Shown here: positions 1 to 38,180 of the stretch, in pieces
How positions within the stretch are numbered: position 1 is the stretch's first letter
How the letters are laid out: each line of letters begins with the position of its first letter
Assembly: GCA_943329845.2 (NCBI GenBank)
Contig: CALQFM020000036.1
Location: 1-38,180 of the forward strand
Source of the DNA: Candidatus Kuenenia stuttgartensis
GTDB taxonomy: Bacteria > Pseudomonadota > Alphaproteobacteria > SMXS01
DNA: 38,180 bases
Reading direction: 5' to 3'
Program-made: the position numbers and the translations under genes
Notes under the pieces: model-generated
Told to the model about the DNA's origin: nothing
The model's database searches: none
The model's input: the letters and a program-made list of their open reading frames with translations, nothing else

Positions 1-149
<149 letters not shown>

Positions 150-164
150 GGCCTGGCGTCAAAT

Positions 165-297
165 CCCTCTCCCGTTGGGAGAGGGAGGGACCCGTGCCCG
201 CAGGGCGCGGGAGGGTGAGGGGCGTTGTCAGATAAGGGTGGGACGGCGGCTTGCATCGGCAACGCCCCTCACCCAACCCTCTCCCAATGGGAGAGGG
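165..297. repeat. Intergenic palindromic repeat between convergent genes
   Basis: Two near-identical 21-base palindromes, 165-185 and 277-297 (CCCTCTCCC, 3 bases, GGGAGAGGG), flank a larger inverted repeat: GGGTGAGGGGCGTT at 213-226 pairs with AACGCCCCTCACCC at 261-274. A further GC hairpin lies at 191-211. The unit sits exactly between two stop codons. Such 'ccctctccc...gggagaggg' elements are a familiar class of dispersed intergenic repeat in alphaproteobacteria. It could act as a bidirectional transcription stop or mRNA 3' stabiliser. Copy number in the genome cannot be seen here. Confidence 0.8.
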
Positions 298-302
298 CTC
301 CC

Positions 303-2489
<2,187 letters not shown>

Positions 2490-2544
2490 GAGCCTGTTAT
2501 ATGGCGAGGGCAGAGTGTTTTTCGAGTCCTCGATTGGCGCTTGA

Positions 2545-3816
<1,272 letters not shown>

Positions 3817-3835
3817 GCGGACAGGACGACATAGG

Positions 3836-3858
3836 GCGGGAACGGTCGCCGTTCCCGC
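3836..3858 (+). other. Perfect hairpin between aspC and the HAD gene
   Basis: GCGGGAACG (3836-3844) and CGTTCCCGC (3850-3858) form a 9-bp perfect stem with a 5-nt loop. No T-run follows, so it is not a canonical intrinsic terminator. It ends two bases before the CTG that best fits as the start of the next gene, so it may affect initiation or protect the aspC 3' end. Confidence 0.55.
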
Positions 3859-3860
3859 TC

Positions 3861-4523
3861 CTGTCGCCGCCGGGGCTGGTCATCTTCGACTGCGACGGCG
3901 TGCTGGTGGATTCGGAGGCCATCGGCGACCGGGTGATCGCCGAGTTGCTGACGCGGCAGGGCGTCGCCCTCAATGCCGGCGACATCTCGGCCCGCTATAT
4001 GGGCCTGACCATGCATGCCGTCGTCGACGACGTGAACCTGCGCTATGGGCTGTCACTTGGCGACGCCTGGCTGGAGGAAGTGCGGGTCGCGACCGAAGCC
4101 GCCTTCCACGCCGGACTGGAGGCCATGCCGCATGTGGAGGAACTGATCGCCGCGCTGGAGGAGGCCCGCGTGCCGATCTGCGTCGGCTCCAACGGCTCGG
4201 CCTCCAAGATGAACATCAGCCTGGGCATCACCGGCCTGCTGCCGCACTTCGAGGGCCGGCTGTTTAGCGGCCAGGACATGCAGCGCGGCAAGCCGTTCCC
4301 GGACCTGTTCCTCCATGCCGCCAAGGTCATGGGAGTAGCGCCCGAGGATTGCGTGGTGATCGAGGACAGCGCCGCCGGCCTGAAAGCGGCGCAGGCGGCC
4401 GGCATGAAGGCGCTGGCGTACGTCGCCAACCCGGCGCACCAGCCCGCCGAGCTTTCCGCCGGCCATCCGTTCTGCGACATGCGCTTGGTACCGGAGTTGC
4501 TGGGGATAAACCCAGCCGACTGA
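3861..4523 (+). CDS. HAD-superfamily phosphatase (YieH-like), start codon uncertain
   Basis: This is a haloacid-dehalogenase hydrolase of subfamily IA, probably a small sugar-phosphate phosphatase. Motif I is FDCDGVLVDSE (nucleophile and acid aspartates at codons 3888 and 3894), motif II is GSNGS, the lysine motif lies in GKPFPDLF, and motif III is VIEDSAAG. The order and spacing resemble E. coli YieH (6-phosphogluconate phosphatase), including the SGQDMQRGKP segment. The first in-frame ATG, GTG or TTG is GTG 3900, which lies inside motif I and would delete both catalytic aspartates. Upstream the frame stays open into aspC. CTG 3861 gives a YieH-like N-terminus (first Asp at residue 10). ATA 3831, preceded by AGGACGAC, is a second option. 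The function call is firm; the start is not. Confidence 0.8.
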   Translation: MSPPGLVIFDCDGVLVDSEAIGDRVIAELLTRQGVALNAGDISARYMGLTMHAVVDDVNLRYGLSLGDAWLEEVRVATEAAFHAGLEAMPHVEELIAALEEARVPICVGSNGSASKMNISLGITGLLPHFEGRLFSGQDMQRGKPFPDLFLHAAKVMGVAPEDCVVIEDSAAGLKAAQAAGMKALAYVANPAHQPAELSAGHPFCDMRLVPELLGINPAD

Positions 4524-4545
4524 CTGCCAGGTGTCGACAAAATAG

Positions 4546-4574
4546 TTGATCACCCGAGATGTTCCGCTTATGTT
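4546..4574 (+). promoter_or_regulatory. Candidate sigma-70 promoter for the unknown gene at 4606
   Basis: TTGATC (4546-4551) and TATGTT (4569-4574) are separated by 17 bp; each matches 4 of 6 consensus bases. The start codon of the next gene is 31 bases further on. Prediction from sequence only. Confidence 0.35.
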
Positions 4575-4605
4575 CTTGACCGCGCCAGGACATTTGGGGG
4601 CGATC

Positions 4606-5502
4606 ATGTTGTCGAAGCTCTTTTCCGTTATCAGGGGCGGGCACCAGCCGCAGCCCTTTGACCGAGACCGGTGGGAAGCCGCCATGTCAAAGGCGGTGTA
4701 TTCGATGGAGGCCCGCCAACTCAGACAGGCGCGGGCAGGATTAAGCCGACTGCTGACTGGCGATATGCCGGATGACTGCCGCCTGCAGACCACCTACCAC
4801 CTCGGCATGACCATGTTGTGGCAGGGCGAAACGGAGCAGGCCGAATCGATGCTCGAACGTACCGCAGATCTCGCCGAGGCCCTCGGCGACCTCTCGCGCG
4901 CGGTCAGCCCTCTCAACATGTGGGCAAAAAGCCTGGAGATACGCGGCGAGTCCGATGCGGCAGCCCGGGTCCGCGAACGCCATCTGAAGATCACTTCGGC
5001 AGTGGACCATTTGGCCTGGACCGTGGATGCGGGCACAGGCGACGTCATCCACACCCACGGCAATATCCGTTTCCCTACGTCCTTCGGAGCGCTGCTGCGC
5101 GCGGAGCGCAGCTTCGAGGCGTCCGACGGCATGGACGGCACCATTTTCTACAGGACCGAATTGCCGCGCCGCGTCGAGGTGAGGGTGACGATCTGGATCG
5201 GCTCGCTCGATTGGGATCAGAGCCTTCATCGCTTGTCGGATGAGGCGGTATTGTGGCTAGGCATCGAGGGGTCCGACTTCCTGTACGGGAATTTCGAGGT
5301 GGGACAGCCGCCCCATACCGGCGTCCGCCGGCTTTGGCAGGATGTGGAAAGAGAGGGGACCACCTGGAGGCTTGAGACCTTCTTCATCCCCTATGGCGAC
5401 ACGCATATCGGCTTCCGCGTCGCGAGCGTCAAGGAGGACTACGATGAAGAGGATATCCTTGCCATGTTCGCCAAATTCGACTGGCCGAAGACATTTCCTT
5501 GA
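4606..5502 (+). CDS. Hypothetical protein with helical, TPR-like N-terminal half
   Basis: I do not recognise a family. The 298-residue product starts at ATG 4606 after a G-rich stretch (4596-4600); an upstream TTG at 4546 is possible but has no ribosome-binding site and lies in the promoter-like element. Residues about 20-130 are helical and amphipathic (for example LRQARAGLSRLL, and the segment QGETEQAESMLERTADLAEALGD given here in two parts: QGETEQAESMLE and RTADLAEALGD), consistent with TPR-like repeats. From about 150 onward the protein is rich in beta-forming and aromatic residues (VEVRVTIWIGSLDW, FFIPYGDTHIGFRV). There is no signal peptide or transmembrane segment, so it is probably cytoplasmic. 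It stands alone between the HAD gene and a convergent acetyltransferase. Confidence 0.75.
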   Translation: MLSKLFSVIRGGHQPQPFDRDRWEAAMSKAVYSMEARQLRQARAGLSRLLTGDMPDDCRLQTTYHLGMTMLWQGETEQAESMLERTADLAEALGDLSRAVSPLNMWAKSLEIRGESDAAARVRERHLKITSAVDHLAWTVDAGTGDVIHTHGNIRFPTSFGALLRAERSFEASDGMDGTIFYRTELPRRVEVRVTIWIGSLDWDQSLHRLSDEAVLWLGIEGSDFLYGNFEVGQPPHTGVRRLWQDVEREGTTWRLETFFIPYGDTHIGFRVASVKEDYDEEDILAMFAKFDWPKTFP

Positions 5503-5535
5503 GCTGGCTCCCCCGGTCGGAAGGTCTCCAGACCG

Positions 5536-6075
5536 TCAGCTGACCGGCCGCTCGATCACATAGACCACGTGCCGGCTGAGCGGGTGGCCCACATGGAAGC
5601 GTGGGTGCTCGAAGTCCAGGTCCGGGCGGTGTGTCATGCCCAGGCGAATCATGAGGCCCCAGGACGGTGTGTTGGCCGGCACGGTCCACGCGGCGATCCG
5701 GTCGCGCGGCGTGTTCGCCCATCCCCATTCGACGCTGGCCGCCGCCGCTTCCCGCGCATAGCCCTTGCCCCATTCGGCTTCGGCCAACCGCCAGCCGATC
5801 TCCAGCTCGTCGATAAGGCCGGTGCCGGGAAGGCTCGCGTAGCGCAGGCCGCAGAAGCCGATGAGCCGCTCCTCGGCCAGCGTTTCGACCGCCCAGAAGC
5901 ACATGCCCTGCTCGGCCTGACGCGCGATTTGCCCGTCGACCACCGCGTCCATCGCCTCGGGCGTCGCCACGCCGCCGAGATGTTCCATCACGGCGGGCGT
6001 GTTTGTGGCCGCCGCGAACGGCGCCTTGTCCGCCTCGCGCCACGGCCTGAGCCTGAGACGGTCGGTAGTGATCAT
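5536..6075 (-). CDS. GNAT-family N-acetyltransferase (RimJ/RimL type)
   Basis: A 179-residue acetyl-CoA-dependent acetyltransferase. It opens with TDRLRLRPWREAD, the usual first strand of RimJ/RimL-like GNATs, and has the GLIDELEIGWRLAEAEWGKG acetyl-CoA-binding region (motif A) and the NTPSWGLMIRLGM helix (motif B). The acceptor, whether a protein N-terminus or a small amine, cannot be inferred. The start ATG 6073-6075 overlaps the stop of the upstream cobalamin-binding-protein gene by 4 bp (ATGA), so the two are translationally coupled. It is convergent with the unknown gene ending at 5502. Confidence 0.88.
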   Translation of the reverse strand: MITTDRLRLRPWREADKAPFAAATNTPAVMEHLGGVATPEAMDAVVDGQIARQAEQGMCFWAVETLAEERLIGFCGLRYASLPGTGLIDELEIGWRLAEAEWGKGYAREAAAASVEWGWANTPRDRIAAWTVPANTPSWGLMIRLGMTHRPDLDFEHPRFHVGHPLSRHVVYVIERPVS

Positions 6076-7016
6076 GCGGCCGCGCGGGCGCTTTCGAAGA
6101 TCATCCAGCCGGCGCCCTTGTGGCCGAAGTCGAAGCGGCCCGGATGCAGGATCTCGGCGAGGATTTCCAGCGATTCGGCGAGGCGTGGGCCGGGCCGGTT
6201 GAAATACTGGTTGCCGTCGGTGACGTAGACCCGGCCACCGCGGACCGCTTGCAGGCCGGACCAGCCGAGCTTCGCGGTCAGCAGCGGCATTTCCTCCAGC
6301 ACCCGCGGCATGTCGAAGCCACAGGGCAATATGACGATGACGTCCGGGTCGGCGGCGCGGAGCTGCTCCCAGGTCATCCATGGCGAGTGCTTGCCCGCCT
6401 CGCCGAACAGGTTCCTGCCGCCGGCCATCTCGACCAGCTCAGGCATCCAGTTGCCCGCCGCCATCAGCGGATCGATCCATTCGACGCAGGCGACCGTGGG
6501 CTTCGGCAACCCCGCGCAACGCCTAGTCACGTGCGCCATCCGCGCCTTCAGCGACGCGATCAGGGCCGCGCCATCCTCCACGCAGTCCAGCGCCAAGGCA
6601 ACCCGCTCGATGTCGGTCCAGGCGTCGGCCAGCGAATCGGGCCGCAGCGAGACGATGTCCACGTCCCGCCCGGTCCAGTCGCACAGGGCCGCCTCCACGT
6701 CGGCCAGGCTGGCGGCGCACACCTCGCACTGGTCCTGGGTCACGATCACGTCCGGGTCGATCTCGCGCAGCATGTCCACGTCGACCCGATAGACCGACAG
6801 GCCATCCTTCAACAGCGTCTTCACCTGCCGGTCGATCTCGCAGGAGCTGCCGTGCACGTCCAGCTTGGGCTCGGTCAGCCGAGGCAGCGGCTCGACCGAC
6901 GGCGGGTAATCGCATTCGTGAGACCGCCCCAGCAGCCAGTCGCGCTTGCCCAGCGCACAGACGATCTCGGTGGCGCTGGCGATCAGCGATACGACCCGCT
7001 TTGGTTTTCCCGGCAA
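6072..7016 (-). CDS. Cobalamin-binding-type (BtuF-like) substrate-binding-fold protein
   Basis: Class III periplasmic-binding-protein fold related to BtuF/FhuD, 314 residues. The N-terminal lobe has RVVSLIASATEIVCALG, then SHECDYP (about 32-38) and DQCEVCA, both characteristic of the stand-alone 'cobalamin-binding protein' group. The C-terminal lobe has DPDVIVILPCGFD and VYVTDGNQYFNRPGPR. I choose TTG 7014-7016 as start because AAGGAG (7024-7029 on this strand) lies 7 bases ahead and the conserved fold begins seven residues in. ATG 7127 would instead run across the divergent gene. With this start there is no signal peptide, and no BtuC/BtuD partner is nearby, so an intracellular corrinoid-binding role seems likelier than transport. 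Ligand binding is inferred from the family. Confidence 0.8.
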   Translation of the reverse strand: MPGKPKRVVSLIASATEIVCALGKRDWLLGRSHECDYPPSVEPLPRLTEPKLDVHGSSCEIDRQVKTLLKDGLSVYRVDVDMLREIDPDVIVTQDQCEVCAASLADVEAALCDWTGRDVDIVSLRPDSLADAWTDIERVALALDCVEDGAALIASLKARMAHVTRRCAGLPKPTVACVEWIDPLMAAGNWMPELVEMAGGRNLFGEAGKHSPWMTWEQLRAADPDVIVILPCGFDMPRVLEEMPLLTAKLGWSGLQAVRGGRVYVTDGNQYFNRPGPRLAESLEILAEILHPGRFDFGHKGAGWMIFESARAAA

Positions 7017-7062
7017 CAGCAGACTCCTTGCTATGGGACCCGCCAGACCCCAGATAGACGTA

Positions 7063-7350
7063 ATGGCTCCTCCACAAGATACTCCGCCCCACGGTTTCAC
7101 CGTCAAGAAAGTCGTGCTGCTTGGCACCGGCTGGATTTTGGTGGCCGCGGGACCGGTGGTCGGCCTTCTCCCGGGTCCTGGCGGGATTCCGATCGCGGCG
7201 GCGGGCCTGGTGCTGATCCTGAGCCAATCCTATACCGCCAAACGGATTTTCATCCGCTGGCAGCATCGCCATCCAAAGGTTCTCGGACCGCTTCGCCGCT
7301 TCATCAGCCGCAAGAAGAGTCGCAATGCAAACAAGCCGGCCGGCACATAG
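7063..7350 (+). CDS. Small inner-membrane protein, PGPGW-like
   Basis: A 95-residue protein with two hydrophobic segments (about 17-36 and 41-54) joined by the turn LLPGPGG, then a basic cytoplasmic tail (KRIFIRWQHRHPK, RKKSRNANK). This matches the layout of the 'putative transmembrane protein (PGPGW)' family, although the residue after PGPG is G rather than W. The function of that family is not known to me. I take ATG 7063 as start; an open frame extends upstream into the divergent cobalamin-binding gene but looks non-coding there. The ribosome-binding site is weak. Confidence 0.65.
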   Translation: MAPPQDTPPHGFTVKKVVLLGTGWILVAAGPVVGLLPGPGGIPIAAAGLVLILSQSYTAKRIFIRWQHRHPKVLGPLRRFISRKKSRNANKPAGT

Positions 7351-7367
7351 CCGGCGGTTCGCACGCC

Positions 7368-7395
7368 TTGCAATGGCAGGAAGCGACCCTATCTT
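7368..7395 (+). promoter_or_regulatory. Candidate promoter for dps
   Basis: TTGCAA (7368-7373) and TATCTT (7390-7395) with a 16-bp spacer sit about 30 bp upstream of the dps start; each matches 4 of 6 consensus bases. I could not make out a convincing OxyR, Fur or Irr site beside it. Confidence 0.35.
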
Positions 7396-7426
7396 GGAAT
7401 AAGTCTAAATTGAGATGGAGCAGGCC

Positions 7427-7900
7427 ATGGCCATGGAAATCAATACCGGCATTCCCGAAAAGCAGCGCAAGGCCATCGCCGAGGGCTTGTCGCATGTGAT
7501 GGCGGACACCTACACGCTCTATCTCAAGACCCACAACTATCACTGGAACGTCACCGGTCCCATGTTCCAGACGCTGCACCTGATGTTCGAGACCCAGTAC
7601 ACCGAACTGGCGCTGGCCGTCGACCTGGTGGCCGAGCGGATCCGCGCCCTGGGCGTCTATGCGCCGGGCACCTACAAGGCGCTGGCCAAGCTGAGCGCCA
7701 TCAAGGAGGAGGACGAGGTTCCCAAGGCCGAGGACATGATCCGCAACCTGGTCACCGCCCACGAGACGCTGGTGCGTACCGCGCGTTCGGTGTTCCCGCT
7801 GGCCGACAAGGCTCATGACGAGCCTACCGCCGACCTGCTGACCCAGCGCATGCAGGTTTCCGAGAAGAACGCCTGGATGTTGCGCAGCCTGCTGGCCTGA
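7427..7900 (+). CDS. dps: Dps-family ferritin-like DNA-protection protein
   Basis: Dodecameric mini-ferritin that oxidises Fe(II) with peroxide, stores iron and protects DNA during stress or starvation. The 157-residue product carries the Dps signature [13 protein letters not shown] (His39 and His51) and D66/E70 in AVDLVAER, the inter-subunit ferroxidase ligands. The rest forms the expected four-helix bundle. I take ATG 7427 because GGAG (7417-7420) lies at normal distance before it; the ATG at 7415 overlaps that site. It is a single gene, followed by the hpx/atz-type operon on the same strand after 111 bp. Confidence 0.95.
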
Positions 7901-7918
7901 CCGACCGGCACAATACCG

Positions 7919-7930
7919 GATTGCATACAA
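7919..7930. promoter_or_regulatory. Operator-like 12-mer upstream of hpxX
   Basis: GATTGCATACAA lies 81 bp before hpxX. The same 12 bases occur in reverse orientation at 11029-11040, in front of the second operon. The core TTGCATACAA is an imperfect palindrome with one mismatched pair. I infer a binding site of the GntR regulator encoded at 9995-10705. A TTGACA hexamer at 7947-7952 may be the -35 element of this operon, but no good -10 is visible. Confidence 0.5.
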
Positions 7931-8011
7931 TTCTTCATCCACCGGATTGACACGATCCGGCGGCGCGGGGGACAGTGGGCATCGTACCGCCACCATGTTC
8001 GACGGGAACCG

Positions 8012-8206
8012 ATGCCCCCAGAAATTTCCGAAGACGACGCGCTGACCGCGGTCGATGCCATGTCCCGGCTGATCGGCCTGCCGATTCTTCCCGGACATCG
8101 CGCCGGCGTGGCGCTCAATCTCGCCCGGCTGATGGTGCAGGCCCGGCTGGTCCAGTCGGTCGTGCTGCCCGAGGAAACCGAGCCGGCATCCGTCTTCACG
8201 CCATGA
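8012..8206 (+). CDS. hpxX: HpxX/AtzG-like small subunit (DUF4089)
   Basis: A 64-residue, mostly helical protein (SEDDALTAVDAMSRLIGLPI, HRAGVALNLARLM). It fits the AtzG/HpxX family, which is GatC-like and binds the amidase encoded next, stabilising it in an AtzE-AtzG complex. The hydrophobic pattern and the acidic C-terminus (LPEETEPASVFTP) recall GatC, which also ends near an LPEDxxPxxVF-type segment. Its stop overlaps the amidase start by 4 bp (ATGA 8203-8206), as expected for two subunits made in equal amounts. It is shorter than most annotated proteins and easily missed. The symbol follows the Klebsiella hpxXYZ naming. Confidence 0.85.
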   Translation: MPPEISEDDALTAVDAMSRLIGLPILPGHRAGVALNLARLMVQARLVQSVVLPEETEPASVFTP

Positions 8207-9600
8207 CAGATCCCGCCCGGCTCGACGCTTCCGCCATCGCCACGGCCGTCCGCAACCGCCGCATGAGCGCCGAAACCGTTGTGCGCGCGGCGCTGGAGGC
8301 GATCGAACGGCGCAACCCGGCGCTGAACTGCTTCACCGACGTCCTGCGCGACCGGGCGCTCGAAGCCGCCGCCTCGGTCGATGACCGACTGAGCGCCGGC
8401 GGTGATCCCGGACCGCTCGCCGGCGTGCCGTTCGGCGTGAAGAACCTGTTCGACGTGCGCGGGTTGCCGACCCTGGCGGGCTCCAAAATCAACCGGGACC
8501 TGCCGCCTGCGCGCGCCGATGCCGTACTGGTCCGACGGCTGGAGGCGGCCGGCGCGGTGCTCGTCGGCACCCAGCACATGGACGAATATGCCTATGGCTT
8601 CACCACCGAGAACAGCCACTACGGCCCGGGCCGCAACCCGCACGACCTCGCGCGTGTGGCTGGCGGCTCGTCCGGCGGTTCCGCGGCGGCGGTAGCGGCG
8701 GGACTGGTGCCGCTCAGCCTCGCCTCGGACACCAACGGCTCGATCCGCGTGCCATCGTCGTTCTGCGGCATCTTCGGGCTGAAGCCCACTTACGGACGGT
8801 TGCCGCGCACCGCCAGCTTCCAGTTCGTCCACGACCTGGATCATCTGGGTCCCTTCGCCCGCACGGTGACCGACCTGGCGCTGTGCTACGACGCGCAGCA
8901 GGGACACGACGCGGGCGATCCCATGTGCGCCCGCCGCCCCGTCGAGCCTGCCCTGCCCCGCCTCGGCGAACCCATCGACGGCCTGCGGGTCTCGGTGCTC
9001 GACGGCTGGTTCAGGGACACGGCCGGCCCGCAGGCGCTGGACGCGGTGGCGACGGTCGCGCGGGCGCTGCAGGCCGGCCCGGACACCACCCTCGCCAACG
9101 CGGCCGAAGCGCGCGCCGCCGCGTTCTGCATCACCGCCGCCTCGGGCGCCGACCTGCACATGGAGAACCTGAAGAAACGTCAGGCCGACTTCGACCCCGC
9201 GGTGCGCGACCGGCTGCTGGCCGGCGCGCTGCTGCCGGCGTCGGTGCTTGTGCATGCCCACCGCCTGCGCCGCTGGTTCCGCGACCAGGTGGCCGAGGCG
9301 TTCCGGCACGCCGACATCCTGATCGCGCCGTCGACGCCCTGCCCGGCGCCGCTGATCGGCCAGCCGACCATCAGGCTCGGCGCCGAGGAGGTCCCGACCC
9401 GGCCCAATATCGGCGTCTATACCCAGCCCATCAGCTTCATCGGCCTCCCCGTCGTGGGGGTTCCGGTGCATGGAAGCGAGGCCCTGCCGATCGGCGTCCA
9501 GATCATCGCGCCGCCCTGGCAGGAACAACTGGCGCTGCGCGTCGCCGCTCATCTGGAGCGGATCGGCGTCGTCGGCGCACCGATCGCGGAGGCCCCATGA
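8203..9600 (+). CDS. atzE: AtzE-family amidohydrolase (amidase signature enzyme)
   Basis: A 465-residue amidase-signature hydrolase. By comparison with GatA the Ser-cisSer-Lys triad is K80 (GVPFGVKNLF), S156 (GGSSGGSA) and S180 (SDTNGSIRVP). The whole run GVPFGVKNLFDV, then AGSKINRDLPPARADAVLV, then QHMDEYAYGFTTENSHYGPG is typical of the AtzE family. Characterised AtzE hydrolyses 1-carboxybiuret in cyanuric acid breakdown; the related hpxY gene sits in hpxWXYZ purine/oxalurate operons. No AtzD, AtzF or HpxW is visible here, so the true substrate is open, but a carbamoyl- or carboxy-urea compound is likely. It is coupled by ATGA overlaps to hpxX upstream and hpxZ downstream. Confidence 0.92.
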   Translation: MTDPARLDASAIATAVRNRRMSAETVVRAALEAIERRNPALNCFTDVLRDRALEAAASVDDRLSAGGDPGPLAGVPFGVKNLFDVRGLPTLAGSKINRDLPPARADAVLVRRLEAAGAVLVGTQHMDEYAYGFTTENSHYGPGRNPHDLARVAGGSSGGSAAAVAAGLVPLSLASDTNGSIRVPSSFCGIFGLKPTYGRLPRTASFQFVHDLDHLGPFARTVTDLALCYDAQQGHDAGDPMCARRPVEPALPRLGEPIDGLRVSVLDGWFRDTAGPQALDAVATVARALQAGPDTTLANAAEARAAAFCITAASGADLHMENLKKRQADFDPAVRDRLLAGALLPASVLVHAHRLRRWFRDQVAEAFRHADILIAPSTPCPAPLIGQPTIRLGAEEVPTRPNIGVYTQPISFIGLPVVGVPVHGSEALPIGVQIIAPPWQEQLALRVAAHLERIGVVGAPIAEAP

Positions 9601-9998
9601 CGATGACAGCCACGCTGACCGTGAACGACCCCGAGGTCGTCGCCGAAGTGACCGCCATGTTCCGGCGCTACGAGCAGGCGCTGATGGACAACGACACCGA
9701 CGCGCTGACCGGCATGTTCTGGCGGTCGCCGGAGACGCTGCGCTACGGCGTCGGCGAAATCCTGTACGGCTACGACGCCATCGCCAGTTTCCGGGCCAAC
9801 CGCCAGGGCGGCGCGCCCAAGCGCAGCCTGGGCAAGACCTGCATCACCACCTTCGGCCGTGACTACGGCATCGCCAACACCGAGTTCCAGCGGGTCAACA
9901 CCGACAAGGTGGGCCGGCAGAGCCAGACCTGGGTGCGCTTTGCGGAAGGCTGGCGGATCGTCGCCGCCCACGTCTCGCTGCAGGGCGACGCCAGCTAG
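9597..9998 (+). CDS. hpxZ: HpxZ/AtzH-like protein (DUF3225, NTF2-like fold)
   Basis: A 133-residue cone-shaped NTF2/SnoaL-like protein: helix EVVAEVTAMFRRYEQALMDND, split here as EVVAEVTAMFRRY and EQALMDND, then ETLRYGVGEILYGYDAI and a C-terminal sheet QTWVRFAEGWRIVAAHVSLQ. It belongs to the HpxZ/AtzH family; AtzH has been described as decarboxylating urea-1,3-dicarboxylate to allophanate downstream of AtzE. That makes a consecutive role after the amidase plausible. The start ATG 9597 overlaps the amidase stop (ATGA). Its TAG shares the four bases CTAG (9995-9998) with the stop codon of the convergent GntR gene. Confidence 0.87.
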   Translation: MTMTATLTVNDPEVVAEVTAMFRRYEQALMDNDTDALTGMFWRSPETLRYGVGEILYGYDAIASFRANRQGGAPKRSLGKTCITTFGRDYGIANTEFQRVNTDKVGRQSQTWVRFAEGWRIVAAHVSLQGDAS

Positions 9999-10705
9999 TA
10001 CCTGAAGCGCCAGGACGTTTCGCCGGCGATGCGCAGGTGCTCGCGCATGGCTTCGGCGGCCTCGTCCGGGTCACCGGCGACGATCGCCTCGACCACGCGG
10101 GCGTGTTCCTCGAACGACGCGCTCAGGCGACCGTCAGCCGCGAGACGCGACTGACGGTAAGGGGCAAGGCGCTGGCGCAGGGTGACGACCAGCGCGACGA
10201 GTTCCTGGTTGAGCGCGCCGGCCCAGATCAGTTCATGCAGGTCGCCATTCACCGCCTCGAAGCCGGGCCGGTCGTCGGCGGGCACCACCTCGAGCACCCT
10301 CAGATGCGCCTGCATCAGCCGCTTCTTGTCCTTGACCGGCATGCGCTGGGCGGCGAGACGCGCGCAGGCGGCCTCCAGTTCGACCAGGGTCTCGAACAGC
10401 GCGGCGATGCGCTCACTCGGCATGGCCGCCACGACGACGCCGCGGTTGGGCCGCCGCTGCACCAGCCCGACGATCTCGAGCTGCCGCAGCGCTTCGCGGA
10501 TCGGGGTGCGCGACACGCCGTAGCGTTCCGCCAAGCCGGCCTCCTCCAGGCGGACGCCGGGCAGCAGGCGGCGCTCGACGATCTCGGCGGTGAGCCGCTG
10601 GATCAGATCGGCCACGGTCGAGCCGCGCGCGGCCTGCACACTCTCGTCGCGCCCGTTCGCCGCCCGTTGTTTGCCCATGGTCTTGTTAACCCGCTGACTG
10701 GTCAT
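9995..10705 (-). CDS. GntR-family transcriptional regulator, FCD subfamily
   Basis: A 236-residue repressor/activator with an N-terminal winged helix-turn-helix (EEAGLAERYGVSRTPIREAL, about 52-72) and an all-helical FCD ligand-binding domain (ALFETLVELEAACARLAA, then the metal-site region NGDLHELIW and EHARVVEAIVAGD). FCD regulators normally sense small carboxylates and control adjacent catabolic genes. It lies between the hpx/atz operon, with which it converges, and the barrel-hydrolase-permease operon, from which it diverges, so it is the natural regulator of both. ATG 10705 is used; ATG 10678 (MGKQ) is an alternative since neither has a strong ribosome-binding site. A TACAAT hexamer on this strand (10743-10738) could be its -10. 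Confidence 0.92.
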   Translation of the reverse strand: MTSQRVNKTMGKQRAANGRDESVQAARGSTVADLIQRLTAEIVERRLLPGVRLEEAGLAERYGVSRTPIREALRQLEIVGLVQRRPNRGVVVAAMPSERIAALFETLVELEAACARLAAQRMPVKDKKRLMQAHLRVLEVVPADDRPGFEAVNGDLHELIWAGALNQELVALVVTLRQRLAPYRQSRLAADGRLSASFEEHARVVEAIVAGDPDEAAEAMREHLRIAGETSWRFRY

Positions 10706-11131
10706 GCGTTTGGCTGCTCAGCCATTCTCCCCAATTCATTGTACCGTTAAGGCCGCACAGTTGGTAGTGCCCGCGAGCGGTGTCCGGCCCTGGCCCGAGA
10801 CAGCACCTGCCCATTTTCCGCGCAATATTCGCACATGCACAAAAGTCGGGCATGCTTGCCGCGTTTGTTGCCAGCCTCCCGGCTAAACCATCGGTTTTCC
10901 TAGAGTTCAATGCAGCATTGCGTCCGTCGCATTGCAACAAATCCTCAATCATCAAATGCGCTTGTCACGCGCGATCGGCTTCCAGACGGCCTTCACGCCG
11001 AACTGGCACACTGCTTGATTATACAATTTTGTATGCAATCTTGTGTCCTATATTGCATGCGAATTAGGCGGATCGGCGACTCGGACGGCCGGCGCGGTGC
11101 CGGGCCTCCCAACAGTGCAGGAGATGACCGA
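10706..11131. other. Divergent intergenic region, gntR to barrel-protein operon
   Basis: 426 bases without a credible gene. The left part holds the gntR leader. A short palindrome CAATGC-A-GCATTG is at 10908-10920 and GCATTG recurs at 10929-10934. The right part is AT-richer and holds the dyads described for 11021-11058. AGGAGA at 11119-11124 is the ribosome-binding site for the gene at 11132. Confidence 0.7.
11021..11058. promoter_or_regulatory. Nested operator-like dyads before the barrel-hydrolase-permease operon
   Basis: ATACAA-TT-TTGTAT (11021-11034) is a perfect 6-bp dyad. TTGTATGCAATC (11029-11040) is the reverse complement of the 12-mer at 7919-7930. ATGCAAT (11033-11039) and ATTGCAT (11052-11058) form a second dyad with a 12-bp spacer. 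TATATT (11049-11054) is a good -10 hexamer, which would put the dyads over the -35 and spacer region, a repressor-like arrangement. I infer the regulator to be the adjacent GntR protein. Confidence 0.5.
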
Positions 11132-12004
11132 ATGAACAGATGGCTGGCGGGTTTCATGGTGGCTCTGGCGATGATGACGGGCTCGACCGCGGCGCGGGCC
11201 GACGGGCTGGATATTCATGGTTTCCTCGATGTATCGGTGAAGAACGCCTACATCACCCCGCGCGGCCTCATGGTGTTCAATGACGGCGTCACCATCCAGG
11301 TGCTGAACGGTCTGGTCCTCGGACTCCACAATGCGCCGGAGGAGACACTCAGCGGCGTATCCATGGTGTTCGGCACCTGGAGCGATATCGCCACCGAGCA
11401 GCACGATCCCAGCGTCGGCGCGTTCAACGAGTTCGACTGGTTCGTCGGCGTCAACTTCCAGCTCGCCAAGCGCTGGACGCTGGGCGCGCAATATGTCGAA
11501 TTCATCAGCCCGCCCAACAACTTCAAGACCGAGCGAAATCTCGAGTTCTCGCTGAACTACGACGATGCCGTCAAAGACCGCTCCTGGTCGATCCAGCCCT
11601 ATGTGAAATTCTTCTGGGCCATCTCGGGCGATTCCACCGTCGTCACGGGCAAGCCCGGCGACACCTTCGATGTCGAGATCGGCCTGAAGCCGAACATCGC
11701 CTTCAACATGTTCGGCGCCACCGCCAATCTCAGCGCGCCGACCTGGATCACGGTGGGCCCCAAATCCTACTGGGGCGGCACCGAGAATGTCGGCGTGTTG
11801 AGCACCGGCCTGAGCCTGAAGCTGCCGCTGACCTTCATCCCGCAGCGTCTGGGCAACTGGTACACCGCCATTGGCGTCCAGTACTACGCCTTCCTCAACG
11901 ACCAGCTCCGTGTCGCGCAGACGCTGATCGGCACCGCCGACCCGCTGAGCGACGGTCACAAGGATTACGTGGTCGGCTCCTTCAGCATCGGCATGGGGTT
12001 CTGA
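11132..12004 (+). CDS. Putative outer-membrane beta-barrel protein
   Basis: A 290-residue exported protein. Residues 1-24 form a signal peptide (MNRWLAGFMVALAMMTG, cleavage after ARA). The mature part consists of alternating amphipathic strands (FDWFVGVNFQLAKRWTLGAQ, RSWSIQPYVKFFWAIS, WYTAIGVQYYAFLN) and ends in SFSIGMGF with a terminal phenylalanine, the usual outer-membrane assembly signal. I do not recognise a named porin family. As first gene of an operon with a cysteine hydrolase and a permease, it plausibly gives the substrate a route across the outer membrane. AGGAGA (11119-11124) precedes the start. Confidence 0.8.
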   Translation: MNRWLAGFMVALAMMTGSTAARADGLDIHGFLDVSVKNAYITPRGLMVFNDGVTIQVLNGLVLGLHNAPEETLSGVSMVFGTWSDIATEQHDPSVGAFNEFDWFVGVNFQLAKRWTLGAQYVEFISPPNNFKTERNLEFSLNYDDAVKDRSWSIQPYVKFFWAISGDSTVVTGKPGDTFDVEIGLKPNIAFNMFGATANLSAPTWITVGPKSYWGGTENVGVLSTGLSLKLPLTFIPQRLGNWYTAIGVQYYAFLNDQLRVAQTLIGTADPLSDGHKDYVVGSFSIGMGF

Positions 12005-12093
12005 CCATGCGGCGCGAAAATTGCAGAGACCCTTCTGATGAGGCGGCGGCGCCGGTCGCCGCTTCCCACAGCCCCCGGACAGGAGGAGAGCCC

Positions 12094-12756
12094 ATGTTGA
12101 GCATCGACGCGGATCCCTATGACTTCGAGTTCGACCCGGAGACCACGGCGCTGGTGATCATCGACATGCAGCGCGACTTCCTGGAGCCGGGCGGCTTCGG
12201 CGAGGCGCTGGGCAATGACGTGTCGCTGCTGCGCCGGACCATCGAGCCCACCAAGGCGCTGCTGGCGGCGTTCCGCGCCGCCGGCATGATGGTGATCCAC
12301 ACCCGCGAAGGCCACGAGCCGGAACTCAGCGACCTGACGCCCGCCAAGAAGCGCCGCGGACGGTTCCCGGTCACCATCGGCGACGCAGGGCCGATGGGCC
12401 GCATCCTGGTCCACGGCGAGACCGGCCACGACATCATCCCCGAGCTCTACCCCATCGACGGCGAGCCGGTAATCGACAAGCCCGGCAAGGGCGCGTTCCA
12501 CGCCACCGACCTGGAAGACATCCTGCGCAACTGGGGCATGGAAAAGCTCGTCGTCTGCGGCGTCACCACCGAGGTGTGTGTCCACACCACGGTACGCGAG
12601 GCCAACGACCGTGGTTTCGACTGCCTGGTCGTCGAGGACTGCTGCGGCTCGTACTTCCCCGAATTCCAGGAAATGGGCCTCCGCATGATCAAGGCGCAAG
12701 GCGGCATCTTCGGCTGGGTGGCGAGTTCGCCCGCCGTCATCGCCGCCATCGCCTGA
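12094..12756 (+). CDS. Isochorismatase-fold cysteine hydrolase, biuret-hydrolase-like
   Basis: A 220-residue cysteine hydrolase of the isochorismatase superfamily. The expected Asp-Lys-Cys triad is D24 (LVIIDMQRDF), K129 (VIDKPGKGAF) and C162 (GVTTEVCVHTT). Segments such as IDADPY at the start, HTREGHEPELSDL, DIIPELYPIDGE and REANDRGFDCLVVEDCCG closely resemble biuret hydrolase BiuH, which cleaves biuret to allophanate and ammonia. Ureidoacrylate and N-carbamoyl-type amidases are related alternatives. It starts at ATG 12094 behind the strong site AGGAGGAG. It lies between the barrel-protein and permease genes in one operon. The family call is firm; biuret as substrate is inference. Confidence 0.85.
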   Translation: MLSIDADPYDFEFDPETTALVIIDMQRDFLEPGGFGEALGNDVSLLRRTIEPTKALLAAFRAAGMMVIHTREGHEPELSDLTPAKKRRGRFPVTIGDAGPMGRILVHGETGHDIIPELYPIDGEPVIDKPGKGAFHATDLEDILRNWGMEKLVVCGVTTEVCVHTTVREANDRGFDCLVVEDCCGSYFPEFQEMGLRMIKAQGGIFGWVASSPAVIAAIA

Positions 12757-12785
12757 CCCCGTTTCAAGCAAGAAGGAGAGGGAAC

Positions 12786-14342
12786 ATGTCTACGACGACC
12801 ATGGGAGCCGGCTACACGCCGAAATGGTGGGTATCGGGCGACTGGAACGGCTTCTTCGGGCTGTTCACCAACGTTGTGCTGAACGTCATCGTGCTGACCG
12901 GCCTGTGCCTGGGCGTGGTGAAGCTGCCCGAGGATATCGTGTTCGGCCGCATCCTGCCGGCGCTGGGCATCGCGCTGCCGATCGGCAACCTGTTCTATGC
13001 GTACCTGGCCTACAAGCTGGCGCAGCGGACGGGCCGCACCGACGTGACCGCCCTGCCCTATGGGCCCAGCGTGCCGCACATGTTCATCGTCGTGTTCCTG
13101 ATCATGCTGCCGGTCTACCTGAAGACGGGCGACCCAATCCTGGCCTGGGAAGCTGGCCTGGCCTGGGCGTTCGTCATCGGCCTGATCGTGCTGCTGGGCG
13201 CCTTCGTCGGCCCGGCGGTGCGCAAGTGGACGCCGCGCGCGGCCATGCTGGGGACGCTCGCCGGCATCTCCATCGCCTTCATCTCGATGCGGCCCGCCTT
13301 CCAGACCTGGGAGACGCCGTGGCTGGGCTTCCTGACCCTGGCGATCATCCTGGGCTGCTGGACGGCCAACGTGAAGCTGCCGCTCAATTCGCCGGCCGGC
13401 CTGGTCGCCGTGGTGCTGGGCACCATGCTGGCCTGGATCGCGACCGCCTCTGGTGTGCAGTCGATCATGGATCCGGCGGCCGTCGGCGCGTCGCTGTCCC
13501 AGTTCAGCATTCACCCGCCGATACCCTCGGGCGCCTTCCTGACCGGTCTGTCTGACATCGGGCCGCTGCTGGTGACCGCCGTGCCGCTCGGCATCTACAA
13601 CTTCACCGAGGGCATGAACAACGTGGAGAGTGCCTCGGCCGCGGGCGACGACTACGATCTGCGCAAGGTGCTGGTCGCCGACGGCCTCGGCGCCATGGTC
13701 GGCGCCGCGCTGGGCAGCCCGTTTCCGCCCGCCGTCTATATCGGCCATCCCGGCTGGAAGGCGGTCGGCGGCCGCATCGGCTACTCGCTGGCCACCGGCA
13801 TCGTCATCGCCCTGGTCTGCTTCCTGGGCCTCACCGCGCTGTTGCTGGCGGTGGTGCCGCTGGTCGTGATCGTGCCGATCCTGCTCTATATCGGCCTGGT
13901 CATCGGCGCCCAGTCGTTCCAGGCGGTGCCGGCGGCGCACGCGCCCGCGGTGGTGCTCGCCATCCTGCCCAACATCGCCGCCTGGGCGCAGAACCAGATC
14001 GACGGCGCGCTCAACGCCGCCGGCACCACCGCGGCGGCGGTCGGCATGGACAAGCTGGCGGGCGCGGGCGTGATCTACCACGGCATGGAGTTGCTGGGCG
14101 GCGGCGCGGTGCTGGCCGGAATGGTGCTGGGCGCCATCGCCGCCTTCATCATCGACCGCAAATTCATTCATGCCGCCTGCTACTCGCTGGCGGGCGCGGT
14201 GCTGGCGTTCTTCGGCTTCATCAACGGCACGGCGCTGGGCTTCGGCAACTCGACACCGGTCGCCATCGGCTACCTGATGATGGCTCTGGTGTGCCTGGCC
14301 TTCCACTACATGCCCAAGGGAGAGGAAATCCCTCTCGAATAG
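12786..14342 (+). CDS. Multi-pass permease, xanthine/uracil (NCS2/AzgA)-like
   Basis: A 518-residue inner-membrane transporter with roughly 12-14 hydrophobic helices. It has GDWNGFFGLFTN near the N-terminus, then GNLFYAYLAYKLA, and the marker GRTDVTALPYGPSVPHMF, reminiscent of the TALP-x-G segment in nucleobase transporters. NFTEGMNNVESASAAGDDY lies mid-protein at the position of the substrate-site helix in that superfamily. It is the last gene of the operon: AAGGAG precedes the start and an intrinsic-terminator-like hairpin follows. From context it imports the compound attacked by the two hydrolases. Transporter class is fairly sure; substrate is not known. Confidence 0.75.
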   Translation: MSTTTMGAGYTPKWWVSGDWNGFFGLFTNVVLNVIVLTGLCLGVVKLPEDIVFGRILPALGIALPIGNLFYAYLAYKLAQRTGRTDVTALPYGPSVPHMFIVVFLIMLPVYLKTGDPILAWEAGLAWAFVIGLIVLLGAFVGPAVRKWTPRAAMLGTLAGISIAFISMRPAFQTWETPWLGFLTLAIILGCWTANVKLPLNSPAGLVAVVLGTMLAWIATASGVQSIMDPAAVGASLSQFSIHPPIPSGAFLTGLSDIGPLLVTAVPLGIYNFTEGMNNVESASAAGDDYDLRKVLVADGLGAMVGAALGSPFPPAVYIGHPGWKAVGGRIGYSLATGIVIALVCFLGLTALLLAVVPLVVIVPILLYIGLVIGAQSFQAVPAAHAPAVVLAILPNIAAWAQNQIDGALNAAGTTAAAVGMDKLAGAGVIYHGMELLGGGAVLAGMVLGAIAAFIIDRKFIHAACYSLAGAVLAFFGFINGTALGFGNSTPVAIGYLMMALVCLAFHYMPKGEEIPLE

Positions 14343-14355
14343 GTCATGGGGCGGG

Positions 14356-14403
14356 GTGCCCGGGTCGCGTCCTTCTCCCGCGCGGCCCGGGCACGCTTAT
14401 TTT
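14356..14403 (+). terminator. Rho-independent-type terminator after the permease operon
   Basis: GTGCCCGGG (14356-14364) pairs with CCCGGGCAC (14386-14394), 9 bp perfect, with inner GCG/CGC bases extending the stem. GCTTATTTT follows. It lies 14 bp after the permease stop. Confidence 0.65.
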
Positions 14404-14489
14404 CAGCGCCCCGCGCCGGTGTTGATCGGCTTTTGCGGCCCCGCCACTCCAGCCGGACCCTCATCACAACCCTGCCGTGAGTCATGGCG

Positions 14490-14541
14490 GGTTTCCAGAA
14501 CCGGCGGAACTCCTATATAGGAAGCGGCCACACTGGAAACC
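14490..14541. repeat. Long-range dyad with central TCCTATATAGGA palindrome
   Basis: GGTTTCCAG (14490-14498) and CTGGAAACC (14533-14541) are exact reverse complements and frame the 12-base palindrome TCCTATATAGGA (14511-14522). It ends 18 bp before the start of the pteridine-reductase-like gene. It could be a regulator site or a leader structure. Confidence 0.5.
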
Positions 14542-14559
14542 CCGACTCCGAACCGCTTC

Positions 14560-15324
14560 ATGAACACCAAGACGGTCAGGACAGCGCTGGTTACCGGCGC
14601 CGGCGCCCGCATCGGGCGCACCATCGCCCTCGGCCTCGCCGAAAGGGGCTGGGCCGTCGCCGTGCACTATCATCATTCGGACGAGGCGGCGCAGGCCACC
14701 GTGCGCGACATCGAACGCCTCGGCGGCCGGGCGGCCGCGCTGCCCGCTGACCTGGCCGACGAGGTGCAGGTTGAATCGCTGGTGACGCGCGCGGCCGCGT
14801 TGCTGGGACCGGTCACCTGCGTCGTCAATAACGCCTCGGTGTTCGAGCGCGACGACGCGCTGACGGCCACACGCGAGAGCTGGGACCAGCACATGAACGT
14901 GAACCTGCGCGCGCCGCTGGTGCTGGCGCAGCAGCTTGCCGCCCAGCTTCCCGCCGGGGAGACCGGCAACGTCATCAACCTGATCGACCAACGGGTGCTG
15001 CGGCTGACGCCGCTGTTCACCTCCTACACAATCAGCAAGGCCGCCCTGTGGACACTGACGCAGACGCTGGCCCAGGCGCTCGCGCCCCGCATCCGGGTGA
15101 ACGCGATCGCGCCCGGCCCGACACTGCCGAACATCCGGCAGGCGCAGGAAGATTTCACGGCGCAGGTGGCGGCGCTGCCCCTGGGGCGCGGCCCGGCGCT
15201 CGAGGAATTCGTCGCCGCCGTCGCGTTTATCCTTGAAGCCGGCTCGCTGACGGGCCAGATGATTGCGCTGGACGGTGGTCAACATCTGGCGTGGCAGACG
15301 CCTGACGTGATGGGTGTGGAATGA
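14560..15324 (+). CDS. folM: Pteridine-reductase-like SDR (FolM/PTR1 type)
   Basis: A 254-residue NADPH-dependent SDR. The cofactor motif is TGAGARIG (12-19), the TGX3RXG form that marks pteridine reductases rather than classical SDRs. The catalytic serine is replaced: D143, Y156 and K160 have the Asp-Tyr-Lys spacing (13 and 4) of PTR1. NNASVF and DGGQHL complete the fold. It likely reduces dihydropteridines such as dihydromonapterin or dihydrobiopterin. The stop overlaps folB by 4 bp (ATGA 15321-15324), which places it in pterin metabolism. The FolM symbol is by motif and context; other pterin reductases are possible. Confidence 0.82.
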   Translation: MNTKTVRTALVTGAGARIGRTIALGLAERGWAVAVHYHHSDEAAQATVRDIERLGGRAAALPADLADEVQVESLVTRAAALLGPVTCVVNNASVFERDDALTATRESWDQHMNVNLRAPLVLAQQLAAQLPAGETGNVINLIDQRVLRLTPLFTSYTISKAALWTLTQTLAQALAPRIRVNAIAPGPTLPNIRQAQEDFTAQVAALPLGRGPALEEFVAAVAFILEAGSLTGQMIALDGGQHLAWQTPDVMGVE

Positions 15325-15731
15325 ACAAGCCCGACAACACCGTCGTCCCGTTCCGGATCGCCGACGCCGACCGCCGCATCCGCCATGTCTTCGTGCGCGA
15401 CCTCATGCTCGACGCCCATATCGGCATCCACGCCCACGAGCAGGGCGTGACGCAGCGGCTGCGTATCAACCTGGACCTGTCGGTGATCGACAGGCACCCG
15501 CTGCCCGCCGACCACATCGAGCATGTGGTCTGTTATCAGGAGGTGGTCGACGACACCACCGCCATCGTGGCACGGGGGCATGTGAACCTGGTGGAGACCC
15601 TGGCCGAGGAGATCGCCCAGGACATCCTGGCGACACCCGACGTGGTTGCGGTGCGGGTTCGGGTGGAGAAGCTGGACGCGTTTGCGAACGTCGCTAGCGT
15701 GGGCGTTGAGATCGAGCGGACAAGTGCCTGA
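15321..15731 (+). CDS. folB: Dihydroneopterin aldolase family protein
   Basis: A 136-residue FolB-type T-fold protein acting in folate biosynthesis (dihydroneopterin to 6-hydroxymethyl-dihydropterin and glycolaldehyde, or epimerisation). It has the N-terminal strand VFVRDLMLDAHIGIHAHEQ, the VNLVETLAEEIAQDIL helix with the pterin-binding glutamate, and VRVRVEKLDAF with the family lysine. About 15 extra residues precede the domain compared with E. coli FolB (about 120 residues). It is coupled to the upstream pteridine reductase gene; no folK or folP is adjacent. Confidence 0.9.
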   Translation: MNKPDNTVVPFRIADADRRIRHVFVRDLMLDAHIGIHAHEQGVTQRLRINLDLSVIDRHPLPADHIEHVVCYQEVVDDTTAIVARGHVNLVETLAEEIAQDILATPDVVAVRVRVEKLDAFANVASVGVEIERTSA

Positions 15732-15769
15732 AAAATGTCACAATTCGCCTCATCCCGCGATGCAGCGGT

Positions 15770-16000
15770 CACAACTTCGAAAGTTGTACACACCGACGCA
15801 TCAGGGGGCTTGACTCTCGAACGATTACAGCGTCATGAAAGTTCGATGACGCTTTCGACTACAAACACCCTTTAATTCCAATAACTTGTGTAATTTGCTC
15901 ATAAAATGGGCAACCCGATGAGACTCCAAGGGTTCTGCGGCTCGCACGCTTGCCGCGACACCTTTTACACAGAGTTATCCACAGATTCCGTGGATATTGC
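15770..16000. other. AT-richer gap with DnaA-box-like sites (possible replication origin)
   Basis: The 370-bp gap between folB and uvrC holds an exact E. coli-type DnaA box TTATCCACA (15975-15983). TTTTACACA (15963-15971) and TTGTACACA (15784-15792) each differ from TTATNCACA at one position. TATCCAC (15976-15982) and GTGGATA (15990-15996) make an inverted pair. The stretch 15855-15910 is clearly richer in A and T than the surrounding genes. This is origin-like in composition but unproven; DnaA can also act as a local regulator. Confidence 0.4.
15829..15853 (+). terminator. Hairpin downstream of folB
   Basis: AGCGTCAT (15829-15836) and ATGACGCT (15846-15853) form an 8-bp perfect stem with a 9-nt loop, followed by only a short TTC. 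A second hairpin ACAACTT-CGA-AAGTTGT lies at 15771-15787. Either may end folB transcription, but neither has a long T-run. Confidence 0.35.
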
Positions 16001-16101
16001 CGCCTGCCTTAATGGGGGTATTCGGGCACCCGATCAGACATGTTGGAATGGTTTCCCAATCCGTCCTAGAGTCCAGATGCTTAACCACGTTGCCTGCACC
16101 T

Positions 16102-18018
16102 ATGACCTTAATTGCCGATGAAGAAAAAGACAGCGCTGATGGTGATGAATCACCCGAATCGGCTGCCGTTCCGGTCGTTGTCGGACGGGCGCTGATCCGG
16201 GCGAAGGCGCGCAAGCTGTCGACCGGTCCCGGCGTTTACCGCATGCTCGACCAGCATGGCGACGTCATGTATGTCGGCAAGGCGCGCAACCTGAAGGCGC
16301 GCGTGGGCCAGTACGCCGGCGGCAAGGCGCACACCAACCGGCTGACGCGGATGATCGGCCGCGTCCACGACCTGATCGTCGTCACCACGGAGACCGAGAG
16401 CCAGGCGCTGCTGCTGGAAGCTCAGCTGATCAAGCGCTACATGCCGCCCTACAACGTGCTGCTGCGCGACGACAAGAGCTTCCCCTACATCCTGATCCGC
16501 ACCGACCACCAGTGGCCGCAGATCAAGAAGCACCGCGGCGCGCAGAACGTCAGGGGCCACTATTTCGGGCCGTTCGCCTCGGCCGGCGCGGTCAACTCCA
16601 CGCTCAACACGCTGCAGCGTGCGTTCCTGCTGCGGTCGTGCTCGGACGGGGTGTTCAATGCCCGCACGCGCCCGTGCCTGCTGTTCCAGATCAAGCGCTG
16701 CTCGGCGCCGTGCGTCGGCCGGGTGACGCAGGAGGAATATGCCGGCCTGCTTGACGACGCGCGCACGTTCCTGGGCGGCAAGAGCCAGCGGGTGCAGCGC
16801 GACCTGTCCGAGCAGATGATGGCCGCCAGCGAAGCCATGGAGTTCGAGCGCGCCGCCGCCATCCGCGACCGCATCAGGGCGCTGACCAGCATCCAGGGCC
16901 GCCAGGGCGTCACCGCCGGCGACGTGGAGGACGCCGACGTCATCGCCGTGCACCAGGAGGGCGCACAGAGCTGCGTGCAGGTCTTCTTCCTCCGCGCCGG
17001 CCAGAACTGGGGCAACCGCGCCTATTTCCCCAGGCACGATTCCAGCCACGGGCTGGAAGAGGTGCTGGAGGCGTTCATCGGCCAGTTCTATGACAGCCGG
17101 CCGGCGCCTCAGACGATCTTGATCAGCCACGACTTCGCCGAACGGCCGCTGATGGAGGAGGCGTTGTCGCTCAAATCTCCCCGCAATGTGGCGCTGCTGG
17201 TTCCCAAGCGCGGCGAGAAGGCCAAGATGGTCGACCTGGCCCGGCGCAACGCCAAGGACGCGCTGTCGCTGCGTATGGCCGAAAGCGCCTCGCAGCAGCT
17301 CGTGCTGTCGGAACTGGCCAGCATCTTCGACCTGGAAGGGCCGCCGAAGCGGATCGAGGCCTACGACAACAGTCACATCTCGGGCACCAACGCCATCGGT
17401 GCCATGATCGTCGCCAGTCCGGACGGCTTCCTCAAGAACAGCTACCGCAAGTTCAACATCAAGGACACCGAGCTCACGCCCGGCGACGACTACGGCATGA
17501 TGCGCGAGGTGCTGACGCGGCGTTTCGCCCGGCTGGTGAAGGAAGACCCCGAGCGCAGCCGCGGCCAGTGGCCGGACCTGGTGCTGATCGACGGCGGCGC
17601 CGGCCAGCTCTCGGCCGCCGAGGCCGTGCTGGCCGAATTGGGCATCGAGGATCTGGCCATCGTCGCCATCGCCAAGGGGCCTGACCGGAACGCCGGCCGC
17701 GAGCGGTTCTTCATGCCCGGGCGCGAGCCGTTCACGCTCGATCCGCGCGGTGCCGTCATGTACTACCTGCAACGGGTACGCGACGAGGTGCACCGCTTCG
17801 CCATCGGCACCCACCGGCAAAAGCGCGCCGGGTCCATGACCAAGTCCCAGCTCGACGAGGTGCCCGGCATCGGCCCCGGCCGCAAGAAGGCCCTGCTCGC
17901 CCATTTCGGATCGGCGCGGGCGGTGGCGGGCGCGGCGCTCGAGGATCTGGAAGCCGCCGACGGCATCAGCAAGGCTGTCGCGCGCAAGCTCTACGATTAT
18001 TTCCACGCAGATGGCTGA
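16102..18018 (+). CDS. uvrC: UvrABC system protein C (excinuclease nuclease subunit)
   Basis: Makes the 3' and 5' incisions in nucleotide excision repair, bound to the UvrB-DNA complex. The 638-residue product has the GIY-YIG domain at its N-terminus (GPGVYRML about 43-50 and MYVGKARNLKARV about 56-68), a cysteine-rich segment (CLLFQIKRCSAPCVG), a UVR domain (MEFERAAAIRDRIRAL), the RNase H-like nuclease half (IEAYDNSHISGTNAIG, VLIDGGAGQLSAAE) and C-terminal tandem helix-hairpin-helix motifs (VPGIGPGRKKALLAHFG). I use ATG 16102; the frame is open upstream to 15997 but that part looks non-coding. It heads the uvrC-pgsA-moaD-moaE series, an order partly shared with enterobacteria (uvrC-pgsA). 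Confidence 0.97.
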   Translation: MTLIADEEKDSADGDESPESAAVPVVVGRALIRAKARKLSTGPGVYRMLDQHGDVMYVGKARNLKARVGQYAGGKAHTNRLTRMIGRVHDLIVVTTETESQALLLEAQLIKRYMPPYNVLLRDDKSFPYILIRTDHQWPQIKKHRGAQNVRGHYFGPFASAGAVNSTLNTLQRAFLLRSCSDGVFNARTRPCLLFQIKRCSAPCVGRVTQEEYAGLLDDARTFLGGKSQRVQRDLSEQMMAASEAMEFERAAAIRDRIRALTSIQGRQGVTAGDVEDADVIAVHQEGAQSCVQVFFLRAGQNWGNRAYFPRHDSSHGLEEVLEAFIGQFYDSRPAPQTILISHDFAERPLMEEALSLKSPRNVALLVPKRGEKAKMVDLARRNAKDALSLRMAESASQQLVLSELASIFDLEGPPKRIEAYDNSHISGTNAIGAMIVASPDGFLKNSYRKFNIKDTELTPGDDYGMMREVLTRRFARLVKEDPERSRGQWPDLVLIDGGAGQLSAAEAVLAELGIEDLAIVAIAKGPDRNAGRERFFMPGREPFTLDPRGAVMYYLQRVRDEVHRFAIGTHRQKRAGSMTKSQLDEVPGIGPGRKKALLAHFGSARAVAGAALEDLEAADGISKAVARKLYDYFHADG

Positions 18019-18057
18019 CGCGGCGTTATAGTCGCGCCAATTCGCGAACGGAACGGC

Positions 18058-18621
18058 ATGATCTCGTCCATACCCAACCTCCTGACCCTCTCGCGCATCC
18101 TGGTCATCCCGGCGCTCATCGGCACCTTCTGGCTCGACGAGCCGCTGTCCAACTGGCTGGCGCTGGGGTTGTTCACTGCCGCAGGAATCACCGATTTCTT
18201 CGACGGCTATGTGGCGCGCGCCATGGGCGTGCAGTCCAAGCTGGGACAGTTCCTCGACCCGGTCGCCGACAAGCTGCTGGTCGCCTCGGCACTGTTCATG
18301 CTGGCCGCCATGCAGCGGATCGACAACATCACCATCATCGCCGCCGTGATCATCCTGTGCCGCGAGATGCTGGTGTCGGGCTTGCGCGAGGTACTGGCCG
18401 AGATCAAGGTGGGGCTGCCAGTCAGCCGCCTGGCGAAATGGAAGACCACGGTGCAGATCGTCGCCATTGGCTTCCTTCTGGCGGGCGACGCGCCGCACTG
18501 GCTGCCGGCGGTCGAGATCGGCAGCGTCGGCCTGTGGATCGCCGCCGTGCTGACGCTTTACACCGGCTACGATTATTTGCGCGCCGGCCTGCGCCATCTG
18601 ACGGGACCGGGCCAGCCATGA
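18058..18621 (+). CDS. pgsA: CDP-diacylglycerol-glycerol-3-phosphate 3-phosphatidyltransferase
   Basis: Inner-membrane enzyme of phosphatidylglycerol synthesis: joins CDP-diacylglycerol and glycerol-3-phosphate, releasing CMP. The 187-residue product has several hydrophobic helices and the full CDP-alcohol phosphatidyltransferase signature D49-G50-x2-A53-R54-x8-G63-x3-D67-x3-D71. PNLLTLSRILVIP at the N-terminus is typical of PgsA. It follows uvrC by 39 bp, and its stop overlaps moaD by 4 bp. Confidence 0.95.
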   Translation: MISSIPNLLTLSRILVIPALIGTFWLDEPLSNWLALGLFTAAGITDFFDGYVARAMGVQSKLGQFLDPVADKLLVASALFMLAAMQRIDNITIIAAVIILCREMLVSGLREVLAEIKVGLPVSRLAKWKTTVQIVAIGFLLAGDAPHWLPAVEIGSVGLWIAAVLTLYTGYDYLRAGLRHLTGPGQP

Positions 18622-18869
18622 AGGTGCTCTATTTCGCCTGGCTGCGCGAAAGGGTCGGCACCGGCGAGGAAGAGGTCGCTCCGCCCGCCGACGTGACGAC
18701 GGTCGCCGCGCTGATCGACTGGCTGTCCTCGAGGAGCGCCGGGCACGCGCGCGCCTTCGAACAACGGGACGTGATCCGCGCCGCCGTCAACCAGGACTTC
18801 GCCGATCCCGAAACCCCAGTGAAGCCCGGCGACGAGGTCGCCTTCTTCCCGCCGGTGACGGGAGGCTGA
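18618..18869 (+). CDS. moaD: Molybdopterin synthase sulfur-carrier subunit
   Basis: An 83-residue ubiquitin-like protein that carries sulfur as a C-terminal thiocarboxylate and delivers it to precursor Z (cPMP) within molybdopterin synthase. It begins with MKVLYFAWLRERVG and ends in FFPPVTGG; the terminal Gly-Gly is the essential activation site. The start overlaps pgsA (ATGA), and moaE begins one base after its stop, as expected for partner subunits. Confidence 0.94.
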   Translation: MKVLYFAWLRERVGTGEEEVAPPADVTTVAALIDWLSSRSAGHARAFEQRDVIRAAVNQDFADPETPVKPGDEVAFFPPVTGG

Positions 18870-18870
18870 G

Positions 18871-19320
18871 ATGATCCGCGTCCAGGCCGGGGATTTCGAC
18901 ATCGGCGCCGAGATCACCGCGCTGACCAGGGGCAAGACCCATATCGGCGGCGTGGTCACCTTCACCGGGCTGGTGCGCGACTTCGCCGGCGACGCGGCGA
19001 TCGGCACCATGACGCTGGAGCACTATCCCGGCATGACCGAGCGGATGCTGGCCGACATCGAGGCCGAGGCGAACCGCCGATGGCCGCTCGACGCCAGCCT
19101 GATCGTCCATCGCCATGGTCCGTTGATGCCGGGCGACAATATCGTGCTGGTGATCACCGCCAGCGCCCACCGGCAGGCCGCGTTCGAGGCGGCCGAGTTC
19201 CTGGTCGACTGGCTGAAGACGAAAGCGCCGTTCTGGAAGCGCGAGGCCGGTCCCGGCGGCGACCGCTGGGTGGAAGCCAAGGACGCCGACGACGAGGCAG
19301 CGGCGCGCTGGCACAAATGA
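18871..19320 (+). CDS. moaE: Molybdopterin synthase catalytic subunit
   Basis: The large subunit of molybdopterin synthase, which converts cPMP to molybdopterin with sulfur from MoaD. The 149-residue product has GGVVTFTGLVRDF, LEHYPGMTERML (the conserved LEHY strand), HRHGPL and the catalytic-lysine region KTKAPFWKRE. It is separated from moaD by a single base and overlaps the GGCT-like gene by 4 bp (ATGA 19317-19320). Other moa genes are outside the window. Confidence 0.95.
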   Translation: MIRVQAGDFDIGAEITALTRGKTHIGGVVTFTGLVRDFAGDAAIGTMTLEHYPGMTERMLADIEAEANRRWPLDASLIVHRHGPLMPGDNIVLVITASAHRQAAFEAAEFLVDWLKTKAPFWKREAGPGGDRWVEAKDADDEAAARWHK

Positions 19321-19751
19321 TCCCCCGGCACATAGCGTTCTACGGCCTGCTCAATCCCGGTCACGGACCGTTCGAGAAGTTCCGGCTCGGCGAGGCGCTG
19401 GAGCTGGTCGGGCCGTGCCGCATCCCCGGGAGACTGCACGATCTGGGCGCCTATCCCGCTCTCAAGCGCCGGCCAGGCATTGCTGAAGGCCGGCTGTACC
19501 GCATCAGGGATCCACGGGTGCTGAGGCTGCTCGACGGCTTCGAGGCCTATTGGCCGCGCCGGCCGAAGCAGTCGGAATACCTCCGCCGCCCGGTGCTGTT
19601 GACCGAACCGGCCGTCTGGGCCTGGGTCTATGTGTATAACCGCCGGCCGCCCGCCGGGAGCCTGGTCCCCGAGGGACCCTGGACTCCCGCGGATGCGCTC
19701 AGCGGTTTCCGCGCACGAGTTGTTCGTAATCGCTTCGCAGCGTCTTCGTGA
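19317..19751 (+). CDS. Gamma-glutamylcyclotransferase-like (GGCT/AIG2) protein
   Basis: A 144-residue protein of the GGCT-like fold. FYGLLNPGHG (about 8-17) is the substrate-cavity YGxL loop, GRLHDLGAYPALK is the second conserved strand, and LRLLDGFEAYWPRR carries the expected catalytic glutamate. Substrates of bacterial members are mostly undefined (gamma-glutamyl amines or peptides). Translation is coupled to moaE by an ATGA overlap, although no link with molybdenum cofactor is known to me. Its last 53 bp run over the 3' end of the convergent ilvE gene. Confidence 0.8.
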   Translation: MIPRHIAFYGLLNPGHGPFEKFRLGEALELVGPCRIPGRLHDLGAYPALKRRPGIAEGRLYRIRDPRVLRLLDGFEAYWPRRPKQSEYLRRPVLLTEPAVWAWVYVYNRRPPAGSLVPEGPWTPADALSGFRARVVRNRFAASS

Positions 19752-20577
19752 TCTCACCGACCACGAAGTTATAGGGGCCGATCTCGCCGACCGCCGTCAC
19801 CTCGGCCGCCGTGCCCGTCAGGAAGCACTGCTCGAAACCTTCCATCTCTTCCGGCTGGATCGCCCGCTCGATGATCTCGATGCCACGCTTTTTCGCCAGT
19901 CCCACGACCGTGCGCCGGGTGATGCCGTCGAGGAAGCAATCCGGTGTCGGCGTGTGGATCTTGCCGTCCTGGACGAAGAACACATTGGCGCCGGTCGCCT
20001 CGGCCACCTGGTTGCGGTAGTCAAGCATCAGCGCGTCGTTGTAGCCCTTGCGCTCGGCCGCGTGCTTCGACAGCGTGCAGATCATGTACAGGCCGGCCGC
20101 CTTGGCCGCCGTCGGCGCGCAATTCGGCGCCGGCCGGTGCCATTCGGCCAGGTCGAGCCTGATGCCCTTGTCGCGCAGCTGCGGGTCGAAATAGGACGGC
20201 CATTCCCAGCCGGCGATGGCGACATAGGTTTTCGTCGCCTGCGCCGCCACGCCCATCTGCTCCGGGCCGCGCCAGGCGACCGGACGGCAATAGCCGTCGG
20301 GCAGGTTGTTGGCCTTCATCACCTCGTCGCAGGCCGCGCTGATTTCATCTTCGGTATACGGAATCGCGAAATCGAGAATCCGCGCCGAGTTGAACAGCCG
20401 GGCTGTGTGTTCCTTTAGCTTGAAGATTTCGCCGTTATAGGCACGCTGTCCCTCGAACACGACGCTGGCATAATGCAAACCATGGGAAAGCACGTGAATC
20501 TGGGCTTCGCGCCAGGGAACGAGCTTGCCGTTGAACCAGATGAAGCCGTCGCGGTCATTGAACGGGATGAGAGACAT
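19699..20577 (-). CDS. ilvE: Branched-chain amino acid aminotransferase
   Basis: Fold-type IV PLP aminotransferase that makes leucine, isoleucine and valine from their 2-oxo acids with glutamate. The 292-residue product has IWFNGKLVPWREAQIHVLSH, split here as IWFNGKLVPW and REAQIHVLSH, then FEGQRAY, the PLP lysine K159 in TAAKAAGLY, and EATGANVFFVQDG with GITRRTVVGLA. ATG 20577 fits because AAGGA precedes it on this strand. It is divergent from a MarR-type gene with 90 bp between them, a gene pair I believe is common in alphaproteobacteria. Confidence 0.94.
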   Translation of the reverse strand: MSLIPFNDRDGFIWFNGKLVPWREAQIHVLSHGLHYASVVFEGQRAYNGEIFKLKEHTARLFNSARILDFAIPYTEDEISAACDEVMKANNLPDGYCRPVAWRGPEQMGVAAQATKTYVAIAGWEWPSYFDPQLRDKGIRLDLAEWHRPAPNCAPTAAKAAGLYMICTLSKHAAERKGYNDALMLDYRNQVAEATGANVFFVQDGKIHTPTPDCFLDGITRRTVVGLAKKRGIEIIERAIQPEEMEGFEQCFLTGTAAEVTAVGEIGPYNFVVGEITKTLRSDYEQLVRGNR

Positions 20578-20631
20578 GGCGGGTAATCCTTGGCGGAAGT
20601 CTGTTGCGCGGAACAATCTGACGTTTGGAGG

Positions 20632-20659
20632 TTGCACTGAGTAACATTGTGTCTAAACT
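20632..20659 (+). promoter_or_regulatory. Candidate promoter for the MarR gene, implying a leaderless mRNA
   Basis: TTGCAC (20632-20637) and TAAACT (20654-20659) with a 16-bp spacer. A start site 7 bases after the -10 would fall at or within a base or two of the ATG at 20668, and there is no ribosome-binding site in the bases before that ATG. Prediction only. Confidence 0.35.
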
Positions 20660-20667
20660 AAGTCAAT

Positions 20668-21180
20668 ATGGCTGACATAAATAACAAAACGCCCGGCGAC
20701 GACGAAATCCGACAGGCCATCGAACTGCTGTTTTTCGCCTATCGGGACTTCGTGGCGGACCCGGACAAGGTCTTGGCCGACTACGAAAGTCCGAAGGGAT
20801 CGTTGGGCCGGGCCCATCACCGGGTGATCCATTTCGTCGGCCGCAATCCGGGCATGACCGTGGCCGAACTGCTGCAGATCCTGCAGATCACCAAGCAAAG
20901 CCTCGCGCGGGTGCTGCGCCAGCTGATCGACGAGGGCTTCGTCGTTCAGGAGCGCGGCCCCGAGGACGCGCGCCAGCGGCTGCTCTACCTGACCGCCAAG
21001 GGCGAGGCGCTTGAAACCGCCCTGTCCACCCCGCAGCGCGCCCGGTTCCGCCGCCTGTTCGAAAAGGCCGGCCCCGAGGCCTCGCGGTCGTTCCGCACGC
21101 TGCTGCTCGAACTCATCAACGAGGACGAGCGGGACCAGGTGTTGACGCTGATCGCCAGGAAACAGCAAACGAGCCCCTAG
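20668..21180 (+). CDS. MarR-family transcriptional regulator
   Basis: A 170-residue winged-helix regulator. The DNA-binding part is GMTVAELLQILQITKQSLAR (about 68-87), then VLRQLIDEGFVVQERGPEDA and RQRLLYLTAKGEAL as the wing and following helix; long helices at both ends would form the dimer. It is divergent from ilvE, so it may control that gene and itself; the effector is unknown. The start ATG has no visible ribosome-binding site. Its TAG shares CTAG (21177-21180) with the stop of the convergent SDR gene. Confidence 0.9.
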   Translation: MADINNKTPGDDEIRQAIELLFFAYRDFVADPDKVLADYESPKGSLGRAHHRVIHFVGRNPGMTVAELLQILQITKQSLARVLRQLIDEGFVVQERGPEDARQRLLYLTAKGEALETALSTPQRARFRRLFEKAGPEASRSFRTLLLELINEDERDQVLTLIARKQQTSP

Positions 21181-21947
21181 AGCTTGGCGAGCTGGCCGCC
21201 GTCCACGGGCAGCGCGTGGCCGGTGATCATGGCCGCGGCATCCGACAGCAGGAACACCGCGGCGTTCGCCACCTCCTCGGCCGTCGCCATCCGGCCGATC
21301 GGGTTGATCTCGTTAACCTGCTTCATGATCTCCGGTCCCATGGCCTTCAACGGCGCCAGCAGCTCGGTATCGGTCGCACCGGGCGAGACCACGTTCACCC
21401 GGATGCCGTCATGGATATACGAGATCGCCACCTGGCGGCTGAGACCGATGACGCCATGCTTGGTAGCGGTATAGGCCGCGCCCGAAAGGTGGCTGGCCCG
21501 GTGTCCCAGGGTGGATGCCGTGTTGACGATCGCCGCGCCGCCTGGCTTCTTCGCGCCGGACTGCAGCATGGCGCCGATCTGGTACTTCATGCAGCGGTAG
21601 ATGCCGGTCAGGTTGACCGCGACCACCGCGTCCCAGTTTTCGTCGGTGTATTCGTGGAGCTGCTCACGGGCACCGCCCATGCCGGCGTTGTTGAACGCGC
21701 CGTCGAGGCCGCCATAGGTCCGCACGGCCGCATCGACGAGATTTCTGATGTCGTCGTTCGACGCCATGTCGGCCTGGACGAAGATGCCCTCGCCGCCGGT
21801 GTCGCGCAGCCGCTGGACGACCGCCTCGCCCCGGTCGGCACGACGGCCCGCCGCGACGACCCTGGCGCCGCGCGCGGCCAACAGGTAGCACGCGGCCTCG
21901 CCAATGCCCGACGTGGCGCCGGTGACGATGACGACCTTCCCGTCCAT
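21177..21947 (-). CDS. Short-chain dehydrogenase/reductase
   Basis: A 256-residue classical SDR: cofactor motif TGATSGIG (9-16), NNAG, catalytic serine in NTASTLGHRASHLSG, YTATK active-site Tyr-x3-Lys, and C-terminal ITGHALPVDGGQL. The order and length are those of FabG-like oxidoreductases, but substrate cannot be told from sequence. GGAGGA precedes the ATG. It stands as a single gene upstream of a convergent marR and 73 bp downstream of proC on the same strand. Confidence 0.9.
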   Translation of the reverse strand: MDGKVVIVTGATSGIGEAACYLLAARGARVVAAGRRADRGEAVVQRLRDTGGEGIFVQADMASNDDIRNLVDAAVRTYGGLDGAFNNAGMGGAREQLHEYTDENWDAVVAVNLTGIYRCMKYQIGAMLQSGAKKPGGAAIVNTASTLGHRASHLSGAAYTATKHGVIGLSRQVAISYIHDGIRVNVVSPGATDTELLAPLKAMGPEIMKQVNEINPIGRMATAEEVANAAVFLLSDAAAMITGHALPVDGGQLAKL

Positions 21948-22020
21948 GAGATCCTCCCACGATTATAGTGCGCAGGCACCTTAGCCGGGCACGGCCGCCC
22001 TGTCATGGGGAGTGGGAAAA

Positions 22021-22854
22021 CTAGGCGGACAGCTCCTTGGACCGCCTGGCCGCCGCCTCGACGGCGTGGCGCAGCAGCGGGGCGAGGCCGTTTTCGCCCA
22101 TCAGCACATTGAGCGCCGCCTCGGTGGTGCCGTTGGGGCTGGTGACATTGCGGCGGAGCGTGGCCGTCGATTCGTCCTCGGAGGCCTCGACCAGCGCGCC
22201 GGCGCCGGCCACGGTCTGCCGCGCCAGCATGTCGGCCAGTTCCGCCGGCAGGCCGACGGCCTGGCCCGCCGCCGCCATGCATTCGATCAGATAGAAGACA
22301 TAGGCCGGCCCGCTGCCGGACAGGGCGGTGACTGCGTCCATCAACTTTTCGTTATCGATCCAGGCAACCGCGCCAACCGCGTCCAGCAGCGTGGTGCAGA
22401 GCGCGCGCTGCGCCTCGCTGACCGTCGCACTGGCGACGCAAACACTGACACCCTTGCCGATGGCGGCGGGCGTATTGGGCATGGCGCGGACGATGGCGGC
22501 CTCGGCACCGAACGCCTGGGCGAAATAATCGAGGGTCTTGCCGGCGGCAATGGAGATGAACAGCGCCTTCGGAAAGGCGGCGGCATCGGGCAGCACCGCG
22601 CCCATGACCTGGGGCTTGACCGCCAGCACGATGACCGCTGGATCGCGGCCGACCTTGTTCATGGAGGGTACCACGGTGACGTCGGCATTCTCCGCCTTGA
22701 TCAGCTTGGCAGTACCAGGGTCCGGCTCGACGACGATGACGGCGGTGCCGTGTAGCCCCCGGCCGAGCCATCCGGCGAGCAGCGCCGAGCCCATTCGCCC
22801 ACCGCCAACCAGCACCAGCGGCCGGCTGGCGCCAATTGCGCCGAAATCCGTCAC
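22021..22854 (-). CDS. proC: Pyrroline-5-carboxylate reductase
   Basis: Last step of proline synthesis: NAD(P)H-dependent reduction of pyrroline-5-carboxylate. The 277-residue product has VLVGGGRMGSALL (dinucleotide motif), AVKPQ, VRAMPNTPAAIGKG, and the signature ALSGSGPAYVFYLIECMA with the proline-site residues, plus VTSPNGTTEAAL. It begins with GTG (22854-22852), preceded by AGGAG. It follows the YbjN-like gene by 11 bp on the same strand, so they probably form one transcript. Confidence 0.96.
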   Translation of the reverse strand: MTDFGAIGASRPLVLVGGGRMGSALLAGWLGRGLHGTAVIVVEPDPGTAKLIKAENADVTVVPSMNKVGRDPAVIVLAVKPQVMGAVLPDAAAFPKALFISIAAGKTLDYFAQAFGAEAAIVRAMPNTPAAIGKGVSVCVASATVSEAQRALCTTLLDAVGAVAWIDNEKLMDAVTALSGSGPAYVFYLIECMAAAGQAVGLPAELADMLARQTVAGAGALVEASEDESTATLRRNVTSPNGTTEAALNVLMGENGLAPLLRHAVEAAARRSKELSA

Positions 22855-22865
22855 GACACTCCTAG

Positions 22866-23384
22866 TCAGGCCGTGCCAACAGTCTCGAACAACGCGGCTT
22901 CCATGGCCTCGGCGGGTGTCTTACCACCCCAGAGCACGAACTGGAAAGCGGGGAAAAAGCGTTCGCACTCGGTGATGGCGATCTCGATCAGATTTTCGCA
23001 TTCGAGCGCGGTCGCGGTCTGGCCTTCGCACATCAGCACGCCGTGCCGGTACATCAGCAGGCCCTCGTCCTCGACAAGGTCGAAATGGCCCAGCCACATC
23101 TGGGCGTTGATCTTCGCCAATAACTCATGGAGGGGAGCCTTGCTGCCTTTCGGCACCCGGCCCTCGAACGCGCACACCACCTGCAGGCCGCCGAAGTCGC
23201 TGGCGGAATGCGGACCGTTCCACGCGAAGTGCAGGTTGTACTCAGCCCAGTTGCCGGCCACGAAGACAGTCAGCTCCTGCTCGTTCTGGCGGTCATACGG
23301 CCATTCGTTCGCGGAGACGATTTGTTCGATCAAGTCGAGGGGGTCGCCGGAGAGGACTTCGTGGTCGGAGCTCAAAGACGTCAT
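22866..23384 (-). CDS. YbjN domain-containing protein
   Basis: A 172-residue protein of the YbjN fold (related to type III secretion chaperones and to eukaryotic-type sensory folds). Typical parts are DLIEQIVSANEWPYDRQNEQ, the strand pair VFVAGNWAEYNLHFAW, and LHELLAKINAQMWLGHFDL with a C-terminal amphipathic helix. Its molecular role is not known to me; YbjN in enterobacteria affects motility and stress traits. ATG 23384 is chosen because GGAGG precedes it at the right distance. It probably forms an operon with proC, an arrangement I recall from other alphaproteobacteria. Confidence 0.85.
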   Translation of the reverse strand: MTSLSSDHEVLSGDPLDLIEQIVSANEWPYDRQNEQELTVFVAGNWAEYNLHFAWNGPHSASDFGGLQVVCAFEGRVPKGSKAPLHELLAKINAQMWLGHFDLVEDEGLLMYRHGVLMCEGQTATALECENLIEIAITECERFFPAFQFVLWGGKTPAEAMEAALFETVGTA

Positions 23385-23497
23385 AGCTCGGATCCTCCAA
23401 TTATGGTGCGGCATTGCGATGCAGCACAAAATCTAGCCTGCCATTGTTATCCGGCCGGTTCAAGTGCCTAGATGTTGTGGAAACAGCGCTGACGTGA

Positions 23498-23791
23498 TTA
23501 TGACGATTGCGCGTCGGGACCGGCCTGGCCCCGGCCTGATTCCAGCGCGGCGAGGCGTTCAGCCAGCCGGGCGTTCTCGGCGGCGAGCGCTTCGTTCTCC
23601 TGCCGGGCCTTCGCGGCCATCTCCTTCACGACCTCGAATTCGTCGCGAGTGACGACGTCGAGATCGGCGATGGCGCGCTCCAGGCGCTGGCGCACCATGG
23701 TCTCGACCTCCTCGCGGATCGACTGGAAAACGCCGGCCGCGCCGGTCGCGAGCTTGCCCAAATCGTTGAGAATCCGGTTTTCCGTCTGCAT
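23498..23791 (-). CDS. ubiK: UbiK/BMFP-family accessory protein
   Basis: A 97-residue protein of the BMFP family (COG2960). The first half (MQTENRILNDLGKLATGAAG) is amphipathic and membrane-associating in this family, and the second half is a long coiled coil (VVKEMAAKARQENEALAAEN, then ARLAERLAALES) that drives trimerisation. E. coli UbiK assists the UbiJ-containing ubiquinone biosynthesis complex. Several alphaproteobacterial homologues are annotated only as membrane fusogenic proteins, so the ubiquinone role is by family. GGAGA precedes ATG 23791; the open frame upstream to 23917 is not similar to the family. Confidence 0.85.
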   Translation of the reverse strand: MQTENRILNDLGKLATGAAGVFQSIREEVETMVRQRLERAIADLDVVTRDEFEVVKEMAAKARQENEALAAENARLAERLAALESGRGQAGPDAQSS

Positions 23792-23940
23792 GGCGGTCTC
23801 TCCTGTGTACTGCACACGCAATATGGCGATGCCCAATTTGATTCCAAGACACCGTTTCTCCGGGCACGGCGTCGCGGGAAGCGCGTCATCGTTGCGGCCC
23901 GTTAACATCCCGTTCATGTACGGAGCCTTATACCATGCGC

Positions 23941-24023
23941 ATCAGGCCGGTTTTTCCCTCCCTTACCGGCCTGATGACTCCCTAAACTTGGGCCACTAGT
24001 CATCGCTAGTGGCCCCTTTTTTT
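23941..24023 (+). ncRNA. Predicted small RNA between ubiK and lgt
   Basis: ATCAGGCCGGT (23941-23951) and ACCGGCCTGAT (23965-23975) form an 11-bp perfect stem with a 13-nt pyrimidine loop (ttttccctccctt). A 14-nt linker (gactccctaaactt) leads to a second 10-bp perfect stem (23990-23999 with 24006-24015) and a T7 tract, a textbook intrinsic terminator. TATACC at 23929-23934 places a start site at about 23941; a TTAACA hexamer lies upstream but with a long 21-bp spacer. No protein-coding gene on this strand lies upstream for this terminator to serve. The CUCCC motifs in loop and linker resemble anti-Shine-Dalgarno sRNAs of alphaproteobacteria. It could also be an attenuator in the lgt leader. 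Confidence 0.65.
23990..24023 (+). terminator. Strong intrinsic terminator of the predicted sRNA
   Basis: GGGCCACTAG (23990-23999), loop tcatcg, CTAGTGGCCC (24006-24015), one C, then seven T (24017-24023). The T-run is only on the plus strand, which gives its direction. Confidence 0.85.
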
Positions 24024-24132
24024 GTCGGGTCGGCCTGGGTCAGGCGTCCGCCATGGAGCGAGAGCGAACAAGACAGGCGTTCTGCGCCCAAGACGCTTGA
24101 CAGATTCCATCCCGCCAAGGCTTCCTGAGGCC

Positions 24133-24969
24133 ATGCTGCACGCCGCCATCAACTTCCCCGCCTTCGACCCGGTCGCGATCGATCTGGGGTTCTTCCAGAT
24201 CCGGTGGTATGCCCTCGCCTATATCAGCGGCCTGCTGCTGGGCTGGTGGTACATCGGCCGGATGATCGCCGACAAGTGGTGGCCCAACGGCCCGCCACTG
24301 ACCCGCAAGCAGGCCGAGGACCTGGTGTTCTACATCATGCTGGGCGTCGTGCTCGGCGGCCGGCTCGGCTACGTGTTGTTCTACAAATTCACTGAATACG
24401 TCGAGCATCCGTTGCAGATCTTCATGGTCTGGAACGGCGGCATGTCGTTCCACGGCGGCCTGCTGGGCGTGACCGCGGTAATCGTCATCTATGCTCTCCG
24501 TGCCAAGCGCTCCATGTTCAGCATCGGCGACCTGATCGGCTGCGCCGTGCCCATCGGCCTCGGCCTTGGCCGCATCGCCAACTTCGTCAATGGCGAGCTT
24601 TACGGCCGCGCGACCGGATCGGACTGGGGCATGATCTTCCCCGGCAGCGACGGACTGCCGCGTCATCCCAGCCAGCTCTACGAGGCGGCGCTGGAAGGGC
24701 TGGTGCTGTTCATCGTGCTGCGGCTGCTGTTCACCCGCACCGGCCTGCGCTTCCGGCCGGGCGCGCTGTGTGGCTGCTTCTGGATCGGCTACGGGCTGTC
24801 GCGCATCGTCGTCGAGTTCTTCCGCGAGCCGGACAGCTATCTGGGCTTCCTGTGGATGGGCGCCTCCATGGGTCAGTTGCTCTCGATCCCCATGGTGCTG
24901 TTCGGCGTGTGGCTGGTCGCCCGGGCGATGAAGCGGCCGGCCGTGACCCATCATGCCCAACCCGCTTAG
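24133..24969 (+). CDS. lgt: Prolipoprotein diacylglyceryl transferase
   Basis: Inner-membrane enzyme that transfers diacylglycerol from phosphatidylglycerol to the lipobox cysteine of prolipoproteins. The 278-residue product has about seven transmembrane segments, the Lgt signature GLGRIANFVNGELYGR, an RHPSQLYEA segment, and a GGMSFHGGLLG loop with the conserved histidine. ATG 24133 is used; the frame extends upstream but overlaps the sRNA terminator. The next gene (midA) begins 17 bp before this one stops. PgsA, encoded in this window, makes its lipid donor. Confidence 0.95.
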   Translation: MLHAAINFPAFDPVAIDLGFFQIRWYALAYISGLLLGWWYIGRMIADKWWPNGPPLTRKQAEDLVFYIMLGVVLGGRLGYVLFYKFTEYVEHPLQIFMVWNGGMSFHGGLLGVTAVIVIYALRAKRSMFSIGDLIGCAVPIGLGLGRIANFVNGELYGRATGSDWGMIFPGSDGLPRHPSQLYEAALEGLVLFIVLRLLFTRTGLRFRPGALCGCFWIGYGLSRIVVEFFREPDSYLGFLWMGASMGQLLSIPMVLFGVWLVARAMKRPAVTHHAQPA

Positions 24970-26023
24970 CGCCATGCTGATCGAGCGGATCCGCGAAACC
25001 GGCCCGCTGACCGTCGCCGACTACATGCAGGCCGCACTCGGCGATCCCGTGCACGGTTATTATGTCACCCGCGATCCGCTGGGCGCCGCCGGCGACTTCA
25101 TCACCGCACCGGAGATCAGCCAGATCTTCGGCGAATTGATCGGCCTTTGGATCGCCGATTGCTGGGACGCCATGGGCCGCCCGCGCCGGTTGAAGATCGT
25201 CGAGCTCGGGCCGGGCCGCGGCACCCTGATGGCGGACGTGCTGCGCACCCTGAAGGTGGCGCCCGCCATGCTGGCCGAACCCTGGATGGTCGAGACCAGC
25301 CCGGTGCTGCGCGAGGCGCAGCGGATGCGGGTCGAGGCCAATTGGGCCGAGAGCCTGGACGATGTGCCGCCCGGCCCCCTGGTGCTGATCGCTAACGAGT
25401 TCCTCGACGCCCTGCCCATCCGCCAGTTCAGCCGCGACGGCGACGGCTGGCGTGAGCGGCTGGTCACCGCCACCGCCGACGGCGCCGGGCTGGAGTGGAC
25501 GCTGGGCGGCGTGCTGTCGCGGCAGGACGCGGGACTGCCGGCCGCTCTTGACGCCGCCGGCGACGGCAGCATCGCCGAAACCAGCCCGGCGGCGATGGCG
25601 CTGGTGCGCGGTGTCGCGGCGCGGCTGGTCCGCGACGGCGGCGCGGCCCTGTTCATCGATTACGGCACCACCACCAGCCGGACCGGCGACAGCCTGCAAG
25701 CGGTGCGAAGCCACCAGTACCAGGACCCGCTGGCCGCCCCCGGTGAAGCCGACCTGACCGCCCATGTGGATTTCGCCGCGCTGGCGGAGGAGGCGACAGA
25801 TGCCGGCGCCGTGGTCAATGGCCCGGCGCCTCAGTCCCTTTTCCTCGAAGCGCTGGGCATCTTCGTGCGCGCCCAGGTGCTCAAGCGCGGGGCGACGCCC
25901 GCCCAGTCGCGCGAAATCGACCTGGCGGTCCACCGGCTCACCGCTCCCGACCAGATGGGCAGCCTGTTCAAGGCCATGGCGCTGACCGATCCCTCCATGC
26001 CGCCCCCTGCGGGGTTCCCATGA
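24953..26023 (+). CDS. Class I SAM-dependent methyltransferase (NDUFAF7/MidA family)
   Basis: A 356-residue member of the DUF185 family; mitochondrial NDUFAF7 dimethylates an arginine of complex I subunit NDUFS2. Key parts are YYVTRDPLGAAGDFITAPEI, the SAM-binding VELGPGRGTL, ETSPVLREAQ and NEFLDALPIRQF. That makes a role in complex I assembly possible, though bacterial members are little studied. Its start overlaps lgt by 17 bp and its stop overlaps pgeF by 4 bp (ATGA 26020-26023), so the three are one translational unit. Confidence 0.93.
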   Translation: MPNPLSAMLIERIRETGPLTVADYMQAALGDPVHGYYVTRDPLGAAGDFITAPEISQIFGELIGLWIADCWDAMGRPRRLKIVELGPGRGTLMADVLRTLKVAPAMLAEPWMVETSPVLREAQRMRVEANWAESLDDVPPGPLVLIANEFLDALPIRQFSRDGDGWRERLVTATADGAGLEWTLGGVLSRQDAGLPAALDAAGDGSIAETSPAAMALVRGVAARLVRDGGAALFIDYGTTTSRTGDSLQAVRSHQYQDPLAAPGEADLTAHVDFAALAEEATDAGAVVNGPAPQSLFLEALGIFVRAQVLKRGATPAQSREIDLAVHRLTAPDQMGSLFKAMALTDPSMPPPAGFP

Positions 26024-26799
26024 TGATCCGCGCCGCCGGCCTGACCGTGCCGCACGTGGTCCACGGCTTCTTCACCCGCCAGGGTGGCGTGTCGACCGGC
26101 GTATATGCCTCGCTCAATTGCGGTCCCGGCTCCGACGACGCGCCGCAGCACGTGGCCGAGAACCGGCGTCTCGCCATGGAACTGCTGGGCATGCAGGAAT
26201 CCATGCTGTGCACCGTGCATCAGGTGCATGGCGACGACGTGGTGTTCGTCACCAAGCCCTGGGCGGCGGGCAGCCGTCCGAAGGCCGACGCCATGGTGAC
26301 CCATGCCCCCGGCGTGGTGCTGGGCGTGCTGGCGGCCGATTGCGCACCGGTGCTGTTCGCCGACCCGATCGCCCGGGTCGTCGGCGCCTGTCACTCGGGC
26401 TGGCAGGGCGCGTTCAAGGGCGTGGCGCAGGCGACGGTGCAGGCGATGGTCCGGCTGGGCGCGCGACCGTCCTCGATCCGTGCCGCCATCGGCCCGTGCA
26501 TCGCCCAGCAGTCCTACGAGGTCGGCCCCGAGTTCCGCGCCCGCTTCATCCTGAAGGACGACACCTTCCAGCGATTCTTCGTGCCGTCGCCCAAGCCCGG
26601 CCATTTTCTGTTCGACCTGCCCGGCTTCATCGAGACGCGGCTGGAGGAGGCAGGACTTGGCCTGATCGAGCGGCTTGCCCGCGACACCTATGCCGACGCC
26701 GAGACGTTTTTCAGCTTCCGGCGGACCACGCACCGGGGCGAGCCGGACTATGGCCGTCAACTCTCCGCGATTGCCCTTGTGGGGCGGGGACCGGCCTGA
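26020..26799 (+). CDS. pgeF: Peptidoglycan editing factor PgeF (multicopper-polyphenol-oxidase-like)
   Basis: A 259-residue YfiH/PgeF protein. In E. coli PgeF removes L-Ser-containing errors from UDP-MurNAc-peptides; older annotations call it laccase-like. It has HGFFTRQGGVSTG at the N-terminus, the metal/active-site residues His in VHQVHG, Cys in LAADCAPVLF, and His in GACHSGWQGAFKG, then AAIGPCIAQQSYEVG. CHSGWQG is a variant of the more usual CHAGWRG/K. It is the last gene of the lgt-midA-pgeF unit. Confidence 0.93.
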   Translation: MMIRAAGLTVPHVVHGFFTRQGGVSTGVYASLNCGPGSDDAPQHVAENRRLAMELLGMQESMLCTVHQVHGDDVVFVTKPWAAGSRPKADAMVTHAPGVVLGVLAADCAPVLFADPIARVVGACHSGWQGAFKGVAQATVQAMVRLGARPSSIRAAIGPCIAQQSYEVGPEFRARFILKDDTFQRFFVPSPKPGHFLFDLPGFIETRLEEAGLGLIERLARDTYADAETFFSFRRTTHRGEPDYGRQLSAIALVGRGPA

Positions 26800-26865
26800 T
26801 AGTGAATTCTTGAAGACGCCGCCAGCCGCGTCGACCACAAGAATCATTTCCTGGAGTGAGCGCCA

Positions 26866-27788
<923 letters not shown>

Positions 27789-27798
<10 letters not shown>

Positions 27799-27835
27799 GT
27801 GCTTTGGTTCGATCGAGTGCTTTGTTCGATTGAGT
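27789..27835 (+). repeat. Tandem repeat spanning the prs stop codon
   Basis: Three units of GTTCGATTGAGTGCTTT(G): 27789-27806, 27807-27823 (one C for T) and a shortened third at 27824-27835. The prs stop TGA (27796-27798) is inside unit 1; unit 3 repeats the codons TTC GAT TGA. This looks like replication slippage that duplicated the gene end into the spacer. Confidence 0.75.
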
Positions 27836-27924
27836 TCCGGCTGGATTTCCGTTAGAACCCCGCGATCTTGCGGACCCGCACCCCTGGAGGCGGGACGCCA
27901 GTGGTATCATTAACGGAGAACAAC

Positions 27925-28539
27925 ATGTCGGAAATCGGCACTCTGGTGGCGCAACCTCGCGAGCGGGTGGGTAAGGGGTCCTCCCGTGCGGCGCGCCGCG
28001 CAGGCCTCGTCCCAGCCGTGATCTACGGTCTGGGCAAACCCCCTGTATCCATTACCCTGCCCTTCAATGTGGTCAGCAACGAGCTGAAGAAGGGCCGACT
28101 GGCCGGCCATCTGATCAATCTCGAGATCGACGGCAAGGTCGAGCGGGTCATCCCGCGCGACATTCAGGTCGACGTGGTGATGGACTTCCCGATCCATATC
28201 GATTTCCTTCGCCTGTCGAAGGATTCCAAGATCGAAGTCGAAGTGCCGGTGCACTTCCTGCACGAAGAAGCCTCGCCGGGCCTGAAGCGCGGCGGCGTGC
28301 TGAACATCGTGCATCATGAGATTCCGCTGATCTGCTCGGCCGAATCGATTCCGGAGACGATCGAAATCGATCTCACCGGCCTGGACATCGGCGATGCCAT
28401 CCACATCAACGACGTCAAGCTGCCGGAAGGCACCAGCCTGGCGACCGCCGAGCGTGACTTCACCGTCGCGACCATCGCGGTGCCGTCGGCCGGCGTCGAA
28501 GACGAACCGGAAGCCGCCGCGGAGGGCGAGGGAGAATAA
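27925..28539 (+). CDS. rplY: Large ribosomal subunit protein bL25 (CTC form)
   Basis: Ribosomal protein that binds 5S rRNA. At 204 residues it is the long two-domain form (general stress protein CTC type): an N-terminal L25 domain (ERVGKGSSRAARRAGLVPAV, IYGLGKPP, HIDFLRLSKDSKIEV) and a C-terminal beta domain, then an acidic tail rich in Glu and Ala. ACGGAG (27913-27918) precedes ATG 27925. The next gene is pth, a pairing found in many bacteria. Confidence 0.96.
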   Translation: MSEIGTLVAQPRERVGKGSSRAARRAGLVPAVIYGLGKPPVSITLPFNVVSNELKKGRLAGHLINLEIDGKVERVIPRDIQVDVVMDFPIHIDFLRLSKDSKIEVEVPVHFLHEEASPGLKRGGVLNIVHHEIPLICSAESIPETIEIDLTGLDIGDAIHINDVKLPEGTSLATAERDFTVATIAVPSAGVEDEPEAAAEGEGE

Positions 28540-28569
28540 GGGAGCGTTCGCTCCTTCCCTCGGGAAACC

Positions 28570-29157
28570 ATGCTGCTGCTCGTCGGCCTGGGCAATCCGG
28601 GCGACCAGTACTACGACAACCGGCACAATGTCGGCTTCATGGCGGTGGACGAGATCGTCCGCCGCCATCGCTTTCCCGCCTGGCGGCGCAAGTTCAAGTC
28701 CGAGATCAGCGAAGGCTTGCTGGGCATCGTCAAGGTGCTGGCGATGAAGCCCCAGACCTTCATGAACCGGTCGGGCGAGGCGGTCGCCGAGGCAGTGAAC
28801 TTCTACAAGCTGGAACCCAGGGACGTCGTCGTGCTGCATGACGAGCTGGACCTGCCGCCCGGCAGGCTGCGTATGAAGGTGGGCGGCGGCCATGCCGGCC
28901 ATAACGGCCTGCGCGACATCGAGCGGCACATCGGCGCCGACTTCCGCCGGGTACGGATTGGCATCGGCCATCCCGGTGACAAGGGCCGGGTGACCGGCTA
29001 CGTGCTGTCCGACTTCGCCAAGACCGACGACGTCTGGCTCGACCCGTTGATCGAGGCCATCGCCGACGCGGCGCCGCACCTGGCCACCGGCCAGGACGAG
29101 AAATTCATGACGCGGGTCGCGCTGCTGACCCAGCAAGAGCAAAAGGACGCAACCTGA
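28570..29157 (+). CDS. pth: Peptidyl-tRNA hydrolase
   Basis: Releases tRNA from prematurely dropped peptidyl-tRNA. The 195-residue product has GLGNPGDQYYDNRHNVGF with the conserved Asn9 and catalytic His19, KPQTFMNRSG, HDELDLPPG with the catalytic-dyad aspartate, and GGGHAGHNGLRDI. A small hairpin (GGAGCG-TT-CGCTCC, 28541-28554) lies between rplY and this gene. The stop TGA shares one base with the ATG of ychF (TGATG). Confidence 0.96.
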   Translation: MLLLVGLGNPGDQYYDNRHNVGFMAVDEIVRRHRFPAWRRKFKSEISEGLLGIVKVLAMKPQTFMNRSGEAVAEAVNFYKLEPRDVVVLHDELDLPPGRLRMKVGGGHAGHNGLRDIERHIGADFRRVRIGIGHPGDKGRVTGYVLSDFAKTDDVWLDPLIEAIADAAPHLATGQDEKFMTRVALLTQQEQKDAT

Positions 29158-30254
29158 TGGGTTTCAAGTGCGGCATCGTCGGCCTGCCGAACGTCGGTAA
29201 ATCGACCCTGTTCAACGCCCTGACCCAGACGGCGGCGGCGGCGGCCGAGAACTTCCCGTTCTGCACTATCGAGCCGAATGTGGGCGTGGTACCCGTGCCG
29301 GATGCGCGACTGGAAACCTGCGCGCGCATCGGCAAGTCGGCCCAGATCATCCCGACCCAGCTGACTTTCGTCGACATCGCCGGCCTGGTGCGCGGCGCCA
29401 GCCAGGGCGAAGGCTTGGGCAACCAGTTCCTCGCCCATATCCGCGAGGTCGACGCCATCATCCACCTGCTGCGCTGCTTCGAGGATTCGGACATCACCCA
29501 TGTGGACGGCCGCGTCGATCCGCTGGCCGATGCCGAGACCATCGAGACCGAGCTGATGCTGGCCGACCTGGACAGCGTCGAGCGCCGTATCCCGGCGCTG
29601 CAGAAGCGTGCCAAGGGCAATGACGAGGAAGCCAGGCGCGACCTGGCGCTGATGGAGCGCGCCGCGGTCTCCCTGCGCGAAGGCAACCCGGCACGGACGG
29701 TGGAGCTCGCCGACGACGAGCAGGGTCCGTTCCAGCGCCTCGGCCTGATCACCGCCAAGCCGGTGCTCTATGTCTGCAATGTCGAGGAATCGGCAGCGGC
29801 CACGGGGAACGATTTCTCGGCGCGGGTCGCCGCGAAGGCGAAGCAGGAAGGCGTGCCGTGCGTCGTCATCTCGGCCGCCATCGAGTCCGAGATCGCCCAG
29901 CTCGACGCCGGCGAGCGCGCCATGTTCCTCGAGGAGATCGGCCTGACGGAGACCGGCCTGTCGCGCATCATCCGCGCCGGTTACGAGTTGCTCGGCCTGG
30001 TAACCTATTTCACCGTCGGCCCCAAGGAAGCCCGCGCCTGGACCATCAACAAGGGCACCAAGGCGCCCCAGGCGGCCGGCGTGATCCACACCGACTTCGA
30101 GAAGGGCTTCATCCGGGCCGAGACCATCGCCTTTGACGCGTTCGTCGCGCATAACGGCGAGGTGGGCGCCAAGGAAGCCGGCAAGGCGCGGCTTGAGGGC
30201 AAGGAGTACGTGGTGCAGGATGGCGACATCCTGCATTTCCGCTTCAACAACTGA
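29157..30254 (+). CDS. ychF: Redox-regulated ATPase YchF (Obg-like)
   Basis: An Obg-family P-loop protein that prefers ATP to GTP and associates with ribosomes. The 365-residue product has GLPNVGKSTLFNALTQ (G1), DIAGLVRGASQGEGLGNQFL (G3 and following), and NVEE at the G4 position in place of NKxD, which explains the nucleotide preference. A coiled-coil arm and a C-terminal TGS domain (TYFTVGPKEARAWTI to VVQDGDILHFRFNN) complete it. pth-ychF is a conserved pair. Confidence 0.97.
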   Translation: MGFKCGIVGLPNVGKSTLFNALTQTAAAAAENFPFCTIEPNVGVVPVPDARLETCARIGKSAQIIPTQLTFVDIAGLVRGASQGEGLGNQFLAHIREVDAIIHLLRCFEDSDITHVDGRVDPLADAETIETELMLADLDSVERRIPALQKRAKGNDEEARRDLALMERAAVSLREGNPARTVELADDEQGPFQRLGLITAKPVLYVCNVEESAAATGNDFSARVAAKAKQEGVPCVVISAAIESEIAQLDAGERAMFLEEIGLTETGLSRIIRAGYELLGLVTYFTVGPKEARAWTINKGTKAPQAAGVIHTDFEKGFIRAETIAFDAFVAHNGEVGAKEAGKARLEGKEYVVQDGDILHFRFNN

Positions 30255-30259
30255 GAGCC

Positions 30260-30736
30260 ATGGCCGCCGAACCCGAGATCTTTTTCGAGGACTTCTTCGA
30301 CGGCCAGGAGATCGCGCTCGGCAGCGTCACCGTCGACCGAGACGAGGTGCTCGATTTCGCGCGCCGCTACGATCCGCAATCATTCCATGTGGACGAGGAG
30401 GCTGCCGCCCGGTCGATCTATGGCGGCATCATCGCCAGCGGCTGGCATACCGGCGCCATGATGATGCGCCTGCTATGCGACGGCCTGTTCCTGCGCGCCG
30501 CCAGCATGGGCTCGCCAGGCCTCGACCAGCTTCGCTGGGTTCGCCCGGTGCGCCCCGGCGACACCCTGACGCTCACCGGCAAGGTGCTGTCCGCGAAAGC
30601 CTCGCGCAGCAAGCCGGACCGCGGCTCGGTCGACATCAGCTACAAGGTCCACAACCAGCATGGCGAGCTTGCCATGACATTCCAGGCCGTCACCATGTTC
30701 GGCCGCAGAGTTCCAGGGGAGAAGACCGATGGGTAA
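30260..30736 (+). CDS. MaoC-family dehydratase-like hotdog protein
   Basis: A 158-residue hotdog-fold protein. YDPQSFHVDEEAA holds the hydratase Asp and His, followed by YGGIIASGWHTGAMMMRLL, typical of MaoC/R-specific enoyl-CoA hydratases. The likely reaction is hydration of an enoyl-CoA, but the substrate cannot be told. It lies 5 bp after ychF and overlaps the dienelactone hydrolase gene by 8 bp (30729-30736), suggesting co-expression. Confidence 0.88.
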   Translation: MAAEPEIFFEDFFDGQEIALGSVTVDRDEVLDFARRYDPQSFHVDEEAAARSIYGGIIASGWHTGAMMMRLLCDGLFLRAASMGSPGLDQLRWVRPVRPGDTLTLTGKVLSAKASRSKPDRGSVDISYKVHNQHGELAMTFQAVTMFGRRVPGEKTDG

Positions 30737-31400
30737 CGACATCACGCTGAAGGCCATCGACGGCCACGAATTCACCGCCTACCAGGCGCTGCCCGTGGGC
30801 GAGCGCAAGGGCGGCCTGATCCTGATCCAGGAGATCTTCGGCGTGACGGCGCATATCCGGGAACTGTGCGACCATTTCGCCGCCCTCGGCTACGAGACGG
30901 TGGCGCCCGGCATCTTCGACCGCTACCGGAAGGACTTCACGACGGGCTATACGCCCGAGGACATGCAGGCCGCCGTGAAGATGGCTGGCACCTCGGGAAT
31001 CGAGACGCCCATGCTGGACATCCAGGCCACCGCCGACGAGCTGAAGAAACGCGGGCCAGTCGCCATCACCGGCTTCTGCTATGGCGGCTCGCTGACATGG
31101 GTCGCTGCGGCGCGGGTGGAAGGCCTTGCCTGCGCCGTCGGCTTCTACGGCCGGCTGATCCCCGAGCTTCTCGACCTGCAGCCGCTGTGCCCGGTGATGC
31201 TGCACTTCGGCTCGCGCGACAAGAGCATCCCGCTCGACGGCGTCCGCGCCACGGCCGAGGCCCATCCGGCGGTGAAGGTCCACATCTACCAGGCCGAGCA
31301 CGGGTTCTGGTCCGACCGTCCGGCCAACCACGACGACGCGGCAATCGCGCTGTCGCAGGAACGCACCCTGGCGTTCCTCGAGCAGCATATGACGGACTGA
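30729..31400 (+). CDS. Dienelactone hydrolase family protein
   Basis: A 223-residue alpha/beta hydrolase with a cysteine nucleophile. The triad is C117 (ITGFCYGGS), D164 (FGSRDKSIP) and H191 (EHGFW), with the oxyanion glutamate region LILIQEIFGV. Classical members open dienelactone in chlorocatechol breakdown, but stand-alone chromosomal genes like this one usually have unknown ester or lactone substrates. It overlaps the MaoC gene upstream and is convergent with apt after 22 bp. Confidence 0.92.
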   Translation: MGNDITLKAIDGHEFTAYQALPVGERKGGLILIQEIFGVTAHIRELCDHFAALGYETVAPGIFDRYRKDFTTGYTPEDMQAAVKMAGTSGIETPMLDIQATADELKKRGPVAITGFCYGGSLTWVAAARVEGLACAVGFYGRLIPELLDLQPLCPVMLHFGSRDKSIPLDGVRATAEAHPAVKVHIYQAEHGFWSDRPANHDDAAIALSQERTLAFLEQHMTD

Positions 31401-31422
31401 TCGATATCGGGGTTAGCTAGGC

Positions 31423-31952
31423 TCAGTGCCCCTCGAAGGCGCAGAGCGTCTTCACCGGCACGCCCAGCGCTTCGAGCTTCTTCGTACCACCCAGTTCAGG
31501 CAGGTCGATGACGAAGCTGCAGCCGACCACAATGGCGCCGATCCGCTGCAGCAGCTTCACCGCCGCTTCCGCCGTGCCGCCGGTGGCGATCAGGTCGTCG
31601 ACGATCAGCACCCGGTGGCCCTTCACCACCGCGTCCTGGTGGATCTCCAGCTCGTCGAAGCCATATTCCAGCGCGTAGTCCTGGCTGAAGGTCTGCCACG
31701 GCAGCTTGCCCTTCTTTCGGATCGGCACGAAGCCCACCGAAAGCTGGTGCGCGACGGCGCCGCCCAGGATGAAGCCGCGCGCGTCGATGCCCGCCACCTT
31801 GTCGATGCCGCTGCCCGCGTAGGGCTGGACCATCTCGTCGACCGCCTTGCGGAAGCCCTGGGCGTCGCCCAGCAGGGTGGTGATGTCGCGGAACAGGATG
31901 CCCGGCTTCGGATGGTCCGGAATGGTGCGGATGCGGTCCTTGACCCAGTCCA

Positions 31953-31953
<1 letters not shown>
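31423..31953 (-). CDS. apt: Adenine phosphoribosyltransferase
   Basis: Salvages adenine to AMP using PRPP. The 176-residue product has [43 protein letters not shown], and the PRPP motif [13 protein letters not shown]. Its ATG (31953-31951) shares one base with the TAA of mtnP (TAATG), so translation is coupled: MTA phosphorylase releases adenine, which Apt recycles. Confidence 0.96.
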
Positions 31954-32837
<884 letters not shown>

Positions 32838-32857
32838 GGCGCCCCCAAGAAAATATG

Positions 32858-33511
32858 TCAGCGTGGAAACTGCTTTTCGACCTGGACCCCGACCTTGTTG
32901 TCAGGGGTCTTGCTGAACAGCAGGACCAGGTCCACATCCTTGCCGCAGCCGCTGACGGTCCACGTTTCGTAGTCGCCGTCGGCGACCTTGGTCTCGTAGC
33001 CCTCGGGCGCGCCCTTGGCGGTATCGAGCAGGCCCCGGGCCTCGCAGTTCTCGATCTTCGCCTTCTTGACGAGCAGCGGCCTGAGGTCGATGACGAGCTG
33101 CAGATCCTGGCCGGTCTCGCCGGGCGCCGCCGGCGTCACCTGCAGTCCCTTGTCAGTGGCGACGAAGATGGCGTTGAACAGCGACTGGCGGCCACAGCGG
33201 GTCACCTGAAAGCGCTCCAGCCATCGGCCGGCCTTGGGGATGGACGCGCCGGCATCCATCTCGATGGGCGCCATGATCTTCATGGCGTAATTGCCCATCG
33301 TGTAGTTGTCCTTGCACTCCCGGCCAACGGACTTGTCTTCGCGTACGGCGACGTATGCCCTGGCCTCGGCGTGCTTCTGGCTCTTCAGGAAGCCTGCGAA
33401 GGGCGTGTCCGGCTTCAGATCCTCGGCCTTGCTGATCGGCTGCGCGACCGCGCCCAGAGCGACCGACATGAGGGCGCTCACCACAACGGCGCAAAACTTG
33501 AGGCGTGTCAC
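32858..33511 (-). CDS. Hypothetical secreted protein next to the bc1 operon
   Basis: I do not recognise a family. The 217-residue product has a signal peptide (MTRLKFCAVVVSALMSVALG, cleavage near AVAQP), so it is probably periplasmic. The mature part has four cysteines, in GRECKDN, VTRCGRQ, IENCEARG and SGCGKD, which could form two disulfides, and there is no haem or lipobox motif. It lies 28 bp downstream of petC and 20 bp upstream of mtnP on the same strand, so it may be expressed with cytochrome bc1. An accessory role in the bc1 complex is conceivable but only from position. Confidence 0.8.
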   Translation of the reverse strand: MTRLKFCAVVVSALMSVALGAVAQPISKAEDLKPDTPFAGFLKSQKHAEARAYVAVREDKSVGRECKDNYTMGNYAMKIMAPIEMDAGASIPKAGRWLERFQVTRCGRQSLFNAIFVATDKGLQVTPAAPGETGQDLQLVIDLRPLLVKKAKIENCEARGLLDTAKGAPEGYETKVADGDYETWTVSGCGKDVDLVLLFSKTPDNKVGVQVEKQFPR

Positions 33512-33539
33512 TGTCCAGCGTCTCCTCGCGGGCCCGGCT

Positions 33540-34349
33540 CTAATGGCCGAGCACCTGCTTAGAGATGCGTTTGTAGCTCCAGAAAAGCAACCCGGAGGTG
33601 ATCAACAGGAAAGCGACGATCAGGAACCCCATGTGCTTGCGCTGCTCCAGCTTGGGCTCGGCGGCCCAGGCCAGGAACGTGGACACGTCATAGGCCATCT
33701 GCTCGACCGAAGCGGCGGGCTGGCCTTCGGTATAGGTCACGATGCCTTCCGCCAGGGGCGGCGGCATGGCGATCACATGACCGGTCTTGTAGGGGTTGAA
33801 GTGGGCGCCATCCGGAATCTTGCCACCGGAGACGTGCTTCAGGTCTTCCGCCGTCGGCTCGCGATAGCCGGTCAGGATCGAATAGATGTAGGACGCCCCG
33901 CCTTCGCGGGCCTTGACCATCAGCGAAAGGTCGGGCGGCACCGCGCCATTGTTGGACGCCGCGGCCGCTTCCGGATTGGCAAAGGTCGACGGGATGTAGT
34001 CGAACGGCTTGCCCGGACGCTCCTCGACGTCGCCGGTTTCCATGTTGGGCTCGCCCATCACGGTGAAGCTGGCGGCGATCGCCTTGATCTCGGGCTCGCT
34101 GAAACCGATGCCCTCGAGCTGGCGGAACGCGATCAGGTTGAGCGAATGGCACGCGTGGCAGACTTCCTTGTAGATCTGGAAGCCGCGCTGCGCCGCCGCC
34201 CGGTCATAGTGGGCGCCGATGATCTTCTCGTGCGGCCAGCCCTGCTTCGGGTGCTTCGGTTCCTCGCCTTCGTTCGCGGCAAAGGCCAGAGAGGGGATGA
34301 CGAGGCCCACGACAAGGGCCATGCCAGCCAGGATGTTCTTCTTGGTCAT
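33540..34349 (-). CDS. petC: Cytochrome c1 of the bc1 complex
   Basis: Haem c subunit that passes electrons from the Rieske protein to soluble cytochrome c on the periplasmic side. The 269-residue product has a signal peptide (cleavage near residue 24, SLAFA), the haem site CHACH (C64, C67, H68), a candidate axial methionine in HVIAMPPPL, and a C-terminal anchor helix (MGFLIVAFLLITSGLLFW) with a short basic tail. It is the third gene of the petABC operon. Confidence 0.96.
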   Translation of the reverse strand: MTKKNILAGMALVVGLVIPSLAFAANEGEEPKHPKQGWPHEKIIGAHYDRAAAQRGFQIYKEVCHACHSLNLIAFRQLEGIGFSEPEIKAIAASFTVMGEPNMETGDVEERPGKPFDYIPSTFANPEAAAASNNGAVPPDLSLMVKAREGGASYIYSILTGYREPTAEDLKHVSGGKIPDGAHFNPYKTGHVIAMPPPLAEGIVTYTEGQPAASVEQMAYDVSTFLAWAAEPKLEQRKHMGFLIVAFLLITSGLLFWSYKRISKQVLGH

Positions 34350-34366
34350 TATGGCTTCCCCCTCGC

Positions 34367-35593
34367 TCAGGCGTGTTTGGCCAGCACGGCCTGGGAGATG
34401 CTCTCAGGCAGCGGACGCGTCTTCTCCACACGGCTCAGCACCGGCAGCAGGATCAGGAAGTGGAAGAAGTAGTAGGCGGTCGCGACGCGGCCGATGATCA
34501 GCCAGGCGCCTTCCGGCGGATTGGCGCCGACGAAGCCCAGCGCGATCACGTCGATCACCAGCACCCAGAAGAACTGCTTGAAGATCGGCCGGAACGTGCC
34601 GGAGCGCACCTTGGACTTGTCCAGCCACGGCAGGGCGAACAGGATCAGGATCGCCGCGAACATGGCGACCACGCCCATCAGCTTGTCCGGGATCGACCGC
34701 AGGATCGCGTAGAACGGCAGGTAGTACCATTCCGGCACGATGTGCGGCGGCGTCACCAGCGGGTCGGCCTGGATGTAGTTGTCCGGATGCCCCATGTAGT
34801 TCGGCGCGAAGCACACCACCGCGAAGAAGATCAGCAGCAGCAGGGACACCATGAAGGCGTCCTTGGCCGTGTGGTACGGGTGGAAGTCGATCTGGTCCTG
34901 CGGACCCTTGACGTCGATGCCCAGCGGGTTGTTGGAGCCCGGGATGTGCAGCGCCCAGATGTGCAGGATGGCGACGCCGGCGATCACGAACGGCAGCAGG
35001 TAATGCAGGCTGAAGAACCGGTTCAGGGTCGGGTTGTCGACCGAGAAGCCGCCCCACAGCAGGGTACGGATGTCCTCGCCGACGAACGGAATGGCGCCGA
35101 ACAGGTTGGTGATCACGGTGGCGCCCCAGAAGCTCATCTGGCCCCACGGCAGCACGTAGCCCATGAACGCGGTGGCCATCATCAGCAGGTAGATGACCAG
35201 GCCCAGCATCCACAGCAGCTCGCGCGGCGCCTTGTACGATCCGTAGTACAGGCCGCGGAAGATGTGGATGTAGACGACGATGAAGAAGAACGACGCGCCG
35301 TTGGCGTGCACGTAGCGCAGCAGCCAGCCATAGTTCACGTCGCGCATGATGTGCTCGACCGACGCGAACGCCATCGCCGTGTGCGGCGTATAGTGCATGG
35401 CCAGGATGATGCCGGTGATGATCTGGACGCCCAGCATGAGACCGGCGAGCGAGCCGAAGCTCCACCAGTAGTTCAGGTTCTTGGGCGTCGGGTAGGCGAC
35501 CAGCGCGCCGTGCATCACGCTGAACAGCGGCAGCTGCCGGTCGAACCACTTGACGAAGCCGTTCTTCGGCTCGAAGGGGCGAGTTGAGGTCAT
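34367..35593 (-). CDS. petB: Cytochrome b of the bc1 complex
   Basis: Integral-membrane subunit that carries haems bL and bH and both quinone sites. The 408-residue product has about eight transmembrane helices, paired haem histidines in [19 protein letters not shown] and [20 protein letters not shown], the Qo motif PEWYYLPFY, and [20 protein letters not shown] near the cd helix. The gene follows petA by 12 bp and precedes petC by 17 bp. Full-length cytochrome b, not the split b6/subunit IV form. Confidence 0.97.
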
Positions 35594-35605
35594 GGCTTTC
35601 CCCCT

Positions 35606-36148
35606 TTAGCCGATGCGAACGCGGGTATCGTTCAGGAACGCATACTCCGGCACTTCGAGGTTGAGCGGTGCCGGACCTTTGCGGATGCGGCCCGACGTGT
35701 CGTATTCCGAACCGTGGCACGGGCAGAACCAGCCGCCGAACTCACCCTGCTCGCCCAGCGGGATGCAGCCCAGATGGGTGCAGACGCCCACCATGACCAG
35801 CCAGGCTTCATGGCCAGGCTTGGTGCGGTCGGCGTCGGTCTGGGGATCCTTCAGTTCCTTGATGTCCACGGCCTTGGCCTTCGCAACCTCTTCGTCGGTG
35901 CGGTGGCGGATGAAGACCGGCTTGCCGCGCCACTTGACGCGAATGCTCTGGCCGACCTGGACCTTGGAGATGTCGACCTCGATGGACGACAGGGCCAGCA
36001 CGTCGGCCGAGGGATTGAGATTGTCGACCAGTGGCCAGACCACCGTGGCGGCGCCGACGGCCCCGAAGCCTCCGGCGGCGATGAACAGGAAATCCCTGCG
36101 CTTCACACCTTCGCCGTGGTGCTCGCTCGTTGAATCAGTCGTGGACAT
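35606..36148 (-). CDS. petA: Rieske iron-sulfur subunit of the bc1 complex
   Basis: The [2Fe-2S] subunit that takes electrons from quinol. The 180-residue product starts with a Tat-type signal anchor ([20 protein letters not shown]17 R18), a flexible hinge, then cluster motifs C123-THLG-C128 with H125 and C142-P-C144-H145. [13 protein letters not shown] and [10 protein letters not shown] are typical. First gene of petABC; the 178-bp gap to the divergent trmL gene contains a GC hairpin near 36184-36200. Confidence 0.97.
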
Positions 36149-36298
36149 TCAGACCCACCCGTTCTGCTTCTTTTTGTGTATGTGGGGCATCCCCGCCCCT
36201 GATGTGGCAGGCGTGTTTTGGCACCATCAAAAGCAATTGTCCAGTCGGGATGCTTGCAAATCTGTGCCCTCGCGGACGCCGATGCGGCGCTTGACGCA

Positions 36299-36314
36299 GG
36301 TCGGCGATCCGACC
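36299..36314 (+). other. Hairpin just upstream of trmL
   Basis: GGTCGG-CGAT-CCGACC is a perfect 6-bp stem with a 4-nt loop that ends 12 bases before the ATG at 36327. No Shine-Dalgarno sequence is visible between them. It may be a leader structure. Confidence 0.4.
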
Positions 36315-36326
36315 AACGTCGCCGCC

Positions 36327-36806
36327 ATGCGGATCGCACTTTACCAGCCCGACATCGCACAGAATGTTGGCACGCTTCTGCGCCTCGCCGCGTGCCTCGG
36401 CGTGCCCGCCGACATCATCGAGCCGTGCGGGTTTCCGTTCGGGGACAGGGCCCTGCGCCGGTCGGGCATGGATTATCTGGATTACGCGGATTATACAGCC
36501 CATTCGAGCTGGGAGGCGTTCCTGGCGGCCGGTCCCGGCCGCCTTGTACTGTTGACGACGCGCGCGACCGTCGCCTACACGGAGTTCAGCTTCGTGGCAG
36601 GGGACGTGCTGTTGCTGGGCCGGGAGTCGGCGGGTGTGCCGGAGGACGTCCGGGCACGGGCCGACGCCCGGATCGTGGTTCCGATGGCGCCGGGGCTGCG
36701 CTCGCTCAATGTGGCGGTGGCCGCGGCCATGGTATTGGGAGAAGCGCTGCGCCAGACCGGGCGTTTTCCAGCCGGCGGATTGCCAGAAGCAGGGGAGAAG
36801 CGATGA
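36327..36806 (+). CDS. trmL: tRNA (cytidine/uridine-34-2'-O)-methyltransferase
   Basis: SPOUT-class methyltransferase that 2'-O-methylates the wobble base of tRNA-Leu isoacceptors. The 159-residue product has [40 protein letters not shown], then [16 protein letters not shown] and [20 protein letters not shown], which form the knotted SAM site. The length matches E. coli TrmL (157). ATG 36327 gives the family N-terminus; ATG 36282 would add 15 residues. The stop overlaps hemF (ATGA 36803-36806). Confidence 0.94.
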
Positions 36807-37654
36807 CATATGTGAGAGACGAGCACAAGGAGCGGGCGCGGACCTGGTTCCACAGCCTGCGCGACCGTATCTGCGCGACGTTCGAGATGATCGAGGACGA
36901 GGTGCGCGGGCCGCTGCGGGACCGGCGCGCGGGCCGCTTCGAGCGCACCGAGTGGATCAGGCCTGAAGGCGGCGGCGGCGTCATGGCGGTGATGAAGGGC
37001 CGGGTGTTCGAGAAGGTCGGCGTCAACGTTTCGACCGTCCAGGGCGAGTTCTCGCCCGAATTCGCCAAGAACATGCTGGGCGCCGAGGAAGATCCACGCT
37101 TCTGGGCAAGCGGCATCTCGCTGGTCGCGCACATGCAGTCGCCACTGGTGCCGGCGGTCCACATGAACACCCGCCACATCATCACCACGCGTGGCTGGTT
37201 CGGCGGCGGCGCCGACCTGACGCCGATGATCCCCGACGACGCGGATACCGACCAGTTCCACGGTGCGCTGAAAGCCGCGTGCGACAGGCACGACCCGGAT
37301 TATTACCCAAAGTTCAAGCACTGGTGCGACGAGTACTTCTTCCTGAAGCACCGCAACGAGCCGCGCGGCGTCGGCGGCATCTTCTACGACTCTCTCAACA
37401 CCGGCGACTGGGAAGCGGATTTCGCCTTCACCCAGGATGTCGGACGCGCGTTCCTCGACGTCTATCCGAAGATCGTCCGCCGCCACATGAACGACGAGTG
37501 GACCGACGAGCAGCGCGAGCACCAGCTCGTCCGCCGCGGCCGCTACGTGGAGTTCAACCTGATCTACGACCGCGGCACCACCTTCGGCCTGAAGACCGGC
37601 GGCAACGTGGACGCCATCCTGATGTCGCTGCCCCCCGAGGTGAAGTGGCCCTGA
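36803..37654 (+). CDS. hemF: Oxygen-dependent coproporphyrinogen-III oxidase
   Basis: Converts coproporphyrinogen III to protoporphyrinogen IX with O2 in haem synthesis. The 283-residue product has [40 protein letters not shown], split here as [10 protein letters not shown] and [19 protein letters not shown]-like [26 protein letters not shown], and [19 protein letters not shown]. The O2-dependent form points to aerobic growth. It is translationally coupled to trmL; the haem product fits the adjacent cytochrome bc1 genes by theme only. Confidence 0.97.
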
Positions 37655-37655
37655 C

Positions 37656-38120
37656 CTAGATGGCCCTGATCGCCGCGATGTAAGCGCGCCACGTGTCATC
37701 CATGGCGTATCGTGGATTGGACTCCCAGATCCGCGCCACCAGAGCGTCGGCCTGCGCCGTGCTCCAGCCCAGATGCCGGATGGCGTAGGAGGAGAAGAAT
37801 GCCGTCACCCGGTAGTTGGCGGCGCAGTGCACCAGCACCTTCCTGTCGCCAACCTTCTCCATAGCCGCGCAGAAGGCGGCGAACTGCTCGGGCCGCGGGT
37901 CGGTCCAGACCACCGGGATGTGATGGTATTCGAGACCCAGGTCCGCCACGACGCGTTCTTCATCAGCCAGCGCGAAGTTTTCGGCGTCGCTCGGCGCTAG
38001 GTTGATGACCGCCTGGTATCCCTCCTCGCGGGCCGCTTCGAGCTGCTCCTTCGTCGGCTGGCCACCGGTGCCGATGCGGTCGTCGATGGCGATGAAATTG
38101 AAGATGTCCGTGGTGGCCAT
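37656..38120 (-). CDS. Protein-tyrosine-phosphatase-like protein with CX4R loop
   Basis: A 154-residue protein with a dual-specificity-phosphatase-like fold. The early part IAIDDRIGTGGQPTKEQL and EGYQAVINLAPSD matches the N-terminus of this group. The loop at the active-site position is VHCAANYRVTAF: Cys99 and Arg104 are separated by four residues, whereas active enzymes have HCX5R. I recall uncharacterised proteins with the same HCAANxR loop, so it is probably a family feature rather than a mutation; activity is doubtful. ATG 38120 is used because GGGGAG precedes it. It ends one base after hemF, tail to tail. Confidence 0.8.
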   Translation of the reverse strand: MATTDIFNFIAIDDRIGTGGQPTKEQLEAAREEGYQAVINLAPSDAENFALADEERVVADLGLEYHHIPVVWTDPRPEQFAAFCAAMEKVGDRKVLVHCAANYRVTAFFSSYAIRHLGWSTAQADALVARIWESNPRYAMDDTWRAYIAAIRAI

Positions 38121-38147
38121 GGAACTCCCCTTTCCCATACCGGAACC

Positions 38148-38180
38148 CTATTCGATGCCCTGGACCCGCGCCAGCAACTC
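38148..38180 (-). CDS. Possible C-terminal end of an upstream gene
   Basis: At the right edge the minus strand reads ELLARVQGIE then TAG (38150-38148), 27 bp before the start of the phosphatase-like gene. The ten residues look like an amphipathic C-terminus, but they are too few to prove a gene. Confidence 0.25.
   Translation of the reverse strand, partial: ELLARVQGIE

Follow-up and report, generated by a model that had tools for sequence, protein, structure and literature searches.

The hpxWXYZ genes constitute a purine/oxalurate operon. Deamination of carboxybiuret by AtzE-AtzG is known from the cyanuric acid pathway of Pseudomonas ADP (PMC6219798). Clusters of atzG-atzE-atzH are far more widespread than this pathway and are mostly found without atzD or atzF, and the only role proposed for them is a general catabolism of nitrogenous compounds (PMC6219798). 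Carboxybiuret is also formed by TrtA, for which triuret was published as the substrate in 2020; the conversion of triuret to 1-carboxybiuret and NH3 was demonstrated with the Herbaspirillum enzyme, and carboxybiuret decarboxylates spontaneously with a half-life of about 20 min (PMC7948467). Here we describe a locus that carries predicted genes for both kinds of enzyme, within a stretch of 38,180 nucleotides (the window) from a draft genome of 3.68 Mb in 107 contigs with a reported completeness of 100. With a probability of roughly 80%, we consider its two operons a single GntR-controlled regulon for the utilisation of triuret, a small compound related to urea and rich in nitrogen. TrtA, AtzE-AtzG and AtzH would act in this order, followed by an AtzF encoded elsewhere in the genome.

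The genes for AtzG, AtzE, AtzH/HpxZ, an FCD-GntR regulator, a barrel protein, a cysteine hydrolase and a permease, all named in the first-pass annotation, were recovered as intact frames at this locus (Table 1). The encoded proteins score well beyond chance level against their family models (e.g. AtzE 701 bits, cut-off 461; AtzH 179 bits, cut-off 135). The regulator gene is oriented convergently with atzGEH and divergently from the trtA operon. An Rfam scan of the window returned nothing at the gathering threshold.

Table 1. Features of the putative triuret utilisation locus (positions in the window).
Feature	Position	Strand	Evidence
Operator ATTGCATACAAT upstream of atzG	7920..7931	.	exact match
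atzG, small subunit of 1-carboxybiuret hydrolase (predicted)	8012..8206	+	PF13318 AtzG-like 48.1 bits, cut-off 24
atzE, 1-carboxybiuret amidohydrolase (predicted)	8203..9600	+	NF006631 701 bits, cut-off 461
atzH/hpxZ, 1,3-dicarboxyurea decarboxylase (predicted)	9597..9998	+	PF11533 185.6 bits; NF033625 179 bits, cut-off 135
FCD-type GntR regulator	9995..10705	-	PF07729 86.7 bits, PF00392 63 bits
trtA operon operator region, TTTGTATGCAAT + ATTGCATGCGAA	11028..11063	.	1 and 2 mismatches to ATTGYATRCAAT
Outer-membrane barrel protein, candidate ureide channel	11132..12004	+	predicted structure
trtA, triuret hydrolase (by residue signature)	12094..12756	+	residue set, identity to TrtA 6xix
UraA-fold permease, candidate triuret importer	12786..14342	+	predicted fold, TrtA proximity

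The cysteine hydrolase had been described as BiuH-like with the catalytic residues D24, K129 and C162. These residues are indeed found at the positions given, and the protein groups with TrtA and BiuH instead of joining an unrelated isochorismatase clade. The likeness to BiuH holds at the family level only, since the protein carries the TrtA residue set. Using the list of separating residues from PMC7948467, we found TrtA-type residues at 6/6 sites (F35, N41, A134, E160, Y187 and I205) and none of the six BiuH-type residues (Y, Y, S, D, T and V at positions 35, 41, 134, 160, 187 and 205). The substrate residues F29, E72, K132 and Q202 are kept at the same numbers, as are the three catalytic residues, and all 13 active-site and second-shell positions checked are identical to TrtA. 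TrtA was the best PDB match, with 58.8% identity to TrtA 6xix compared to 54.2% to BiuH 6azo. Judged by this signature, the hydrolase looks like a triuret hydrolase (TrtA) rather than a biuret hydrolase. The idea that the substrate might be one not described for either pathway was thus not upheld, because TrtA has a published substrate, triuret (PMC7948467).

Among 42 other aligned rows (41 distinct sequences), 35 carried the full TrtA set, one the TrtA set with S134 and six the full BiuH set. At 80 named TrtA loci we counted 71 full TrtA sets and seven with S134, while L083 carried Y35 and L088 carried L205; the latter two are among the AtzE-linked named TrtAs, of which 2/8 were therefore off the TrtA set, by one position each. 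Second copies at the named loci (n = 20) comprised 15 with the full BiuH set, three with A134, one with I187 and one incomplete. No TrtA relatives were found in viral contigs.

A hydrolase acting on biuret, or a generalist for biuret and triuret, next to a separate AtzE-AtzG-AtzH system for oxalurate (hpx-like) or another ureide would be an alternative, which we regard as unlikely. The BiuH equivalog NF050097 is the best NCBIfam match of the hydrolase, but the score of 283.4 bits is below the cut-off of 370, and, unlike the window hydrolase, six neighbouring copies in other genomes do carry the BiuH set. Biuret as the main substrate was ruled out by the TrtA residue set together with the missed cut-off. 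As to the oxalurate part, AtzH passes the cut-off of the HpxZ "oxalurate catabolism" model, and hpxY-type amidases are close kin of AtzE (PMC12625717). However, the locus contains no recognisable HpxW-family gene, in line with the first-pass annotation, and the sole PF01019 (gamma-glutamyltransferase-family) gene found in the genome sits on another contig (C39), which leaves an oxalurate/hpx operon unsupported. The C39 protein is 26% identical to a GGT-like neighbour (named by eye) of an unlinked AtzE. A separate system is further disfavoured by the linkage of AtzE and TrtA in three phyla and by the operator common to both operons, as described below.

AtzG matched the AtzG chain of PDB 6c62 (E = 3.5e-4), and its gene overlaps the start of atzE. 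AtzE matched chain A of the same entry, labelled "Biuret hydrolase" and solved with AtzG, with E = 6.8e-143; we take this chain to be AtzE of Pseudomonas ADP. AtzH matched the AtzH structure 6bjt (E = 4e-42), and the equivalents of Tyr22 and Arg46 are conserved, both in the window protein and across 41/41 aligned rows. In an AtzE tree without a characterised HpxY, TrtA-linked and unlinked AtzEs interleave, where 13/19 "unlinked" rows come from genomes with a TrtA/BiuH-group gene elsewhere. We had considered this tree as a separator of carboxybiuret and oxalurate enzymes, but the groups did not part, and AtzE sequence alone does not distinguish the two kinds of hydrolase. The TrtA-linked label was weakly clustered (as few changes in 54/500 shuffles), and well-supported branches force at least five changes of TrtA linkage. 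Being scattered over the tree, the TrtA-AtzE link is not one inherited block.

At the level of sequence, the atzGEH and trtA operons share one operator. The copies in the window are weak alone, since three chance copies arose in 13/100 shuffles, and weight was therefore placed on the whole-genome count. The 11-mer TTGYATRCAAT has only four sites in the 3.68 Mb genome, and the reversed-pattern control has none. The remaining two sites (C2:58258 and C107:1260) are near genes without visible ureide link. The operator before atzG is also present in the congeners G007 and G004. At the trtA-operon position, exact 10-mer sites were found in G007, G004 and Novosphingobium L148, whereas G006 had only one-mismatch sites. 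Four further loci (L018, L020, L050 and L053) showed one-mismatch sites only, and L052 none. An exact copy is absent at 66/80 named TrtA loci, and the operator is thus no general feature of them. Both operons are probably repressed by the FCD-GntR protein, which would act on TTGYATRCAA sites as long as neither triuret nor a product is available.

Comparison of neighbourhoods revealed that genes of both operons co-occur in other genomes. TrtA was found together with AtzE and AtzH at 8/80 named loci, in Alphaproteobacteria, Acidobacteria and Verrucomicrobiota. In Terrarubrum, TrtA, AtzE, AtzH, AtzF and the permease form a single same-strand row, and in Novosphingobium flavum L148 the order is barrel-TrtA-permease-AtzE-AtzH. 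Among 385 sampled genomes of the class, a TrtA/BiuH-group gene was present in 22/31 genomes with AtzE over the cut-off, compared to 51/385 overall (odds ratio 27), and in 9 of the 22 genomes with both, the two genes lie within about 10 kb. TrtA with AtzE is a minority arrangement, since 42/80 TrtA loci had none of AtzE, AtzH, AtzF, BiuH or AllFGHK in the available flank (at least 20 kb at 52/80). In congener G002, a BiuH-type copy comes after the barrel-TrtA-permease set and the search for AtzE gave nothing above the cut-off, which would fit a branch point at carboxybiuret. AtzE and BiuH occurred together near TrtA at none of the 80 named loci (chance probability 0.09). Mutual exclusion is not claimed, given this probability and two loci (G059 and G353) where AtzE and a BiuH-like gene are both near TrtA. 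The shared operator and this co-occurrence support the proposal that the block is a ureide uptake and degradation system.

The permease had been called NCS2/AzgA-like. This found support in the predicted fold, but not in a sequence match to family models. The model (pLDDT 87) contains two short strands (residues 92-94 and 315-317), and UraA has broken helices carrying such strands. It superimposes on UraA 5xls (Z 27.3, rmsd 3.9 Å, 365 residues), in agreement with an NCS2/SLC23 fold. No convincing match was obtained in Pfam or NCBIfam, neither with the permease alone nor with a 30-member set or profile (Pfam gave nothing below E = 0.04 on the 30 members and no family in the window permease), and a PDB profile search gave none up to E = 1. 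The permease gene lies at most 530 bases from TrtA at 65/80 named loci; we predict that it imports triuret. The Terrarubrum copy is annotated as "regulator". The barrel protein has no Pfam family; its model (pLDDT 75) shows an N-terminal helix (5-22) followed by barrel strands. Structural matches include KdgM, NanC and Tsx, the best (Z 18.1) being an autotransporter translocator. Since the model resembles many kinds of barrel, its substrate is unreadable from the fold.

The system had further been termed self-contained and devoid of allophanate hydrolase. An uptake and degradation block is present, but the likely last enzyme, AtzF, is encoded elsewhere: the gene is missing from the described stretch, but not from the genome, where it lies on contig C90 (TIGR02713 810 bits, cut-off 511). 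Its neighbours are guanidine-pathway genes (urea/guanidine carboxylase-type, UAAP1/2) with a Guanidine-II riboswitch. No operator with up to one mismatch was found on C90, and, given also the riboswitch beside the gene, there is no visible sign of co-regulation for the last step. This gene set, and guanylurea hydrolases of the same family with up to 65% identity to other members (PMC9800807), could speak for another ureide as the substrate of a TrtA-like hydrolase, such as guanylurea, which would feed the guanidine pathway. We consider this very improbable, because the residues are TrtA-like at 13/13 positions (weighed on TrtA residues and gene context), AtzGEH has no place in a route from guanylurea to guanidine, C90 lacks the operator and congeners without TrtA retain AtzF. 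Similarly improbable are independent neighbouring operons with AtzGEH serving carboxybiuret from cyanuric acid: these genes are known from the atzDGEHF operon (PMC6219798) and AtzD could be missing from a draft of 107 contigs, but the reported completeness, the shared operator and the recurrent TrtA-AtzE linkage stand against this, and TrtA gives the same product, making AtzD unnecessary. The first-pass annotation had listed AtzD as absent, and no PF09663 match was found in the genome; cyanuric acid was not retained as the source, on a negative that is weak since control genomes, too, gave no match.

We propose that the barrel protein would pass triuret through the outer membrane and the UraA-fold permease would bring it into the cell, where TrtA, as its residue signature suggests, would convert it to 1-carboxybiuret and NH3. 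AtzE-AtzG would deaminate 1-carboxybiuret to 1,3-dicarboxyurea before the former decarboxylates to biuret, AtzH would decarboxylate 1,3-dicarboxyurea to allophanate, and the C90 allophanate hydrolase, probably common with guanidine degradation, would release 2 NH3 and 2 CO2; overall, triuret would yield 4 NH3 and 3 CO2. Because the TrtA product is the AtzE-AtzG substrate, AtzD, BiuH and HpxW are unnecessary. No second PF00857 (isochorismatase-family) gene besides TrtA was found in the genome; hence there appears to be no BiuH, and the published TrtA-TrtB-BiuH route seems closed. Biuret formed from carboxybiuret would then be a dead end, which counts against the pathway. The locus most likely represents a new form of triuret catabolism assembled from known enzymes. 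No joint description of this enzyme combination was found among the CC-licensed PMC papers searched.

Since TrtA would supply the carboxybiuret that atzG-atzE-atzH clusters need, the TrtA-linked subset gains a named substrate, and triuret catabolism offers a substrate source for some clusters without atzD. Furthermore, the locus provides candidates for triuret transport, namely an outer-membrane barrel and a permease whose family lacks a Pfam match, and part of the regulon can be predicted from its operator. The pathway is relevant to nitrogen in soil and to nitrogen derived from urate in general, as triuret occurs as an impurity of fertilisers and arises when urate is oxidised (PMC7948467). 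More speculatively, atzG-atzE-atzH might have arisen for triuret or another natural carboxybiuret source (e.g. oxidised urate), with atzDGEHF arising later as AtzD replaced TrtA, and the UraA-fold protein might be the founder of a triuret-importer family beside TrtA across several bacterial phyla; we put this forward tentatively and would not favour it over its opposite.

Compared to UraA/NCS2 (SLC23), the permease is alike in predicted fold and not in sequence. The hpx operon (PMC12625717) has homologous genes (AtzG/HpxX, AtzE/HpxY and AtzH/HpxZ); in contrast to it, no hpxW or purine genes were recognised at this locus, and TrtA is present. With the TrtA-TrtB-BiuH-AtzF route of Herbaspirillum sp. 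BH-1 and Rhizobium (PMC7948467), the locus shares the first enzyme, by residue signature, the carboxybiuret intermediate and the final AtzF. Here, no BiuH was found and AtzE-AtzG together with AtzH would bypass biuret, whereas the operon encodes a UraA-fold permease as well as an outer-membrane barrel, and AtzF is located elsewhere. With atzDGEHF of Pseudomonas sp. ADP (PMC6219798) it shares the order atzG-atzE-atzH and the catalytic residues of AtzH, but no atzD was found and atzF is not adjacent. Carboxybiuret, which in Pseudomonas sp. ADP comes from the opening of the cyanuric acid ring, would here be delivered by TrtA acting on triuret.

The genes of the two operons and of the regulator between them are listed in the table. 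Their coordinates and family scores bear out the gene content given in the first-pass annotation. The plus-strand frames of atzG, atzE and atzH overlap their neighbors by a few bases, and the FCD-GntR gene is convergent with atzGEH and divergent from the barrel-hydrolase-permease operon. For the barrel protein and the permease no Pfam match was found at E ≤ 0.001.

Genes of the ureide locus, with the assignment of each
Gene	Position	Strand	Assignment
atzG	8012-8206	+	PF13318, 48.1 bits (cut-off 24)
atzE	8203-9600	+	NF006631, 701 bits (cut-off 461)
atzH	9597-9998	+	PF11533, 185.6 bits (cut-off 27); HpxZ NF033625, 179 (cut-off 135)
FCD-GntR regulator	9995-10705	-	GntR/FCD family match
barrel protein	11132-12004	+	first gene of second plus-strand operon
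cysteine hydrolase (TrtA-type)	12094-12756	+	isochorismatase PF00857, 159 bits
permease	12786-14342	+	third gene, after barrel and hydrolase

The solved structures nearest to the window hydrolase were 6xix and 6xj4 (E=7e-82), ahead of the Rhizobium biuret hydrolase (BiuH) entries (1e-73). According to passages of PMC7948467, 6XIX, 6XJE and 6XJ4 represent the triuret hydrolase (TrtA) of Herbaspirillum sp. BH-1 and 6AZO represents BiuH; the triad is D24, K129 and C162, and the two enzymes differ at F35, N41, A134, E160, Y187 and I205. The window hydrolase aligned to 6xix without gaps over 211 residues at 58.8% identity, versus 54.2% over 216 residues for BiuH. It carries the TrtA residue at all six separating positions and does not reach the BiuH equivalog cut-off (283 versus 370 bits). 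Other homolog rows (n = 42, 41 distinct) had the full TrtA set in 35 cases, the TrtA set with S134 in one and the full BiuH set in six. We further kept 80 named TrtA loci from at least 574 relatives; 71 showed the full TrtA set, seven had S134, and L083 and L088 had Y35 and L205, respectively. BiuH-like genes were present at 20 of these loci, and the second copies (n = 20) comprised 15 with the full BiuH set, three with A134, one with I187 and one incomplete. The TrtA of L069 (Verrucomicrobium) is 77% identical to that of the window, the best value among the 80 loci, and since it outranks the alphaproteobacterial copies kept, this similarity suggests a transfer of TrtA between phyla. Genomes of the window's own class that are closer in TrtA are the congeners (84-98%) and the more distant G253 (78%).

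The product of TrtA is carboxybiuret, as determined by 13C NMR (passages of PMC7948467). AtzE-AtzG acts on carboxybiuret, and the AtzE product is likely converted to allophanate by AtzH (sections of PMC6219798); the activity of AtzEG on carboxybiuret in Pseudomonas ADP is also mentioned in PMC7948467. This common intermediate joins TrtA and AtzGEH in one probable pathway. Judged from the sequence, triuret is the most likely ureide substrate of the block, which most likely encodes a variant of the known triuret pathway that runs through TrtA, AtzEG and AtzH. The original proposal of a ureide system is thus retained, and the TrtA residue set points to triuret in place of an undescribed substrate. 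Per triuret, one NH3 would be released by TrtA, one by AtzE-AtzG and two by allophanate hydrolase (AtzF), and CO2 would come from AtzH (one) and AtzF (two).

In the genome of the window (3.68 Mb, 107 contigs, completeness 100) a PF00857 search found a single gene, the window hydrolase, and hence no BiuH. Five amidase-family genes were found, namely AtzE, one on contig C90 and one each on C47, C22 and C41. An allophanate hydrolase and a urea carboxylase are encoded on C90: the amidase there scores 810 bits with the allophanate hydrolase model (TIGR02713, cut-off 511) and adjoins urea carboxylase (TIGR02712) and UAAP1/UAAP2 genes. A Guanidine-II riboswitch match (L008, 2300-2354) lies directly before UAAP1-UAAP2-urea carboxylase-allophanate hydrolase and overlaps the end of an ABC ATPase-like frame. 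We take the urea carboxylase and UAAP1/2 of this genome to be the guanidine carboxylase and CgdAB of the guanidine pathway. This pathway consists of guanidine carboxylase, CgdAB and AtzF in the part of PMC9800807 that covers it. Cyanuric acid hydrolase (AtzD) was not found in a genome search run without a positive control.

The combination of AtzE with TrtA recurs across genomes. Using protein identity thresholds for neighbor calls, we found AtzE near TrtA at eight of the 80 named loci: L098, L117 and L132 (Opitutaceae/Opitutae), L120 (Acidocella), L147 (Chelatococcus), L083 (Acidobacteriia), L088 (Acetobacteraceae) and L148 (Novosphingobium). AtzH accompanied AtzE at all eight and AtzF at six, and the short AtzG was detected by tblastn at L120 only. 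In Terrarubrum flagellatum a single strand carries ABC transporter genes-trtA-permease-atzF-atzG-atzE-hpxZ; the permease, annotated as "regulator", is 53% identical to that of the window. At 42 of the 80 loci no AtzE, AtzH, AtzF, BiuH or AllFGHK was seen near TrtA, with at least 20 kb of sequence at 52 of the 80.

A survey of 385 genomes of the class scored up to four AtzE and seven TrtA candidates per genome. AtzE exceeded the cut-off in 31 genomes, a TrtA/BiuH-group match (E ≤ 1e-40, BiuH-only genomes included) occurred in 51, and both in 22 (odds ratio 27, p=4e-15, kinship and genome size ignored). The two genes lay within about 10 kb in nine of the 22 (G000, G004, G007, G050, G059, G090, G176, G272, G353) and did not do so in the other 13. 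Among ten genomes of the family five had TrtA, and AtzE exceeded the cut-off in three of these and in none of the five without TrtA. In the fourth TrtA genome, G006, the contig ends inside AtzE. In the fifth, G002 (84% complete), a BiuH-type copy in the same orientation comes after barrel-TrtA-permease (L052). G253 also has barrel-TrtA-permease, but with the BiuH-type copy on the opposite strand (L053), and its AtzE copies are on other contigs. L052, from the genus of the window, and L053, from a less closely related genome, represent a natural exchange of the downstream module. AtzF exceeded the cut-off in eight of the ten family genomes, including G003, G005 and G001, which lack TrtA. The atzE homolog of G007 (L049, 3448-4636) is split into two overlapping pieces (3448-4461 and 4424-4636), which is a frameshift or an assembly error.

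On the AtzE tree, the 18 TrtA-linked rows required 10 changes, at least five of them forced by well-supported branches; shuffled labels required 12.6 on average, and 54 of 500 shuffles needed no more than 10. As the TrtA-linked AtzEs are scattered, the linkage was gained or lost several times, and the substrate of AtzE cannot be read from its sequence alone.

TrtA is also linked to other modules. AtzH occurred without AtzE at eight of the 80 loci (L077, L084, L085, L094, L111, L126, L131, L145), all with a BiuH-like gene. Tyr22 and Arg46 are retained in these AtzHs, which group on the tree with weak support (63/69) and may act as decarboxylases that convert carboxybiuret to biuret. FdrA, DUF1116 or carbamate kinase, singly or together, occurred at 12 loci, seven of which (L080, L081, L090, L102, L139, L143, L144) contain a short protein stretch that matches roughly residues 450-600 of AtzF, its C-terminal fifth to quarter. 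Proteins with the full TrtA set are encoded on E. coli plasmid NZ_CP019909 (L021, 5983-12609; 67% identical to window TrtA) and the E. coli C7 chromosome (L172, 9001-16214). The order in both is TrtA-like, DUF2877, FdrA, DUF1116, carbamate kinase, a small protein and cytosine permease; the small protein aligns with AtzF residues 475-596 and is annotated in L172 as "allophanate hydrolase-related". At the DNA level, the TrtA-like gene by itself had matches in 1547 of 5426 E. coli genomes (1489 chromosomal and 124 plasmid places), and the entire cluster was seen in these two records only. It may constitute a third triuret route, yielding carbamoyl phosphate and ATP.

Permease homologs were found at 65 of the 80 loci; the distance to TrtA was no more than 500 bases at 64 of them and 529 bases at the remaining one. 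None of 30 family members had a Pfam match below E=0.04, the best NCBIfam match was a mechanosensitive channel model (E=0.004, two members), and a profile search against PDB chains gave no hit at E ≤ 1. The AlphaFold2 model (pLDDT 87) matched UraA (Z 27.3, 365 residues, 3.9 Å) and SLC4/SLC23/SLC26 relatives. The barrel protein model (pLDDT 75, five-sequence alignment, N-terminal helix 5-22) resembles outer-membrane barrels in general; homologs precede TrtA at four of the 80 loci. From position and operon we infer that permease and barrel protein carry triuret.

Both operons share an operator. Allowing two mismatches, ATTGYATRCAAT had three sites in the window (7920, 11028, 11052), all within the promoter regions of both operons; shuffling gave 1.22 expected sites and reached three in 13 of 100 shuffles. 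The 11-mer TTGYATRCAAT had four distinct sites genome-wide, two at this locus, against roughly 0.8 expected from window base content and none for the reversed pattern. The other two (L149, 5259; L150, 1260) have no visible ureide link; by eye, one lies near an oxidoreductase, with cytochrome P450-like genes farther away, and one before a small exported-looking protein. Operator sites precede both operons in congeners G007 and G004, and one-mismatch sites precede the barrel gene in G006; none was seen in G002, where the contig ends inside the barrel gene. The exact 10-mer TTGYATRCAA occurred 19 times in the 1.46 Mb of the 80 loci (14 loci; reversed control 0), every copy lying upstream of TrtA and eight of them within 1.5 kb of it (seven loci); 66 loci had no copy. 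At Nevskia L084, one site directly precedes AtzF and another precedes the barrel gene. The operator is presumably bound by the FCD-GntR protein.

In the main texts of the CC-licensed PMC papers searched, neither a single system that joins TrtA to AtzE-AtzG-AtzH nor this permease was found to be described. Parts of PMC12625717 describe trtA-trtB-biuH-atzF in ammonia-oxidising bacteria and trtA-biuH-atzF adjoining allFGHK in comammox bacteria. The triuret route published in PMC7948467, in the passages that set it out, runs via the carboxybiuret decarboxylase TrtB and BiuH, whereas the route of the window would run via AtzE-AtzG and AtzH.
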